A stretch of 64,000 nucleotides of DNA, from positions 57,657-121,656 of the forward strand of contig JAPPGK010000107.1 of the NCBI GenBank assembly GCA_028821405.1. Reading direction: 5' to 3'. Below the pieces are notes generated by a model. The model searched no databases. It had not been told where the DNA came from and saw only the letters and a program-made list of their open reading frames with translations. The position numbers and the translations under genes were made by a program. The DNA is from Gammaproteobacteria bacterium. GTDB taxonomy: Bacteria > Pseudomonadota > Gammaproteobacteria > Pseudomonadales > Azotimanducaceae. Shown here piece after piece: positions 1-64,000 of the stretch (its first letter is position 1; each line of letters starts with the position of its first letter).

Positions 1-130
1 ACGGCGCGGGCCGGGGGGGGGGGGCCCGCCGCGCCCCCCCACCCGGGGGGGGGGTTTGCGCCGCCGCCCCCGCCCCCACCCCCCCCGCGGGGGGGGGCGC
101 CCCGCGTTTGGGGGCGCCCCCCCCACGCCA
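1..130. other. G/C homopolymer contig-end sequence, likely artefact
   Basis: The first ~130 bases consist almost only of runs of G or C 7 to 12 long, unlike the balanced GC-rich coding sequence after about base 140. No reading frame or known element is visible. This resembles low-quality sequence at a contig end or a polishing failure rather than biology. Bases 131-179 show no feature. Confidence 0.7.
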
Positions 131-179
131 AGGGGGCAACTGTGAAGGCGGCTAGCCTTCTGGCGTGGCGGCTTCCATC

Positions 180-1235
180 TTAGGGTTCGTCCTCGCCTGA
201 ACCGGTGATCACGATCCGGTCGTAATGGCGCGTGACTTTGATTGGCAGCAGCCCTTCCAAGCCGTCGAGGGCAGCGTCGATCTCGCGGACGTTCACGATG
301 ACGTAAACGCTCAAGTCCATGACTGCCTCGTCCTCGATGAGCACTTGCTTGCGGGTGTAGCGGTTCAGCTCCTGGATCACTTGGGACAGCGGCTCGCGAG
401 TAAAGGTGATCATCCCGCTGCGCCAACCCGCGTAGTGATCCAGGGACTGTGGCCGAAATGCCTTCAGTTCGTTGCGTTCGACATCGAACTCGGCAACCCA
501 GCCGGCCTCCAGGCGATGCTGCGCCGATGTGGGAAGGATCACGGCCTCGCCATCAACCGAAGCCCTCGGCGGGGGTGCGTACGCACCATCCGCGAACTCG
601 CCGATGGCAACGACACCCTCGATCACCGCCACCTGGTAGTGCCGCGGATCCTTGCGGACAACGAACTCCGTGCCGACGGCGGTGACGGACCGCAAGCCCA
701 GATCGACCGTGAACGGCCGGTCCGGAACTTCCGCCACCTCGAAGTAGGCCTCGCCGCGCTTCAGAACGATCCGGCGCATCGGCCCGCTGTAGTCAACGAC
801 CAACTGGCCGGCGGTATTGAGTGTGACCACGCTGCCGTCGTCCAGTTCTATGGTCTGCTGCTCACCGACGCGGGTGAAATACTCCTGCAGGTGGCCGTCG
901 TCCGGCCCGCGCGAAATCGAGAAATGGGTCAGGGTCGCGCTGACGGCAACCAGCAGCGCGGCGGCCATGCCCAGCGTCACGCGCACTTTCGAACGGCGCT
1001 TGTCGCGCAGGCGGGGGTAGTCCCGGATGACGTCTTCAACCGCGCGGTCCCCCTCGAGACCCTCGATCGAATCGAACACCGCAAGAAGCCCATCGAGATC
1101 GTCCCGGTACTTCGGATCGCCTGCCGCCCGGGCCTGGATCGCGGCTGCCTCGGGTTCCGTCAGCTGATCGGACCACAGGCGATGCAACGCATGCTCGGCG
1201 CCGCCGTTGGTGATTTCCTGCAGGTTCTTCAGCAC
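180..1235 (-). CDS. FecR-family anti-sigma factor / signal transducer
   Basis: A 351-residue inner-membrane regulator that would hold the neighbouring ECF sigma factor inactive until a periplasmic signal arrives. The N-terminal ~60 residues resemble the cytoplasmic sigma-binding DUF4880 segment. One membrane helix lies at about residues 84-106 (motif GMAAALLVAVSATL). A periplasmic FecR domain spans about 120-215 (DDGSVVTLN, RGEAYFEV, VGTEFVV). The C-terminus (about 275-345) looks like an STN/secretin-like fold. It starts at GTG 1235 and overlaps the sigma gene by 7 bp, so the two are co-transcribed and translationally coupled. FecR proteins usually receive a signal from a TonB-dependent receptor, but none is adjacent here. 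Family assignment is firm; the signal is unknown. Confidence 0.9.
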   Translation of the reverse strand: MLKNLQEITNGGAEHALHRLWSDQLTEPEAAAIQARAAGDPKYRDDLDGLLAVFDSIEGLEGDRAVEDVIRDYPRLRDKRRSKVRVTLGMAAALLVAVSATLTHFSISRGPDDGHLQEYFTRVGEQQTIELDDGSVVTLNTAGQLVVDYSGPMRRIVLKRGEAYFEVAEVPDRPFTVDLGLRSVTAVGTEFVVRKDPRHYQVAVIEGVVAIGEFADGAYAPPPRASVDGEAVILPTSAQHRLEAGWVAEFDVERNELKAFRPQSLDHYAGWRSGMITFTREPLSQVIQELNRYTRKQVLIEDEAVMDLSVYVIVNVREIDAALDGLEGLLPIKVTRHYDRIVITGSGEDEP

Positions 1236-1831
1236 GGCCGTTCTCCCGCCGCCTCGATCTTGCGTCGCGCCTTGCGCAGCCGCCGAAGCGCCCGCACCAG
1301 GTAGTTGTCGACCTGCTTTACCTGGACCCCCATGTGCAGGGCGATGTCCTCGTAGCTCATGTTGCGCAAGCGCTGCAACAGCAGCGCCACGCGCCAGTTC
1401 AGGGGCATGTCCAGGATGACGGCCTTGATGGCTTCCAGCTCCATCTGCGCGGCGACCACCCGTTCCGGCGAGTGCTCATCCGTGTGGCCCGGGTCGACGT
1501 CCCGAACTGCCGCCGCATAGGCGCTGCGCACCTGCTCCTTGCGCCAGCGGTCCACCATCAGGCCGTTGGCCATGGTCAGCAGGTAGGAACGGCTGCTGCC
1601 GGTCGAATCGGCCATCTTCTCTTCGAGACGGTGAGCGCTCATGAGCCGGGTGAAGAGTTCCTGCAAGAGGTCCTCGATCTCGTCCGGACCAACCGACCGC
1701 GCCCGCAGAAACAAGCGCACAGCTCCGGCATGCCGCTCGAACAACGCCTGGACGAGACGCCGTCGACTCGACTGCTGTGCCGAGGCTAGGTCGATGATGT
1801 TGTCATTGCGTGGGTTCAACGGATTGCGCAA
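1229..1831 (-). CDS. ECF-type RNA polymerase sigma factor (FecI-like)
   Basis: A 200-residue extracytoplasmic-function sigma factor. Region 2 is at about residues 25-100: a helix with DEIEDLLQELFTRL, the motif typical of region 2.1/2.2, then SYLLTMANGLMVDRWR for -10 recognition. Region 4 (about 125-190) contains a helix-turn-helix, MSYEDIALHMGVQVKQVDNYLVRAL, paraphrased here as an SYxxIAxxxG-type -35 reader. It is the first gene of a sigma/anti-sigma pair and is transcribed away from the TonB operon, with 98 bp between the two starts, so both promoters probably lie in 1832-1929. It likely directs transcription of outer-membrane uptake genes, which is inference from the FecI/FecR paradigm. Confidence 0.92.
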   Translation of the reverse strand: MRNPLNPRNDNIIDLASAQQSSRRRLVQALFERHAGAVRLFLRARSVGPDEIEDLLQELFTRLMSAHRLEEKMADSTGSSRSYLLTMANGLMVDRWRKEQVRSAYAAAVRDVDPGHTDEHSPERVVAAQMELEAIKAVILDMPLNWRVALLLQRLRNMSYEDIALHMGVQVKQVDNYLVRALRRLRKARRKIEAAGERPC

Positions 1832-1929
1832 ACCCGATTCCTGTTAACGGACTATCGTTTCGAACCCCCATTCTCCTTCCCTAGCACTCCCGAATCGCGC
1901 GGTGCTATCGTTCGCGACCCAATCAACGC

Positions 1930-2721
1930 ATGTGGGGGCTCGTGGATCAACCCACTTTCGCCCGGAGGCTCGTTGCGGTCCCGTTCAGCCTGCTGGCATG
2001 TGCCGGCGCCATGGCGGCGGACGAGCGTGTCGACGAGATCCTCGATTTGCAACGCCACGCTACGGCGGCTGAGCGGAAGACCCAGGTCGAGGTAGACGAG
2101 CTGGCGGACGAGACTCAGGAAGCCGTCGGCGAGTATCGCCTGCGGTTGCACGAACTCGACGGTACACGGCGCTTCAACGACAACCTGGAACGCACGATCG
2201 CCGATCAGGATCGCGAGAAGGCGTCTCTTTCCCGGCAGATCGACGATTTCGGCGACCTAGAGCGGGGCATCGTTCCGCTGCTGATGGACATGGTGGACGA
2301 CCTAGAGCGATTCGTCGCACTTGACATGCCGTTCCGCCTGGACGAGCGGCGTGCCAATACGAAGCGGTTGCGGGAGCTTATGGACCGCGCCGACGTCACC
2401 ATCGCGGAGAAGTACCGACAGGTCATGGCCTCCTATCAGGACGAAGTCGCGATCGGCCGCAACATCGAGTCGTATTCCGGCGAACTCGAGATCGCGGGTG
2501 CGACTCGCACGGTGGACTTCCTCCGCGTCGGTCGGGTGCTGCTCGCCTATCAGACCCTGGACCGCGAAGAGACGGGGTATTGGGACACGAGTACGCGGCA
2601 ATGGCGCACGCTCGATAGCGGCTACCGGCGTCCGGTCACACTTGGGATACGCATTGCCCGGGGCCTCGCGCCGCCGGACATTCTCGGGCTGCCCATCGCC
2701 GCACCGCAGGAATCCGAATGA
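1930..2721 (+). CDS. DUF3450 family periplasmic protein of a TonB system
   Basis: A 263-residue exported protein. Residues 1-30 form a signal-peptide-like segment ending AGAMAA. Residues 35-150 are highly charged, predicted alpha-helical coiled coil (DEILDLQRHATAAERKTQVE region). The C-terminal part contains GYWDTSTRQW and the IRIARGLAPPD segment typical of DUF3450. DUF3450 proteins head TonB2-like operons together with a long ExbB-like protein, which is the arrangement here: the stop overlaps the next ATG by 4 bp. The molecular role of the family is not known; a periplasmic accessory to the ExbB/ExbD motor is inferred. Confidence 0.85.
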   Translation: MWGLVDQPTFARRLVAVPFSLLACAGAMAADERVDEILDLQRHATAAERKTQVEVDELADETQEAVGEYRLRLHELDGTRRFNDNLERTIADQDREKASLSRQIDDFGDLERGIVPLLMDMVDDLERFVALDMPFRLDERRANTKRLRELMDRADVTIAEKYRQVMASYQDEVAIGRNIESYSGELEIAGATRTVDFLRVGRVLLAYQTLDREETGYWDTSTRQWRTLDSGYRRPVTLGIRIARGLAPPDILGLPIAAPQESE

Positions 2722-4109
2722 CGGCCAGCAAGGCTCTCGGAAGAGCTGCGCTCCTGCTGTTGGCCGCCGGGCTTTACGCCCAGGAGGATCCCGAGCCGGC
2801 GGTACCCGCCGGTGAGCCCGACACGGTGCTGCAACTGTTGGAACTAATCCGCGTCGAGGCCGAGGAGGGTTCGCGTCTGAATCGGGCCCGAGTGGAACGT
2901 TTCCGCGAGGCCAGGGACGAACGGCAACGCATGCTCGAAGCCGTGACCCGTGAGTTGGAGGCGGAAAAGCGTCGCAGCGCGGACTTGAACCGGCGCTACG
3001 AGCAGAACGAAACGGATCTGGCCGACCTTGCGGAGCGACTGCGAGTCCGAATCGGCAACTTCGGCGAACTGTTCGGCGTAGTGCGTGACGTGGCGGGCGA
3101 CACCGTTGGCGAAGTGCTCGCTTCGCTGGTGTCCGCGCAGCACCCGGACCGTGTCGACATGGCCCGGGCGGTGGCGCAGGCGGAAGAGTTGCCGAGTTTG
3201 GAGGATCTTCGCGGCCTGCAATTGATGATGCTCGAGGAGATGGCGCAGTCCGGACAGGTCGTTCGGTTTACCGCGGAAGTCACCGACCCGTCGGGCCGAA
3301 AGACGCTTGGCGAGGTCATCAGAATAGGCGCCTTCAATCTCGTTCACGACGGAAGGTTCCTGACCTTCGATCCCGATTCGGGCGCGATCCAAACACTACC
3401 GCGCCAGCCGGCGGGACGCTTTCTCTCGATGGCCGAAGACTTGGAAGATGCTGCCGCGGATACGGTGGGCATGGCGATCGACCCGACCCGGGGACGGCTT
3501 CTCGAGATGCTGACCCACGCGCCTGATCTTCCCGAGCGTATCCGGCAGGGCGGCTACGTGGGCTACACGATCATCGGCATGGGCGTCGTCGGGTTGTTCC
3601 TTGCCCTGTGGCGTCTCGTCGTACTGCAGAGCGCAGACCGCCGCGTTCGCGCCCAATTGAGAAGTCCGACGCCGAGCGGGGACAACCCCTTGGGTCGTAT
3701 CCTCGGCGTGTACGAGGAACACCGTGCCGGAAACCTCGAGGCGCTGGCGCTCAAACTCGACGAAGCGATCATGCGCGAAGCGCCGGTCCTCGAACGCTAT
3801 CAGGGGATTCTCAAGGTCTTCGCGGCCGTCGCGCCGCTCTTGGGTTTGCTCGGCACGGTGGTCGGCATGATCATCACCTTCCAGCAATTGACGCTGTTCG
3901 GCACCGGCGATCCCAAGCTGATGGCCGGCGGCATATCCCAGGCCCTGATGACCACGGTGCTGGGCTTGGTGGTCGCCATCCCGTTGGTGCTGTTGCACAG
4001 CGTCGTTTCCAGTGCGAGCCACCGACTCGTGGAAGTACTGGAGGAGCAGAGCGCAGGTTTGATCGCGCGCCGGGCGGAGGATGCGCCGGGCGATGGACAA
4101 CGCGGTTAG
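2718..4109 (+). CDS. MotA/TolQ/ExbB proton channel family protein, long periplasmic N-terminus (TtpC-like)
   Basis: 463 residues, about twice the size of a standard ExbB. A signal peptide (about 1-21, LLLLAAGLYA) precedes a charged coiled-coil region (about 40-110) and a periplasmic domain. The C-terminal ~200 residues carry the ExbB core: a membrane helix near 276-300 (GYTIIGMGVVGLFLALW), then a paired-helix region with FAAVAPLLGLLGTVVGMI and GGISQALMTTVLGLVVAIP. This is the layout of TtpC, the fourth protein of TonB2 systems in Vibrio and Shewanella. It would form part of the proton-driven motor that energises TonB. It overlaps the DUF3450 gene by 4 bp and the next gene by up to 29 bp. Confidence 0.88.
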   Translation: MTASKALGRAALLLLAAGLYAQEDPEPAVPAGEPDTVLQLLELIRVEAEEGSRLNRARVERFREARDERQRMLEAVTRELEAEKRRSADLNRRYEQNETDLADLAERLRVRIGNFGELFGVVRDVAGDTVGEVLASLVSAQHPDRVDMARAVAQAEELPSLEDLRGLQLMMLEEMAQSGQVVRFTAEVTDPSGRKTLGEVIRIGAFNLVHDGRFLTFDPDSGAIQTLPRQPAGRFLSMAEDLEDAAADTVGMAIDPTRGRLLEMLTHAPDLPERIRQGGYVGYTIIGMGVVGLFLALWRLVVLQSADRRVRAQLRSPTPSGDNPLGRILGVYEEHRAGNLEALALKLDEAIMREAPVLERYQGILKVFAAVAPLLGLLGTVVGMIITFQQLTLFGTGDPKLMAGGISQALMTTVLGLVVAIPLVLLHSVVSSASHRLVEVLEEQSAGLIARRAEDAPGDGQRG

Positions 4110-4665
4110 CGACGGTTCGACGATGACCCTTTTCTACGACGCCTGGATCACGCTGCGGGGTTTTTTCGAACTGGGCGGTCCCGTCCTGTACGCGATATTC
4201 GCAGTAACCGTGGTCATGTGGTCGCTGATCGTGGAGCGGCTGTGGTATTTCTCGCGCGTTCTTCCACAGGAAATGCACAGCGCCCGGCTCATTTGGTCAA
4301 CCGGCCCCTGCGACGGATCCTGGTTTGCGAGCAGCGTCCGGCGCCTCATCCTCTCCGAAGTGGGTCTGAACGCGGAGCGCAATCTACGGTTCATTCAAAC
4401 GCTCATGCAGATCCTTCCGCTCCTGGGACTGCTCGGCACCGTTTGGGGGATGGTTCAGGTCTTCGAGACGCTGACGGCGTTCGGCACCGGGAATGCCGGT
4501 TTGATGGCCAGTGGAGTCTCCCAGGCGACGATACCCACCATGGCCGGCTTGGTGGCCGCTCTCTCGGGCCTGTATTTCTCGGTTTGGCTGAAGCAGCGCG
4601 CGCAACGCAAAATGGAGGAGCTTGAAGACGGACTCCGAATGCAGTTCGAGGCCGACCTGGGGTGA
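4081..4665 (+). CDS. exbB: ExbB-family proton channel subunit
   Basis: A standard-size MotA/TolQ/ExbB protein, 194 residues from the first ATG. The start is uncertain: ATGs at 4081, 4093 and 4123 are all possible, and the first hydrophobic helix (GGPVLYAIFAVTVVMWSLIV) would be intact from any of them. The conserved core is present: ILPLLGLLGTVWGMVQVFETL followed by GVSQATIPTMAGLVAALSGL. It assembles with ExbD in the inner membrane to convert proton flow into movement of TonB. It overlaps the preceding long ExbB paralogue, and the ExbD gene follows 3 bp after its stop. Confidence 0.92.
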   Translation: MRRAMDNAVSDGSTMTLFYDAWITLRGFFELGGPVLYAIFAVTVVMWSLIVERLWYFSRVLPQEMHSARLIWSTGPCDGSWFASSVRRLILSEVGLNAERNLRFIQTLMQILPLLGLLGTVWGMVQVFETLTAFGTGNAGLMASGVSQATIPTMAGLVAALSGLYFSVWLKQRAQRKMEELEDGLRMQFEADLG

Positions 4666-4668
4666 ACG

Positions 4669-5079
4669 ATGATTGAGCGCAAGCGCCGCAAGCGGTCGGC
4701 TCAAACAGCCGAGATCAACGTGACACCGCTGCTCGACATCGTGTTCATCATGCTGATCTTCTTCATCGTGACGACGTCGTTCCGCAAGGAACTGGGTGTG
4801 GACCTCGACCGGCCCTCCAACGCCCCGGTCAAGGAGCAGAAGCGTTCCGAGGTGATCGCCGTTCGCATCGACGCTGCCGGTCAGATCTTCGTCGAGGATC
4901 GTCTTGTCCACGCGGGGGCGATCCGGGCGAATATCGTTTCCGGTCTGGCCAGCAAACCCGACGCGACCGTGGTGGTCATCGCGGACCGGGCGACGGACTC
5001 CGGCCTCATGGTGAGAGTCATCGACCAGGCCCGGGTCGCGGGTGCCGGCAAGGTATCCGTTGCGGCATCCACGCGGTAG
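4669..5079 (+). CDS. exbD: ExbD-family biopolymer transport protein, first copy
   Basis: A 136-residue ExbD/TolR protein. The N-terminus is cytoplasmic and basic, then comes the signature EINVTPLLDIVFIMLIFFIV, a single membrane helix carrying the essential aspartate (about residue 23) of the proton path. The rest is a periplasmic ExbD domain ending with VRVIDQARVAGAGKVSVA. Its partner is the ExbB encoded just upstream. A second ExbD gene follows after 21 bp. Confidence 0.93.
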   Translation: MIERKRRKRSAQTAEINVTPLLDIVFIMLIFFIVTTSFRKELGVDLDRPSNAPVKEQKRSEVIAVRIDAAGQIFVEDRLVHAGAIRANIVSGLASKPDATVVVIADRATDSGLMVRVIDQARVAGAGKVSVAASTR

Positions 5080-5100
5080 GGTCCTGGCGAGCTCAAGGCA

Positions 5101-5514
5101 ATGCGGCAGATTACCAGGCGAAGACCCGACGAAGAGTGGGAAATAAACATCACGCCCATGTTGGACATCGTGTTCATCATGCTCATTTTCTTCATCGTCA
5201 CGACTTCCTTCGTCCGGGAGCCGGGCATCGATCCCGTCCGTCCCCTCGCCCAGACCGCGGCAACCAAGGAGAGGGCGAATATCCTGATCGCCGTGTCCAG
5301 CGCCGACCAGGTTTGGATGAACAATAGGTCCGTCGCGCTTCACGGCATACGGCAACTGGTCGAAGCGGCGAGGGCGGAGAACCCCTTGAGCGGCGTCGTC
5401 ATCGTGGCGGATCAGACAGCTTCCACGGGTTTGGTCCTGGATTTGATGGACAACGTGCGCGCCGCCGGCGTGACGTCGATCGCGCTGGCTGCCGAAGGCG
5501 TCGACTCGCTGTGA
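5101..5514 (+). CDS. exbD: ExbD-family biopolymer transport protein, second copy
   Basis: A 137-residue ExbD/TolR protein with the same membrane motif as the first copy (INITPMLDIVFIMLIFFIVT; essential Asp at about residue 22) but a clearly diverged periplasmic domain ending MDNVRAAGVTSIALAAEG. Two adjacent ExbD genes suggest a heteromeric ExbD pair or specialisation for two ExbB-like partners, which is inference. The stop overlaps the GTG start of tonB by 4 bp. Confidence 0.93.
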   Translation: MRQITRRRPDEEWEINITPMLDIVFIMLIFFIVTTSFVREPGIDPVRPLAQTAATKERANILIAVSSADQVWMNNRSVALHGIRQLVEAARAENPLSGVVIVADQTASTGLVLDLMDNVRAAGVTSIALAAEGVDSL

Positions 5515-6149
5515 GCCCGACGGGCCGGCGCACGCTGGCATCGGTTGCCGGCGGGGTGTTCGTGGCACTCGTGCTGTTCATGATCATGAACGCTCTGATA
5601 GCCGGGCAGCGGGGCCGTCACGGTGACGCACACGCGGGCCAGATCGTCGACATGATTCGCGTGGAGGAAGAGCAAATCGTCCAGACCAAGCGGCGCGTCA
5701 AGCCCGAGAAGCCACCGCCACCGAAGGCGCCGCCGCCCCCGCCCAAACTGGAAGTGACCAACGAAGCAAGACCGCAAAAACACTCGATGCGCATTGATCT
5801 TCCGTCGATCGACGTATCGGGGGCTGCCGGTGCCGGACTTTATTTGGGTACTTGGGAACCGGGGCAGGCCGCACCGGAGGGGGAACTCGAGCCCATCGTT
5901 CGCATCAATCCCCAATATCCGCGCCAGGCGTTGGTGGATGGCACGGAGGGGTACGTCAAGTTCGAGGTGCTGATCGGTACGGACGGCAGCGTGCTGGACG
6001 TAAAAGTAACGGAAGCCGAACCCGGGAGATTGTTCGTCCGCAACGCGTTGCGCGCCGTGCGGCGGTGGATATTCAAGCCCCGCGTCGTCGACGGGGTTCC
6101 CGTCGAGCGGTGGGCCAAGACCAGCATCGTGTTCGAATTGGAGGACTGA
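5511..6149 (+). CDS. tonB: Energy transducer TonB
   Basis: A 212-residue TonB protein starting at GTG. An N-terminal membrane anchor (about residues 8-31, VAGGVFVALVLFMIMNALIA) is followed by a short Lys/Pro-rich periplasmic linker (about 62-80, EKPPPPKAPPPPPK) and a C-terminal TonB domain (about 125-210) with the characteristic INPQYPRQAL, GYVKFEVLIGTDGSV and WIFKPRVVDG segments. It links the ExbB/ExbD motor to outer-membrane receptors. The linker is short compared with E. coli TonB. It is coupled by 4 bp overlaps to exbD upstream and the TPR gene downstream. Confidence 0.95.
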   Translation: MSPTGRRTLASVAGGVFVALVLFMIMNALIAGQRGRHGDAHAGQIVDMIRVEEEQIVQTKRRVKPEKPPPPKAPPPPPKLEVTNEARPQKHSMRIDLPSIDVSGAAGAGLYLGTWEPGQAAPEGELEPIVRINPQYPRQALVDGTEGYVKFEVLIGTDGSVLDVKVTEAEPGRLFVRNALRAVRRWIFKPRVVDGVPVERWAKTSIVFELED

Positions 6150-7456
6150 TGAGCCCGGTGCGTTGCGGACGGGACCGCCTTGGCTATCTGGCGCTCGTTG
6201 TGCTGGCTCCGGCAGTGCTAGCGCCAATGGCGGCAGGGCAGAGCGACGCCGACGACTTGCCGCCATGGCATCCGCTTCGGGCGGACCGGGTTGCCGACGA
6301 GCGCGAGCCACCGTCCACTACGATGAGCGAGGGTTTCTACACGCGGCTTTTCCGTGCGCACGAATTGCTCGACGACGACAGTCCCGAGGAAGCGCTGGAA
6401 CTGATGGACCGGATTCGTCCAGCTCGCATCGGCAAGTACGAGGCCGCGCAACTGTACCAGACGTACGGATTCGTCTACTCGCAGCTTGGGCGCGAAGACG
6501 AGGCGTTGGACGCGTTCCAAAAATGCTTGGAACTCGATGCCTTGCCAACTCATCAACAGCAGGGCATCGTCTATTCGGTGGCCGGCTTCCACGCGGGCAA
6601 CGAACGGTTCGAAGAATCCAATAACGCCCTAATGCGCTGGTTTCGCTACGAACCGGATCCCATCGCCGAGGCGTACATTTTCATGGGCGCCAATTTCGCC
6701 CAGCGCGAGATGATGTCCGAAGCGCTACCCTATGTGGTACGCGCCAACCAGCTTGCCGAGCAACCCAGCGAGAATTGGCGCGAACTGCAATTGGCCATAC
6801 ACGTCAGGCTGGGCCAGCTCACCGAGGCCATCAACCTACTCAAGGACAACATCGGAATCTGGCCGGGCAAAGTGCCCAACTACGTCGTGCTCTCCGGTCT
6901 CTACTCGGAGACGGGACAGGACGAGGATGCGCTTGCGGCGCTTTTGATTCCCTGGCAGCGAGGCGTGTTGGTCGTAGAGGCCGACATTCTCAACTTGGTC
7001 CGGCTCAACCTGTTTCTCGAAAACCCTGCCCGCGCCGGCACGATCCTGAGCGAGGCCCTGGAGAGCGGCAGTGTCGAGGAAAACTCCGAAAATCTCAGGC
7101 TGCTACTCAACTCGTGGACCATGGCGCGGGAAACCGACCGGGCCGTCGACGCCATCGACAAGCTAGCCCGGCTCGCGGACGACGGGGACGTATTCCATCG
7201 AAAGGCGCTATTGCTGAACGAGACCGGTGAGTGGGAGGGAGTTGTGGAGTCCTGCCGGCTGGCCATCGAAAAAGGCGGTTTGGAAGAGCCCGGGGAAGTA
7301 TGGCTCTTGCAAGGCGTCGCACTTGCCGAACTCGGGCGGTTCGACCAAGCCATTGCCGCCTTCGAGAACGCCAAGCGTAGCGGAGGCGACAATGTTCGCC
7401 GCAACGCCAATACGTGGATCGGCTACGTTGAGGAGCGCAGTCCGGGTTCTTCCTGA
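6149..7456 (+). CDS. Exported TPR protein of the TonB operon
   Basis: A 435-residue protein from ATG 6149, which overlaps the tonB stop (ATGA). A longer open frame upstream reads through tonB and is not the gene. Residues 1-30 look like a signal peptide (LGYLALVVLAPAVLAPMAAG). The remainder is made of tetratricopeptide-type helical pairs, for example YQTYGFVYSQLGREDEALDA and GVALAELGRFDQAIAAFENA near the C-terminus. Tetratricopeptide proteins close TonB2-type operons in Vibrio and Shewanella relatives and are thought to stabilise the complex; that role here is inference from position. It is the last gene of the operon. Confidence 0.87.
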   Translation: MSPVRCGRDRLGYLALVVLAPAVLAPMAAGQSDADDLPPWHPLRADRVADEREPPSTTMSEGFYTRLFRAHELLDDDSPEEALELMDRIRPARIGKYEAAQLYQTYGFVYSQLGREDEALDAFQKCLELDALPTHQQQGIVYSVAGFHAGNERFEESNNALMRWFRYEPDPIAEAYIFMGANFAQREMMSEALPYVVRANQLAEQPSENWRELQLAIHVRLGQLTEAINLLKDNIGIWPGKVPNYVVLSGLYSETGQDEDALAALLIPWQRGVLVVEADILNLVRLNLFLENPARAGTILSEALESGSVEENSENLRLLLNSWTMARETDRAVDAIDKLARLADDGDVFHRKALLLNETGEWEGVVESCRLAIEKGGLEEPGEVWLLQGVALAELGRFDQAIAAFENAKRSGGDNVRRNANTWIGYVEERSPGSS

Positions 7457-7671
7457 CTGAGCCGACGGCGGCATATCAGGTGACTTCGCCGAGTCGATGG
7501 CCAGTCGCTCTGACCGCAAGACGGGGAGATTTCCTACTCGAATTGCAGACTCGGCCCACTGTTTGCCGTCCTTTCGGGCAGTCAGACTGCACGATTCGTC
7601 AACACGAGGTCCACGAAGTGGGGTGGTTGGGCACGGTGTTGTCGTCGGCGACGCCCCGACGTCAAGACCAT

Positions 7672-8109
7672 GTGTCGATATGGAGCGTGACCTCACGGGA
7701 TGCAAAGACCTTCTTCTGCGTCGCGGGAACGCTGTGGGTTGCTGCACTCGCCTTCATCGTCCATAAGTCGGTGGCAGACTCGCCGGTGCCAGCAGCAGCC
7801 GGGGCGCGAGGCATCGGCGACTTCATGCTCGCGGTGCTGGCGGACTTCGGCAACGTGGGGATAGCGATTGGAATCCTCTCGATGGTGGTGGCCCCTCTGG
7901 CGAACGCAACAGGAGTGGTATTGATGTCGTTGTATCAAGCGATGGTTAATCGACTGGTGATCCCCGTTATCGAAGCTCACAAGGCGGAGGGGCGGGAGGA
8001 AGTCATGGAAGAGTGGCGAGCTTGGAATAAGCGCCGCTTGGCCGCCGAACGCGAGGGTCGGCAATTCGACGAGTCGCCGCCGGGCGAAAGCGTCGACGCT
8101 CTAAGCTGA
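7672..8109 (+). CDS. Hypothetical small membrane protein
   Basis: Not recognised. The frame is open from 7480, but the first ~64 residues look non-coding, so GTG 7672 (145 residues) is a more plausible start; neither has a convincing ribosome site. Two hydrophobic stretches are visible, about residues 13-33 (TFFCVAGTLWVAALAFIV) and 63-90 (GIAIGILSMVVAPLANATG), followed by a charged, probably cytoplasmic tail (EVMEEWRAWNKRRLAAEREG). It sits 3' of the TonB operon at the edge of the accessory island. The 215 bases before it (7457-7671) show nothing clear. Confidence 0.5.
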   Translation: MSIWSVTSRDAKTFFCVAGTLWVAALAFIVHKSVADSPVPAAAGARGIGDFMLAVLADFGNVGIAIGILSMVVAPLANATGVVLMSLYQAMVNRLVIPVIEAHKAEGREEVMEEWRAWNKRRLAAEREGRQFDESPPGESVDALS

Positions 8110-8198
8110 ACCCGGCGTCCGACTCTCGAGGGTCCCAAGCCAAATGGGAACGGAATCCGAGTGGTTGCCGTTCCGAACGGGGTGCCCTTGGCCGCTGC

Positions 8199-8915
8199 CT
8201 ACGCCGGACTCCCAGAAAGGCTGGCGACAACGCCGAAGTGATCCGACAGCTTCCGCTCCCCGTGGGTGTTGCTGACGACTCCGAGCGCTTCGACTACCAG
8301 ATCAGAACTGATGGCAACGTGGTCGATGGTCCTGCGTCCGGCAAGACCAAGGGCAGGGGTAGCGAGCGTCAGGTGGGGCGGAATCGCTTGCTGAAGCGCT
8401 GATCGGAGGCGTTGCCCGGTGGGACGCGCACCGCCGATCCGTTGATTGAAGTCGCCCATGAGGACGAGGCGTTGCTTGGGAGCATTCTTGAGAATGCCTG
8501 CAAGTCCTGCCAGATAGTCCTCGTGGTCTTGCCATCGCCTGCGTTTGTTGTCGAATCTCGCTCCCGTTCTCGAGCCCGACCACGGGATGCACACGGCGAT
8601 GACGTTCACCTTGCCGAGGGACGTCAGCGTCGTTCCCGACACGAACCGTCCCGGCGGCATCGACTCATCGCCGAGGTCGTCTATCTCCTCCCAAGGTTGG
8701 CGTGACCAAAGCAGTACTTTCCGTCGTCCCGCCTTGATCGGGTAGCCGTAGTCGGATCTTGATGAGATTGCATGTCCCCCTGAAACGAATCCGACGTACG
8801 CTTCGGTAAGGCAGACGATCTCGGGTTCCCGGTGCCCGATTCGGCTCAGGATTTCGGGAGCCCTCATCGATCTCAGTGTTGCCCATTCGAGATTCCAGTT
8901 GACCACCGTTAACAT
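8199..8915 (-). CDS. Endonuclease/exonuclease/phosphatase-fold protein
   Basis: 238 residues from ATG 8915; a longer frame reaches 9146 but overlaps the divergent helicase gene, so the shorter start is chosen. Metal-dependent EEP motifs are present in order: VVNWNLEW at the N-terminus (catalytic Asn), IVCLTEAY (metal-binding Glu), LMGDFNQRIG (Asp and Asn), RRTIDHVAIS and LSDHFGV (Asp-His). The EEP fold covers nucleases and phosphodiesterases/phosphatases; substrate cannot be told from sequence. Only 54 bp separate its start from the divergent helicase gene, suggesting a shared regulatory region and possibly a shared function in the accessory island. Confidence 0.82.
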   Translation of the reverse strand: MLTVVNWNLEWATLRSMRAPEILSRIGHREPEIVCLTEAYVGFVSGGHAISSRSDYGYPIKAGRRKVLLWSRQPWEEIDDLGDESMPPGRFVSGTTLTSLGKVNVIAVCIPWSGSRTGARFDNKRRRWQDHEDYLAGLAGILKNAPKQRLVLMGDFNQRIGGARPTGQRLRSALQQAIPPHLTLATPALGLAGRRTIDHVAISSDLVVEALGVVSNTHGERKLSDHFGVVASLSGSPA

Positions 8916-8969
8916 GGTTCTGTCCGAATTGAAGACCGTGTGGCGGCCGAGATTGGGGAAGGGTAATGG

Positions 8970-11900
8970 ATGTCTCGTGACGAGAGGGCGCCTCTCCTCG
9001 GTTCTGTGGGGCGCAAGACCACGGTTGCTCAGCTGGCCCGCCGGTTGGACGTCAGTCCGCAGGACGTCTCGAAGGCGGCTCACCGAGTCCTGAAGCTCCC
9101 GGCGGGCAGCGCACGCGATGCGCAGTACAAGCTCACGGCCCATCAATGTACGCAGATCGAGCGCTCCTTGAGGGGCGACCCGCTCGAGTTGCGTGACGCA
9201 GACGTGCCCGAAGACACCCCCGACCGACCTTTCGATGCAGACCCGCTGCTGATGCCGCCGCCAATGGTCCCGGATACGAAAGCGGCCACCGGTCGCCTCG
9301 AGTTTGATCCCCTAGATCTGTGGATCCACCAGGATGTTCTCGAGAAGCTGGAGAAGTGGGACCACCTCAGGAAGTCCGCAGGCGCCGTCGTACAGCGCCT
9401 AGCTGCCCACGGGCGGACATCGGTCGTCAAGGGATGCAGCGGTGCAAACCGAGGCTGGCGTCGTTCGCCGCTGGGTGGCAATGCCGGGATGCAGTTCTAC
9501 CTTTGGTGGACCGTCCACGGCAACCGGCATGTGAACGGTGTCGACGGGCTTCGTCCTTCGGACATCGTGGTCCGGGACATCCGGCATCACGACGACCACG
9601 ATCCGCTCCTTGCCGGCGATCGCGGCGACTACCTGCACAACCCGTCTCCACCAGAGGTCGATGAGGAGATCGGCAAACCTTGGACTGCGGAACAGCTTGA
9701 CTTCGTCAACGACGAACATCCCGTCCGGTTGGTCCTCGGACAACCGGGATCGGGGAAGACGACGGCCCTTTGGAAGGCAATCGAAGCGCGGGACCACCAC
9801 CGGGTTCTCTACCTCACCTGGTCGAGGGAACTGACAGAGTATGCCGATCAGCACTTCCGGGCGTTCGCGCCGAAGTATGTCGATGTGGACGTCTACGACT
9901 TCGTGACCTTCCTCGCGGAGATGTGCGACACCGATTTCGAACGCCGATCCGTGGCGGAGAGCCGGGCGATGTTTCGGGAGGCCCTCGGAAAGACGGCGTT
10001 GGGACCCGCGGAGTTGGGACCGTGGCGGAACTGCGAGGACGCGCTGTTCGCGGAAGTGCGCGCCGAACTGTTCGGGGCCGTTGTACCTGGCGAATCAGAC
10101 GCCGTGCGCAAGGGGGGACTCATTCGACTGACGGACGCCGCCTATCGCCGGCGCCGCCGGGGAGCCATTGGCGCCAAGGCGGTGGCTGCCGTGCTCAAGG
10201 TCGCCAAGGCGCTGAGACCCGAGGTGGTCGAGGGCGTCTTTCCGGAGCTTCTCGCCGCCACGGCAACGCTCGACCGGTTCCGCGACGGCCCCGTGCGGGA
10301 AGGATTTGCCTTGTACGGCCGAGTCGTCGTCGACGAGGCCCAGGACCTGACCCTGCTTGAGACATCGGTAGTCGTAGAACACTGCCATGAGATTGCACGC
10401 GAGACTGGTTGGGCCCCTTGGTTGGTGTTGGCCGGCGACGACGGACAGACGGTTCGGCCCTCGGGTTTCGACTGGGGCCCCGTCAGCGATCTGCTCGCGG
10501 ACCGGCTTCAGCCGCCGAGGAAGTTCCCGTTGGCGGAAAACCTGCGCTGTCCCACGAGAGTCGCGGACGTGGTCGATCGGGCATCTCAACGCTACGCCGA
10601 ACTCGGCAAGCCCCTGCGGCCGACGAAGCAGCGGCGTGACGCGGGCGGTCGGGATGTCGACGCCCAGATCTTCCACGTCGCCGTGCCGCAAGACGACGCC
10701 AGTGCGCTTCTCGAGGAGTTCAAGGATTTGGAGAACGTGGCCGTCGTCTGTCCCGAGCCCGACGTTCCGGCGTGGGTTCCAGAGACGCTCCGCGATGTCG
10801 TGCTCACGCCGGCGGACGCCAAGGGACTGGAATACCAAGCGGTTTGCGTGCTCGATCCCGGCAGGTACCTGATGCGGTTGGGGGAAGCCGAGGACAAGGT
10901 GAAGGACGCCGCACGGCTCGAAGAACATATGCGCCGTACCGCCATCGACCGACTTCGCGTGGCCTTGAGCCGCCCGACGGAGACGTTGGTGTTCGTGGAT
11001 GTCGATGCGGACGACCTGACGCTCAGGCTTAGCCGCGGATTGCTCGGCGATGCCGCTCGCTACGAGCCGGAAGACCTCGTGGAGCACCTTACCGACGGCG
11101 AGACGACCGTCGAGGAACGAGTGGATCGCCGGATCGAGGAGGCCCGTGCTCTCGTTGGCGAGCGTCCGGAACGCGCATGGCTACGCGCGGACCAGGCCGT
11201 CAAGCTGCTTGGCGATCCCGATCTGCCGAATGGTGTCTCGGACGAGGAGATCCGACACCGGGCCCGAACAACGTTGCTCGCCACGGCGGCGCGCCTCCTC
11301 GTCGATGGCGTCCCAGGGGGAATCACGCGTCATGAGGTCAACAAAGCGGCCAGGTCTGAAGCCGCTGCTCTCGATCTGTCTGAGTCCGAGCGCGGGTCGG
11401 GCGGTCGGGCGACTGATCCTCGTACGGTTGGTGACGAACAAAGTCTGATTGAGACGACCGTTCCATCGTGCACACAGGCATTTGACGAGCTGCAGGCGTG
11501 GAGCGACGCGGCAGACAGGAGGGCAGCCACCCCGTTCGGTCTACTCGACGCTACGCTTGCGCTCGGCAATCAAGGCCAGTGGCTGCGGTCGGCGCTCCCG
11601 TCCGTTGCTCAGACGCTGCGAGGTGCCCTACAGGAGCAAGCTGCCAGTCCCGACACAGCAGACCAATACGCTGGAGACGTGGAGGGGTGGCTCCGGTTGA
11701 CGGGGTATCCGGGCGACGTCGCGGCGCAAGCCCGTCGTCTGCGCGTCCTCGCGGTCGAGGCGTTGATCGAGCACGATGCCGAGGCGGCCAATCGCGCGTT
11801 GAAGAAGGTCGTACCGGAAGACACTCGTCTCGTGGCACGGGTTCGCGAAGCCCAGGGCAGGTTCGATGAGGCGGCCGAGGCCTTCGAACGTGCCGAAATG

Positions 11901-12107
11901 CCCGAGGATGCGCTGCGGGCCTGGCGGATGGCCGGACGATGGGAACAGGCGATTCGGCTGGCGGAGGGAACCGAACGGGCCGATCTCGAGTGGTTGGGTG
12001 GCCTGCAACGCATGGTAGAGGAGCAACCAACCGATTTGGGCGAGCGGCTGACTCCGGGAGAACGGGAAAGACTGCAACGCGTTGTGGGGCGAGTGATCCG
12101 GCAATAG
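8970..12107 (+). CDS. SF1 (UvrD-like) helicase with unusual N-terminal domains
   Basis: 1045 residues; ATG 8970 follows a purine-rich ribosome site (GGGGAAGGG, 8955-8963). Helicase motifs are clear: Walker A GQPGSGKTT (257-265), Walker B VVVDEAQDL (452-460), AGDDGQTV (488-495), LAENLRCP (521-528), LTPADAKGLEYQAV (612-625) and RLRVALSRPTETLVF (661-675). Before the helicase, residues 17-66 resemble a small helical IF2-N-like or HTH module. Residues ~120-222 form a compact domain with KGCSGANRGWRRSPLGGN and DIVVRDIRHHDDH, somewhat like RelE-type toxins (inference). The last ~150 residues look like TPR-like helical pairs (ARVREAQGRFDEAAEAFERA). The gene lies 147 bp before a second giant helicase gene. 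A nucleic-acid defence role is likely but unproven. Confidence 0.82.
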   Translation: MSRDERAPLLGSVGRKTTVAQLARRLDVSPQDVSKAAHRVLKLPAGSARDAQYKLTAHQCTQIERSLRGDPLELRDADVPEDTPDRPFDADPLLMPPPMVPDTKAATGRLEFDPLDLWIHQDVLEKLEKWDHLRKSAGAVVQRLAAHGRTSVVKGCSGANRGWRRSPLGGNAGMQFYLWWTVHGNRHVNGVDGLRPSDIVVRDIRHHDDHDPLLAGDRGDYLHNPSPPEVDEEIGKPWTAEQLDFVNDEHPVRLVLGQPGSGKTTALWKAIEARDHHRVLYLTWSRELTEYADQHFRAFAPKYVDVDVYDFVTFLAEMCDTDFERRSVAESRAMFREALGKTALGPAELGPWRNCEDALFAEVRAELFGAVVPGESDAVRKGGLIRLTDAAYRRRRRGAIGAKAVAAVLKVAKALRPEVVEGVFPELLAATATLDRFRDGPVREGFALYGRVVVDEAQDLTLLETSVVVEHCHEIARETGWAPWLVLAGDDGQTVRPSGFDWGPVSDLLADRLQPPRKFPLAENLRCPTRVADVVDRASQRYAELGKPLRPTKQRRDAGGRDVDAQIFHVAVPQDDASALLEEFKDLENVAVVCPEPDVPAWVPETLRDVVLTPADAKGLEYQAVCVLDPGRYLMRLGEAEDKVKDAARLEEHMRRTAIDRLRVALSRPTETLVFVDVDADDLTLRLSRGLLGDAARYEPEDLVEHLTDGETTVEERVDRRIEEARALVGERPERAWLRADQAVKLLGDPDLPNGVSDEEIRHRARTTLLATAARLLVDGVPGGITRHEVNKAARSEAAALDLSESERGSGGRATDPRTVGDEQSLIETTVPSCTQAFDELQAWSDAADRRAATPFGLLDATLALGNQGQWLRSALPSVAQTLRGALQEQAASPDTADQYAGDVEGWLRLTGYPGDVAAQARRLRVLAVEALIEHDAEAANRALKKVVPEDTRLVARVREAQGRFDEAAEAFERAEMPEDALRAWRMAGRWEQAIRLAEGTERADLEWLGGLQRMVEEQPTDLGERLTPGERERLQRVVGRVIRQ

Positions 12108-12254
12108 CCGGCGCCACAAACGACCGGGTGTGCGTTTCTGTGCGAGGAAGTCAGGCGACCGGAGACACCGACAGGATCGCTCCGGTCGTTGCAGATCGGG
12201 ATTCGGTTACGCACACTCGAACGTTTGCGGAGGGAAGGGCTGCTTTGTTAAGCC

Positions 12255-15200
12255 ATGTCAGATGCTGAGGTCATTGACCCCCAAGCCGGCGTTGATCAGC
12301 GCGTGTCGGCGCTCATCGAGGATGCGCGCAAGAAGCTTGTAGACACTGGAACACGCAACCGCCTCGTTCACGTGAACCGCTCCGGACGCGGGCGATTCCT
12401 GAACATCGTCAACGAACGGGCCGATGACGTCTTCCGCATCCTCTACGCCGAACGGCGGAAGATGCGCTTCCATGCTGCAGAAGCACCCGTCGACGACGAA
12501 GAAGACGAGGGTAGCGTCCACTTCGACGACGTTGACCTCCTCGGCTTCGACGGGGTCGACGAGATCGACGAGTCGCGGTTCACCGACCGTCTCCTCGACA
12601 CGAGCCTCGGCACGGATGCGCTGCAGAAACGGCTGCTGCAGCTGGCCAGAGATGCCCGGACGGCGGAGGAAGAACAAGGGATTAACATCCTCTTCCTCGC
12701 GCTTGGCTTTCTTGCCTGGTTCGAGGACGAGAAGTCCGAAGTGCCGCGCGAGGCACCGCTGATCCTCGTTCCCGTCGACCTGGTGCGCAATGAACGTACT
12801 TCGACATACGACATCCGCGCCCGCGAAGAGGACATCGTCACGAATCTGCCCCTCCAGTCGAGGCTGCGCGACGATTTCGGGCTGACCCTGCCCGAGATCG
12901 ACGATGGGGACGAATGGAGTCCTTCCGCCTACTTCGATGCCGTACGCGATGCCCTGATTGCCAAACCGCGCTGGCGTTTGGACGATAACGGCATCCAGCT
13001 CGGCTTCTTCTCGTTCGCGAAGCAGCTCATGCAGCGCGACCTGGAACAATCACAGTGGCCGGAAGGCGGCCTCGCCGCCGACGCGACGATCCGGGGTCTG
13101 ATGCAGGCGGGATTCGAGCCGGCAGCCAGCCCGTTCCCGGACGGGAAGAGGCTCGACAATCTGCTCCCTCCGCAGGACATCGTGCAGGTCATCGACGCGG
13201 ACGCCCCGCAGACCAAGGTCATCGAGGAGGTCCGGCGCGGAAGGAACCTGGTTGTCCAGGGGCCGCCGGGGACCGGCAAGTCCCAGACCATCACGAACGT
13301 CATCGCGGCTGCGGCGCACGACGGCAAGACCGTGCTCTTCATGGCGGAGAAGATGGCTGCTCTGGATGTGGTCCTTGGTCGGTTGCGCAACTGTGGGCTC
13401 GGCGATCTTTGTCTTGAACTCCACTCGCGGCACGCCAACAAACGGGAAGTCTTAAAGGAGATCGGTCGGACGTTGCAATCGCGCCAGGAGGAAATGCCGC
13501 CGGACATCGACGCGACGGAACTGCGGATCAAACGGGACGAACTGAACGGAATCGCCGACCTTCTCCACACGACCATCGAGAATCGGGACTACACGCCGTT
13601 CGAAGCGATGGCCGATGTTGTGGGGTTCATTGCCAGCGATCGACGACCGCCTCACCTGGAACGGGAGGGCCTGGGCGAACTTGACGTGGCACGACGTCGT
13701 CGGATCGAGCGCGACATCGCGAGTCTGGCCGAGCTGCTGGCTGCCACCGGCCCTCGCTCGCAACATCCTTTCGCTGGCTGTCGCGAGCTCGACCTGCAGC
13801 CGGTCGCGTTGCAGCGCATGGGCAACGCCTTGGCCTCGGCGATCAACGCGCTCGACGACGCATCGTCGACCAGCCGGGCGTTTGCTCGCGGTCGCTCTCA
13901 CGAACAAGAGCCGAGTACCGACGAGTGGCTTCCAAGGGCGGCGTCCGTGGCTGACCTCAGGCAAAGCGCTAGGTTTCTCGATCTAGTCGGGCAACGTCCG
14001 CAACGGGCGGCGCAGCTGATTGACGCGGTCTTCGGCAAGGAATCGGCGCGCGATGTCGCGGAGTCGCTGGAAATCGGTCGCCAATGGGCGCAGGCCAAGC
14101 ACGATGCCGAGCCAAGGTTTCGAGACCACGCGTGGGAGATACCGGCGGCACCGCTGCAGTTGGACCTTGAGCGGGGTGCGGCGCCGGGCTTGGGTTCCTT
14201 TCTTGCCAGACTCGGCGGTGCCTACCGACGGGCAAGCAAGACCCTCGCAGAGCTTGCGGTGGGCGCGTTGCCCAAGTCGGGTGCCGATCGCGTTGAACTG
14301 GCGAGACAACTGGCGGATGTGCAGCGCCGACGTCGCGAACTGGCCGACGAAGAGGGATTTCTCGCGCAACACCTGGGCGCTGCATGGCGCGGCGAACGAA
14401 CGGACTTCGAAGGCCTTCGCGATGCCGCTATCTGGCTCGCCGATGTAGAGGCTACGGACATTGCAGGTTCGACATCCGACCTCACGCGTGTGGAGTCGAC
14501 GTTCCCTCGGCCGGCGGAGACGGGACGGGCGATAGAGCAAACGGCGACGTCCGCGTTGGAGAGGGCCCGCACCGTGGTAGAACTACTGCGCCTCGATCTG
14601 ACGGACGTGGGGCTTGGCGATCATATCGATCAGGCACCGCTGTCTGCCTTGCACGACCGATTCGCGGCGATGGCGGCGAATCGAGAGCGTTACAACGAGT
14701 GGCGCCGGATCCAGCACCTCGTCGAGCAGCTAACGCGTGCCGGTCTTGGCGCGCTTGTAGCGATGCTGGACGATGGGCGGCTGGCGGCGTCGGACGCGGT
14801 GGACGAATTCGCCTACGCGGCGGCCGAAGCGCGTTGGGAATTGGCCACGGAGTCGGTACCCGATCTCGCGAGTCTCGCCGATTTGGACCGACATCAACTG
14901 GTTGCTGCGTTCGATGTCTTGGAGTCCGAGCATATTGAGAACGTCCAAGACCTGATCCGATCACGTCACCTCGCCCAGTTGCCGCTCGGCGCCGCGGGGG
15001 AGATGGGCGTCATCCGTAGCGAGATCGCCCGCAAGAGACGCCACATGCCGATCCGTCGTCTGATGGACAGGGCAGGTGTCATGGTGCAGCGCATCAAGCC
15101 CGTGTTCCTGATGAGCCCGATCTCCATCGCCCAGTTCCTGCCGCCAAGGGCGTTGCGGTTCGATTTGCTGGTGGTCGACGAGGCCAGTCAAGTACGCCCC

Positions 15201-17036
15201 GAAGACGCTTTGGGCGCGATCGCCCGGTGTGGACAGATCGTGATCGTCGGCGACCAGAAGCAGTTGCCGCCTACCTCGTTCTTTGATCGCTTGGGAGCGG
15301 ACGAACCGGTCGATGAGGAGGAAGACGCGGGGGATGGCGTTGCCCGGGCTACCGAGATGGAGAGCATCCTCACGCTGTGCGAGGCGCGGGGCATCAGCCC
15401 GCGGATGCTCAAATGGCACTACCGCTCGCGAGATCCGTCGCTGATTCGAGTATCCAACGAGGAGTTTTACGAAAACCAGCTCATCCTGCCGCCGTCGCCG
15501 CTCGAGCTCGATGATTCCTATGGTCTGTCGTTCGAACGAGTCCCGGGGGTCTATTCGACGAAGGGAAGCGGTGCCGGTCGGCCTGGCACCAACCGGATCG
15601 AGGCCGAGCACGTCGTTCAGGCGGTAGCGGTTCACGCGCGGGATTGGCCGGACATGTCGCTTGGCGTCGTAACGTTCTCCAAGGCGCAGGCGGACATGGT
15701 CACGGAACTCCTCGAACTCGAACGGCGTCAGGACGAGGTGCTCAACGACTTCCTGCGCGAAGGTCATGCTGAAGACGCCTTCGTCAAGAACATCGAGAAC
15801 GTCCAGGGCGACGAGCGGGACGTGATCTTCATCAGCGTTGGCTATGGACCGACCGAGCCGGGAGGACGGCTCGCGAACATGCGCTTCGGTCCGGTCAATG
15901 CGGAAGGGGGCGAGCGCCGCCTGAACGTCCTCTTCACCCGGGCCCGCGCCCGTTGTCGTGTCTTCGCTTCGTTCGACCCGGGGGACATGGATCTGAATCG
16001 CGCCCCCGGGAACGGCCCGAGAGTCCTGAAGCGGTTTCTCGATTTCGCGAAGACCGGCGAGGCGGCGGAGCACAGACCAACCGGGGGCGGCGCGGACAGC
16101 CCGTTCGAGGAGGACGTGGCCAATGTCATCCGCGAACTCGACTATCTTGCGGATCACCAGGTGGGCAGCGCCGGCTTCCGAATCGACTTAGGTGTCAGAC
16201 ATCCGGACGCGCCGGGCAAGTACATCCTGGCGGTCGAATGCGATGGTGCGGCGTACCACCGGGCCTTGTCGGCACGCGAGCGCGACCGCCATCGCCAGGC
16301 CGTGTTGGAGGGGCTAGGTTGGAAGTTCCATCGGATCTGGAGCACCGACTGGTTTCATCGCCGTCCCCAGGAGGGACAGCGTCTGGCACAAGCGCTCGCC
16401 AAAGCGCGGGCCGCAGTCGAGCGCACGCGAGTTCGCGGGGCCAATGAAGGCGGCCGTCGAGTGGAACCGGAGGAACCGGCATCGACTACCGAAATAGACA
16501 TCGGTGCCATAGCGCCTCCGGCGATCACGGCACCGTTGGTCTACCGCCAAGCCCACGTCTCGGTGGATACGGCGCTGGAACCTCACGAGGTGCCGCCATC
16601 GCGCCTGGCCGGCATTGTGCGGGAGATCATCGTGGTCGAAGGTCCCATTCACGTCGATCTGGTCGCACGTCGCATAGCGGAGTCGTTCGGCAAGGGCCGG
16701 ACTGGCACGCGAATCGCCGAGGCGACACGAGCGGCGTTGCGCGAGGCCGAGCGGCAAGGCGGCGGCGATTTGCTGGAGCGATACGGTTTCTGGCTGACAC
16801 AAGAGCAAAGCGAGGAGATGCCCGTACGTGACAGATCGGCGGCAGGCAGCGGGGCGGACAAAGCGCCGATGTTGCCGCCCATGGAAATCGTGGCTGCCGC
16901 CGAGTTGATCGAGCGGGAGAGCGGTCGAGTGGAGCAGGACGACCTCATCCGGGAGGTGAGCCGTCTGCTCGGGTTCAAACGGGCGGGAACCGATCTCAGG
17001 CGGGTGATCGGCGAGGCGTTGGGCGAAGGGCGTTAG
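12255..17036 (+). CDS. DUF4011-SF1 helicase-Vsr/MTES_1575-like nuclease-DUF3320 protein
   Basis: 1593 residues. Order of parts: an N-terminal DUF4011 segment (about 14-75, KKLVDTGTRNRLVHV); an SF1 Upf1-like helicase split by a ~600-residue insertion, with Walker A GPPGTGKSQT (about 336-345), Walker B VVDEASQVRPEDA (about 972-984) and motif VI ERRLNVLFTRAR (about 1220); a Vsr/restriction-like nuclease (about 1282-1366: FRIDLGV, YILAVECDGAAYH, RIWSTDWF); and a DUF3320 domain (about 1445-1515, GPIHVDLVARRIAESFGKGRTG, given in part). DUF4011-helicase-Vsr proteins have been reported as single-gene antiphage systems (called Hhe, as I recall). Its neighbour is another SF1 helicase on the same strand. 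Most likely role: defence against foreign DNA or RNA. Confidence 0.9.
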   Translation: MSDAEVIDPQAGVDQRVSALIEDARKKLVDTGTRNRLVHVNRSGRGRFLNIVNERADDVFRILYAERRKMRFHAAEAPVDDEEDEGSVHFDDVDLLGFDGVDEIDESRFTDRLLDTSLGTDALQKRLLQLARDARTAEEEQGINILFLALGFLAWFEDEKSEVPREAPLILVPVDLVRNERTSTYDIRAREEDIVTNLPLQSRLRDDFGLTLPEIDDGDEWSPSAYFDAVRDALIAKPRWRLDDNGIQLGFFSFAKQLMQRDLEQSQWPEGGLAADATIRGLMQAGFEPAASPFPDGKRLDNLLPPQDIVQVIDADAPQTKVIEEVRRGRNLVVQGPPGTGKSQTITNVIAAAAHDGKTVLFMAEKMAALDVVLGRLRNCGLGDLCLELHSRHANKREVLKEIGRTLQSRQEEMPPDIDATELRIKRDELNGIADLLHTTIENRDYTPFEAMADVVGFIASDRRPPHLEREGLGELDVARRRRIERDIASLAELLAATGPRSQHPFAGCRELDLQPVALQRMGNALASAINALDDASSTSRAFARGRSHEQEPSTDEWLPRAASVADLRQSARFLDLVGQRPQRAAQLIDAVFGKESARDVAESLEIGRQWAQAKHDAEPRFRDHAWEIPAAPLQLDLERGAAPGLGSFLARLGGAYRRASKTLAELAVGALPKSGADRVELARQLADVQRRRRELADEEGFLAQHLGAAWRGERTDFEGLRDAAIWLADVEATDIAGSTSDLTRVESTFPRPAETGRAIEQTATSALERARTVVELLRLDLTDVGLGDHIDQAPLSALHDRFAAMAANRERYNEWRRIQHLVEQLTRAGLGALVAMLDDGRLAASDAVDEFAYAAAEARWELATESVPDLASLADLDRHQLVAAFDVLESEHIENVQDLIRSRHLAQLPLGAAGEMGVIRSEIARKRRHMPIRRLMDRAGVMVQRIKPVFLMSPISIAQFLPPRALRFDLLVVDEASQVRPEDALGAIARCGQIVIVGDQKQLPPTSFFDRLGADEPVDEEEDAGDGVARATEMESILTLCEARGISPRMLKWHYRSRDPSLIRVSNEEFYENQLILPPSPLELDDSYGLSFERVPGVYSTKGSGAGRPGTNRIEAEHVVQAVAVHARDWPDMSLGVVTFSKAQADMVTELLELERRQDEVLNDFLREGHAEDAFVKNIENVQGDERDVIFISVGYGPTEPGGRLANMRFGPVNAEGGERRLNVLFTRARARCRVFASFDPGDMDLNRAPGNGPRVLKRFLDFAKTGEAAEHRPTGGGADSPFEEDVANVIRELDYLADHQVGSAGFRIDLGVRHPDAPGKYILAVECDGAAYHRALSARERDRHRQAVLEGLGWKFHRIWSTDWFHRRPQEGQRLAQALAKARAAVERTRVRGANEGGRRVEPEEPASTTEIDIGAIAPPAITAPLVYRQAHVSVDTALEPHEVPPSRLAGIVREIIVVEGPIHVDLVARRIAESFGKGRTGTRIAEATRAALREAERQGGGDLLERYGFWLTQEQSEEMPVRDRSAAGSGADKAPMLPPMEIVAAAELIERESGRVEQDDLIREVSRLLGFKRAGTDLRRVIGEALGEGR

Positions 17037-17165
17037 CCGTGTTGAGGTCTATTGATTGCGACAGCTACCCGTCCGTCACAAGAGAGTCCGTGCGTGCGGC
17101 CGTGTGCTACGCGGCGGAACTAGCCAAGGAAAGGACTTTGGCGTTGCCCGCCTCCTGAATGCGGT

Positions 17166-18773
17166 TCAAGCTGGATCGGAGTCGCGAATCGCAAGCATCC
17201 CGTCGAAGCTACTTCCCATGGGCATGCCCGGTCCGGGCAGCCGGGTTCCCTCGGAAACACCCTCGGAGACGCCCGCAGATGCTGCCGGAAACTGAGGTCG
17301 CAAGGCCGGCTCAATCACCTCGCCGTCCCGGCTGACGAATGCGAAGCCATCGTCCTCGACGGTGATGTGGAACGCGCCGTGGTGCAGCAGCCGATGATGC
17401 GCGCTGCACAGCAGCACCAGGTTCGATAGCCGCGTCTCGCCGCCGTCGATCCAGTGCTTCACATGATGCGCCTCGACATAGCGCTGATGCGGACAACCGG
17501 GGAAGCGGCAGCGGTTGTGGTCGCGCAGCTTCAAGGCGCGCAGCAGCGGGGCCGGCACGATGCGCCGCCGGCGTTCGTAGTTCAGCGCCTTGCCCTCGGC
17601 ATCCTCTATGAACTCCGTGAGGTCGGCGTCGCAGGCGATCTGCCGGGCGTCCTCCTCGTCGACGCCCCAGTCCGGCTCGACGTGGAAGCGGGCGCCGCCC
17701 TGTGCCGCCCGTTCGGCGAGTTCGTTGCGGTCGATAGTGAGCATGACCTCGTAGCGCTGGCCGGCACGCCGGTGCCGGGGACCGGGGCCGTTCGCGAGGT
17801 AGCGCTCGGCCACGTCAACTAGCGCGTCGGCATAGCGTTGTCTCGCGTTCGAGACTTCAAACACCAGCGAGGCCGGCAGATCGTCGGCCTCGGCAGGCTG
17901 GTCGTCGGCAACATCCCCGGTTGCACACTCCGTTTCTGCGGAAACGCCGCCGGAATGGTCCGCGACCCCGTCCGCAGCCGCCGCGATTTTCGCGGAACCG
18001 CTCATCTCCCGGTTCGCCACCGGTACCGGCACCGTCGGTTCGGCGAGGGGTTCGTCGTCCGCCGGTTCTGGATCCGCATCTACAGTATCGGGACCATCTC
18101 CCGCCAGCAGGGCTTCGTAGTATGCCTCCCGTTCGTCCAGCCGGGCGTCGACGACCATTTGCAGCGCCTTGATCACGAGCGCGCCCCGCTCCGCGGGCAC
18201 TTGTGCAGTGACCACGCACATGCCGTCCTCGTAGTACCAACTCAGACCCCGCCGCTGCTCGCTCGAGACCCGTTCCCTGTCGACTCTGTCGACCCGCTCG
18301 TAGGTCCGGACCAGGCTCTCCAGCTGCGCCGCGCTGCTGCGCCCGGCGATCTCCAGCAGTGTGGCTTCGGTCTCCCGCGTCGCCACCCGCGTGATGGCGC
18401 GCACCTTGGAGTAGCTCAGGACCCCGTCGCGGAACGCCGCGTCGATGCGCGGCAGCCGTGCCAGCGCCCGGCCGATGCGGATGCGTTCCCGGGCGGCACA
18501 GGGACCCAGCCCGCAGCGGTGGTCCAGCCAGTTGCCGAGGCTGCAGTAGCCGCGCTCGTCCCAGCCGCGGGAGCGGTCCATGGCGGCAACGAGCTTGACG
18601 AAGCGCCAGTCGGCGAGGTTGATGTGGGCGGCCATGTCGGTGACGGCGCGACGCAGTTCGGCGGGGTCGTCGGGGATGAAGTCGAGCTCCGGGTCTTCTT
18701 CGAGGCCGGGGTAGTCGGCATATTCGGAATCGAACTCGGCGTATTGCGCGGTTTCTTCGGAGGGTTGGAACAT
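17166..18773 (-). CDS. DUF222 / HNH endonuclease family protein (13E12-like)
   Basis: 535 residues from ATG 18773. Another in-frame ATG at 18842 falls inside the predicted -35 box, so it is rejected. Residues ~30-330 form the DUF222 helical region (GWDERGYCSLGNWLDHRCGL, SYSKVRAITRV), interrupted by an acidic low-complexity stretch around 220-320. The C-terminus carries a complete HNH nuclease: CRFPGCPHQRYVEAHHVKHW, then LSNLVLLCSAHHRLLHHG, with the paired CxxC-like and His residues. These proteins are often multicopy and their biological role is uncertain; DNA cleavage is inferred from the HNH motif. It converges with the helicase cassette (129 bp gap). Confidence 0.88.
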   Translation of the reverse strand: MFQPSEETAQYAEFDSEYADYPGLEEDPELDFIPDDPAELRRAVTDMAAHINLADWRFVKLVAAMDRSRGWDERGYCSLGNWLDHRCGLGPCAARERIRIGRALARLPRIDAAFRDGVLSYSKVRAITRVATRETEATLLEIAGRSSAAQLESLVRTYERVDRVDRERVSSEQRRGLSWYYEDGMCVVTAQVPAERGALVIKALQMVVDARLDEREAYYEALLAGDGPDTVDADPEPADDEPLAEPTVPVPVANREMSGSAKIAAAADGVADHSGGVSAETECATGDVADDQPAEADDLPASLVFEVSNARQRYADALVDVAERYLANGPGPRHRRAGQRYEVMLTIDRNELAERAAQGGARFHVEPDWGVDEEDARQIACDADLTEFIEDAEGKALNYERRRRIVPAPLLRALKLRDHNRCRFPGCPHQRYVEAHHVKHWIDGGETRLSNLVLLCSAHHRLLHHGAFHITVEDDGFAFVSRDGEVIEPALRPQFPAASAGVSEGVSEGTRLPGPGMPMGSSFDGMLAIRDSDPA

Positions 18774-18804
18774 CGTTGTGACTACCGATTCGGCAACGCG
18801 ATGA

Positions 18805-18842
18805 ATACTGGATATAATACCAGTATGACCGGCGTTTGTCAT
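18805..18842 (-). promoter_or_regulatory. Promoter with LexA-like palindromic operator
   Basis: On the minus strand a -35 ATGACA (18842-18837), 17-bp spacer and -10 TATTAT (18819-18814) match sigma-70 elements with one mismatch each. The -10 lies in the centre of a perfect inverted repeat, ATACTGG-N8-CCAGTAT (18805-18826). The layout resembles the gammaproteobacterial SOS box (CTG-N10-CAG with an AT-rich core) except that the fourth base of each half-site is G/C rather than T/A. It lies 32 bp upstream of the DUF222-HNH start and would repress that gene. The match is by eye; the repressor is not identified. Confidence 0.6.
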
Positions 18843-18973
18843 TGTTTTATTTGAAAATATCTAGGCACCGGTATCCGGGATGCCCGGGCTGCACTGGTCA
18901 GGAGGACGGCCAATTGGCGCCGAGATCGACGGCGGGGGCGTGAAGACTACGCTCGTCGAGGTGATTCAATCAC

Positions 18974-20527
18974 TCACGGTCGGTAGCTAGGCCCGCTCCC
19001 CGGCCCCAACTGGGTCCGCACGACCTGCCACGCATCCTCAATGAAGTCCGCCAAGAGCGGCCGCGTGTCCCGCGGGTCGATGATCTCCTCGATGCCGAAG
19101 GCGTGGGCGTTGCGGAACGGCGACGAGATCGCTTGTAAGCGGGCTTCGATCTCCTGCCGCCGCGCCTCGGGATCCGGGGCGTTCTCGATATCGCGCTTAT
19201 AGGCGATGGCAGTGCCGCCCTCGATGTGCATCGAGCCGCCGTGGGTGGAAGGCCAGCAATAGCGGCGGTACAAGCCGTCGCCGCCCCGTTGATGCAGGCC
19301 CCCGGCGACGCCGTATAGCTGCCGCAGCACGAAGCAGATGTAGGGCGTCTTGCTCTGTGTGAGCGTGGTGACTACGCGCGCGCCGGCCCGGACGATGCCG
19401 AGTTCCTCCTGGGCACGGCCCACCGAGAAACCCGGTTCGTCGGCGAAGTAGACCAGCGGCAGATGGAAGGTGTCGCAGAGCTCGATCAGGCGGATGGTCT
19501 TCTCGCCGGTGGCGATGTCCATGGAACCGCCGTTGTACTTCGGGTGGTTGGCCATGACACCGACCGGATGGCCGTTCACGCGGGCGAGGCCGGTAACGCG
19601 GGCGCGACCGTAGTAGGGGCCAATCTCGAAGAAGCTGTCCTTGTCCACGACGGCATCCACGATCAGCCGGGGGTCGTAGATGCGGCGTCGATTGCGGGGC
19701 ACGGCGGAGATCAAGGATTCCTCCCGCCGCTGGGGATCGTCGTACGGCTCGATCACGGGTGGCGCTTCCCAGACGTTCGCCGGAAGGTACGAGAGAAAAC
19801 GACGGATCTGGCGGATGGCATCCGGTTCGTCTTCCGCGAGGTTCATGATGACGCCGTTCCTGACCTGGATCCGTTCGTCGCCCAAGTCCTCCTTGGTGAT
19901 GACTTGCCCCGTCGCTTGCTCGACCACCTTGGGTCCGGCCACGAACACCTGGCTGGTGTGGCGCACCATCACGTTGAAGTGGCACATGCACGCCTGCACG
20001 GCGGGCAGTCCCGCCACGGACCCGAGCACGGCGGACACCACGGGAACGAACTGCAGCAACTCGGCGGAGAGGTTCGTGCCCGCGTTGCCCGGCAGGTAGG
20101 TGCGGCCTATCTTCTCGAAGGTCTTGACGCTACCGCCAGTGGCGTCGAGGAGCCGCACGTAGGGGATGCGGGCTTGCAGCGCGAACCGTTCCGCGAAGCC
20201 GCCCTTGTTGCCGACAGCGGCGTCGGCGGAACCGCCACGGATGGTGAAGTCGCCGCCCGAGACCGCGACCTTGCGGCCGTCGATGCGAACCGTGCCCACC
20301 ACCGAGTTCGCTGGTTTCAACGCAACGACAGCGTCGTCTTCCCATTGCGCCGTGCCAGCAATGCTGCCGACTTCGTGGAAGGTGCCGGAATCTTCGAGAA
20401 GCCCGATCCGCTCGCGGACCGTCAGCCGGCCCCGGGAGTGGTGAAAGGCGACGCTGTCCGCGCCGCCCATCTCCTTGGCGAACTCGGTCTGCCTGCGGAG
20501 TTCGTCGACTTCCTTTTCCCAGCTCAT
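18974..20527 (-). CDS. Acyl-CoA carboxylase carboxyltransferase (beta) subunit
   Basis: 517 residues from ATG 20527 (MSWEKEVDELRRQ); an upstream ATG at 20566 would run into the preceding gene. It contains the crotonase-like carboxyltransferase halves: an N-terminal half with RERIGLLEDSGTFHEVGS and ADAAVGNKGG, and a C-terminal half with PVGVMANHPKYNGGSMD and GARVVTTLTQSKTPYICFV. Proteins of this type transfer CO2 from biotin to acyl-CoA (propionyl-, methylcrotonyl- or geranyl-CoA class) or belong to related decarboxylases. No biotin carboxylase or biotin carrier gene is nearby, so the substrate and partner are open. It is downstream of the nitronate monooxygenase gene by 10 bp, probably one operon. 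Confidence 0.85.
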   Translation of the reverse strand: MSWEKEVDELRRQTEFAKEMGGADSVAFHHSRGRLTVRERIGLLEDSGTFHEVGSIAGTAQWEDDAVVALKPANSVVGTVRIDGRKVAVSGGDFTIRGGSADAAVGNKGGFAERFALQARIPYVRLLDATGGSVKTFEKIGRTYLPGNAGTNLSAELLQFVPVVSAVLGSVAGLPAVQACMCHFNVMVRHTSQVFVAGPKVVEQATGQVITKEDLGDERIQVRNGVIMNLAEDEPDAIRQIRRFLSYLPANVWEAPPVIEPYDDPQRREESLISAVPRNRRRIYDPRLIVDAVVDKDSFFEIGPYYGRARVTGLARVNGHPVGVMANHPKYNGGSMDIATGEKTIRLIELCDTFHLPLVYFADEPGFSVGRAQEELGIVRAGARVVTTLTQSKTPYICFVLRQLYGVAGGLHQRGGDGLYRRYCWPSTHGGSMHIEGGTAIAYKRDIENAPDPEARRQEIEARLQAISSPFRNAHAFGIEEIIDPRDTRPLLADFIEDAWQVVRTQLGPGSGPSYRP

Positions 20528-20537
20528 GGGCGACTTC

Positions 20538-21683
20538 CTATGCCGCGTCGTCCTCCATGAACCCATTCAGCCGCTCGGTGGCTTCCAGGAAGTCCTCCAT
20601 GAAGTCGTAGACCACCTGCCGCGCGGACTGGACCTGGTTCATGAGTCCCACGGCCTGGCCGACGAAGTAGGTCGTCAACTGCTTGGCGCCGGGATGCCCG
20701 GTCTCTGCGAGGCGGGCGATCTTGCCGAGCGCGGGTTCGCTGATCAGTTGCTGCAACGGCATGGGCAGCGGATCGGGCGCCTCCTCGGCGTGCCAGGCAT
20801 CGGTCCACGGCGAACGCAGTTGGCGGGTGTACTTGCCGGTGCGACTCCGCGAACGGACGGTCTGGCGAGAACTGGCAGCCAGGAATTTCTCCTTGACCGC
20901 CGGCGCGGTCTCCGCTTCCGCGGTTGTGAGCCACACAGAGCCGGTCCACGCACCGTGGGCGCCCATCGCCATGACGGCCGCCATCTGCCGGCCCGTCGCG
21001 ATGCCGCCCGCGGCGAGGATTGGAATCTCGCCGTAGGGCTTGGTCGCCTCGATCACCTCGGGGATCAACACCAGCGTCGAGACCTCGCCGCAGTGGCCGC
21101 CGGCTTCGGTTCCGGATACCACCAGGATGTCGGTGCCGGCCTCGGCGTGTTTGATGGCGTGCTCTCGGGCACCGCAAAGCGCGGCGACAGGGACGCCCTC
21201 GCGCCGGCCGCGTTCGAGCATGAACGGCGGCGGGACGCCCAGGGCATTGGCGACGAGCTTGATGGGATGCGCGAATGCCGCGTCGAGAACGATGGACGCG
21301 CCTTTCTCGCGCATGTTGTCCCCCACGCCGGCCCGGGGTTGTTCGACGTAGAGGTCGTCGGTGGGTATGTCGTACTGGGCGAGCAGATTGCGCACGTATT
21401 CCTTGTGTTCGGGCGGAATTCGGGCCCGGATCTCGTCCGCGGCCAGGGCTTCTTCCTTGCTGTCCAGACTGGTCGGAACGAGCAGGTCGATGCCGTAGGG
21501 TTTGCCGTTGACTTGGTCGTCGATCCACGACAGCTCGATATCGAGCGTCTCCGGCGAGTGGCCGACGGCGCCGAGCACGCCGAATCCCCCGGCATTGCTC
21601 ACCGCGGCGACCACATCGCGGCAATGACTGAAGGCGACGAGCGGGAACTCGCAGCCGAGCATGTCACATATCGGTGACTTCAC
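20538..21683 (-). CDS. Nitronate monooxygenase family FMN-dependent oxidoreductase
   Basis: 381 residues from GTG 21683, which has a ribosome site (GGGGGAAG) 5-6 bases upstream; the open frame extends further but overlaps the divergent gene. TIM-barrel features of the 2-nitropropane dioxygenase/nitronate monooxygenase family are visible: CEFPLVAFSHCRDVVAAVSN at the N-terminus, FGVLGAVG, VVSGTEAGGHCG and IPILAAGGIATGRQM, the last two being FMN-phosphate-binding loops. It would oxidise nitronates or act in an enoyl-reductase-like role. It is divergent from the DsbA-fold genes and probably co-transcribed with the carboxyltransferase. Confidence 0.87.
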   Translation of the reverse strand: MKSPICDMLGCEFPLVAFSHCRDVVAAVSNAGGFGVLGAVGHSPETLDIELSWIDDQVNGKPYGIDLLVPTSLDSKEEALAADEIRARIPPEHKEYVRNLLAQYDIPTDDLYVEQPRAGVGDNMREKGASIVLDAAFAHPIKLVANALGVPPPFMLERGRREGVPVAALCGAREHAIKHAEAGTDILVVSGTEAGGHCGEVSTLVLIPEVIEATKPYGEIPILAAGGIATGRQMAAVMAMGAHGAWTGSVWLTTAEAETAPAVKEKFLAASSRQTVRSRSRTGKYTRQLRSPWTDAWHAEEAPDPLPMPLQQLISEPALGKIARLAETGHPGAKQLTTYFVGQAVGLMNQVQSARQVVYDFMEDFLEATERLNGFMEDDAA

Positions 21684-21768
21684 AATTCTTCCCCCAAGGA
21701 AATGCGTTGTTGTGGTTATTATGCCGAATAACCGGACGCGCCCGCTCAACGTGTGGAGACCCTGCGCA

Positions 21769-22455
21769 GTGCATCCTCTCGAAACCGACAAGCCCCTGAT
21801 CGTCTACATGGACTTCAAGAGCCCGTACGCCTACCTCGCCAAGGATCCGACCTGGCGACTCGAGGACGACTTCGGCATCGCCATCGACTGGCGGCCCCTG
21901 ACGCTCAACATCCCAAGTTTCCTCGGGTCGGCCAAGGTCAACGAGACGGGCAAGGTTGTCGAGGAGAACCGGACGCCGCGTCAGTGGCAGGGCGTGCGCT
22001 ACGCCTACATGGACGCCAAGCGCTACGCCCGGTTGAAGAACATCCTGATCTACGGGCCGCGCAAGATCTGGGACTCGTCGTTGGCGGGGATTGGGATGTT
22101 GTGGGCCGAGCGCAACGGCCGGGATGTGCTCAAGGGCTACATGGACATCGTCTATGAACGGTTCTGGCGACGGGAACTCGACATCGAAGACGAGGGCGTG
22201 GTGGCCGGCGTGGTTGCCGAGGCGGGTGGGGACGAGCAAGGGTTTCTCGCCTTCCTCAGGGGCGAAGGTCGCCGCGAACACGACGACCTTCAGGCGCAAC
22301 TACACGGTTCGGGCATTTTCGGTGTTCCGAGCTACGTGATCGACGGCGAAGTCTTTTTCGGCCGCGAACACCTGCCGGCGATCCGCTGGGTGCTCGGCGG
22401 GCGGCAGGGGCCGCCGCCGGATGTGGCCTACGACCGGTTCGAGCCAGCGCAGTGA
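21769..22455 (+). CDS. DsbA-fold protein, HCCA isomerase-like, first copy
   Basis: 228 residues if translated from GTG 21769; ATGs at 21661 and 21721 are in frame, but the former overlaps the divergent gene. Residues 14 onward, VYMDFKSPYAYLAK, form the first strand and helix of a DsbA/glutathione-S-transferase kappa fold in which a Ser-Pro replaces the CxxC of oxidoreductases. This is as in 2-hydroxychromene-2-carboxylate isomerases. The C-terminal cis-proline region IFGVPSYVIDGEVFFGREHL is typical. It likely isomerises an aromatic or CoA-linked intermediate with glutathione, which is inference. It overlaps the next, related gene by 4 bp. Confidence 0.78.
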   Translation: MHPLETDKPLIVYMDFKSPYAYLAKDPTWRLEDDFGIAIDWRPLTLNIPSFLGSAKVNETGKVVEENRTPRQWQGVRYAYMDAKRYARLKNILIYGPRKIWDSSLAGIGMLWAERNGRDVLKGYMDIVYERFWRRELDIEDEGVVAGVVAEAGGDEQGFLAFLRGEGRREHDDLQAQLHGSGIFGVPSYVIDGEVFFGREHLPAIRWVLGGRQGPPPDVAYDRFEPAQ

Positions 22456-23048
22456 TCGGCTTCGCGTTCGACTACATCAGTACCGCGTCGTTGCTGGCGT
22501 TCGCACCGACCTGCGCCTTGGCGGACGAGTTGGGGGTTGGCATCGAGTGGCTGCCCGTGCCCGGCAACGCCCGCCCGGCCGCGGTAGGTGCCAAGCGGGG
22601 CGATGAGTCCGTCTCCGAACGACATAGCCGCGTTCGCGCGGAATACGTCGCGATGGATGTGGCCCGCTACGCCCGGTGGCAGGGCATCGAGATCAACCGC
22701 GATGCGAACGGGGTCGACTCGGCCTTGGCCTGCGCCGGCGGCCTTTGGGCGGATCGACACGGCGTTGCGCGGGCCTACCACCATCAGGTTTTCACCGATT
22801 TCTGGGCGGGTCGCCTCGATATCGAAGACGTCGCGACGCTCGGAGCCGTGCTCGGCGGACTCGGTGCCCCGGGTTTCGACGGTGAAGGCTTCGAAGCGCC
22901 ATTGGCCGCGTACAAGGCGTCCGTCGACGATCGCGGCGTGCATACGCTGCCGGCGTACCTGGTCGAGGAGCAGGTGTTCGTCGGTCGGGCACACCTGCCG
23001 ATGATCCGTTGGTTGTTGCAGGGTCGGAACGGACCCGGACCGCTTTAG
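22452..23048 (+). CDS. DsbA-fold protein, HCCA isomerase-like, second copy
   Basis: 198 residues starting at GTG (GTGA overlap with the first copy). It begins FAFDYISTASLLAFAPTCAL, the same strand-helix pattern, and ends with HTLPAYLVEEQVFVGRAHLP, matching the cis-proline segment of the upstream protein. It lacks the CxxC of thiol oxidases. Sequence has diverged well from its neighbour, so the duplication is old or the two form a heterodimer (inference). The stop overlaps the GTG start of the YejA-type gene by one base, putting all of these in one operon. Confidence 0.75.
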   Translation: MIGFAFDYISTASLLAFAPTCALADELGVGIEWLPVPGNARPAAVGAKRGDESVSERHSRVRAEYVAMDVARYARWQGIEINRDANGVDSALACAGGLWADRHGVARAYHHQVFTDFWAGRLDIEDVATLGAVLGGLGAPGFDGEGFEAPLAAYKASVDDRGVHTLPAYLVEEQVFVGRAHLPMIRWLLQGRNGPGPL

Positions 23049-24937
23049 TGAAACGTCGCACCAGCCGGTTTGTCGAGGCGATGCGTGGCGCATTGGCACC
23101 CGCGGTACTCGTATACGGGTCCACGTTCGCGGTGGGCGGCGAGCCAAGCCACGGTTTCGCGTATTTCGGCGACCTGAAGTACCCGAAGGACATGGTCCGG
23201 TTCGACTACGCCAATCCGGATGCGCCGAAGGGCGGCGTGATCAGGATGCCGGGCATCGGGTCGTTCAACAACCTAAACCCCTACGTCGACAAGGGGATTC
23301 TTCCCTACTTCATGGACCCGCGTCTCGGCTCGGCGATCTACGACCCGCTGATGAAGGCATCGGAAGACGAGTTGGCTTCGTACTACGGCCTGCTCGCCGA
23401 GAGCGTGGAAGTCGCCGACGACTACGGTTGGGTCACCTACACGCTGCGCGAGGACGCCTACTGGCACGATGGCCAACCCGTGACCGTGGACGACGTCCTT
23501 TGGACGTTCGACATGCTCAAGACCGAGGCGTCGATCAGCTGGCGAAGCGCCTACCGGGACATCGTCGCGCTCGAACGCGTGGGACCGCGTTCGTTCAAGT
23601 TCGTGTTCAGCGAGGATGCGGAAAAGACTCCGCAACTCATCGTCCAGACCACCGGATTCACCACGCTTCCCAAGCACTATTGGGAGAACCGGGACTTCGG
23701 CGCGACCACCCTGGAGCCGCCGTTGGGCAACAGCGCCTACCGGGTCGGCAAGATGGAGGCCGGCCACAGGATCGCCTTCGAACGGGTCGAGGACTATTGG
23801 GCCCGAGATCTCAACATCGCCGTGGGCCACTACAACTTCGACCGCTTCGAGGTGATCTACTTCTTCGACGAGAACGTCATGCTCCAGGCGATGCGGGCGG
23901 GCGTCTTCGACTACTACCGGGACCAGAACGAGGCCACGTGGGCAACCGCCTACGACTTCGAGGCCCATCGCCAGGGCCTGTTTCTCAAGGAGGCCTACAC
24001 GATGGGCCCGTCCTACGGGATGCACTACGGTGTCGTATTGAACACGCGACGCGAGCTGTTCAAGGACATTCGGATCCGGGAGGCGCTGACGCTCGCCTAC
24101 AACTTCGAGTGGGCGAACCGGGTCTACTGGCACGACGGCATGGCGCGCAACAACAGCTACTTCATGCTCTCCGGCATGCAGGCCAAGGGGTTGCCGGGCG
24201 AAGCGGAACTCGAAATCCTGGAACCGTTTCGCGGCCGGATTCCGGAGCGCGTGTTCACCCATCCCGTCGAGTTGCCGAAGAACCGCGCATTCGGTCGGAA
24301 CCGCGAAGAACTTGAGAGGGCCCATGCGCTGCTCGTCGACGCGGGCTGGGTGGTGCGGGATTTCGTACGCGTCAACGAAGTGACCGGCGAGCCGTTGACC
24401 TTCGAGTTCGCGGTCTCCTCGGTCGCCCACGAGCGAATGCTGGTTCCGTTCGTGGACAACCTCAAACGGCTCGGCATCCTAGCGGTCCTGCGCAGGATGG
24501 AAAACAACCTCATGGTCAACCGGCTGCGCACCTACGACTTCGACACGACGATCCGCAAGTTCTACACGTTCAAGATTCCGCAACCGGCCCGGTTGCGCAG
24601 CCAGTTCACGTCCCGCTACGCCGACCCGCCGAACATGACCAACTACGCGGGCATCAAGGATCCCGTCGTCGACTTCCTCGTCGAGAAGGTGATCAGCGCC
24701 GCCACGGAAGAACAGATGAACATCGCGGGGCAAGCGCTCGACCGGGTGCTGCTGTGGAGCTTCTACCTGATTCCGGAAGGCTACCCGGTGGGGCGCAAGA
24801 TCGTGTATTGGGACCGCTTCGGTCATCCGCCGTTGGGCGTCGAGCACATGAACTGGACGGGATTTCCGCACCTGTGGTGGTTCGATGCCGCCAAGAGTGC
24901 ACGGGTGGACGCGTGGCTTGCCGGGCATGGCGAGTAG
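23048..24937 (+). CDS. yejA: Periplasmic oligopeptide-binding protein, YejA type
   Basis: 629 residues from GTG 23048. Signal peptide at about 1-31 (MRGALAPAVLVYGSTFAVGG), then the YejA hallmark start HGFAYFGDLKYPKDMVRFDY and NPDAPKGG. The rest is an SBP_bac_5 fold with DNTxL-like, GxGPY-like and LNTRR segments (YGVVLNTRRELFKDIRIREA). It would capture oligopeptides or microcin-C-like peptides in the periplasm and hand them to the YejB/YejE permeases encoded next. It overlaps the yejB-type gene by 11 bp. Confidence 0.9.
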   Translation: MKRRTSRFVEAMRGALAPAVLVYGSTFAVGGEPSHGFAYFGDLKYPKDMVRFDYANPDAPKGGVIRMPGIGSFNNLNPYVDKGILPYFMDPRLGSAIYDPLMKASEDELASYYGLLAESVEVADDYGWVTYTLREDAYWHDGQPVTVDDVLWTFDMLKTEASISWRSAYRDIVALERVGPRSFKFVFSEDAEKTPQLIVQTTGFTTLPKHYWENRDFGATTLEPPLGNSAYRVGKMEAGHRIAFERVEDYWARDLNIAVGHYNFDRFEVIYFFDENVMLQAMRAGVFDYYRDQNEATWATAYDFEAHRQGLFLKEAYTMGPSYGMHYGVVLNTRRELFKDIRIREALTLAYNFEWANRVYWHDGMARNNSYFMLSGMQAKGLPGEAELEILEPFRGRIPERVFTHPVELPKNRAFGRNREELERAHALLVDAGWVVRDFVRVNEVTGEPLTFEFAVSSVAHERMLVPFVDNLKRLGILAVLRRMENNLMVNRLRTYDFDTTIRKFYTFKIPQPARLRSQFTSRYADPPNMTNYAGIKDPVVDFLVEKVISAATEEQMNIAGQALDRVLLWSFYLIPEGYPVGRKIVYWDRFGHPPLGVEHMNWTGFPHLWWFDAAKSARVDAWLAGHGE

Positions 24938-26087
24938 ATCGGCAACGCGGCGGCAACGCATCCTGGATGCCGTGAAGGCGTTCGCATCAGTCGTCGTCTC
25001 GTCCTATATCTCGCGCCGGATCGCGCTCATCTTCCCGACCCTGATCGGCATCCTGCTGGTCAACTTCGTCATCATCCAGGTTGCGCCGGGCGGTCCGGTG
25101 GATCAAGCCATTGCCCGCCTGCAGGGCGAGGGCGTCGCGGCGACGGCGGCGATCGGCGGGGGCGGAGACGGCGGCCCCGCCGCGCTGGATCCCAGTACGC
25201 CGAGCAGCTACGAGTTCGCACGCGGGATCGATCCGGATCTCATCGAGGAACTCGAACGGCAGTTCGGCTTCGACAAGCCGGCCCATGTGCGCTTCTTCAA
25301 GATGCTTGGCGACTACTTCACGTTCGATTTCGGGATGAGCTTCTACCAGGACGTCGCCGTGGTCGACTTGGTTGTCGAACGGCTTCCGGTGTCGCTGTCG
25401 CTCGGCGGTGCGACGCTCCTCATCGTGTACCTGGTCTCGTTGCCGCTGGGCATCGGCAAGGCGATCCGCGACGGCACGTCGTTCGACGTCGCCACGAGCG
25501 TGTTGATTCTCATCGCCTACGCCATTCCGGGCTTCGTGCTGGCCATGCTGCTGATCATCCTGTTCTGCGGCGGCGAGTACCTGGACTGGTTTCCATTGCG
25601 TGGACTGACATCGGATGACTACGCCGCACTTGGCATCTGGGAGCGCCTAAAGGACCGGGTGTGGCATCTCGCCATGCCCGTCGCGGCGATGGCGGCCGGC
25701 AGTTTCGCGACCTTGACGATGCTGACCAAGAACTCCTTTCTCGATGAAATCGGCAAGCAGTACGTGCTCACCGCCAAGGCCAAGGGCCTGACCCCGCGCC
25801 GCGTTCTCTACGGGCACGTATTCCGCAACGCGATGCTGATCGTCATCGCGGGATTCCCGGCGGCCCTGCTCGGGATCCTCTTCACGGGCGTGATCTTGAT
25901 CGAGGTGATCTTCTCGCTGAACGGCATCGGATTGCTGGGGTTCGAGGCCATCATGACGCGGGACTATCCCATCGTCTTCGGCACGTTGTTCATGTTCACG
26001 CTGCTCGGACTCGTGACGCAGTTGATTGCCGACATCACCTACACGCTGGTCGACCCCCGGATCGACTTCGAGACCCGGGGCACGTGA
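24927..26087 (+). CDS. yejB: Oligopeptide ABC transporter permease, YejB type
   Basis: 386 residues from ATG 24927, which lies inside the end of the yejA-type gene. Multiple membrane helices begin at about residue 30 (ALIFPTLIGILLVNFVIIQV). A long periplasmic loop follows helix 1 (PGGPVDQAIARLQGE), typical of YejB. The cytoplasmic EAA loop is present as DEIGKQYVLTAKAKGLTPRR, which contacts the ATPase. It forms the transmembrane channel with the YejE-type protein; the start of that gene overlaps by 4 bp. Confidence 0.9.
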   Translation: MASRSATRRQRILDAVKAFASVVVSSYISRRIALIFPTLIGILLVNFVIIQVAPGGPVDQAIARLQGEGVAATAAIGGGGDGGPAALDPSTPSSYEFARGIDPDLIEELERQFGFDKPAHVRFFKMLGDYFTFDFGMSFYQDVAVVDLVVERLPVSLSLGGATLLIVYLVSLPLGIGKAIRDGTSFDVATSVLILIAYAIPGFVLAMLLIILFCGGEYLDWFPLRGLTSDDYAALGIWERLKDRVWHLAMPVAAMAAGSFATLTMLTKNSFLDEIGKQYVLTAKAKGLTPRRVLYGHVFRNAMLIVIAGFPAALLGILFTGVILIEVIFSLNGIGLLGFEAIMTRDYPIVFGTLFMFTLLGLVTQLIADITYTLVDPRIDFETRGT

Positions 26088-27145
26088 GCGTGACCTTCAG
26101 CCCGCTGACACGACGCCGTTGGGCCAATTTCCGGTCCAACAAGCGGGGCTACTGGTCACTGTGTCTCTTCCTCGGGCTGTTCACGGTAACGCTCTTCGCC
26201 GAACTCATCGCCAACGACAAGCCGTTGGTGATCCGATTCGAGGACCGGTTCTATTTCCCGTTGTTCGAGACCTACGCCGAGACCGAGTTCGGCGGCGTGT
26301 TCGAGGTCGAAGCGGACTACCGCGAACGCGTCGTCCAGGATCTCATCGCCGATGCGGGCGGGTGGATGATCTGGCCGCCCGTTCGGTTCAGCTACGACAC
26401 CATCGACTACGACCTGCCCGGCGCGGCGCCGTATCCGCCGTCGAGGGAACACTGGCTGGGCACCGACACGGTCGGCAAGGACGTGTTGGCTTCGCTCATC
26501 TACGGCGTGCGCCTGTCGTTCCTGTTCGGCTTGGTGCTTACGCTTTTTTGTTCAATCATCGGCGTCTGCGTCGGTGGCATCCAGGGATACTTCGGCGGCC
26601 GGATCGATCTCTTCGGCCAGCGCTTCGTCGAGGTCTGGGCGGGTTTGCCGACACTCTTCATCCTGATCATCCTGGCGAGCATCGTCGAGTCGAACGTGTT
26701 CTGGCTGCTGGGTCTGTTGGTGGCATTCGGATGGATGTCGCTGGTCGGCGTGGTTCGCGCGGAATTCCTGCGGGCGAGGAACTTCGAGTACATCGGGGCG
26801 GCTCGGTCGCTAGGCGTCGGCGATGCGACCATCATGCGAAGACACGTCCTGCCCAATGCGATGGTGGCGACGATCACGTTCCTGCCGTTCATCCTGACGG
26901 GATCCATCACGGTGCTGACCTCCCTCGATTTCCTAGGCTTCGGGCTGCCTGCGGACTCGCCGTCGTTGGGCCGATTGCTGGCCCAGGGCCGCGCCAACAG
27001 CATCCACGCGCCCTGGCTCGGCCTGACGACGTTCCTGACCGTGGCCTCGATGTTGACGCTGCTCATCTTCGTCGGCGAAGCCGTTCGCGACGCCTTCGAT
27101 CCGCGCAAGGATCCGGCGTCGGGCCCACAGCAACGCCATTTCTGA
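26084..27145 (+). CDS. yejE: Oligopeptide ABC transporter permease, YejE type
   Basis: 353 residues, GTG start overlapping the upstream stop. It has the YejE-like N-terminus SPLTRRRWANFRSNKRGYWS, a first helix, a large periplasmic loop (about 45-130) and a C-terminal permease domain with HWLGTDTVGKDVLASLIYGV and the EAA loop VRAEFLRARNFEYIGAARSLG. In most genomes the ATPase YejF follows at once; here the next gene is an acyl-CoA dehydrogenase, so the energising subunit must be encoded elsewhere or shared. Confidence 0.9.
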   Translation: MSVTFSPLTRRRWANFRSNKRGYWSLCLFLGLFTVTLFAELIANDKPLVIRFEDRFYFPLFETYAETEFGGVFEVEADYRERVVQDLIADAGGWMIWPPVRFSYDTIDYDLPGAAPYPPSREHWLGTDTVGKDVLASLIYGVRLSFLFGLVLTLFCSIIGVCVGGIQGYFGGRIDLFGQRFVEVWAGLPTLFILIILASIVESNVFWLLGLLVAFGWMSLVGVVRAEFLRARNFEYIGAARSLGVGDATIMRRHVLPNAMVATITFLPFILTGSITVLTSLDFLGFGLPADSPSLGRLLAQGRANSIHAPWLGLTTFLTVASMLTLLIFVGEAVRDAFDPRKDPASGPQQRHF

Positions 27146-27212
27146 CGGGGGCACTTTCGCGAGCGAGGCGCTTCGCGTTAGCTTGCCTGCTTCCATGTCG
27201 AGGGGAATTCAA

Positions 27213-28412
27213 ATGAACGACGGCAACCACTACGGCTTCGCGCTGCCGGACGAGCTGATCATGCTGCGCGACCAGGTGCGCCGCTTCATGCGCGAAGAGG
27301 TCAAGCCCATCGAAGACCGGTTGCCCCACGACGCCACCGGCTGCCCCCCGGAGGACCGTGCCCGTTTGCGGGCCAAGGCCGAGGCGATGGGCATGACGCG
27401 GCTGACCGTTCCCGAGGAGTACGGCGGCAATCAGGTGAGTGCCCTGGCCCGGGCGATCGTCGCCGAGGAATCCGCCAAGTGTCGTTTGGGTGCCTATGCA
27501 CCGGCGCTCGGCGCGTTCGCGGGGGGTCCGCCGGTCGTCATCTGGGGCGGAACGCCCGCGCAGATCGAGAAGTACGGCATGCCCTGCGTGGATGGCAAGA
27601 AGCGTGCGTTCGTCGCCATCACCGAGCCCACCGGCGGCTCGGATCCGCGCAACAACATCGAGACCCGGGCGGTGTTCGAAGGCGGCAAGTGGCGTCTAAC
27701 GGGACGCAAGATGTGGATCACCGCCGCCAAGGGCGCGGACTACGGGATCATCTTCGCCCGCACCCGCGACGGCACGGCGGATGCGCCGCCGGAAATCACG
27801 GCGTTCATCGTGGAGCCAACCTTCCCAGGTATCGAGTTCAACGAAATCAAGGTGATACGGGCGTTATCTCCGTACGAAATCGTCCTCGACGGCTGCGAAG
27901 TACCCGAGGAGAACGTCCTCGGGGAGGTCGGCCGGGGTTTCGGTGTTGCCCAGAATTGGCTCGTGGATGCCCGCATCCCCTACGCCGCCGGCTGCATCGG
28001 CATCGCCCAGGAAGCCCTCGACATGGCCTGCGGCTGGGTCAAGCAGCGATCCGTACGTGGCGGGCGGCTGGCCGACAAGCAGGCCATCCAGTGGATGATC
28101 GCCGACTCCGAAGTGGAACTGCGCGCGGCGCGGTTCCTGATCTACGACGCCGCGTCGAAGGTGGATGCTGGCGAACCCGGCAAGGTCGATGCGTCAGTGT
28201 GCAAGCTCTATGGCACGGAAACGGCGGGCAGGGTCGTCGACCGGGCGATGCAGATGTTCGGCGGCATGGGCATGGCCAAGGAGATGCCGCTGGAGCGTTG
28301 GTATCGGGAGTTGAGGGTCAAACGGATCGGCGAAGGACCGTCCGAAGTGCACCGGGTGGTGATCGCCCGGGACAAGCTGCGCAGGACCGACGGGGGTATG
28401 TATTTCTCGTAG
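27213..28412 (+). CDS. Acyl-CoA dehydrogenase family protein
   Basis: 399 residues from ATG 27213, 7 bases after an AGGGG ribosome site; an upstream in-frame ATG has none. The three-domain acyl-CoA dehydrogenase fold is evident: N-terminal helices (ELIMLRDQVRRFMREEV), middle beta domain with FVAITEPTGGSDPRNNIETR and MWITAAKGADY (FAD contacts), and a C-terminal helical domain with MQMFGGMGMAKEMPLERWYR and RIGEGPSEVHR. It would introduce an alpha-beta double bond into an acyl-CoA using FAD. Substrate unknown. A strong hairpin begins right after its stop. Confidence 0.92.
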   Translation: MNDGNHYGFALPDELIMLRDQVRRFMREEVKPIEDRLPHDATGCPPEDRARLRAKAEAMGMTRLTVPEEYGGNQVSALARAIVAEESAKCRLGAYAPALGAFAGGPPVVIWGGTPAQIEKYGMPCVDGKKRAFVAITEPTGGSDPRNNIETRAVFEGGKWRLTGRKMWITAAKGADYGIIFARTRDGTADAPPEITAFIVEPTFPGIEFNEIKVIRALSPYEIVLDGCEVPEENVLGEVGRGFGVAQNWLVDARIPYAAGCIGIAQEALDMACGWVKQRSVRGGRLADKQAIQWMIADSEVELRAARFLIYDAASKVDAGEPGKVDASVCKLYGTETAGRVVDRAMQMFGGMGMAKEMPLERWYRELRVKRIGEGPSEVHRVVIARDKLRRTDGGMYFS

Positions 28413-28451
28413 GGGCGACCCTATCGCGCCCGCCAGGGCGCGCGGTCGCCC
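28413..28451 (+). terminator. REP-like palindrome 3' of acyl-CoA dehydrogenase gene
   Basis: The base after the stop codon begins a nested hairpin: GGGCGACC (28413-28420) pairs with GGTCGCCC (28444-28451), and inside it CGCGCCC (28425-28431) pairs with GGGCGCG (28436-28442). There is no T tract. The reverse complement matches the palindrome at 38399-38437 at about 34 of 39 positions, so it belongs to a repeat family that may also stop transcription. The following bases to 28553 show nothing else. Confidence 0.65.
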
Positions 28452-28553
28452 GGCTGGCCTATAACGGGCCGTTCGTTGCAAGGACACGGGTGGTAAATCT
28501 CCGCGACGACCACCGTCACTAAGGATCTGTCGTACACCCCGCTGGACACGAGG

Positions 28554-28595
28554 TTGACTCGAGAACGTCAGCGGCGTATCTCGCATATGCGATAC
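28554..28595 (+). promoter_or_regulatory. Toxin-antitoxin promoter and operator-like palindrome
   Basis: A possible -35 TTGACT (28554-28559) and weak -10 TATCTC (28577-28582), spaced 17 bp, precede the antitoxin gene. The -10 overlaps a perfect 12-bp palindrome TCGCATATGCGA (28581-28592), flanked by GTATC and a GATAC-like end (28576-28595). A ribosome site AGGAGGTG follows directly. Placement fits autorepression by the antitoxin/toxin complex, as is general for RelB-family modules; binding is inferred. Confidence 0.55.
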
Positions 28596-28606
28596 AGGAG
28601 GTGCCG

Positions 28607-28888
28607 ATGGTCACGCAAAGCACAATGCTCCATGTCCGCATGGACAGCGAACTGAAGCGGGAGGCAATCCAAGCACTGGCGGCGATGGGACTCACGGCCT
28701 CTGAAGCCGTGCGCCTGCTGTTCCACCGCATCGCTGTCGATCAGGCCTTCCCCTTGGAGTTGAAGGTGCCAAACGCGGACACCAGGAGGGCCATGGCCGA
28801 GGTGGATGAGATGGTGAAGAACCGCCGAGCGCGATTCGCCAACGCGGACGAGATGCTTGCGGACCTTGAAAGAGCCGCCCGCCAGTGA
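28607..28888 (+). CDS. RelB/DinJ-family antitoxin
   Basis: 93 residues from ATG 28607, six bases after AGGAGGTG; the in-frame GTG at 28601 lies within the ribosome site. The N-terminal half is a ribbon-helix-helix of RelB/DinJ type: MLHVRMDSELKREAIQALAA then GLTASEAVRLLFHRIAVDQA. The C-terminal half is charged and probably wraps around the toxin. It overlaps the toxin gene. It would neutralise the toxin and repress the shared promoter. Confidence 0.88.
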   Translation: MVTQSTMLHVRMDSELKREAIQALAAMGLTASEAVRLLFHRIAVDQAFPLELKVPNADTRRAMAEVDEMVKNRRARFANADEMLADLERAARQ

Positions 28889-29192
28889 GCGAACCAACCC
28901 GCCACGCCGTGTTGACTACGCTAGGGATTTCCTCAAAGACTGGGAACGGCTCACGCGCAGGGGGCGATACGACATGAACCGGCTGAAGGCGGTCATGCTC
29001 CAGCTCATCGCGAACGACGCCCCGCTCGGCCCCGACCGGAAGGACCACCCGTTGAAAGGCGTTTGGGCGAAATACCGCGAGTGCCACGTAGGCGGAGATT
29101 TCCTTCTCATCTATCGCATCGACGACACCGATGGTCCGGGCAGCACGGTGTATTTCACACGCGTCGGCACCCATGCCGAACTGTTCAGGTGA
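28857..29192 (+). CDS. YafQ/RelE-family mRNA interferase toxin
   Basis: About 100-111 residues. The conserved part starts at VDYARDFLKDWERL and runs through DHPLKGVWAKYRECHVGGDF, LLIYRIDD and VGTHAELF, the pattern of YafQ-type RelE toxins, with the His of DHPLKG, the His of RECH and the final His-Glu-Leu-Phe. No ATG or GTG is in frame before the conserved region. The start must be TTG 28857 or TTG 28866, giving a ~30-bp overlap with the antitoxin and probably low translation. Likely a ribosome-dependent mRNA endonuclease, inhibited by the upstream antitoxin. Confidence 0.87.
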   Translation: MRTLKEPPASERTNPPRRVDYARDFLKDWERLTRRGRYDMNRLKAVMLQLIANDAPLGPDRKDHPLKGVWAKYRECHVGGDFLLIYRIDDTDGPGSTVYFTRVGTHAELFR

Positions 29193-29229
29193 CCGGTACC
29201 GGAAAGGTCGCTGATCGTATTCTCAGAGG

Positions 29230-32200
29230 CTATGGGACGCCAGGAAACATCCCCGGTTGTTTCGACGGGTCGCCGCACTCGGTGCCTTCGTAGAGCCCGA
29301 TGTTGTCCATCTGCACATCGTAGGCGCTCTCCGCCAGGTCGAACGCCACCCGACCCCTCAGGTCGGTCTCGGCGATCGTGAAGGTGTGCTTGAACTGCTC
29401 GTAGGACGACGTTAGGTCGGCCCTGAACTGGCCGCCGCTGGTGTTCAGCCAGTTGTCCATGTTCGTGTCCATATAGGCCCGGATCGGCCGGGTCTGATCG
29501 TCGCCGAGCTGGTCGGACTTGGCCTCGTAGCACAGCGTGTAGGTCTGCCCGCCGACCACCGGTACGGCATGGCTGATCTGGGCATGCCAATTCGTGGAGG
29601 AGGCGCGGATCAGGCGGACGTTCACCTGGCGGCCCTGGTGGCTCCAGTTGACGTCACCGTCCCTGAGAATGCCGTCTACATTGACGAAGTTCCAGTTGTG
29701 GCGATCAAACCGGACCCGGTTGAACTCGCCGCCGCTGCTGATGAGGTTCCGGTTGCCCGCCGAGGGCATCGTCTCCAGATCTTCGTGGAAGAACATCATG
29801 TCGTTGCTGAACAACCCCTGCGGGTTCTGAATCTGCAGGAAGTGCAAGCCGCCGGGCGGCGCTTCGTCCAGGGTGACGATGGCGACGTCGCCGGAGCAGT
29901 GGGGCAGCCTACCGTGTTCGCACTCGACGTCGCCATCGACCCGCCGACCGTTCAAATGGAGCGACGCGCTTTCCTGGATATGCCTGGCGTTGATGCGCAG
30001 CTTCCTGTCTTCGTCGAGAAAGGCGAGGTGGACGTTTCGGGATTGCCGGTGGATCGGCGCTACGGGCCACAACGCGGGCTGCATGTGCTTGTCGATATTG
30101 GCACCGCTCCGACCGGTAAGCGTCAGCACTAGCTCGCCGTCAGCGGCCAACTGCACCAATTCGGAACGCTCGAACGACTCGCTCCCATCCTGGGTCCGGT
30201 AGACGCCGCCGCTGAATTCGACGGCCAAGCCCCTCGCTTCGTCGTCCGATAGCAGGACACCCTCTCCCTGCATGATGATCGCGCCTTCCTCGCCGGACCG
30301 TTCGAGGGCCTCCAGGAGTCGTGCGGTCAGCGGCATGTTTGCGCTGTCTTCGTTCAAGGTCACCTGACGACCGAAGCTCCCCGAGAACCCGGTGCTGTTC
30401 TGCAGGACCATTTGCCAGACCTCCGGCGATGCGCCGCCTAGATCCCAGATGTCCTCTTCTTCGTAGTAGAAGCGCTCGTTGAATTCGGATTGCGGCTCGG
30501 CACCGTTCTCGCGGAAGGCCAGGTACATCAGGTCGATGACGTTGGTCCGGGCCTGTGGGGTGATTTGGAAGCGGTCGTAGGCGCCCCGCCAGGTGGGTGC
30601 GTCCATGCCGGTGCCGGGCGTGTTGGGGGTGACCAGGAACGGCATCCGGTGGCAGTCGCCACAGGTCTGGGCGCCGGTGCCTTGGCCGGAGTCGATAATG
30701 AAACTGAACTCGAAGATGCCGTCCCGGCCCGTCTGCGTCAGTTCGTTGTCGAACGGTCGTTTCTGAGCGGGGGGGAAGGGCACGCTCAAGAGGTAGGTGG
30801 CCAGGGCGTCGCGGTCTGCCGCATCTAGTAGTCCCGCCTTGCCTTCGTCGTTGGTGTGCGGACAGCCGCCTGAACTCACGTCGCACATCGTCGTTGCCAG
30901 CGAGCCGTCCACGAGAAAGCGCGTGCAGGACTCCGGATCGTCCTCGCTGCAATTCGGATCCACCGGTGCGTCAATCGAGGCGGTGTTGATGCCGCCGTAG
31001 GGGTCGCCGGGGATGCCATCCCAATGGTAGGGCTGGGTATCACGCAGCCCCTTCGCGGGCATGGTCAGACGGGGCGGCACTTGGTCGATGCAACCCTCCT
31101 GTCCCTCGCAGGGCGGCGTCTGGAGAATCCAGATCAACTGGTCGGTGTGGTTGTCCGGGTGACACGACTCGCAGGAGAACGTGCCCGTCGTGGAGGCGTG
31201 GGCGTCGTTGAACGCCACGCGTCCCTGTTTGACGACGGGGTGGGTGGGGTCTTCGAGTGCGATGGTTTCGGTCACAGTGGGCACGTCCGGCGAGGACAGG
31301 TCAACGGCCGAGACGGAATTGGCCACGGCGTTCAGCACCCAGGCACCGATGGGTTTGCCCTCGGCATCCGAGACCAAGGCGACGCCTCGGGGAACGTTCT
31401 CGACGTCAACGCTTCCGAGCACGTCGCCCGTCTCGGCATCGACGGTGAAGAGCTTGTCGGTTCCCGCAGCCGTGACCACCAGCGTGGTGTCGTCGTTGCT
31501 GATCTGAATGCCGAACGGTGTCGCCAGGGCGTCGTCCGGCTCGGGATGATCCGGCGGTAGCGGTTCGAGATCGAAGCGGACCGGCTCATCGCAGCCCGAG
31601 TCGGCGCCGCAGTCGACGCGGGTGATCTGGTTCAGGAACGCGCGGTTTTCCATCTCGGCCATGCCGTGACCCCGGGTGCCGGCGAGACCGTTGGCCGTGT
31701 TGCGGGCGTCGGTCTGCGCGACGTAGGCCCGCCCGCTGCTGTCCACGGCGATGCCGTAGAGCAGTGTGCCGACGCCGTCCACGACGGTTAGGAGCTCGTC
31801 CGTCGTGGTGTCGAACACGAAGAGGTCCCGGTCGGGCACATCGGGGTCCTCGGTGATGTCGGCTTGGTAGCCGAGCGACAGCACATTGTTGGTGGTGAAG
31901 ACGTGCTGGACGGCGTCGAAGGTGCAACCGTCCTCGCCGATCTCGCCCTCGAAGCATCCGGAGAGTTGGCTCTTATTGCCGGACTCGAAAGCAACGACAT
32001 AGAGCCGGTCGCCGCGCACTGTGATCGCCCGGGGATCCTGGGCCCGGATCCCGAGACGTCTACCGACGCTCCGCGTTGCCACGTTAACTACCGCGATCTC
32101 GTTGGCGGGACCGAGTGCCACGTAGGCTTTCTCGTCGCCGGCGAAGGCGATGCCGACGGGTTCGTCGAAATCGGTGGACAGATGGACGGCATCGACGGCC

Positions 32201-34368
32201 TGGATGGTTGCGACGACGTTCTGGAACGTCGGGCTCGTGGAATCCGTGTCTATGACGCTCACGGTGTCCGAGACATGGTTGGCGACCCAGACCTCCAGGC
32301 CGTCCGGCCGCGGCACAACGCTGACGGGATCGATGCCCACGTTGATCCGGTTGACGATGGCATACGTTCGGGCATCGATGACGTCCACGGTGTCGCTCGG
32401 CGTGTTGGCCACGTAGACGAAGTCGCCGAGAGCCGCGATGGGTTTGGAGTGGGGGCTCGCGAACACGGGGTGGCCGATCCCGTCCGGGACGGGCGATCGA
32501 ATGGCCTCCACGGGGCGGGTTGCACGACGTAGCTCGCCCTGGAGAAGGACCAGGAAGCGCTCGAGGCCGACGTATTGCTCGGAATCCTCTGCGAAACGCC
32601 TGCCGCCACCGTGGCCGGTAACGTTGGCGATCTTGTGCAGGACGTAGTCCCGGTCGACGTCACCGAGCAGGTTCTCGAACTGTGCAAGGTTCTTGGCGAG
32701 GTGATCCGGGTCTGTGTCGTCAACGAACACCAGCCGCGTGTGGCCGGATCTCCCGCCTTCGGTATGGCAACCGATGCAGACGCCCTGTACGACGGACTCG
32801 GAGACGGCCTCGACGAACACGTCCTCGGCCGTGTCCGGGAAGGTCGCGCCGCGGCCTGGCGCCGTCGACAGGTTGGTGAGATGGCCGGTCGGCGTCGCCA
32901 GCAGGCTCATGGCGATGATCGGCTGCTCCGATTCGACGACCAGTTGCCACTTGCCGCGCCCATCGCCGAGCCCTAAGTCCTCTAGCTCCTCGGCATCGAG
33001 CGATTGGCTCCCGCCGGGGGGCACGTCGATCTGCACCAGGTAGTCGGCATACTCGCCAGCATCGTCGATGCCGGTGATGTCCACGGCGGCGGTTTCGGCA
33101 CCGGGATTGACGAGGCGCAGCCAGCTCAACTGGTTCGTGTTCGTGCCCGGGTTGAATACCGCTACCCGGTGCCGATTCTCTGCGGTCGGTGCCGTGTCGT
33201 GCATGGCGGTCAGGAATCCGTCCGGGGTGCGAACGTACGCCAAGACCTCGATGTCGAGATCGCTGGTGAGTTCCAGGCGCCAATCGCCCTCGCCAGGGCC
33301 GGTGCCGGCGAGACCTTTGGCCTCGTTGCCAGCCTCCAAGTCCTTCGAGTTGAAGTGGAGGGTCTCTTTGGCCTCGATGGCGAGGGTGAGAGGGTCGTAC
33401 TCCGTCCCGTCGTCGTCAAAGGGCGCGATGGTCACTTCGCCAGCCGTGTCGCCGCGGTTGATCACCCGCACGAAACCCTGCGGTCCGCCCTCGATGTTGG
33501 GTGGAAACATCGGCACGGCATGGACGTCCGCGTCGTTTTTGGACGTGGTGGACAGATTGGTCAGATGGCCTGTCGGGCTCTGCAATAGACTCATTGCGTG
33601 AATCGGCTGATCGGCGCTGAGGTCAAGTTGCCATTTGCCCTTTCCGGTACCCATCTGGCCGGTCAAGCCGTCGCCACCGTTCTCCAATTGCGTGGCCGAA
33701 TAGGTTTGCGCGGCACCCGCCGGTACGACGACCACGACATCACCTGATCGGGTGCCGTCGTCGTCGATGCCGTAGACCGTCACGGTGGCGTCGGTGTCCC
33801 CGGGGTTGATCAAGCGGAGGCGACTCACTTGGTCGACATTGCGACCCGGATTGAAGGTGGCCGCCCGGTACCCGTCGCCTGTTTCCGGCACCAGGTCGTG
33901 CATGGCGGTCAGGAAACCGTCTTGGGTGCGAATGTAGGCCAGCACCTCGACGTTGAGGTCGCTGGTTACGTCCAACCGCCAATCGCCTTCGCCGCTCCCC
34001 GTACTACCCGTCAAGCCCTTGTCAGGGTTGCCTTCCTCCAGGTCTCCCGAGTTGAAGTGGAGGGTCTCGCCACCGCCGATGGCCAGCGTCAGGGGGCCAT
34101 GGACATTGCCGTCGTCGTCGATGGCGTCGATGCTGACTTCGCCGGATTCCTCCCCGTGGTTGATGACGCGCACGAAGCCTTGGCGAACCGAGTCCGACGC
34201 GGCGGGGAATAGCGGCACCAAGTGGTCTTCGGCATTCGCGGATACCAACGTCGACGCGGCGCCAAAGGCCATGCAGAGAGACATGCCGGCCCGGCGGCAC
34301 CCTTGCCGGAGGGAAGTCCGTTTGCCTGTCCACGGCGTGGTGGTCGACGGGTCGCGGCTGATCATCAT
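29230..34368 (-). CDS. Exported multiheme cytochrome / YVTN beta-propeller protein with C-terminal carbohydrate-binding-like domain
   Basis: 1712 residues. Signal peptide ends near residue 46 (STLVSANA). Residues ~50-275 and ~284-505 are two copies of a ~225-residue unit, each with GFVRVIN, LHFNS, FLTAMHD and SPTGHLTNLST-like landmarks. Three c-type heme motifs follow: CIGCH (531-535), CESCH (1066-1070) and CGDCH (1236-1240). Between the first two lie YVTN-type propeller blades (YVANTPSDTVDVIDARTY; WVANHVSDTVSVIDT). The region after the second heme resembles di-heme peroxidase/MauG-like proteins with several Cys pairs. The last ~170 residues form a jelly-roll carbohydrate-binding-like domain (TYTLCYEAKSDQ, QMDNIGLYEG). 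Likely a periplasmic or surface electron-transfer enzyme; substrate unknown. Confidence 0.82.
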   Translation of the reverse strand: MMISRDPSTTTPWTGKRTSLRQGCRRAGMSLCMAFGAASTLVSANAEDHLVPLFPAASDSVRQGFVRVINHGEESGEVSIDAIDDDGNVHGPLTLAIGGGETLHFNSGDLEEGNPDKGLTGSTGSGEGDWRLDVTSDLNVEVLAYIRTQDGFLTAMHDLVPETGDGYRAATFNPGRNVDQVSRLRLINPGDTDATVTVYGIDDDGTRSGDVVVVVPAGAAQTYSATQLENGGDGLTGQMGTGKGKWQLDLSADQPIHAMSLLQSPTGHLTNLSTTSKNDADVHAVPMFPPNIEGGPQGFVRVINRGDTAGEVTIAPFDDDGTEYDPLTLAIEAKETLHFNSKDLEAGNEAKGLAGTGPGEGDWRLELTSDLDIEVLAYVRTPDGFLTAMHDTAPTAENRHRVAVFNPGTNTNQLSWLRLVNPGAETAAVDITGIDDAGEYADYLVQIDVPPGGSQSLDAEELEDLGLGDGRGKWQLVVESEQPIIAMSLLATPTGHLTNLSTAPGRGATFPDTAEDVFVEAVSESVVQGVCIGCHTEGGRSGHTRLVFVDDTDPDHLAKNLAQFENLLGDVDRDYVLHKIANVTGHGGGRRFAEDSEQYVGLERFLVLLQGELRRATRPVEAIRSPVPDGIGHPVFASPHSKPIAALGDFVYVANTPSDTVDVIDARTYAIVNRINVGIDPVSVVPRPDGLEVWVANHVSDTVSVIDTDSTSPTFQNVVATIQAVDAVHLSTDFDEPVGIAFAGDEKAYVALGPANEIAVVNVATRSVGRRLGIRAQDPRAITVRGDRLYVVAFESGNKSQLSGCFEGEIGEDGCTFDAVQHVFTTNNVLSLGYQADITEDPDVPDRDLFVFDTTTDELLTVVDGVGTLLYGIAVDSSGRAYVAQTDARNTANGLAGTRGHGMAEMENRAFLNQITRVDCGADSGCDEPVRFDLEPLPPDHPEPDDALATPFGIQISNDDTTLVVTAAGTDKLFTVDAETGDVLGSVDVENVPRGVALVSDAEGKPIGAWVLNAVANSVSAVDLSSPDVPTVTETIALEDPTHPVVKQGRVAFNDAHASTTGTFSCESCHPDNHTDQLIWILQTPPCEGQEGCIDQVPPRLTMPAKGLRDTQPYHWDGIPGDPYGGINTASIDAPVDPNCSEDDPESCTRFLVDGSLATTMCDVSSGGCPHTNDEGKAGLLDAADRDALATYLLSVPFPPAQKRPFDNELTQTGRDGIFEFSFIIDSGQGTGAQTCGDCHRMPFLVTPNTPGTGMDAPTWRGAYDRFQITPQARTNVIDLMYLAFRENGAEPQSEFNERFYYEEEDIWDLGGASPEVWQMVLQNSTGFSGSFGRQVTLNEDSANMPLTARLLEALERSGEEGAIIMQGEGVLLSDDEARGLAVEFSGGVYRTQDGSESFERSELVQLAADGELVLTLTGRSGANIDKHMQPALWPVAPIHRQSRNVHLAFLDEDRKLRINARHIQESASLHLNGRRVDGDVECEHGRLPHCSGDVAIVTLDEAPPGGLHFLQIQNPQGLFSNDMMFFHEDLETMPSAGNRNLISSGGEFNRVRFDRHNWNFVNVDGILRDGDVNWSHQGRQVNVRLIRASSTNWHAQISHAVPVVGGQTYTLCYEAKSDQLGDDQTRPIRAYMDTNMDNWLNTSGGQFRADLTSSYEQFKHTFTIAETDLRGRVAFDLAESAYDVQMDNIGLYEGTECGDPSKQPGMFPGVP

Positions 34369-34554
34369 CTCCCTCCTTGCGACCTGTTCTGCAGGTCTCC
34401 GAGACGGGCGACCACGGGACTCCGGGAATCCTCCTATTGCCGTGGCATCAGACCCGTCCCACGCGATTCGTTGCGCGATGTCAACCCTTGATTATTTCCC
34501 GTTGGTGCGCGAATGCAACCCCGGCAGGAGGCGGCTTGGCCTCGTGCTCGGATG

Positions 34555-37500
34555 CTAGTCGACTGTTCCCCGAAAGAACCGGTCCGCCAACCCGAACGCA
34601 TCGAGACCCACTTCGATCCCGATTAGCCGCCCCGGGATGTCATCCGCCGGCGGATGGATACCTCCCCAGATCCGCGACAGGCTGCACTGGTCGGACGCAT
34701 CCCGGTAGCGCGCCCACTCGAGCCGCATGTCGACCGATGGGCCTTCCTCGAAGACGAGGAACTCGTTGCGGCGGATCTCGAAGCTGCTCTTTCCGCCGGG
34801 GAAGTACTCGTCGCCGGTGAACGCGGTCAGTATTTCCGCTGCGGCGCGGGAGTACGTGGAGTGCCCGGATACGTAGCCGGCGAACGGCGGAGTCACGAAC
34901 GTCGGGCGCTGGTAGGGCCACCAGTTCTCCGCGAGGATCCAGCCGACCCCGGCGAGGTCGGTTTCCGGATCCTCGACGAAGCCGTGGCCGCGCCACGAGT
35001 AGAGTTTGACCTTGTCGACGTGTTCCCCGTCGTCGCCTGCGAGCGGATCGTCCTCGCCAACGAGTTCGACAAGGCCCGCCCTTAAGGGGATGCCGTCAAC
35101 ATGGTACGAGGGCGAGTCGGGATCGCTGCCCTGGCCGAGGTCCGCCATCCCGCGGATGGCGGAGACCGGACGGATGTAGTCGTAGTAGCCCTTGATGCCC
35201 CAGGCGGCCACTGCGGCGTCGTGCATGGCACCACCCAGGACGAAGTAGAGCTTCGCGTCCCACTCCAACTTGCCGAGTTCGCCCCCGCCACCCATGTAGC
35301 GGCGCTCGAGGGAGGGATGGTCGCTGACGTCGTTCGCGATGACGAACCAGTGGCCGGGTGGAGTCTCGGAGTCCGGGCCGTCGGCCCAGAACTCGGCCAG
35401 TACGCGGGCGTAGTCGCCACGCGGTACGACCTGTGCGTCGTAAGGCTCCCCGGTCGCCGGGTTGGTGTCGTAGCCGTCGCCCGGGTCGCCGCCCTCGTTG
35501 AAGTCGTAGAAGTTCGCGTAGTCCTCAAACTGCGTTGGGTAGTCCGCATCGTCGATGTTGCCGATGCTCGCCGGCGAGACGTCCATGGTGACGCCGTCTT
35601 CGGTCGACAGGTGTGATGCCCAGGCGGCGACTAGGGCGAAGTTCCACCTGTATTGACCCGCCAACGTACCGTCGTAGGTCGGCGGGGGCCCCGGGTCGTG
35701 GTAGACCTTGTACTGCCAACCGTCGCGCTGGTAGGTGACTACGTCCTCTTCCCGAAGTGCGAAGGGCACGACGCTGCCCCACTCCGGACCGATGAACTCG
35801 GGCTCGGAGTCGACCTGGTTGCCGGCTTGGTCGATGGCGACCTCGAGCTTGAGCGGTTGCCAGCGATTGCGGTCGACGATGTTCGGGTTACCCGGTTTCG
35901 AGGGTTCCAAGGCGGGGTTCACCGGCTCGTAGACCTGGTTGGCGTAGCCATTGGCCTCGTTGGCACCGTCCGCCAGACCGAACGAGATATAGCAGGCGGC
36001 GATGTGGTTGCCGAGGGCGGCTGGCGGATTGTCCCCTGCCGCGTACTCCGTTGACTCGAATTCGGGATCGAAACCCAGGTAGCCCATAAGCGCGTCGGCG
36101 TCGCGCTGGATCTGCTTGTTCCCCGGGGAATCCGCGAATCGATGCCGGACCAGCCGGTAGGCCGCATGGCTCATGGCTTCGCTTCGGGCGTTCTCGACCT
36201 GCGCGGGGGCCGGCAGCGAATCGAACGGGCACTCGGTCCCGATCCGTTCACGGCCAAGCAGCCATCGCGACTCGATCTCGGCGTAGGCCGCCCAGGCGTC
36301 GTACATCGCGGCGGCGACGTGGAACAGGTTTCGCGCATGTACCGTCGGTCGCGCGAAGTCGTTGCGGATGGACTGCAGCAGCACCTCGTTCCAACGCCGC
36401 GCGACCGAGACGTCCTGGTTGGGGCCGACCCCCGGGATGTAGTTCGCCGTGACGACCGCGTTGCCGGCGGGCATGGTGAAGGTGGTTTCGCGCGCGAAGC
36501 GGTCAGCGAACGTGCCGGCACGGCTGCTCCAGTGCGAGAAGAAGTAGCCCGCCTCGGGTTGGGCCGCCATCACGGTTACCTCGTCCCCGGGTTCGTAGAA
36601 TCCGCTGCCGTCACCGGAGTCCACGATCAGTCGCCCTGCGACGGGTCCCCCCGTGGGGGAGATCGTGACGACTTGGTTGACGGCAACACCGGACATCGTC
36701 GTCTCCGACCCGTCCAGCCACTTCACGGTGACGTCCGCGGCATCCGCGTCGCCTAGTCCGAAATGCAGTTCGAGGGGATTCTGCGAGACGTAGTTGCTGC
36801 CGGCGCGCATCTCCTGGACCTGGGTGATCCCGTCTGCGGCAACCGTCACCCGCGCTCCCACTCCGAAACCGTCGAGGCTCACCCCGAGGTAGGCCGTCGA
36901 GAGCGTCGTGTCGTTGCGGTAGTAGCGCAACGAATTGTCGTCGTTGTTGGAAATCAGGATGTCGATGTCGCCGTCGCGGTCCCCATCGAAGCAGGTGACA
37001 CCACGCCCCTGCCCGCGGTCGGTCAGCCCAGAGGCCTCGGCCTCGTCGACGAACGCGCCGTCGCCGGTCGCTCGGAACAGGCGAACGCGATCGTTCGCGT
37101 AGTTGTTGTCCTCCTCGTCGTTCTCCTCACGCCAGCCGTTGACGTGGAAGATGTCCTGGTGGCCGTCGTTGTCGAAGTCGGCGAAGCAGGCTGCCCAGCC
37201 CCAGCCCCCGTTGGCGACGCCGGCATCATCGGTGACGTCGGCGAACGCCCCGGTGCCGTCGTTGGCGTAGAGACGGTTGCCGTAGCCGATCAACTCGTCG
37301 GTGCCGGCGCGGGTCCGATAGATTGAGGTCACGAACCAGTCGAGGTCGCCGTCGTTGTCGTAGTCGACCACGGCCGCGCCCATTCCCGCCTGATCCTTGA
37401 TGACTTCGCGGTCCGTTGTCAGGGTGAACCGGCCGTCGCCATCGTTGCTGAACACTTGGCTGGTGCGGAAGTCGGACGCCATCAGAAGGTCGAGGTCGCC

Positions 37501-38337
37501 GTCCGAGTCGATATCGGCAAAGTTCGGCGTGAACGAGTTGTCCCGCCGGAACGCGGGCGCGCGGATCTGCAGTTCCTCCGGATCCGACGAGTCGATCAGG
37601 GTCTCGGCGATGCGCGACTGGCGGCTGTAGCTCTCAAACGTCCAGTCGCCGTTGTTGCGCCACAGCGTCTCGGTGTCGTCCCGTTCGGCGTTTCCCCAGT
37701 GCGCCAGTGCCAGGTCCAGGTCGCCGTCCTCGTCGTAGTCGGCGAAGGCGGCGGAGAAGGTGTTCTGCGCGAAGATGGCCAGACCCGACGACGCCGTCAC
37801 GTCGACGAACGTGCCGTCGCGGTTCTCCATGAGGTAGTACGGGTCGCCCTCGACCGCGCCGACGAAAAGGTCCAGATCGCCGTCGCCGTCGATGTCGGCG
37901 AAGGTTGGGCCGCTGCCCTTGTGAACTAGGTCGAGCCCGACATCGGCAGCGACATCGACAAAGGTCCCGTCGCCCTGGTTCTCGAACAGCCGGTTCGGCG
38001 CGACGTCGCCCCCGGCGACATAGACATCGATGTCGCCGTCCGCGTCGTAGTCCACGGCGGCGAGACCGCTCGCCATGTATTCCGGATCGCTGAGCGGTGA
38101 GTGGGTGTAGCCCCAGGGTCGGGTCAGGCCGACGGTGGCGGATTGTTCAGTGAAGCGCAGCGCGGGCTGGTCCGGACCCACGCCGGTAGGCGGGGGAGTC
38201 GGAGGCGGAGGCGCGGGGGGCGCGCTACCGCCGCCGCCACCGCCGCAAGCGGCCACGACGAGGAGCGGGGCCAGACAGGACGACGCAAGGGACCATTGCC
38301 CGAGAGTCGGAAGGTCAGACCTGGTGCACGGGCCCAT
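34555..38337 (-). CDS. Lipoprotein: FG-GAP/ASPIC-UnbV domains fused to a vanadium-haloperoxidase-like domain
   Basis: 1260 residues. Lipobox LLVVAAC places the lipid Cys at 31, followed by a Gly/Pro linker. Residues ~60-480 are FG-GAP/VCBS repeats with many calcium-loop-like DxDxDGDxD motifs (DIDGDGDLDLFVG). Then an ASPIC/UnbV segment (AGSNYVSQNPLELHFGLG) and an InlB-like beta repeat (AQPEAGYFFSHWSS). From ~650 the protein resembles vanadium-dependent haloperoxidases. The vanadate-binding set is complete: K1049 and R1056 (KGYYDYIRP), S1157-G-H1159 (VSGHSTYSRA), R1222 and H1228 (RIWGGIHPPADD). It could halogenate organics with H2O2, or be a related phosphatase. A 186-bp gap separates it from the cytochrome gene. 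Confidence 0.85.
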   Translation of the reverse strand: MGPCTRSDLPTLGQWSLASSCLAPLLVVAACGGGGGGSAPPAPPPPTPPPTGVGPDQPALRFTEQSATVGLTRPWGYTHSPLSDPEYMASGLAAVDYDADGDIDVYVAGGDVAPNRLFENQGDGTFVDVAADVGLDLVHKGSGPTFADIDGDGDLDLFVGAVEGDPYYLMENRDGTFVDVTASSGLAIFAQNTFSAAFADYDEDGDLDLALAHWGNAERDDTETLWRNNGDWTFESYSRQSRIAETLIDSSDPEELQIRAPAFRRDNSFTPNFADIDSDGDLDLLMASDFRTSQVFSNDGDGRFTLTTDREVIKDQAGMGAAVVDYDNDGDLDWFVTSIYRTRAGTDELIGYGNRLYANDGTGAFADVTDDAGVANGGWGWAACFADFDNDGHQDIFHVNGWREENDEEDNNYANDRVRLFRATGDGAFVDEAEASGLTDRGQGRGVTCFDGDRDGDIDILISNNDDNSLRYYRNDTTLSTAYLGVSLDGFGVGARVTVAADGITQVQEMRAGSNYVSQNPLELHFGLGDADAADVTVKWLDGSETTMSGVAVNQVVTISPTGGPVAGRLIVDSGDGSGFYEPGDEVTVMAAQPEAGYFFSHWSSRAGTFADRFARETTFTMPAGNAVVTANYIPGVGPNQDVSVARRWNEVLLQSIRNDFARPTVHARNLFHVAAAMYDAWAAYAEIESRWLLGRERIGTECPFDSLPAPAQVENARSEAMSHAAYRLVRHRFADSPGNKQIQRDADALMGYLGFDPEFESTEYAAGDNPPAALGNHIAACYISFGLADGANEANGYANQVYEPVNPALEPSKPGNPNIVDRNRWQPLKLEVAIDQAGNQVDSEPEFIGPEWGSVVPFALREEDVVTYQRDGWQYKVYHDPGPPPTYDGTLAGQYRWNFALVAAWASHLSTEDGVTMDVSPASIGNIDDADYPTQFEDYANFYDFNEGGDPGDGYDTNPATGEPYDAQVVPRGDYARVLAEFWADGPDSETPPGHWFVIANDVSDHPSLERRYMGGGGELGKLEWDAKLYFVLGGAMHDAAVAAWGIKGYYDYIRPVSAIRGMADLGQGSDPDSPSYHVDGIPLRAGLVELVGEDDPLAGDDGEHVDKVKLYSWRGHGFVEDPETDLAGVGWILAENWWPYQRPTFVTPPFAGYVSGHSTYSRAAAEILTAFTGDEYFPGGKSSFEIRRNEFLVFEEGPSVDMRLEWARYRDASDQCSLSRIWGGIHPPADDIPGRLIGIEVGLDAFGLADRFFRGTVD

Positions 38338-38398
38338 GGCGTCGCCGGCCGGGTCGTGGATGGTGCGAGCCTTGGGCTGACGCCGTAGGGCTCCGCGT

Positions 38399-38437
38399 GG
38401 GCGACCGCGCCCCGTGGCGGGCGCGGTTCGGTCGCCC
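38399..38437 (-). terminator. REP-like palindrome 3' of the TonB-dependent receptor gene
   Basis: A nested hairpin, GGGCGACC (38399-38406) with GGTCGCCC (38430-38437), inside which CCGCGCCC pairs with GGGCGCGG. It starts 8 bases beyond the receptor stop on the minus strand. It is a near copy (about 34 of 39 positions) of the reverse complement of 28413-28451. Position after a gene end suggests transcription termination or mRNA stabilisation; there is no T tract. The rest of 38338-38445 is featureless. Confidence 0.6.
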
Positions 38438-38445
38438 GGGCGGAT

Positions 38446-40986
38446 CTACCTCAGGTTCCAGCGGAAGTCGAGCCCCACCGCCTGCGGCGGATCGAGGTAC
38501 TGGTAGCTGCCGCGCAGGTCGCCAAGCCACGGGTTCTCGGCACCCGTGGTGAGGTCGCTGTAGCGGTCGCGGACGATGCGTTCGTCGCCCAGGTTCTTGG
38601 CCCAGAGCACGATAGCCCACCGGTCGTCGACATCACGGACGGTGGCCCGCGCGTTGATGATGTGGTAACTCGGCAAGGCGATGGTGTTGTCGGTGTTGAA
38701 CCAGCGCTCGTCGAAACTCGACACATCCAAATGGAACGTCGCTGCGAGTTGGTCGTTGATCGGCAGGTCGTAGTCGAGGTTTGCGGTCACGCTCCAGGGC
38801 GACGAGAAGATCAGTTCCTTGCCCTCGTTCTGAAGCGCTTCGGTCAACTCGGTCTGCACGTAGGCGGTCACAATGGACCCCCGCAACCGTTCGGTCAACG
38901 CGGCGCTGACGTCGAGGTCGAAACCCCAGATCTCGGCAGCGCCCTCGTTGGCATTGAAACCGACGACGCTGCCGTTGGGCAGGGGTCGTTCGGAACGCTG
39001 GATCACGTCCTGCCAGTCCACCATGTAGACCGCCGTCTGTATTCCCGCCCGGCCGTCCATCAGCGTGAACTTCGTGCCGAGTTCGTAGTTGACCACGGTG
39101 TCGCCGTCGAAGAACACCACCGTGCGCAGCACCTCGGCGTTGGCGCGCCTTTCGGCGATCTCCGCCGGCGACAGCGAACCGGTCTGCTCGCCCGCCGACG
39201 CATCCCGCTCGAGGTTCCTGGCCGATAGCAGCACCCCCCGGTTCTGCCCGCCGGGCCGGTACCCCTCGGCGTAGCTGAAGTAGGCCATGAGGTCGCGGTT
39301 GCGGGGTCGCCAGGTGACCACGAAACGCGGGCTGATGACGTCGTTGTCCGTGGTGCCGTTCTGTTCGCCGACGTAGGTCCGGTAGTCTTCGAAGGAGTCC
39401 GGCCACTTCCAAGTGCCGAGATTGACGCTGTCCTGGTAGATCTTCTCGCCCTTGACGCCGATGAAGAAGTCTTGGGACAGCGATGCCACCCGGGCGCCGA
39501 CCGTCAGTTCCAGTTCGTCGGTGAGGTCGTAGCTGATCTCGCCGAATACCGACGTCTCCTCGAAGTTCGTCTGGTGCGACGTCTCGGGCGAATTGAAGAA
39601 GAAGACCTCGTCGTAGATCTCGCGTCCGGCGCTCATGGAGTACAAGACGCCGCTCCAGGACCAGTCCTCCGACTCCTTGGCGTAGGCGCCGGCGGTCCAG
39701 CGGAGCTTCCCGGGCCGGTTCGAGATCAGCTTGACCTCGTAGGTTGCGCGCTGAACGTCGGTCCAGCCATCCCAGCCGTAGCTGTTCATGTTCATGGCGT
39801 CGAGCGGTACTGGGCAGTTCACCTCGGGATCGGCCACCACGAGCAGGCAGCGGCCACTGACGTTGGCGCCGAAGGCGGTTGCCCAGTCGATTGCCCGGAC
39901 CATCGGTTCGGCGAGTTCCCGGAAGGTTAGGCTGTCCCGGTCGGTATCGGTCGCCGAGAACTCGATGTCCGCGAAGTTGAGCGTGGCGCCGAGGGTCACC
40001 CGCGTCACCCGGAAGTCGTCCCAGCCGTCGCCGTGGAGGCCGCGGAACGCCAGGGAATTGGTCACGTACGGGTCGTCCTCGATCAGGTCCGTATCGCCCC
40101 GATTGCCCGCGTTCGTGTACGCGGTGCCGTCTCCTTCCTGGGACACCCAGTAGCTTGCGATCTCGGCGGAGAAGCGCTCGCCGAAGTACTTGACCGCAAG
40201 CCGCCCGCCGGCGTTGGAGGTGGAGTTGATGTCCTTGTTGAGCCCCGTGCAGATCGCCCGCGCGATGGGGTAGCCGGTGTCGTTCACCTGTGGCGTGCAA
40301 TCGGCCAACTGGTCGATGTAGCCGGCGCGGGAGGTGTCGAACAGAACGAGCCGCGCCGCCAGGCGATCCTCGATCAACGGCACGTTGATGAGTCCGTTGA
40401 CATCGTGGGAACTGTCGTCCGCCCATTTCATCGAGTAGGTGCCGAAACGCAGTGCCGCGTCCCACTCGTTGGCGACCGGGGACTTGAAGATGTAGCGGAC
40501 CGCACCGCCTTGGGCACTCTCGCCGAAGAGCGTCCCCTGGGGGCCTTTCAGGACCTCGACCCGGTCGATGTCGAACAGGTTGCCGGTGATCTGCCGGGCC
40601 GGTCCGAGCGCCGACGTCAGCGAGGCGCCATCCAGATAGACCGCGACCATCGCCCCAGCGGTGTCCCGCACGCTGTTGGTCTGCTGCGAGGTGACGCCAC
40701 GGACCGTGTAGCGAGTCTGCGCCGCGCCTTCGCCGCCCATGTTGAGCCCGGAGACCAGGCGGAACACCTCGCCCATCTCCTGGGCGCCAATCTCCTCGAT
40801 CACCGAGTCGGTGACCGCGCCGATGCCCATCGGCGTATCCATCAGCCTGGTTTCGCGGTGCGTCGCCGTCACGACGACCTCTTCGATATCGTCTTCGTCA
40901 GCTTCGTTTTCCTCTTCCGCCAACGCTGTCCCGGTGGTGGCAAACAGCAAACAAGCGAAAAGCCCCAATCGACGTTGAGTCTCCAT
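38446..40986 (-). CDS. TonB-dependent outer-membrane receptor
   Basis: 846 residues. Signal peptide 1-23 (FACLLFATTGTALA), an acidic stretch, then a TonB box (IEEVVVTATHRET, about 34-46). The plug domain follows (about 50-165: GEVFRLVSGLNMGGEG, RYTVRGV, DIDRVEVLKGPQGTLFGES, GGAVRYIFKSP) and then a long beta-barrel, with YELGTKFTLMDGRAG and a C-terminal LDFRWNLR strand. Loop-rich sequence and YFSYAEGYRPGGQNRG are typical of receptors for larger organic ligands as well as siderophores; the ligand is not predictable. Energised by TonB. A purine-rich ribosome site (AAGGGGAA) precedes the ATG. Confidence 0.93.
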   Translation of the reverse strand: METQRRLGLFACLLFATTGTALAEEENEADEDDIEEVVVTATHRETRLMDTPMGIGAVTDSVIEEIGAQEMGEVFRLVSGLNMGGEGAAQTRYTVRGVTSQQTNSVRDTAGAMVAVYLDGASLTSALGPARQITGNLFDIDRVEVLKGPQGTLFGESAQGGAVRYIFKSPVANEWDAALRFGTYSMKWADDSSHDVNGLINVPLIEDRLAARLVLFDTSRAGYIDQLADCTPQVNDTGYPIARAICTGLNKDINSTSNAGGRLAVKYFGERFSAEIASYWVSQEGDGTAYTNAGNRGDTDLIEDDPYVTNSLAFRGLHGDGWDDFRVTRVTLGATLNFADIEFSATDTDRDSLTFRELAEPMVRAIDWATAFGANVSGRCLLVVADPEVNCPVPLDAMNMNSYGWDGWTDVQRATYEVKLISNRPGKLRWTAGAYAKESEDWSWSGVLYSMSAGREIYDEVFFFNSPETSHQTNFEETSVFGEISYDLTDELELTVGARVASLSQDFFIGVKGEKIYQDSVNLGTWKWPDSFEDYRTYVGEQNGTTDNDVISPRFVVTWRPRNRDLMAYFSYAEGYRPGGQNRGVLLSARNLERDASAGEQTGSLSPAEIAERRANAEVLRTVVFFDGDTVVNYELGTKFTLMDGRAGIQTAVYMVDWQDVIQRSERPLPNGSVVGFNANEGAAEIWGFDLDVSAALTERLRGSIVTAYVQTELTEALQNEGKELIFSSPWSVTANLDYDLPINDQLAATFHLDVSSFDERWFNTDNTIALPSYHIINARATVRDVDDRWAIVLWAKNLGDERIVRDRYSDLTTGAENPWLGDLRGSYQYLDPPQAVGLDFRWNLR

Positions 40987-41141
40987 TCAGTTCCCCTTTC
41001 TTTTTTTACTTCCGCATACGATCCTGGGGCCGCGTTCGACCGAGCGCGGGCCCAACTTCGTATCTTGCGCGAGCCCTATCCGTTGGTCAATACGACCTCG
41101 CTGGCGCTCGCTGGAGTTGGCCTCCCGTGGCGTCAAAGCGG

Positions 41142-41864
41142 TTACCGGGCGAAGACGAGGGCGTGTTCGAAGTCGAGGTCGACCGACGCCAGGATGCGTG
41201 CCTTCATCTGCCGGTAGGCCCACGGGTCCAGGCTGGCCAACTCGTTGAAGAACGGCTTCGCGACGAGGCGCAGATCGGAACCGGCGGGATAGACCCGGTG
41301 AACCAGGCCGCAGGCTTCGGCGGTTGGGCCGTCCATCGTTTCGCCCAGGTAGGAGATCGGCGTAACCACGGATTGGTTGACCAGTCGGGGCAGCTTGTAC
41401 GACCAGCCTTCCGCCGCCCAGAGTGCCCGGTGGATGCGCGGATCGCCGTAGTTCACGTCCTCGGTGGCGAGTCGGAAGTCGCACGACAGGCTGTAGTCGT
41501 AGCCGGAACCCAGGGCGTGGCCGTGCAGCAGCACCACCGTCGGCTTGGGGCAGGCCCGAAATACGGCGGCGGATTCGAGCAGGAGCGCCGGGCCGGTGCC
41601 GAGGTCGAGGTCCACTCGTCGACCTCTCATGGGATCCTTGCCTTGAGGGGTGCCTGCCGTCAGGTCGTCCCCGGCACAGAACGCTCGGCCTTCGCCCGAC
41701 AGGACGAGGACGCGCACGGAATCGTCGTCGCCAGCGGCCTCGACGGCGCCCTTGATGCGTACGTGCTGGTCGAGGTCCAGGGCGTTGAGCTTCTGCGGGC
41801 GGTTTAGGATCAGGTGGCGAACCGGTCCCTCGTCCCGGATGACCAACGCCGCCTCGTCGCTCAT
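41142..41864 (-). CDS. Enoyl-CoA hydratase/isomerase family protein
   Basis: 240 residues from ATG 41864, which overlaps the upstream gene stop (ATGA). The same frame is open for 300 more codons, but that stretch runs across the upstream gene out of frame and has no crotonase features. Crotonase motifs: LILNRPQKLNALDLDQHVRI, VLVLSGEGRAFCAGDDL (oxyanion-hole loop) and VVLLHGHALGSGYDYSLSCD. The catalytic Glu positions of true hydratases are not obvious in NYGDPRIHRALWAAEG, so hydration is not assured. Acts on an acyl-CoA together with its paralogue next door. Confidence 0.87.
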   Translation of the reverse strand: MSDEAALVIRDEGPVRHLILNRPQKLNALDLDQHVRIKGAVEAAGDDDSVRVLVLSGEGRAFCAGDDLTAGTPQGKDPMRGRRVDLDLGTGPALLLESAAVFRACPKPTVVLLHGHALGSGYDYSLSCDFRLATEDVNYGDPRIHRALWAAEGWSYKLPRLVNQSVVTPISYLGETMDGPTAEACGLVHRVYPAGSDLRLVAKPFFNELASLDPWAYRQMKARILASVDLDFEHALVFAR

Positions 41865-42625
41865 CGTCCCTTGAACTCCGGCGGCCGGCGCTCCCGCCAG
41901 GCCTTCATTCCCTCCAGTCGGTCCTCGATGACGTGGGTTTGGCGGACGCCGAGGGAATGCACCATGGCGGCATCGAAGGGCAGGTCGAGCTGCGGCAGCA
42001 CCTGGAGCTTGTGGACCTCCCAGGCGCGCGTCGGTAGGTTCGCGATTTCCGCGGCGAGTTCGATTGCCCGGGCGTCGAACGACTCGACATCCACGACTTC
42101 GTGAACGAGTTGGATCCGTTTCGCCTCCTCGGCGGTAAGGATCTCGCCCAGCAGCAGCATCCGCATCGCCTGGGACTGGCCGATGAGCTTCGGCAGCAAG
42201 TAGGCGATGCCCGTCGCAGCAGCGCGGCCTTGGCGAATACGTGGATCGCCGATTCGCGCCGTCGCGGATGCCAGGCGGATGTCGCAGACGCAGGCCAGAT
42301 CGAGCGCGAGCCCAAGCACCTCGCCGTGCATCAGCGCCAGCGTCGGTTTCATGAATGCCCGTAGCGTCCTGATCGCGTCCTGTTCCGGCAACGGACCGGG
42401 ACCGTGGGATCCCTTCGGGTGCCGATGCGCGAGCCGCGCCGGCCACTCGCCCATATTCGTCCAGTCGTCGCCCCCACTGCAGCAGTCCAGCACCAGTGCG
42501 CGGGTGCTGGCGTCCGTGGCCGCCTCGTTCACCGCATCGCGCAGGGTCTCGAGCATGGCGAAGTCGATCAACCGCCCGCCAAAGCTGATCCTGGTCACCC
42601 CGCCAGCGCGCCGAATGTCGAGCAT
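41861..42625 (-). CDS. Enoyl-CoA hydratase/isomerase family protein (dienoyl-CoA hydratase-like)
   Basis: 254 residues. A crotonase-fold protein with weaker motifs: ISFGGRLIDFAMLETLRDAV, LVLDCCSGGDDWTNMGEW in place of the usual oxyanion-hole loop, and MKPTLALMHGEVLGLALDLA. The C-terminal helix includes LGVRQTHVIEDRLEGMKAWRERRPPEFKGR-type sequence (cited in part), which is the normal family ending. It resembles hydratases of aromatic/dienoyl-CoA degradation more than fatty-acid hydratases, an inference from overall feel. First gene of a two-gene operon; 48 bp from the divergent lipoprotein gene. Confidence 0.8.
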   Translation of the reverse strand: MLDIRRAGGVTRISFGGRLIDFAMLETLRDAVNEAATDASTRALVLDCCSGGDDWTNMGEWPARLAHRHPKGSHGPGPLPEQDAIRTLRAFMKPTLALMHGEVLGLALDLACVCDIRLASATARIGDPRIRQGRAAATGIAYLLPKLIGQSQAMRMLLLGEILTAEEAKRIQLVHEVVDVESFDARAIELAAEIANLPTRAWEVHKLQVLPQLDLPFDAAMVHSLGVRQTHVIEDRLEGMKAWRERRPPEFKGR

Positions 42626-42673
42626 CCTTCTTCCCTTCGCCAGTGTCCGTGGGCATGATACGGGAGTCGCCCG

Positions 42674-43072
42674 ATGTCGACGGAGGCCGAAATGCGTCGT
42701 TGCTTTGTTGTCGTACTCTTCGCGGTCTTGGCGGGTTGCGCGACGGCCAAGCGCGGATCGACGGAGACATTCGAGGTCCGCTCTTCTCCTTCCGGGGCGT
42801 CGGTTACGTCGACCAGCGGTTGGGAGTGCACCACGCCATGCAGCGTCAAGGTCGCCCGCCGCGGCGACTTCGTCGTAACCGTGCAGAAGGACGGCTACGT
42901 CACACAGACGTTCACCATCAAGTCAGTGCCGATCCAGGGTCAAAAGAAAGGGCTCAAGGACCGCGTCGTCGTCGGGGAAACCGAATACATCGGTCGCGTC
43001 ACGGATTGGGCCAGCGGTGCCAACCGCGAGCACCAACCGAATCCACTAGAAGTCGAACTCGAACACGAATAA
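42674..43072 (+). CDS. PEGA-domain-like lipoprotein
   Basis: 132 residues (or 126 from ATG 42692). The N-terminus MRRCFVVVLFAVLAGCATAK is a lipoprotein signal with lipobox LAGC. The rest matches a PEGA-like beta domain: FEVRSSPSGASVTSTSG, CTTPCSVKVARRGDFVVTVQ and DGYVTQTFTI. PEGA domains are surface or periplasmic modules of unclear function. Divergent from the crotonase genes and probably monocistronic; a palindrome region follows. Confidence 0.75.
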   Translation: MSTEAEMRRCFVVVLFAVLAGCATAKRGSTETFEVRSSPSGASVTSTSGWECTTPCSVKVARRGDFVVTVQKDGYVTQTFTIKSVPIQGQKKGLKDRVVVGETEYIGRVTDWASGANREHQPNPLEVELEHE

Positions 43073-43084
43073 CCTGCGCCGAAG

Positions 43085-43191
43085 GGGCGCCCCTTGTGGT
43101 CGCCCGCATCGAGCGATGTGTTGGAAGGCGCGGGACGGGACAACGCCGCCAGACGGCTCGACCGCGCCCGCTAAGGCGCGCACTCGCGGTC
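43085..43191. repeat. Intergenic palindromes related to the REP-like family
   Basis: Between the lipoprotein and htpX genes, GGGCGCCC (43085-43092) and GGTCGCCC (43098-43105) form a compact hairpin whose right arm is identical to the 28.4- and 38.4-kb elements. A second hairpin pairs GACCGCG (43160-43166) with CGCGGTC (43185-43191) around a CGCGCC/GGCGCG core. The genes on both sides end here, so a bidirectional terminator role is possible. Confidence 0.45.
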
Positions 43192-43278
43192 TGGCCCCAG
43201 CCCCCACCGCCCGAGGACTCTGCGCCATCAACGGCGCTGGCGCGCCGTTTCTGCGGCGCAGACTCCTCGGCCAGTCCC

Positions 43279-44157
43279 CTACGATGCGCGCAATGCGGCG
43301 ATCCGGGCATCCAGCGGCGGATGCGAGGCGAACAGGGCCCTCAAGCCCCGCCGGACGCCGCTAGAGATGCCGAATGCGGCCATGGATTCCGGCATGGTGT
43401 CGGGCATCCCGCTCGACGCTTTCAGGCGTTCCAGCGCGGCGATCATGCTGTTGCGCCCGGCGAGTCGGGCACCCTGGGCGTCGGCCCGGAACTCGCGCTG
43501 CCGGGAGAACCACATCACGACGATGCTGGCGAGGATCCCGAGCACGATCTGGGCAACGATGGTGGTGACGAAGTAGCCGATGCCAATGCCGCCTTCGTTG
43601 CGTAGTACCACCCGGTCGACGGCGAACCCGATGACCCGGGCGAGAAACAGCACGAAGGTGTTCAGGACGCCCTGGATGAGTGTCAGCGTCAGCATGTCGC
43701 CGTTGGCGACGTGGCCGATTTCGTGGCCCAGCACGGCCTCGACTTCGTTTTCGCGCATGGAATCGAGGAGGCCGGTGCTGACCGCGACCAGCGCCTTGTC
43801 CCGGGAGGCGCCGGTGGCGAAGGCGTTGGGCTGGGGCGATGGGAATATCGCGACCTCGGGCATGGCGATTCCGGCGGCTGCCGACTGCCGGGCCACGGTG
43901 TCGAGGAGCCACCGTTCGCCGGCGTTGCGCGGGGCATCGATGACCTCGGCCCCGGTCGCCCGCTTGGCCATCCACTTGGAAAGCGCCAGCGAGACGAACG
44001 CAACGCCGAAACCGAACAGGGCGCAGAAGAGCAGCATGCCGCCCGGGTCGAAGCCGTTCGCCACCAACGCGTCGGTGATGCCAAGCAGGCTGAACGTGAG
44101 GCTGGCCACGGTCAGGATGGCGATGTTGGTCAGGACAAACAGTGCAACACGTTTCAT
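43279..44157 (-). CDS. htpX: Protease HtpX (M48B membrane metalloprotease)
   Basis: 292 residues, normal HtpX length. Two N-terminal membrane helices ([40 protein letters not shown]) and two more after the active site. The zinc motif is LGHEIGH (about residues 139-145), with the third ligand Glu in [24 protein letters not shown] is the typical start. It degrades misfolded inner-membrane proteins and is usually stress-induced; no regulatory site was recognised. Confidence 0.96.
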
Positions 44158-44312
44158 GGTGCGGCCTCGTTAGCGACGTGTCTATTTGATTTTATGGCGT
44201 CGCTCGGTAGCGATCACAAGGGCATGGAGACCCGATAGACCCGATGCATCGACCGTTCGTGAGCCGGGCTACCCGCTAGAATAGGCATCATCTGCTGCAT
44301 TGCGTTGATCCC

Positions 44313-44561
44313 GTGAAACCCTCCGAAAGGCAGCTATCGCGAGCGACGTGGCCCATCCGAAAGTACCACCTCGGGGAAGAGCCTCCTGCCGATTTGCGTG
44401 CCTCGACGACAGCGGAAGAGCGATTGATGATGATGTGGCCCCTAGCTCGCGATGCGTGGGCGGCGGCCGGTCGAACGATCCCCGACTACGAGCGTAGCGA
44501 AGCCCCGATCCACATTGTTCATGGTGCGGATCGGAACCCACTCGAAGGAGAGGGTGGCTAG
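44313..44561 (+). CDS. Small conserved-looking hypothetical protein
   Basis: 82 residues from GTG. Not assigned to a named family. It has a segment ASTTAEERLMMMWPLARDAW that resembles a motif I have seen in short proteins (TAEERLxMMWxLTxDAW) often encoded beside nucleotidyltransferase-like genes. No such partner is present here; the mobA gene 21 bp downstream is on the other strand. The frame has normal GC-rich codon use. Function unknown. Confidence 0.55.
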   Translation: MKPSERQLSRATWPIRKYHLGEEPPADLRASTTAEERLMMMWPLARDAWAAAGRTIPDYERSEAPIHIVHGADRNPLEGEGG

Positions 44562-44581
44562 GCGTAGAGGCTGAGTTCCAG

Positions 44582-45202
44582 CTAGTCGTTGGGTCGGCGG
44601 TCCAATTCCAACCGTGCGAGGGCCAGGTCATCGGGCGTATTGATGTTCAGGAAGCCGTCCTCCGGGAAAGCCACCTCCTCGACGCCACGGGCGACGAGCC
44701 AGCGGTGGACGGCGCGTCCACCGGTTCGGTAGAACTCGGCGAGCGCCGTGACCTGTCTTTCGTCGAGGAGCATGGCTAGGTTCTGCCGGTGTCCGCCGGC
44801 GGAGACAACGGCCGCCCCATGCTCGCGGCAGGAAGGCGCCAGGGCGTGAACAAGGTTCGAGGGGAGAAACGGCGTATCCGCCGGGGTGGTGAGCGTCCAG
44901 GGCGTATCCACCACCGCCAAAGCGGAGACGATTCCCGCAAGGGGCCCCTGGTCCGGCTCGTCGTCGACAACGACCGGGTAGCCGAATCCGGCGTATTGCG
45001 GACAATTCCGCCCAACGGACAGCACGATCGAGTCGACTTGGGGTTCAAGCCGCGCGATCACATGCGCAAGGAGCGACTTGCCGCCCAAGTCGGCCATGGG
45101 TTTTTCGATTCCACCGAGCCGCGTCGCGCGACCGCCGCAGAGGATGATGGCGGTGATGCCCGGCAGTACCGCTGATTCAGACAATGCGCTGCGGCGCGAC
45201 AT
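44582..45202 (-). CDS. mobA: Molybdenum cofactor guanylyltransferase
   Basis: Up to 206 residues; the ATG at 45202 lies inside fdhD (26-bp overlap), and TTG 45184 is an alternative. MobA motifs are clear: ITAIILCGGRATRLGGIEKP (GTP-binding Gly-rich loop and Lys), VVDDEPDQGPLAGI, TPADTPFLP and INTPDDLALAR near the C-terminus. It attaches GMP to molybdopterin to make the MGD cofactor needed by the formate dehydrogenase encoded upstream in the same operon, a clear functional link. Confidence 0.92.
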   Translation of the reverse strand: MSRRSALSESAVLPGITAIILCGGRATRLGGIEKPMADLGGKSLLAHVIARLEPQVDSIVLSVGRNCPQYAGFGYPVVVDDEPDQGPLAGIVSALAVVDTPWTLTTPADTPFLPSNLVHALAPSCREHGAAVVSAGGHRQNLAMLLDERQVTALAEFYRTGGRAVHRWLVARGVEEVAFPEDGFLNINTPDDLALARLELDRRPND

Positions 45203-46043
45203 AGACGTTGAAGGTGTCTGCCTTCAGGAATCCAACCAGGGTGATCCCGAGTTCCTCGGCGAGTTCGACGGCTAGGCTCGACGGCGGGCCGACTGCGGCG
45301 ACAAACGCGGCACGGGTCATGGCGGCTTTCTGGATCAACTCGAAGCTCGCACGGCCGGAGAGCAGGATGCCGAGACCCGCGAGCGGCCGAGGGTCCCCGA
45401 GGTAGGAGCCGATCAGCTTGTCCAAGGCATTGTGGCGTCCCACATCCTCCCGCAAACGGCGGATCCGCCCCTTGGCATCGAAACACCCCGATGCGTGGAG
45501 CCCACCGGTGCGGTCGAACTCGGTTTGGCTCGCCCGTAGTGCTTCGGGGAGTCGGTGGAGATCGCCGGCGGCGATCTCGAAGGCGTCGCGTTCCCCCTCG
45601 GGCAACTGGATGCGAACCGCGTTGAGCGATGCCTTGCCGCAGATTCCGCAGCTCGAGGACGTGAAGAAATGCCGCACGAGGTTCGCGGCATCGAAACGGA
45701 CTCGATCGGCGAGGGTCACCTTGACCACGTTGTAGAGGCCCTTGTCGGGACTCGGTTGTCCGGCGTACTCGATACGGGCGATGTCGGCGTGGTCGCGAAT
45801 CACCCCTTCGGTGTAGAGGAACCCGGTTGCCAGGTCGAAGTCGTCGCCCGGGGTGCGCATGGTGACGGAAATGCTCTGCTCGTTCGTTCCTTCCCCCGTT
45901 GCGAGCCCGAGCCGGATCTCCATCGGCTCCTCGACGGTTACCAAATCGGTTGTTTCATCGGTGTCGCGCCCATGAAAGGCCACGTCGACGCGCAGGCTCT
46001 GCGCCGGTGTCGGCGTTGATGGATCGGACTCGATTGTCGCCAC
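45177..46043 (-). CDS. fdhD: Formate dehydrogenase accessory sulfurtransferase FdhD
   Basis: 288 residues. Family features: EEPMEIRLG near the N-terminus, TPGDDFDLATGFLYTEGVI, the redox loop SSCGICGKASL with the paired cysteines that carry the persulfide, GCFDAKGRIRRLREDVGRHN and LSGRASFELIQKAA. It transfers sulfur from a cysteine desulfurase to the molybdenum centre of formate dehydrogenase. It starts 13 bp after the fdsA stop and overlaps mobA. In the fds operons of Cupriavidus and Rhodobacter the same gene is called fdsC. Confidence 0.95.
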   Translation of the reverse strand: MATIESDPSTPTPAQSLRVDVAFHGRDTDETTDLVTVEEPMEIRLGLATGEGTNEQSISVTMRTPGDDFDLATGFLYTEGVIRDHADIARIEYAGQPSPDKGLYNVVKVTLADRVRFDAANLVRHFFTSSSCGICGKASLNAVRIQLPEGERDAFEIAAGDLHRLPEALRASQTEFDRTGGLHASGCFDAKGRIRRLREDVGRHNALDKLIGSYLGDPRPLAGLGILLSGRASFELIQKAAMTRAAFVAAVGPPSSLAVELAEELGITLVGFLKADTFNVYVAPQRIV

Positions 46044-46056
46044 GGGGGCGGACGGC

Positions 46057-48954
46057 TTAGCTGCCAGCCGCGGCCAACGCCTCGGCCTGGTTGCGGGCGC
46101 GTTCCGCGAAACGGTCCTGCCACTCGGAACGGTGGTTCGCGGGTCTGACTTCCACCGCCGTTACCTTGTATTCCGGGCAGTTCGTGGCCCAGTCCGACAA
46201 CTCGGTGGTCACGACGTTGGTGCCGGTCTGAGGATGGTGGAAGGTGGTGTAGACGACACCGGGCGCTACCCGGGTGGTCACTATGGCGCGCAACGTGATC
46301 TCCCCGATGCGGCTGGTGACACAGACCCAATCGTCGGTTCGGACGCCGCGCGTTTCCGCGTCCGCCGGGTGGATCTCCAATACGTCTTCGTCGAGCCACT
46401 CCACGTTGTCCGTCCGCCGTGTCTGGGCACCCACGTTGTATTGGGTCAGGATCCGGCCCGTGGTCAACAGGAGCGGGAACTTGCGGTTGGCGCGTTCGGG
46501 CGTCGGCTGGTACTCGGTCAGGACGAAGAGGCCCTTGCCGCGCACGAACTGCTCTTCGTGCATCACGGGTGTGCCGGTGGGGGCTTGCTCGTTGCACGGC
46601 CACTGCACGCTGCCCTCGCGGTCCAGAAGGTCGAAGGTGACACCGGCGAAGATCGGCGTGAGTTCGGCGATCTCCGCAAGAATCTCCTCCACCGATGCGT
46701 AGTTCATCGGGTAGCCCATGGCGTTTGCCAATGCCTGTGTCGCCTCCCACTCCTGCATGCCGGCCTTGGACGGCATCACGGCGCGAACGCGGTTGATGCG
46801 CCGTTCGGCGTTGACGAAGGTGCCGTCCTTCTCGAGGAACGACGACCCGGGGAGGAAGACGTGGGCGAACTTGGCGGTCTCGTTCAGGAACAGGTCCTGG
46901 ACGATGACGCACTCCATGGACCCGAGCGCCGCCTCCACGTGCTGCGTGTTCGGATCGGATTGGGCGATGTCCTCGCCCTGGATGTAGATGCCCTTGTAGG
47001 TTCCCGCGCAGGCCTCGTCCAGCATATTCGGGATCCGGTGACCGGCCTCGGCATCGAGTTCGACATTCCAGTGTGTGGCGAATTGGGCCCGGACGGCGTC
47101 GTCGGCCACCGGCCGGTAGCCCGAGAACTCGTGGGGGAACGAGCCGACGTCGCAGGAACCCTGGACGTTGTTCTGGCCGCGCAGCGGGTTCACGCCGACG
47201 CCGGGGCGACCGATATTGCCCGTGGCCATGGCGAGGTTGGCCATGGCCATGACCATGGTGGAACCCTGGCTGTGTTCGGTAACGCCGAGGCCGTAGTAGA
47301 TCGCGGCGTTGCGGGCCGTCGCGTAGAGACGGGCGGCGGCGCGGATGTCGGCCGCCGGCACGCCGAGGGTGTCGGCGACGTTCTCCGGCGCATTCGCCGG
47401 ATCCCGGGCGAACTCGAGCCAGTCCCGGAACGACTCGGTGTCGCAGCGGTCTTCGACGAAGCCGTGGTCGATCAGGTCCTCCGTGGCCACGACATGCGCG
47501 AATGCATTCATCAGCGGCACGTTGGTCCCGGGCTGTAGGGCCAGGTGGTAGGTCGCCTCGATGTGCGGCGTACGCACGAGATCGATCCGACGCGGGTCGC
47601 AGACGACAAGCCGTGCGCCTTCCCGCAGTCGCCGCTTCATCTGCGAGGCGAACACCGGATGCCCCTCGGTGGGATTCGCCCCGATGACGACGATGACGTC
47701 GGCATCCGCCACCGAGTCGAAGTCCTGTGTCCCGGCGGAAGTGCCGTAGGTCTGCCGGAGTCCGTAGCCGGTGGGGGAGTGGCACACCCGGGCGCAGGTG
47801 TCGACGTTGTTGTTGCCGAATGCCGCTCGGACCATCTTCTGCACCACCCAGACCTCCTCGTTGGTGCAGCGCGACGAGGTGATGCCGCCGATGGACGTGC
47901 GGCCGTACTTCTCCTGGAGGCCCTTCAATCGCTTTGCGGCGTAGTCGATGGCCTCGTCCCAGCCCACCTCCCGCCAGGGATCGTCGATGGTCTCGCGGAT
48001 CATCGGCGTGGTGATCCGCTCCCGGTGATTGGCGTAGCCCCAGGCGAAGCGGCCCTTGACGCACGAGTGCCCGTGGTTCGCCTTGCCGTCCTTGTGGGGG
48101 ACCATGCGCACGACCACGTCGCCCTTGACCTCGGCCCGGAACGAACAACCCACCCCGCAGTAGGCACAGGTCGTATCGACGCTGCGATCCGGTACGCCGT
48201 GATCGACGACCGACTTCTCGATCAAGGTGGCGGTAGGGCAGGCCTGCACGCAGGCACCGCAGGAGACGCATTCGGAATCGAAAAAGCTTTCGTCGCTGGT
48301 CGCCACCTTGGAACCAAAGCCGCGTCCGTCGATGGTCAGCGCGAAAGTGCCCTGGACCTCGTCGCAGGCGCGCACGCAGCGCGAACACACGATGCACTTC
48401 GACGGATCGAACTGGAAGTAGGGGTTGGAGGTATCGGTGACCGCATCCAGGTGGTTGGCGCCGTCGTCGTAGCGGACGTCCCGGAGACCCACGGTGCCGG
48501 CGACCGTCTCCAGTTCGCAGTCGCCGTTGGCGGGACAGGTCAGACAGTCCAACGGGTGGTCGGATATGTAGAGCTCCATCACCCCCCGACGTACCCGCGC
48601 GACCTGCTCGGTCTGGGTGCGGACCACCATTCCCTCCTGTACGGGCTCGGTACAGGAAGCGAGCAGGCCCCGGCGGCCCTGCACTTCCACCAGGCACACC
48701 CGGCAGGAACCGAACGCTTGAAGGTTGTCGGTGGCGCAGAGCTTGGGGATGTCGAGGCCCGCTTCCCGCGCGGCCCGCATGATGGAGGTGCCGGCAGCGA
48801 CCCGAATCGGTGCGCCGTCGATGGTGACATCGACATATTCGACGCCGTTGGAAACAGCAACCGATGCACCGTTGCCGTTGCTGTCCAGGCGCCGCGCCGG
48901 CTCGGCGTAGCGCACCGCCGACGGGGTGCCGAAGTCGGGGACCGATATAGTCAT
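46057..48954 (-). CDS. fdsA: NAD-dependent formate dehydrogenase, molybdenum catalytic alpha subunit
   Basis: 965 residues from ATG 48954 (ATGA overlap with fdsB); an upstream ATG is out of context. N-terminal [2Fe-2S] ligands C73, C84, C87, C101; a NuoG-like His/Cys cluster H133, C137, C140, C146; two [4Fe-4S] clusters, C187/190/193/197 and C229/232/235/239; another at CAYCGVGC (263-270) with C298. The molybdenum ligand is Cys391 in ARVCHSPTG, so this is a cysteine rather than selenocysteine enzyme. The C-terminal MGD-binding domain contains PERANRKFPLLLTTGRILTQ. It oxidises formate to CO2 and passes electrons via FdsB to NAD+. Confidence 0.95.
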   Translation of the reverse strand: MTISVPDFGTPSAVRYAEPARRLDSNGNGASVAVSNGVEYVDVTIDGAPIRVAAGTSIMRAAREAGLDIPKLCATDNLQAFGSCRVCLVEVQGRRGLLASCTEPVQEGMVVRTQTEQVARVRRGVMELYISDHPLDCLTCPANGDCELETVAGTVGLRDVRYDDGANHLDAVTDTSNPYFQFDPSKCIVCSRCVRACDEVQGTFALTIDGRGFGSKVATSDESFFDSECVSCGACVQACPTATLIEKSVVDHGVPDRSVDTTCAYCGVGCSFRAEVKGDVVVRMVPHKDGKANHGHSCVKGRFAWGYANHRERITTPMIRETIDDPWREVGWDEAIDYAAKRLKGLQEKYGRTSIGGITSSRCTNEEVWVVQKMVRAAFGNNNVDTCARVCHSPTGYGLRQTYGTSAGTQDFDSVADADVIVVIGANPTEGHPVFASQMKRRLREGARLVVCDPRRIDLVRTPHIEATYHLALQPGTNVPLMNAFAHVVATEDLIDHGFVEDRCDTESFRDWLEFARDPANAPENVADTLGVPAADIRAAARLYATARNAAIYYGLGVTEHSQGSTMVMAMANLAMATGNIGRPGVGVNPLRGQNNVQGSCDVGSFPHEFSGYRPVADDAVRAQFATHWNVELDAEAGHRIPNMLDEACAGTYKGIYIQGEDIAQSDPNTQHVEAALGSMECVIVQDLFLNETAKFAHVFLPGSSFLEKDGTFVNAERRINRVRAVMPSKAGMQEWEATQALANAMGYPMNYASVEEILAEIAELTPIFAGVTFDLLDREGSVQWPCNEQAPTGTPVMHEEQFVRGKGLFVLTEYQPTPERANRKFPLLLTTGRILTQYNVGAQTRRTDNVEWLDEDVLEIHPADAETRGVRTDDWVCVTSRIGEITLRAIVTTRVAPGVVYTTFHHPQTGTNVVTTELSDWATNCPEYKVTAVEVRPANHRSEWQDRFAERARNQAEALAAAGS

Positions 48955-50432
48955 CGCCGGAAGTCCTCCGGGAACCGCTTCATCGCGCTCAACACCGGGA
49001 TGGGCGTCATGCCGCCCATCTGGCACAGGCTCGCAGTCTCCATCACCTCGCAAAGGCCTTCAATAATAGTCAATTTCTGCTCAACATCGCGACCTTCGAT
49101 GATCCCGCTCATGGTCTCCTTGCCGCGCACCGAACCGAGCCGGCACGGCGTGCATTTGCCGCAGGACTCCACCTCGCAGAACTCGAAGGCGTAGTGGGCC
49201 TGCTGGGCCAGATCGACCGTGTCGTCGAATACCACGATGCCGCCATGGCCGATGCCGGCACCGAGCTCCGCAATGGCCTCGTAGGTGAGGGGCGTGTCGA
49301 ATTCGTCGGGCGAGAGATAGGCGCCGAGCGGCCCGCCGATCTGGATCGTGCGGATCGGTCGACCGCTGCGCGTGCCGCCGCCGAAGCCGTTGACGACCTC
49401 GTCGATGGTGATGCCGAAGGGCACCTCGATGAGACCCCCGCGCAGGACGTTGCCGGCGAGTTGGAACGCCATGGTGCCGGTGGAGCGTCCGACGCCCATA
49501 TCGGCATACCACGCACCGCCGTGCTTCATGATCGCGGGCACGGCGGCGAAGGAGATGACATTGTGAACGAGGGTCGGCGCCCCGAAAAGGCCGCTGACGG
49601 CGGGTACCGGCGGCTTGACCCGGATCTCGCCGCGTTTCCCCTCGAGGCTTTCGAGGAGGGAGGTTTCCTCGCCGCAGATGTAGGCGCCGGCCCCGATGAA
49701 GAGCTCAAGGTCGAAGGCCTTGCCGCTGCCTAGGATGTTGGTGCCGAGCAAGCCGTCGGCGTAGGCGTTGTCCAAGGCGGCTTGGAAGACGTCGGCGGCG
49801 ATGGGGTATTCGGAACGCAGGTAGACGTACCCCTTCGTCGCGCCGGTGGCCAACCCGGCGATCGTCATCCCTTCAATCAGGCGGTAGGGGTCGCCCTCCA
49901 TGAGAATCCGGTCCGCGAACGTGCCGGAGTCCCCCTCGTCGGCGTTGCAGACGATGTACTTCTGCTCGCCGGGCGTATCGAAAACGGTGCGCCACTTGAT
50001 GTGGGCGGGGAATCCGGCCCCGCCGCGCCCCCGCAGGCCCGACGTCTCGATCTCGCCGATCAGCGACTTGGGATCGCGTCCCAGGCACTCCTCGACGACG
50101 GTGGTCTTCGGCAGTTCGAGCGGATGGGACGTGCCGGCGCGATCAAAGACCGCCCGGGTTTGTCGTTGCAGGTACTCGATCTCGGAAACCTCGCCCAGGC
50201 ATTTCGCGTGTCGTTCGTGCTGTTGGAAGATGCCTGCAACGTCGCTGGCCGCTACATTGCCGAACGCGAGGCGAGCGCCGCCGTACTCGATTTCCATCGT
50301 CGGCTCTGCCCAGCACATTCCCCTCGATCCGTTGCGAATGATCGCAGCCCCCGTGTCCGCGACGGCGGCAGCGACGGCATCGGCGCCCGCGGCGACGGCT
50401 GCGGTATCCAGGGGCACGAAGGCGGTAGTCAC
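48951..50432 (-). CDS. fdsB: NAD-dependent formate dehydrogenase beta subunit (NuoF-like)
   Basis: 493 residues from GTG 50432, overlapping the fdsG stop by 4 bp. NuoF-type motifs: SGLRGRGGAGFPAHIKW (FMN/NADH site), VCNADEGDSGTFADR, GAGAYICGEETSLLESLEGK and the [4Fe-4S] motif ESCGKCTPCRLG. The N-terminal ~110 residues are an extra domain, as in other FdsB proteins. It carries FMN and reduces NAD+ with electrons from FdsA. Confidence 0.94.
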   Translation of the reverse strand: MTTAFVPLDTAAVAAGADAVAAAVADTGAAIIRNGSRGMCWAEPTMEIEYGGARLAFGNVAASDVAGIFQQHERHAKCLGEVSEIEYLQRQTRAVFDRAGTSHPLELPKTTVVEECLGRDPKSLIGEIETSGLRGRGGAGFPAHIKWRTVFDTPGEQKYIVCNADEGDSGTFADRILMEGDPYRLIEGMTIAGLATGATKGYVYLRSEYPIAADVFQAALDNAYADGLLGTNILGSGKAFDLELFIGAGAYICGEETSLLESLEGKRGEIRVKPPVPAVSGLFGAPTLVHNVISFAAVPAIMKHGGAWYADMGVGRSTGTMAFQLAGNVLRGGLIEVPFGITIDEVVNGFGGGTRSGRPIRTIQIGGPLGAYLSPDEFDTPLTYEAIAELGAGIGHGGIVVFDDTVDLAQQAHYAFEFCEVESCGKCTPCRLGSVRGKETMSGIIEGRDVEQKLTIIEGLCEVMETASLCQMGGMTPIPVLSAMKRFPEDFRR

Positions 50433-50887
50433 GCCGGAATCTCCTCGGCTAGATCGCACAAATCGGCCCGGGCAAGCGGGCGTCCGTTGACCATCATCGA
50501 GGGTGCCTGGGCGCAGAGGCCCAGGCAGTAGACGGCGTCAAGCGACACGCCGTCCGACGGCTCGCCGAGCTTGACACCAAGGTGTGTTTCGACGCGCCTG
50601 GTCAGTTCCCGTGCGCCCACGGACTGGCAAGCCTCGGCTTGGCATACCCGCACCTGTACCGGTGGCTGGGGCCTCGTCTTGAGGTCGTGATAGAAGGACA
50701 CGATGCCGCGCACCTCCGCACGGCTCAAGTTGAACACCTCGGCGACATCGTGCTCTTGGGTTCGGCTGACGAACCCGAAGCGCGCCACGATTTCACGAAG
50801 GGCAATAAGTACGCCGCCCACCCGGTCGCGGTGCTCCTGGGCGATCTCCCGTGCCACGGCGTCGCCCTTGGTCTCGATTTCGGCCAT
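50429..50887 (-). CDS. fdsG: NAD-dependent formate dehydrogenase gamma subunit (NuoE-like)
   Basis: 152 residues. A thioredoxin-like [2Fe-2S] protein of the NuoE family: GIVSFYHDLKTRPQ, then the cluster ligands in CQAEACQSVG and YCLGLCAQAP (CxxxxC and CxxxC). It docks with FdsB and holds one [2Fe-2S] centre. First gene of the fdsG-fdsB-fdsA-fdhD-mobA operon, so the promoter should lie in 50888-51000. The delta subunit gene fdsD, often at the operon end, is not seen. Confidence 0.94.
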   Translation of the reverse strand: MAEIETKGDAVAREIAQEHRDRVGGVLIALREIVARFGFVSRTQEHDVAEVFNLSRAEVRGIVSFYHDLKTRPQPPVQVRVCQAEACQSVGARELTRRVETHLGVKLGEPSDGVSLDAVYCLGLCAQAPSMMVNGRPLARADLCDLAEEIPA

Positions 50888-51125
50888 GAGTCGATGTTAG
50901 CAGCGTTGCAGCGAGCGCTACGAACCAGTGACGCGGTGCGTCGTTGGAGATGTCGCATCCGGCACGTGATGTACCGAAAACGGGTGAACTGCCGTGGCGT
51001 CACCGTTGGCCGTCGCGGCATCGATTCCTATGTTCTTGCCCGAACCAGCACTGCGGGCCTGGGGCTCGATGTTGTTCGCCGAACATGAGCTGAACGCCGA
51101 ATCGCCGAGGAGATTGGTGCCGCCT

Positions 51126-51156
51126 ACGGGGCTCTGCGCGGAGCCCCGTTTCTTTC
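51126..51156 (+). terminator. Rho-independent terminator, plus strand
   Basis: A perfect 9-bp stem, ACGGGGCTC (51126-51134) with GAGCCCCGT (51141-51149), a 6-base loop and a following TTTCTTTC tract. The T tract is on the plus strand only, yet the annotated genes on both sides are on the minus strand. This implies a short plus-strand transcript from within 50888-51125, for which I recognise no known RNA family. That 287-base gap shows no other feature. Confidence 0.7.
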
Positions 51157-51174
51157 GGTCATCCTCGTTGGCCG

Positions 51175-52248
51175 CTACAACGGCGAAGGAACCTCCAACT
51201 GCTCCATGACGCCGTTGAACCACTGGATCACTTCCGGATGGTACGGGATGCCGTTCGCGCGTCGGTCGATCTCGGCTTCGTGCTCGGGGAAGCCGGCGTA
51301 TACGACCCGCGACTCGCCCGTCGCGGGTTTGCAGTCGAGGATCGAACGCAGGTAGGCATCCATGTCCGCCTTGAACACGTCGACGTCGCCGAACGCAGCG
51401 ACGCTGTAGGCCATGAAGTAGTGTCCGGAGCCTTGGCGCCGGTGCGGGCCCGCGCCCGTTCCCGGCAGCGCCTTGCAGAGTATTTCGACGAGCATCGACA
51501 GGCCGAAGCCCTTGTGCGAGCCGATGTCCCGGGTTCCGCCCAGCGGAAGCATCAGGTAGCGGTCCGGCACGTCGACCTCGTCCATGACCGGCGCGCCCTC
51601 GGCGTCGGTGATCCAACCGGGGAGGACCTTGTTGCCGAGCCGCCGTAAGAGCTGGATCTTGTTGCCGGCGACGGAACTCATCGACGCGTCGAAGATGAAC
51701 GGCGGCTCGTTCTTCGACGGGGCCGCAATGCCAAGGGGATTCAACCCCAGCAGGGGTTCGGCACCTTGGGTGGGCGCCACCTGCAGGCCGCCGGATGTCA
51801 TGGACACGCCGACCATGTCGTATTCGAGGGCGAGGTGTGCATAGTAGGCCGCCGCGCCGTAGTGACCGCTGTTGAATGCCGTGACAACGCCGACGCCGTT
51901 GTCCTTGGCGCGCTCGCAGGCGAGCTGCATCAGTTCCTTGCCTTGCCCGAGGCCAAGGCCTCGATCGCCGTCCACCGAGACTGCGGCAGGGAAGTCCCGC
52001 ACCCGTTTCATGGTCGGTGTCGGGTTGATATAGCCGCCCTTCAAGCCGGCGACATAGGCCCGCATCATGTTGCTGACGCCGTGGGAGTCGATGCCCCGCA
52101 CGTCCGCGTAGATCAGCGGATCCGCGCACTTCGCGGCATCCGACTCGGTCATGCCCAGGGCGGTGAAGATGCTCTCCACGACTTGGCGCATGGTCGAATG
52201 GGGCACGCGCACCGCGATGTCCTCCGGAACCTTGAACCGTTCGAGCAT
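51175..52248 (-). CDS. Ldh-family (malate/L-lactate type) NAD(P)-dependent oxidoreductase
   Basis: 357 residues from ATG 52248, preceded by AGGAGG on the minus strand; the frame extends to 52326 without a better site. Family features: KCADPLIYADVRGIDSHGVS (conserved SHG), VVTAFNSGHYGAAAYYAHLA, GLNPLGIAAPS and GSHKGFGLSMLVEIL. Members reduce 2-oxo acids (sulfolactate, ureidoglycolate, malate, 2,3-diketogulonate); which one is unknown here. It is divergent from the D-2-hydroxyacid dehydrogenase gene across 284 bases (52249-52532) with no clear site seen, suggesting joint use in hydroxyacid metabolism. Confidence 0.9.
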   Translation of the reverse strand: MLERFKVPEDIAVRVPHSTMRQVVESIFTALGMTESDAAKCADPLIYADVRGIDSHGVSNMMRAYVAGLKGGYINPTPTMKRVRDFPAAVSVDGDRGLGLGQGKELMQLACERAKDNGVGVVTAFNSGHYGAAAYYAHLALEYDMVGVSMTSGGLQVAPTQGAEPLLGLNPLGIAAPSKNEPPFIFDASMSSVAGNKIQLLRRLGNKVLPGWITDAEGAPVMDEVDVPDRYLMLPLGGTRDIGSHKGFGLSMLVEILCKALPGTGAGPHRRQGSGHYFMAYSVAAFGDVDVFKADMDAYLRSILDCKPATGESRVVYAGFPEHEAEIDRRANGIPYHPEVIQWFNGVMEQLEVPSPL

Positions 52249-52532
52249 CTGGGTCTTCCTCCTAGCGTGGGCGTCGGCTGGGCAAAGCGCGTAAGCATAG
52301 ACAGAAAGCGAACCGATTGGGCACACGCGCCCGAATCCTCGCCGAGTGGAGGATGGAGCGGTTCCCGATCAAGCAAACAGCGACGTATACGTCACTGGCA
52401 CGACGGATGCGGGGAAGGTAGTCCACTGCCAGTCTTCACCGGGTTGGTTCATCGATCGAACGGGTGGACGAGGCTGCGACCGTGGATCATCACGTTGTTA
52501 GCATAGTGCATTCGGTTGCGAAGGAGTCGGAG

Positions 52533-53522
52533 ATGACGAAAGACCCAGGCGCGCCCGCCAAGCCGCTGTTCGCCATGTTGCCGCCGGTCAACGACGACAT
52601 GCGCTCTTGGGCCGGGCGCCTCGCCCAAGATGCTCCCGGCTTCGATGTGACCGTGTTGGAGGACGATGCCGCCGTGCGGGAAGTCTTGGCGGACGTGGAT
52701 GCCGCATATGGCTGGGTGTCGCCGACGATGCTCCCCTTGGCACAGAGCCTGCGCTGGTTGCAGAACCCGTTCGCCGGGCCGTTTCCCGGCTACTACTACC
52801 GGGAACTGGTCGATCATCTGGTGGTCGTAACCAATCCGCGGGGCATCTACTCGGACCACATCGCCCACCATATCCTCATGCTGATGCTGGCCTTGTCCCG
52901 GGGGCTGCCCTACTACATGGATGCGCAGCGGGCGGGACGTTGGGCGCCCCGCGCCCGCAAGCACGGCTACGTCAACATCGCAGGATCGACCGTGCTGATC
53001 AACGGGGTTGGCGGTATCGGGGCGGAGACGGCGCGGCTATGCGCGGCGCTCGGCGCCACGGTGGTCGGCATCGACCCGCGACCCGAACATGACTGTCCGG
53101 CGACGATCCGCGCGCCGACGGCCCTCGACGACCTGCTGCCGACGGCGGACTTCGTGGTCACCACCGCACCGCACACGCCGGAGACCGAATTCATGTGGAA
53201 CGCCGATCGCTTTGCTCGAATGAAGCCGACGGCCTACTTCATCAACATCGGTCGCGGCATGACCGCCAGGCTCGACGACCTGACGGGGGCACTGGCCGGC
53301 GGCGAAATCGCGGGGGCCGGCCTCGACGTCTTCGAGATTGAACCGTTGCCCGCCGAACACGCCCTCTGGCGGATGGAAAACGTGCTGATCACGCCGCACG
53401 TGGCCGTGGCTGAAGCCGCGGACATCCCGGAACGGCGCTACGCCCTGCTTGTCGACAACGCGCGCCGCTTCCTGGCCGGCGAACCGTTGCGCAACGTGGT
53501 TGACAAAGCGCTCTGGTATTAG
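52533..53522 (+). CDS. D-2-hydroxyacid dehydrogenase family protein
   Basis: 329 residues from ATG 52533, six bases after AAGGAG. NAD-binding Rossmann motif GVGGIGAETARLCAALGA with the acidic GIDPR; catalytic Arg in the NIGRGM region is at the expected place (IxIGRG), Glu in GLDVFEIEPLP and His in LITPHVAV. The substrate domain is short at the N-terminus. It probably reduces a 2-oxo acid or oxidises a D-hydroxyacid. It leads a plus-strand group with a secreted cyclase and a TRAP transporter, so it may process the imported carboxylate. Confidence 0.87.
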   Translation: MTKDPGAPAKPLFAMLPPVNDDMRSWAGRLAQDAPGFDVTVLEDDAAVREVLADVDAAYGWVSPTMLPLAQSLRWLQNPFAGPFPGYYYRELVDHLVVVTNPRGIYSDHIAHHILMLMLALSRGLPYYMDAQRAGRWAPRARKHGYVNIAGSTVLINGVGGIGAETARLCAALGATVVGIDPRPEHDCPATIRAPTALDDLLPTADFVVTTAPHTPETEFMWNADRFARMKPTAYFINIGRGMTARLDDLTGALAGGEIAGAGLDVFEIEPLPAEHALWRMENVLITPHVAVAEAADIPERRYALLVDNARRFLAGEPLRNVVDKALWY

Positions 53523-53588
53523 CGCCGCACGGCGACATTCGTCGCCGGTGCTGACACAATGAACCGAGGATCGTGGGGAGAACCAGGC

Positions 53589-54530
53589 ATGAATGCGGCT
53601 AGATTCTCGGTATTGGCATTGGCGGTTTGCGGGCTGTCGGCCACCGCGGCGGAGAAGGACTGCGAGCCGTCCAAGTGGGGCGAGGCCGACGAGATCGGCA
53701 GCGCCAACCTGATCACGGCGGAGAGCGTGCTCGCGGCGTCGAAGCTCATCAAGACCGGCAAGACCTACAGCCTCGGCATCACCATCGACGCGACCACGCC
53801 GGCTTTCCCGCCCCGGGGGTTGGCGTTGCAGGTGGTCCAGCCCGGTCAGCAGCAGGGCAGGGCGGCGTTCCCCAACATGGCCTACAACGACGACCTGTTG
53901 CAGACGTGGCTCGGGATCGGCTCGCAGATCGATGGCCTCGGCCACTTGGGCGCACCCGGCGGCGTCTACTACAACTGCAACCGCGCCGAGGACTTCGCCG
54001 ATATCACGGGACTCACCAAGCTCGGTATCGACAAGATTCCGCCCATCGTCGCCCGGGGCGTGGTGCTGGACATGGCAGGACATGCGGGCGTCGAGGTCAT
54101 GCAGGCGGGCCAGTTCTTCACGGCGGCGGACGTCGAGGCCGTCGAGAAAAAACAAGGTACGCCGATCCGCGAAGGCGACGTGGTGCTGTTCCACACGGGC
54201 TGGACGGAAGGCATGCTCGCCACGGATCCCCAAGCGTGGGTAGCCGGGGAACCGGGCATGGCGGAGGATGTGGCCGACTATCTCGCGAGTCGCAACGTCG
54301 TCGCTGCCGGCGCCGATACTTGGGGACTGGACGTGGTGCCGCCGGAGCATCCCGAACGCCCGTTCCAGGGCCACGTGACGCTACTCATGGAGAACGGCAT
54401 CTACATCCTGGAGGTGATGAACACCGGGCCGCTGGTCCGGGACGGTGCCTTCGAGTTCCTGTTCGTGCTGGGCCACGCCAAGATCAAGGGCGCTGTGCAG
54501 ATGATCATCAACCCGGTCGCGATTCGGTGA
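53589..54530 (+). CDS. Secreted cyclase family protein (kynurenine-formamidase-like fold)
   Basis: 313 residues from ATG 53589, after GGGGAGAA; the earlier ATG at 53559 would put the signal peptide internally. Signal peptide 1-22 (FSVLALAVCGLSATAA). The metal site of cyclase-family hydrolases is visible as GSQIDGLGHLG (Asp, His), followed by ARGVVLDMAG, EGDVVLFHTGW and AAGADTWGLDVVPP. Likely a periplasmic metal-dependent hydrolase of amides or lactones. 25 bp before the TRAP-transporter genes, so it may generate the imported ligand (inference). Confidence 0.85.
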   Translation: MNAARFSVLALAVCGLSATAAEKDCEPSKWGEADEIGSANLITAESVLAASKLIKTGKTYSLGITIDATTPAFPPRGLALQVVQPGQQQGRAAFPNMAYNDDLLQTWLGIGSQIDGLGHLGAPGGVYYNCNRAEDFADITGLTKLGIDKIPPIVARGVVLDMAGHAGVEVMQAGQFFTAADVEAVEKKQGTPIREGDVVLFHTGWTEGMLATDPQAWVAGEPGMAEDVADYLASRNVVAAGADTWGLDVVPPEHPERPFQGHVTLLMENGIYILEVMNTGPLVRDGAFEFLFVLGHAKIKGAVQMIINPVAIR

Positions 54531-54555
54531 GGCGTTCAACCGGGGAGCGCAAACC

Positions 54556-55665
54556 GTGATTTCCAAACGGGCTGCGCTCGTTTTCGCCGCAGTGGCCTTG
54601 ATTGCCGGAATGCTGTTGAGCCTGGCGCTTCGACCGCCGGGCGGTGGCGGGACAGTCGTGGCGACGACCTCGGACGAGGGCGTTGTGGTGCGCATCCACT
54701 GGCGGGTGCCGTTGAGTGCGCCGCGCAGTCTGCCGGGCGCCGGCGAGACGCCCAGTTGGTTGGCTCTAGCGCTCGACCGCGCCAGCGGCGGCGGCGTGAG
54801 GATCGATCTCTACGATCCGGGAGAGATCGTTCCGGCGTTCGCGGTGACCGACGCCGTCCGCGACCGCAAGGTGCAGGCCGGGTATACGTGGCTCGGCTAC
54901 GACCAGGGCAAGATTCCCTCGTCGGCGCTGTTCGGCGCGACGCCGTTCGGACTCGAGCCCTGGGCGTATATCGGCTGGTGGCACTTCGGCGGCGGCAGGG
55001 AACTCGCGGAGGGCATCTACGCCCGGCATAACATCAAGCCGCTCTTGTGCGGCATCTCGGGACCCGAGACGGCGGGTTGGTTCCGCACGCCCCTCAGTTC
55101 CACGGACGATCTCGCGGGGCTCAAGATTCGCTTCGCGGGCCTAGGGGGCAAGGTTATGCAGCGGGTCGGCGCGTCGGTGACGATGCTGCCGGCGGGCGAG
55201 ATCTTCCAGGCACTCGATACCGGCGTCATCGACGCAACCGAGTTCGCGCAGCCGATCACCGACCAGGCGCTCGGTTTCTCCCGGATCGCCAAGTACAACT
55301 ACTATCCAGGTTGGCATCAGCCGTTCAGCGCCACCCACTTCGTGGTCAACCTAGATGTGTGGGAGGGCTTGCCGCCGGCGGACCACGGACTCCTCGAGAC
55401 GGTCTGCATGGGTTCGGTCGGGCGCAGCCTCGGACTGTCCGAGTACCAGCAGGCACCCGTCGTGGCGGGGTTCGAGGACCTCGGCGTATCGGCGAGCTAT
55501 TTCCCGGAAGAGGTGCTGCGGATCCTGCAAAGCGCGGCACGGGAGGTGCTCGACGAGGAAGCGGCCGCGGATGCCGACTTCAAGGCGGTGCTCGATTCCC
55601 AGCGCGCCTACCAGGCCGTCTACCGCGAGTGGCGTCGCCTCGCCTACCTGCCGAAGGACTTCTGA
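54556..55665 (+). CDS. dctP: TRAP transporter substrate-binding protein
   Basis: 369 residues, GTG start after GGGGAG. An N-terminal membrane anchor or uncleaved signal (7-26, ALVFAAVALIAGMLLSLALR) precedes a DctP fold: GYTWLGYDQGKIPS, LAGLKIRFAGLGGKVMQRVG with the conserved Arg that binds the ligand carboxylate, and EIFQALDTGVIDATEFAQP. It resembles the TakP/mannitol-chloroaromatic group that binds 2-oxo acids. The last codons (LPKDF-stop) are repeated twice more downstream. Confidence 0.92.
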   Translation: MISKRAALVFAAVALIAGMLLSLALRPPGGGGTVVATTSDEGVVVRIHWRVPLSAPRSLPGAGETPSWLALALDRASGGGVRIDLYDPGEIVPAFAVTDAVRDRKVQAGYTWLGYDQGKIPSSALFGATPFGLEPWAYIGWWHFGGGRELAEGIYARHNIKPLLCGISGPETAGWFRTPLSSTDDLAGLKIRFAGLGGKVMQRVGASVTMLPAGEIFQALDTGVIDATEFAQPITDQALGFSRIAKYNYYPGWHQPFSATHFVVNLDVWEGLPPADHGLLETVCMGSVGRSLGLSEYQQAPVVAGFEDLGVSASYFPEEVLRILQSAAREVLDEEAAADADFKAVLDSQRAYQAVYREWRRLAYLPKDF

Positions 55666-55842
55666 TCGTGTACGGGATCGATCTTCGGCTACCTCTGCGG
55701 GCCGCGCTGCATACCCGGCGAGGCGCCCTCGCCGACCTGCCGAAGGACTTCTGATCGTGTACGGGATCGATCTTCGGCTACCTCTGCGGGCCGTGCATAC
55801 CCGGCGAGGCGCCCTGGCGTACCTGCCGAAGGGCTTCTGAGC
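55648..55842 (+). repeat. Tandem repeat of the dctP 3' end
   Basis: The sequence starting CTGCCGAAGGACTTCTGA at 55648 recurs at 55737 (unit 89 bp) and, as CTGCCGAAGGGCTTCTGA, at 55823 (unit 86 bp). The two full units are nearly identical; the second lacks 3 bases and has a few substitutions. Each copy re-creates the dctP ending LPK-D/G-F-stop. It fills the gap between dctP and dctQ and looks like recent slippage or unequal duplication. Confidence 0.9.
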
Positions 55843-56363
55843 TTGACCGGAGTCCAGCTACCGGAGACCCGCTTCTCCCGCGTGGTCGACCACGCCCTCA
55901 CCGTGGTCGGTCGTGCGGCCAGTTGGCTTTGGGTCGTGCTGCTGGCCGTGATCGTGGTCAACGTCACCCTTCGCTACGTCTTCCAAGAGGGTCGTATCGA
56001 ACTCGAGGAGTTGCAGTGGCACTTGAACGCGTTCGCGTTCCTGATCGCCATCGCCTACGCCTACCGGGTCGACGCCCACATCCGCATCGACCTGGTGTCG
56101 GTGAGACTCCAACCGCGCCTGCAGGTCTGGATCGAGTTCTACAGCACCCTCTTGCTGCTTCTGCCGTTCATCGCGGTGGTGCTGTGGTTCTCGTTCCCGT
56201 TCGTGGCCCATAGCTGGACCGCCTCGGAGGTCTCCTCGTCACCCGGCGGATTGCCGTTTCGCTGGTTGTTGAAGGGCGTGCTGCCGGTGGCGTTCCTGCT
56301 GCTGTTGATCGCGGTTGCTTCCCGCCTGACACGCCTTTGGGCCTACCTTACGGACGGGCCGCC

Positions 56364-56367
<4 letters not shown>
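55843..56367 (+). CDS. dctQ: TRAP transporter small permease subunit
   Basis: 174 residues; the only good start is TTG 55843, directly after the tandem repeat. Four membrane helices, with the DctQ features WLWVVLLAVIVVNVTLRYVF, ELEELQWHLNAFAFLIAIAY and the conserved DAHIRIDLVS after helix 2. It forms the small membrane subunit with DctM. The stop overlaps the dctM ATG by 4 bp. The start next to a repeat leaves no obvious ribosome site, so translation may be coupled to read-through of upstream frames (inference). Confidence 0.9.
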
Positions 56368-57719
<1,352 letters not shown>

Positions 57720-57747
57720 CTTGGCCGGCGTTGCCGGTAGATGTCGT

Positions 57748-58977
57748 TCAAGAAGCTCCTTCTGCGGTGACCGATGCCACGCGACTCGCATCCACCCGCG
57801 TCTCCGCCGTCTGCTCAGCAAGGAATCTCCACAGTACGCCCTCGGTCTCGAGCTTCGTGGGTGCCGGCCTTGTCGCGAGGAAGCTGGTCATGGTCGGCGG
57901 TGTACCCGCTACATACTCGTCCATGCCGCCCGAAAGATCCCAAAGCACGCCTTCCGCGACCAAGCCCCGTACGATCCACTCGACGTTCTCGCCGTCCAAC
58001 GCATCGTGGCCGCCCATCATGCGCCGGTAGCACTTGGCGACGCACTCGTAGACCTGTCCGCTCTGCATGGGCTCGGTGCCGAGCCCTTCCTCGACCAGCG
58101 CCAAAGCGCCTGCGGCGAGCCCGGACTGGCGCAATCTTCGCCACCGCGCCCGGTACAGCTTGTCACGCTCGTCCTCAAAGCCTGCTCGCATTCGTTCGAT
58201 CAGAGCCGGGTCGACACGGGTCGCCCCGCTTAGCTCGATCAGTTCGCCCCAGACCTGCACGAAAAAGGGAAATCCCATGCACTCGCGCTCAATGGTTTCC
58301 AACGCCTCATCGGTGACAGCCACCCCTTGTGCAAGGTTTTGCAGCGGCAGGGTGATCGCCTCTCTCACGGCCGCGTTGCTCAGCGGTCCCAGGCGCTTCT
58401 CCACGAGTGGCTCGTCGAAGGTCGTCTTCCACGCGCTCCTTTTCCAGTCCAGTACGGGCGTTCCCGCCAGTAGCAGGAAGACATTCTTCCGACCCTCCCG
58501 TTGTACCGCGTTGGTGAGCACATGGGCAACGCCCGCATCCATTTCGTGCGCTTCGTCCGCGACGATCAGCAGTCCTCGCTCCTTGGCCCTTGCGGCCAGC
58601 GCGTGCTCAACTGAAGGCGCGTCCTTGGGGTGCGCTTCCACACCGAAACCCGCTGCCCGGATGCCGCGCACTCGGTCAAGCGGCCCGGGTGCAACCAACG
58701 TCTCCGCCAGCTCCGACTTGGTGGCGACGTTCGCACCGGCCATGGTGACAGTCGGCATTCCCGCCTTTGCCGCCATCTCCTCCGCAATCGTACAGAGAAC
58801 GGTCTTGCCGACACCACGCGGCCCGAGAAGCAGCAACGGCCTGGTGCCCCCCTCGTCGCCATCCCCGGCTGCCCGGATGCCCAGAGCCAGAAGCGCTTCG
58901 ACATCGGCCCTGCCGGCGACCACGTCCGGCACCCTTCCCGCACCTGGCGTGAACAACGCGCCTTTTCTGCCCACCAC
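57748..58977 (-). CDS. AAA-family ATPase of unknown role
   Basis: 409 residues. Walker A GPRGVGKT (52-59), Walker B LLIVADEAH (136-144) and a sensor-1-like FLLLAGTP (about 168-175). The N-terminal RADVEALLALGIRAAGDGDEG and downstream winged-helix-like segment (LAAGALALVEEGLGTEPMQS) recall archaeal-type/Orc1-Cdc6-like or STAND-type ATPases. No partner domain or adjacent partner gene is visible. It is convergent with dctM (28 bp) and is bracketed by dctM 3'-end sequence, suggesting insertion of the gene at that site. Function not predicted. Confidence 0.8.
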   Translation of the reverse strand: MVGRKGALFTPGAGRVPDVVAGRADVEALLALGIRAAGDGDEGGTRPLLLLGPRGVGKTVLCTIAEEMAAKAGMPTVTMAGANVATKSELAETLVAPGPLDRVRGIRAAGFGVEAHPKDAPSVEHALAARAKERGLLIVADEAHEMDAGVAHVLTNAVQREGRKNVFLLLAGTPVLDWKRSAWKTTFDEPLVEKRLGPLSNAAVREAITLPLQNLAQGVAVTDEALETIERECMGFPFFVQVWGELIELSGATRVDPALIERMRAGFEDERDKLYRARWRRLRQSGLAAGALALVEEGLGTEPMQSGQVYECVAKCYRRMMGGHDALDGENVEWIVRGLVAEGVLWDLSGGMDEYVAGTPPTMTSFLATRPAPTKLETEGVLWRFLAEQTAETRVDASRVASVTAEGAS

Positions 58978-59129
58978 GTGCCGTCCTTCGTATCAGCCGA
59001 TTCTTCCGAAGCAGCGGAACCTTGCGCCAATCGGTCTACCCCTGCAACCGCCTTTTCTGCCGGTACGGCTCGGATCCTTCGGCAGAGGCGTACATCACGG
59101 TGAACCAGACCGGGTCGACCGCCAAACGA

Positions 59130-59294
59130 GGCGCGTCGTTCTACTTTGCAGGGCATTGCGTCGGTCTGCCGATGATCTACTGGGGCATGGTGCCGTTGAT
59201 CGTCATCCGGCTAGTCAGACTCGCGATCATCTTTGGCTGGCAGGGACTCGCGACTTGGCTCCCGGCGCAGGCGTACGAATTCCGGTGGGCGTAA
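59130..59294 (+). pseudogene. Decayed second copy of the dctM 3' end
   Basis: A fragment encoding GASFYF, MIYWGMVPLIVIRLVRLAII and FGWQGLATWLPAQAYEF, which aligns to the last ~55 residues of the intact dctM product (VIYRGVVPFIVIQLVGLAII, FGWEELATWLPAQAYGF). By eye, about 14 of the last ~113 bases differ, and there is a small net 9-base deletion further 5'. No start or upstream TRAP sequence accompanies it. The remainder of the gap 58978-59420 (start region of the ATPase gene and 59295-59420) shows nothing recognisable. Confidence 0.85.
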
Positions 59295-59420
59295 GGCCCC
59301 AACGTCCAACTCGTCAACGAGTTGATCGAGCTTCAGTGGGTCGACCCCCTTTCGGAACCCCCGCCGGGCAGACCTGACCTTGAACGGGGATTGATCGGCA
59401 AGCGGGTCGCTACACATTCG

Positions 59421-60770
59421 CTAAGTACCCCTCCAGTCGTTGGCCCGGGATTGTACGGTCCAGGTTCCGTCGCCGCCGTACTCGGCGATATCCGACAACG
59501 CTACGGCGGGCGTTCCGCCGGTGCCGCGGGGCATGCCGCCGGTCGGCAGCAGCGGCAGGTTGTACTTCTCCCACCAGGCGGGTTCGTCCACGATGTCGCC
59601 TGCCACCGGGTGCCGGCCCAGGTTCCATTCCCGAAACATGTCGTCGAAGGGTTCCGAACGCGCGAGCACGAATTCGTTGGAATCCATGATCCACTGGTTG
59701 GTGACCTCCCGGTGGCCGTCTGCCGGGTCGTCTTCGGACTCCTCGGAGAAGCGGAACACGCCGTCCATGTCGCAGTTGATCCGGGGTCCGCCGTTCTTGC
59801 CGGCTGCGGTCCAGCGCATGTGGCTGCGCTCGCGCACCTTGTTGAAGTCCTGCACCGCCGCCATGCGAATCCGATCGGTCTCGTGGATGCCAGCGGAGTG
59901 CACGATCCAGCCGTGGCAGAAGATAACATCACCGGCTTTACCCGTTAATTCAAGAGGTTGGACATTTGTTTTGATGTGGTCAATCACCTCGGCCGACTGT
60001 TCCGTCGCCACCCAGTTGAGGGCTTGGGCGGACGTCGGATAGAGCAGCTGTGGCGAGGTCGGATAGATCGTGAATCCGCCCGAGTTGGGCGGCACGTCCT
60101 CCAGGTAGGTGACCGCCGACAGCTCCGTCATGCTCTGATCCATGTGCGGACCGAGTCTCGACGCGGGTGCCTCGGGATCTCGCGGAAACACCGCGTAGAT
60201 GCCGCGGTTGCGTCGAGGCCGTTTGACGGGGCCGCCTAGCAGGGCTTCCAGCATGTAGAGCATGCGCGGATGCGCGGAGGTGGCGGCAACGAACGCCGGG
60301 TCGTGGCCGATGCCGTGCCAACGCCAGACGTCGTTGCTCCTGTCCCGCGTCAGCTTGTACGGGAGACGTCCAACGCGTTCGCCGACGGTTGCGCCGGGAC
60401 GCTCGTCCTCCGGCGACGGCCAGGCGCCGGCGCCCATCCAGTTGTCGGCGAGGCCCCAGCGGTTATCCGTGGGCCAGTGTTCGCCGGGAGCGCTCCAACC
60501 ACCTTGATCCCGTGACAGGCCGGCGGCGGTCACCGGCGGCTGGCGCCACCAGAGATCGATGAACGGTTTGAATGTGCTCCTCGGAATCAGCCCGCGCTTG
60601 ACGACGAATCCCTGGGTCTTGAACTGCTCGATCTCGGCGCGACTCAAACCCAATCGGTCGGCACCGGGCGGGTCGAGGTCGGGCGTGATCGGCACCGGCC
60701 GCAGCGCGGGTGGCGACTTGGTCGACAGAGCCATCTCCGGATCTTTCGGCGGCGGTGCCTGTTCGACCAT
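59421..60770 (-). CDS. Phytanoyl-CoA dioxygenase family protein, first copy
   Basis: 449 residues from ATG 60770, with GGAGG just upstream on the minus strand; the frame is open further but runs out of frame across the P450 gene. The Fe(II)/2-oxoglutarate site is visible: H209-M-D211 (GPHMDQSM) and distal H291 (CHGWIVHSAG). The protein is larger than human PHYH (338), with extra N- and C-terminal segments. It should hydroxylate an unknown substrate with O2 and 2-oxoglutarate. 14 bp downstream of the P450 gene, in one operon with it and a second PhyH protein. Confidence 0.87.
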   Translation of the reverse strand: MVEQAPPPKDPEMALSTKSPPALRPVPITPDLDPPGADRLGLSRAEIEQFKTQGFVVKRGLIPRSTFKPFIDLWWRQPPVTAAGLSRDQGGWSAPGEHWPTDNRWGLADNWMGAGAWPSPEDERPGATVGERVGRLPYKLTRDRSNDVWRWHGIGHDPAFVAATSAHPRMLYMLEALLGGPVKRPRRNRGIYAVFPRDPEAPASRLGPHMDQSMTELSAVTYLEDVPPNSGGFTIYPTSPQLLYPTSAQALNWVATEQSAEVIDHIKTNVQPLELTGKAGDVIFCHGWIVHSAGIHETDRIRMAAVQDFNKVRERSHMRWTAAGKNGGPRINCDMDGVFRFSEESEDDPADGHREVTNQWIMDSNEFVLARSEPFDDMFREWNLGRHPVAGDIVDEPAWWEKYNLPLLPTGGMPRGTGGTPAVALSDIAEYGGDGTWTVQSRANDWRGT

Positions 60771-60784
60771 CGGAACCTCCCCGT

Positions 60785-62044
60785 CTACTTCATCCGATAG
60801 CGGATGGGCAGGCTTTTGAGACCGCCGACGAAGGTGGACCGGGTGTACGCGGGCTCGCCGTTCAATTCGAGGTGGTCGACGCGATCGAGCAGTTCCCGAT
60901 ACAGCGCCGCCAACTCCATCCTCGCCAAGTGCTGGCCAAGGCAGACGTGGGGTCCGTAGCCGAACGCCAGGTGGTTGGCGCGTCGGTCCACGCGGAAGGA
61001 GAACGGTTCTTCGAACACGGCCTCGTCGCGGTTCGCGGATACGTACCAGAGCGCGCAGGCCTGGCCCTTGGCTACGTCGACGTCGCCGACGCGGCAATCG
61101 TCCGTGGCCGTGCGCATGAACTGCCGGACCGGGGTTACCCAACGGATGATCTCGTCGATCGCGGATCCCATGTAGCGATCCGGATTTCCACCCAGCTTGG
61201 CCAACTCCACGGGATTCTCGATGAGCGCCAGCAGTCCGCCGGCCGCCGAGGAACTCGTGGTGTCGTGGCCGGCGGTGGCGATGATGATGTAGTAGCCGTT
61301 GGTTTCGAGTTCGGGCACGGGCTCGCCGTCGATGCGGGCGTTCGCGATCAGGCTCGCGACGTCGTCCGTCGGCTCGGCGCGGCGGTCGGCAGTCAAAGCG
61401 CGGAAGTACGCCTCGAAGTCCGCCACGACGTCCATCAGCGACTCGGGTTCGAAGGAGCGTTGGACATCCGGATCGGCGCTTCCGAAGAGCTCCTGGGTCA
61501 GCTTCAGCATCTGCGGCTCGTCCTCGTCGGGAACGCCGAGGATCGACATGATCACCCGCAGCGGGTACCACATCGCCACATCCTTGACGAAGTCGCACTC
61601 GCCGCCGAGATCCGCCAGGCGGTTCACGTACTGCGTGGCCAACTCCTTGATCCGGCCCTCGAGCCTCTTCAGGTTGGATCCCATGAACCAGCGTTGGGTG
61701 AGCGCTCGATAACGCGTGTGGTCCGGATCGTCCATGGTCACCAGCGAACGGACGAGGTGGCGTCGTCCGGCGAGGTAGCGTGTCATGGCCTCCAGGATCT
61801 TCCCGGAGAGGATGGGCCGCGGATCGTTGATGAACAGCTTCTTGTCGCTCTCGATGGCCTTGATGTCGGCATGCCGCGTGACCGAGAAGAACGGATCGAA
61901 ACCGTTGGGGGACATCCATCGAACGGGGTCGTTGTCGCGCAGCCAGGCGAACTGGGCGTGTACCCAGGCTTCGTCCGCCCAGCGCTTCGTATCGACGAGG
62001 GCGTCGTCGAGTTCTCTCGATTCGGTGACGACGTCAAGCGTCAT
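60785..62044 (-). CDS. Cytochrome P450
   Basis: 419 residues, a soluble bacterial class. I-helix AGHDTTSSS (258-266), K-helix ExxR E298-R301 (EIIR), heme loop FGYGPHVCLG with the thiolate Cys368, and the meander before it (FSFRVDRRANHLAFG). DDPDHTRYRALTQRWF and the AGHDTT motif are typical of CYP families acting on terpenoids, steroids or other hydrophobic molecules. No ferredoxin or reductase gene is adjacent. The start overlaps the upstream PhyH gene by 11 bp, so the three oxygenases are co-expressed. Confidence 0.95.
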   Translation of the reverse strand: MTLDVVTESRELDDALVDTKRWADEAWVHAQFAWLRDNDPVRWMSPNGFDPFFSVTRHADIKAIESDKKLFINDPRPILSGKILEAMTRYLAGRRHLVRSLVTMDDPDHTRYRALTQRWFMGSNLKRLEGRIKELATQYVNRLADLGGECDFVKDVAMWYPLRVIMSILGVPDEDEPQMLKLTQELFGSADPDVQRSFEPESLMDVVADFEAYFRALTADRRAEPTDDVASLIANARIDGEPVPELETNGYYIIIATAGHDTTSSSAAGGLLALIENPVELAKLGGNPDRYMGSAIDEIIRWVTPVRQFMRTATDDCRVGDVDVAKGQACALWYVSANRDEAVFEEPFSFRVDRRANHLAFGYGPHVCLGQHLARMELAALYRELLDRVDHLELNGEPAYTRSTFVGGLKSLPIRYRMK

Positions 62045-63425
62045 GGGGCACCTCCATTGGCGGTAGCCGGCCGGATCCGTAATCGGGGCTGACAGGAAAC
62101 GTGAGCCGTACCGGGTATCGGCCTCCTTGTTTGGCGCGCTCCCGCTCGACGGTCTCCTGCATGCCGTCCCACTCCGACCACATGTCGCATAGGTGATCGA
62201 TGGTCATCTGGTACGGGTTGTAGCTGTCGTAGTCGAACTCGACCGCCGACGCGTCCGCAAGGCGGTCGTTCTGGTCGCGGGTTCCGTGAAGCCAACGCGG
62301 ATCCCCCTCGTAGGGATTGTTGGCACGAAACCGGCGCACCCGGAAGAAGGCACCGTACCGCGTGTGGCGGGAATGGTTGGCGGTGCCGGCGTGGGGCAGG
62401 CCGTGCAGGGCGACGAACGCGTCGCCCTCTTCGAGCACCACCGGCGTGATCCAGGTATAGGGTTTGCCGCGACTGTCGCGCCAACCTTCGATGTCGACGA
62501 AACCGCCGTGGCGGGCCTGCGGCGGCTGCAGCAGCGGGGCGGGCATTCCCATCCTTGGGGTGCCGTTTGCCACGGATGCGGGGTCCACGCGCGGCCAGCC
62601 CGGACCCTCGTAGCCTATGGGGCCACCGGCGTCGCGCTGCATCCGGAAGAACTGCTCCATGTCGTGGTGGAAGCCACGTCGCACACCGGTTTGCCCGCAG
62701 CCCGCCTGGGTCTGATCACTGAACGCGATCCCTACGAACGCCGTGAAGGTCCCGAGCGTAAGCGTTCGCTCCGGATCCATGTAGAACGGCGTCCCCATCG
62801 GGTTCTGGACAGTGTGGTCGAGGTGACTCATGTAGCGGTGCATCGCCTCCGGGTCGTGCGGATCCTTGCCGAGCGCCACGATGTCGTCGACGCTCTGGGG
62901 GTAGTACTGCGGCGGCGGGGCCATCATGCCGTCGATATGACCCATCTCGCCCTGGTCGCCGCCAACGAATCCGCTGTCGTCGGCGCCGGGCGTGTTGTGG
63001 GCATCGCAGGCGATGATCGGCGAGAACGGCCCGATGAGCTCCCTCAAGGCACCCCCTAACCGGCTGCCCTCGAACATGTTCACGAACCCCTGCTGGCACG
63101 CCGGCGTGGTCGCGAAGAACTGGAACCCCCGCTGGAAGTCGGTGGTGCCGCCGCTGGCACGCAAACCCTCTACCCGCTCGCGCGCGTCGCGGGTCAATTC
63201 CAGGGGCACCGCCTGTTTGATGACCAGGAATCCATCGCGGTAGAACCGGGTCTTCTGCGCCTCGGTGATTTCGAGTCTGGGGCCGGTAGGCGAGGGCAGT
63301 GGTTTCGCATTGATTCCGGCGCGGACCTCCGGGAAGTGCTCGTAGTTCGGCGGCGGGCCGTTCGTCGCCATCTCCCAACTTGCGGTTGCCGCGCCGGCGT
63401 GGTTTGTCTCGACGTTTTGGTTCAT
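62034..63425 (-). CDS. Phytanoyl-CoA dioxygenase family protein, second copy
   Basis: 463 residues. The iron site is H163-I-D165 (MGHIDGMMAPP) with a candidate distal His in LPHAGTANHSRHTRYG, followed by the 2-oxoglutarate-binding Arg region (RYGAFFRVRRF). The N-terminal KTRFYRDGFLVIKQAVPLEL is the classic PhyH start. It differs clearly from the paralogue two genes downstream, so the two probably act on different steps. First gene of the PhyH-P450-PhyH operon. Confidence 0.87.
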   Translation of the reverse strand: MNQNVETNHAGAATASWEMATNGPPPNYEHFPEVRAGINAKPLPSPTGPRLEITEAQKTRFYRDGFLVIKQAVPLELTRDARERVEGLRASGGTTDFQRGFQFFATTPACQQGFVNMFEGSRLGGALRELIGPFSPIIACDAHNTPGADDSGFVGGDQGEMGHIDGMMAPPPQYYPQSVDDIVALGKDPHDPEAMHRYMSHLDHTVQNPMGTPFYMDPERTLTLGTFTAFVGIAFSDQTQAGCGQTGVRRGFHHDMEQFFRMQRDAGGPIGYEGPGWPRVDPASVANGTPRMGMPAPLLQPPQARHGGFVDIEGWRDSRGKPYTWITPVVLEEGDAFVALHGLPHAGTANHSRHTRYGAFFRVRRFRANNPYEGDPRWLHGTRDQNDRLADASAVEFDYDSYNPYQMTIDHLCDMWSEWDGMQETVERERAKQGGRYPVRLTFPVSPDYGSGRLPPMEVPHDA

Positions 63426-63441
63426 GGGTGTCTCTGCCTCG

Positions 63442-63897
63442 TCAATCTATGACGACTACCCATCCATCGTCCAGCAAAGGAACCGACGCGAACACAGGTC
63501 TCCCATCCGGGCGGGAAGCCGCGTAGCGGGCGAAGAGGCAGGCTTGGCCGGCCGCTGCGGATTCGACACTTGCCCAGTCGATTCCCGCCAAGGGCACCTT
63601 GACGCGCCCGGACCAGTGCGGAGCCGCCCCCTCGATGCATTCCCCAACGCAGACATAGAAGAATCGCGCGCCACCCGGTCCCTGAACGAACGGGCCGAAG
63701 AAATCGGGCTCGGATCCGGTCTTGGCCTTGCGGACCGTGACGTCTAGATCGAATACGACCGGATCGTCGTCGCCTTCAAGAACTTCCTCGTAGTCGAGGC
63801 GCTCGCTCCTTGAACCTTTGCCGCGCTGCAGGCAGAAAGCGTAGCCCTCGGGAGGATCGACCAGTTCGATTCGAAGCGCTAGGGCGACGTCGGTCAC
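63442..63897 (-). CDS. DUF5990-like protein
   Basis: 151 residues from GTG 63897, overlapping the upstream stop (GTGA). Recognisable features: IELVDPPEGYAFCLQRGKG, DLDVTVRKAKTGSEPDFFGP and FVQGPGGARFFYVCVG, then CLFARYAASRPDGRPVFASV, resembling DUF5990 proteins. No catalytic motif is obvious. It follows a gene that runs off the window and ends 16 bp before the PhyH-P450 operon on the same strand. Confidence 0.72.
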   Translation of the reverse strand: MTDVALALRIELVDPPEGYAFCLQRGKGSRSERLDYEEVLEGDDDPVVFDLDVTVRKAKTGSEPDFFGPFVQGPGGARFFYVCVGECIEGAAPHWSGRVKVPLAGIDWASVESAAAGQACLFARYAASRPDGRPVFASVPLLDDGWVVVID

Positions 63898-64000
63898 GCC
63901 AATTCTCCACCGAAACCGATCCGGCCCTCGGCCGGTGGCGCATATAGCACGTGCACGTTCTCGCGTCGTCGGTTGAGGGTTCGGGCGACGATCTCGGCAA
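63894..64000 (-). CDS. 3' end of an unidentified gene (truncated by window end)
   Basis: The minus strand from 63998 to 63894 reads as 34 codons and a TGA: it begins AEIVARTLNRRRENVHVLYA and ends GRIGFGGELA. The stop overlaps the GTG of the DUF5990-like gene, as expected for a real operon junction, and the other two frames do not give this linkage. Too short to assign. Confidence 0.55.
   Translation of the reverse strand, partial: AEIVARTLNRRRENVHVLYAPPAEGRIGFGGELA

What the first reader, a model, noticed from the sequence alone, without database searches (positions are those of the whole stretch)
8199..17036. Two giant SF1 helicases plus an EEP-fold enzyme: candidate multi-gene defence cassette
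A 1045-residue UvrD-like helicase and a 1593-residue DUF4011-helicase-nuclease-DUF3320 protein sit in tandem, with an EEP-fold enzyme divergent from the first by 54 bp and a DUF222-HNH nuclease just beyond. The DUF4011-helicase-Vsr architecture alone has been reported as antiphage (Hhe, from memory). I do not know a described system that pairs it with this first helicase, so the pair may be a two-gene or three-gene system.
Basis: partly seen in the sequence, partly recalled or inferred. Interest (0 to 1): 0.75.

Follow-up and report, generated by a model that had tools for sequence, protein, structure and literature searches.

The report
Two unrelated solo helicase genes, adjacent
Two big DNA-motor genes that looked like one antivirus cassette appear to be separate single genes that sit side by side only in one small group of bacteria; one resembles a known antivirus protein, and the other belongs to an unnamed helicase family with a toxin-like front part.

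Summary
The genes are real and placed as described: EEP-fold gene (8199-8915, -), 1045-aa UvrD-like helicase 'HEL' (8970-12107, +), 1593-aa DUF4011-helicase-nuclease-DUF3320 protein 'S37' (12255-17036, +), DUF222-HNH gene (17166-18842, -). The multi-gene system is not supported. None of 53 HEL loci from outside the genus shows S37 or EEP in the DNA held; none of 11 loci with full-length-type S37 relatives shows HEL. In an acidobacterial family that carries HEL patchily (37 of 150 genomes), S37-like hits occur in 8 of 32 HEL-positive and 6 of 20 HEL-negative genomes, never on HEL's contig. Within the window's genus the two are neighbours, but decay separately. S37 is a near-full-length PADLOC PDC-S37 protein and a below-cut-off relative of NCBIfam ProA and Hhe: a solo antiphage candidate of known kind. 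HEL is the unusual part: an unnamed, patchy solo family whose N-terminal domain is predicted to fold like YoeB/RelE toxins (weak Foldseek scores), fused to an SF1A helicase and an alpha-solenoid. A helicase-triggered toxin is plausible but untested.

The parts
8199..8915 (-). EEP-fold (Exo_endo_phos) gene, ATG at 8915, 54 bp from HEL and divergent; judged an independent passenger
   Evidence: Pfam PF03372 44.7 bits; start and gap; relatives in 8 of 200 family genomes, 0 of 5 fetched loci near HEL or S37
8970..12107 (+). HEL: 1045-aa solo helicase family with a predicted YoeB/RelE-like N-terminal domain
9009..9179 (+). HEL residues about 14-70: helix-turn-helix-like N-terminal extension; 0 of the 40 homologues in A2 was aligned over it as a conserved region (their match starts near residue 94-127 in most)
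   Evidence: weak MarR_2 match 0.0086; helices in the model; match starts
9297..9689 (+). HEL residues 110-240: predicted YoeB/RelE (BECR)-fold domain
   Evidence: model with mean pLDDT 79.2; the five best Foldseek matches are YoeB or YoeB/ParE chains, best probability 0.98, E 0.066
9681..11039 (+). HEL residues about 238-690: SF1A (UvrD-like) helicase core
   Evidence: Foldseek to HelD, UvrD, FBH1; motif residues
11067..12104 (+). HEL residues about 700-1045: alpha-helical solenoid (TPR/IFT-like)
   Evidence: helices in the model; profile matches to IFT172 8.8e-11 and IFT144 1.4e-8
12175..12254 (+). 5' leader that moves with S37: the edge of homology in two relatives where HEL is not upstream
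   Evidence: homology to G150 starts at 12175 and to G094 at 12182; alignment of the edges
12255..17036 (+). S37: DUF4011-helicase-nuclease-DUF3320 protein, PADLOC PDC-S37, ProA/Hhe relative
   Evidence: motifs GPPGTGKS 336, DEASQ 975, nuclease FRIDL 1308 and VECDG 1327
16104..16397 (+). S37 residues 1284-1381: REase_MTES_1575 nuclease domain
   Evidence: Pfam PF18741 118.2 bits
17166..18842 (-). DUF222-HNH gene, member of a family repeated in the genus; not part of a system

Best explanation
The region is a chance or short-lived juxtaposition, in one genus, of independently mobile solo genes in a variable site between an ExbB/ExbD/TonB operon and a carboxyltransferase gene. S37 is a one-protein antiphage candidate of the PDC-S37/ProA/Hhe kind: most likely its helicase core moves along DNA and its PD-(D/E)XK-type nuclease cuts it (inferred from domains). 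HEL is a separate one-protein accessory family: predicted YoeB/RelE-like domain, SF1A helicase, helical solenoid. Most likely the motor recognises a DNA or RNA structure and controls the N-terminal domain (inferred, untested). Shown here by computation: domain content, lack of linkage outside the genus, independent decay inside it. EEP and HNH are passengers.
For: HEL relatives: 54 loci, of which one (L087) is G138 of the same genus; 0 of the other 53 has S37, EEP or HNH in the DNA held; 24 of 52 with a called HEL ORF have 5 kb or more on both sides. No fixed neighbour of HEL: the most frequent neighbour cluster appears in 12 of 55 loci at varying positions. S37 relatives: 0 of 8 plasmid loci (of 419 records, the 8 top-ranked), 0 of 2 class relatives and 0 of 1 genus relative G131 has HEL; a further 27 class loci with about 1.5 kb flanks, mostly remoter matches, also show none. 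Co-occurrence: 8 of 32 HEL-positive versus 6 of 20 HEL-negative genomes, always different contigs; positive control G000 found. Genus: S37 intact with HEL internally deleted (G165), absent from the locus (G150), an N-terminal scrap on the other side (G094), or absent (G131); HEL near complete but frameshifted with S37 a 59-bp scrap (G138); scraps of both (G111). The S37 5' edge is nearly the same in G150 and G094 (12175, 12182), so S37 moves with its own leader.
Against: Inside the genus, each of the five genomes with a HEL gene or scrap of it in this search (G000, G165, G138, G111, G094) also has S37 or a scrap of it in the same locus, so the two did travel together there; a lineage-specific partnership cannot be excluded. 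Many loci have short flanks (38 of 52 have 1 kb or more on both sides), and different contigs in fragmented genomes do not prove distance. The gap of 147 bp without a recognised terminator or promoter would allow co-transcription. HEL pairwise dN/dS of 0.23-0.31 indicates past constraint on HEL in these species.
Confidence: 0.85

Rival explanations
1. HEL and S37 are a true two-gene defence operon in this genus only: HEL a sensor, S37 the effector.
For: Same strand, 147 bp apart, no terminator-like site between; adjacency or scraps of both in five genomes of the genus.
Against: S37 is intact in four relatives without an intact HEL (G165, G150, G094, G131); HEL is near complete in G138 with S37 gone; no linkage elsewhere. 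The five genomes are close relatives, so they count as few events.
Confidence: 0.1
2. A three-gene system EEP-HEL-S37: the EEP enzyme is divergent but shares a control region.
For: 54-bp divergent gap; 48 N-terminal EEP residues (81% identical) remain beside HEL in G165, so EEP was next to HEL in their ancestor.
Against: An intact EEP at this site was found in G000 only; EEP relatives in 5 fetched loci lie apart from HEL and S37; no EEP near HEL in 53 outside loci.
Confidence: 0.03
3. HEL is not a defence or toxin gene but an accessory DNA-repair or replication-restart helicase whose N-terminal domain binds nucleic acid without catalysis.
For: HEL neighbours are not enriched in known defence genes: each of 17 PADLOC families matched one of 93 immediate neighbours at 1e-10, mostly methylases and an RtcR-type regulator (no control set was run). 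Nearest folds are HelD, UvrD and FBH1. The match to E. coli YoeB by profile is not significant.
Against: Patchy presence (37 of 150) with decayed copies, for example one with six in-frame stops, is unlike a repair housekeeping gene; charged residues outside the seed patterns used to find the family (H120, K154, R165, H210) are also identical in 41 of 41, which suggests an active site.
Confidence: 0.35

Closest known systems
PADLOC PDC-S37 (single-gene phage defence candidate; 'single-gene' is my reading of the name, no paper found)
   Same: Near-full-length match, residues 15-1589 to 4-1530 of 1550, 1715.7 bits
   Different: Nothing notable in S37; PADLOC gives no description and my literature search for the name found 0 papers
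NCBIfam NF058533 anti-phage protein ProA
   Same: Co-linear match of residues 15-1576 to model positions 354-1903, 1311 bits
   Different: Below the cut-off of 1500; the first 353 positions of the model are not matched
Hhe (NF042953 / PADLOC Hhe)
   Same: DUF4011, SF1 helicase and a Vsr-like nuclease; 922 bits in NCBIfam, 639 bits in PADLOC
   Different: Far below the NCBIfam cut-off of 2000; match in 4 and 2 separate stretches
YoeB/RelE/ParE (BECR-fold) toxins
   Same: HEL residues 110-240: predicted strand-helix-helix-three-strand fold; five best structure matches are YoeB-type chains
   Different: No significant sequence match; no Foldseek match with E at or below 0.001; fused to a helicase, no antitoxin gene recognised beside it
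UvrD, HelD and FBH1 SF1A helicases
   Same: Helicase core of HEL
   Different: Extra N-terminal domain and C-terminal solenoid
Gabija GajB
   Same: UvrD-type helicase; weak PADLOC match to HEL, 17.5 bits
   Different: Match covers 46 residues around the P-loop only; no GajA-type partner
Hachiman HamAB
   Same: Works-like analogy only: a sensor helicase that restrains an effector (start of abstract seen in the listing)
   Different: Two proteins, other helicase and effector families; no homology tested

Membership tests
PDC-S37 (PADLOC) | Match to the family model over nearly its whole length | tested here: met
   1715.7 bits, model positions 4-1530 of 1550
ProA (NCBIfam NF058533) | Score at or above the curated cut-off of 1500 bits | tested here: not met
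   1311 bits, model positions 354-1903 of 1903
Hhe (NCBIfam NF042953) | Score at or above the curated cut-off of 2000 bits | tested here: not met
   922.4 bits
PDC-S37 / ProA / Hhe kind | DUF4011, SF1 helicase, PD-(D/E)XK-type nuclease, with motifs present | tested here: met
   Pfam domains; motif strings
PDC-S37 / ProA / Hhe kind | Protection against phage | not testable with these tools
   needs plating
Two-gene system HEL plus S37 | Conserved neighbourhood in independent lineages | tested here: not met
   0 of 53 HEL loci; 0 of 11 S37 loci; 8 of 32 versus 6 of 20 genomes
BECR (YoeB/RelE) toxin | BECR fold | tested here: met
   topology of a pLDDT 79 model and best matches all YoeB-type, but E values of 0.066 or worse
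BECR (YoeB/RelE) toxin | Sequence profile match | tested here: not met
   no Pfam toxin family of this fold for HEL at E up to 10; hhalign to YoeB 0.7%
BECR (YoeB/RelE) toxin | RNA cleavage or gyrase inhibition; neutralising antitoxin | not testable with these tools
   needs biochemistry; no antitoxin gene identified
SF1A helicase | Walker A, Walker B and arginine motifs | tested here: met
   G260, G262, K263, T264 in 40 of 41 (one gap); D455, E456, Q458, D459, R663, R668 in 41 of 41

The most novel reading that the evidence does not exclude
HEL is the first recognised example of a family of one-protein immune or stress effectors in which a YoeB/RelE-type RNase domain is built onto an SF1A helicase: the motor senses an abnormal nucleic-acid intermediate and releases a toxin that stops the cell. 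The family is spread over Acidobacteria, Verrucomicrobia (Chthoniobacter), Chloroflexi (Dehalococcoidia), Desulfobulbaceae, Rhodothermus plasmids and this gammaproteobacterial genus.
Probability: 0.3. Interest if true: 0.65.

Novelty: new variant of a known kind. Interest (0 to 1): 0.35.

Why it matters
It removes a false two-gene system before anyone clones it as a pair, and shows that in this genus S37 can stand alone. It also points to an unnamed helicase family with a predicted toxin-like domain. If that domain is an active RNase under control of the motor, it would be a compact example of a helicase acting as the sensor of a toxin.

Tried and rejected
Multi-gene cassette: rejected as a conserved system. 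Phage origin of HEL: no tblastn match in the phage records, none confirmed in viral contigs (23 pattern matches, 0 confirmed), no useful match of the N-terminal domain in BFVD; a PHROG helicase family matches 53 residues around the P-loop only. Housekeeping status of HEL: rejected as a simple reading because it is patchy. Defence-island embedding of HEL elsewhere: not supported, but I ran no control set of distant genes, although I drew one up. Profile comparison of the N-terminal domain with E. coli YoeB: not significant, though the aligned stretch lies in helix 2 of both. Literature: searches gave no paper on PDC-S37 or on ProA as an antiphage protein, and none that I recognised as describing a RelE-UvrD fusion; the library holds open-licence PubMed Central papers only. 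Papers: PMC11980606 (abstract, outline, section 20, and a word search: 0 occurrences of helicase or UvrD; it says many multidomain BECR proteins were left out, so absence there is weak evidence); PMC10250203 (passages; its DUF4011 gene is a flanking core gene of a P. aeruginosa hotspot); PMC3710099 (passages); the rest were seen in listings only. Caveat on the family alignment: the loci were found by two short patterns inside the N-terminal domain (M[QH]FYLWW, R[DT]IRHHD[DE]), so invariance at 202, 205-208 and partly 179-180 is inflated by the way they were found, and relatives that lack this domain would have been missed; A2 uses 40 of the 53 outside loci.

Full report
What is there. The four genes are present as listed. 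S37 (12255-17036) has DUF4011, AAA_11, AAA_12, REase_MTES_1575 and DUF3320 above the Pfam cut-offs, helicase motif strings GPPGTGKS, DEASQ, GDQKQLPP and YRSR and nuclease strings FRIDL and VECDG. It matches PADLOC PDC-S37 with 1715.7 bits over nearly the whole model, and NCBIfam ProA (1311, cut-off 1500) and Hhe (922, cut-off 2000) below their cut-offs. The EEP gene most likely starts at 8915, 54 bp from HEL. The window flanks are ordinary: DUF3450, two ExbB-type genes, two ExbD genes and a TonB gene on one side, a carboxyltransferase and a nitronate monooxygenase-type gene on the other.

What HEL is. HEL has no Pfam family above cut-off and no NCBIfam family at E up to 1. An alignment of HEL with 40 relatives (A2) gave a model of mean pLDDT 79.2 whose best structure matches are HelD, UvrD and FBH1; the C-terminal part is helical and its profile matches IFT172 and IFT144. 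I guessed a RelE-like domain near residues 115-215 from the letters before any fold search; that guess is recalled pattern knowledge. A separate model of residues 110-240 (pLDDT 79.2, pTM 0.74) has the order strand, two helices, three strands, and its five best Foldseek matches in the PDB are YoeB or YoeB/ParE chains (probability 0.63-0.98, TM normalised to target 0.55-0.71), but the best E value is 0.066 and none reaches 0.001. The sequence comparison with E. coli YoeB is not significant. I call the fold likely and the activity unknown.

Are they a system? Outside the genus. A scan of one genome per species found 54 loci with HEL relatives (135 pattern matches); one is G138's own contig. Of the other 53, none has S37, EEP or HNH in the DNA held at E 1e-6. 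Flanks differ: of 52 loci with a called HEL ORF, 24 have 5 kb or more on both sides, 38 have 1 kb or more on both sides, 51 have 1 kb or more on at least one. The genes around HEL are not conserved: the most frequent neighbour cluster is in 12 of 55 loci and at varying distance. Two Rhodothermus marinus plasmids carry a 36%-identical relative beside a TIGR02710 CARF gene, with no DUF4011 gene annotated within 10 kb. From the other side, the 8 top-ranked plasmid loci of S37 (of 419 records with any match, 10 covering 80% of the query) have no HEL within 8 kb, nor do two class relatives and the 64%-identical G131 copy.

Co-occurrence. In the family of one acidobacterial carrier, 37 of 150 genomes have a HEL match at E 0.001, some of them fragments or decayed. 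I took 32 of the 37, leaving out five with short or weak matches, and 20 of the 113 without, plus G000 as control: S37-like matches, mostly distant, occur in 8 of 32 and 6 of 20, and in each of the eight the match lies on another contig than HEL. An earlier search of seven HEL genomes gave 0 of 7. These genomes are fragmented, so another contig is not proof of distance.

Inside the genus. Of 16 genomes, S37 or something like it is found in 7. G165 has S37 intact and HEL with a stop in the N-terminal part and an internal deletion of about residues 98-298, which takes the Walker A motif and the N-terminal domain; 48 EEP residues remain. G150 has S37 intact next to the gene that precedes EEP here, without HEL or EEP; a 22-bit HEL-like match elsewhere in G150 I count as another helicase. 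G094 has S37 intact (35 residues masked) beside an amidohydrolase gene and an N-terminal scrap of HEL on the 3' side. G131 has a 64% S37 elsewhere, no HEL. Against a simple story, G138 keeps HEL almost whole but frameshifted while S37 is a 59-bp scrap, and G111 has scraps of both side by side. So the two genes have been neighbours in this genus for some time and decay independently. The S37 unit has nearly the same 5' edge, about 75-80 bases before its start codon, in G150 and G094, which suggests it moves with its own leader. Pairwise dN/dS is 0.15-0.18 for S37, 0.23-0.31 for HEL pieces and 0.05-0.07 for the neighbouring carboxyltransferase; HEL values include decaying copies.

Passengers. 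The EEP family occurs in 8 of 200 genomes of the bacterial family, and 5 fetched loci show neither HEL nor S37. DUF222-HNH genes recur on several contigs in several genomes of the genus.

Mechanism. For S37 I commit to a one-protein DNA-targeting helicase-nuclease (domains shown, action inferred). For HEL I lean to a motor that controls an N-terminal toxin-like domain (about 0.3 for the full claim), with an accessory repair helicase as the main rival. The neighbour scan does not place HEL in defence islands: each of 17 PADLOC families matched one of 93 immediate neighbours, with no control set.

Verdict. Observation confirmed, system not supported, S37 a new member of a known kind, HEL an unnamed family that deserves a test of its own.

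Noticed in passing
window 7480-8109; L025 8143-8625; L030 12265-12903 and 14104-14697: A 209-aa gene without a Pfam family above cut-off recurs at the edges of this site in relatives, before S37, after HEL, or twice, as if it marks the insertion site.
   Followed up: partly
L038 8219-13015 and L039 8219-13015 (Rhodothermus marinus plasmids): A HEL relative lies next to and divergent from a TIGR02710-family CARF gene in both plasmids; in one the HEL gene is annotated as two pieces.
   Followed up: no
L040 7569-10799 (Picosynechococcus plasmid): A distant HEL relative (24-27% identity) is annotated as two consecutive genes, in keeping with decay of this family elsewhere.
   Followed up: no
window 4669-5079 and 5101-5514: Two ExbD genes in tandem and two MotA_ExbB-type genes (2718-4109, 4081-4665) before a TonB gene; a stretch of 105 bases in the ExbD pair is 74% identical.
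   Followed up: no
window 17166-18842: The DUF222-HNH gene belongs to a family with several copies per genome in this genus.
   Followed up: partly
L180 15080-18008 and L187 3401-6562: S37 relatives on plasmids of Paraburkholderia sabiae and Hymenobacter lie near genes annotated DUF4297 anti-phage-associated plus DUF87, and SIR2, respectively.
   Followed up: no
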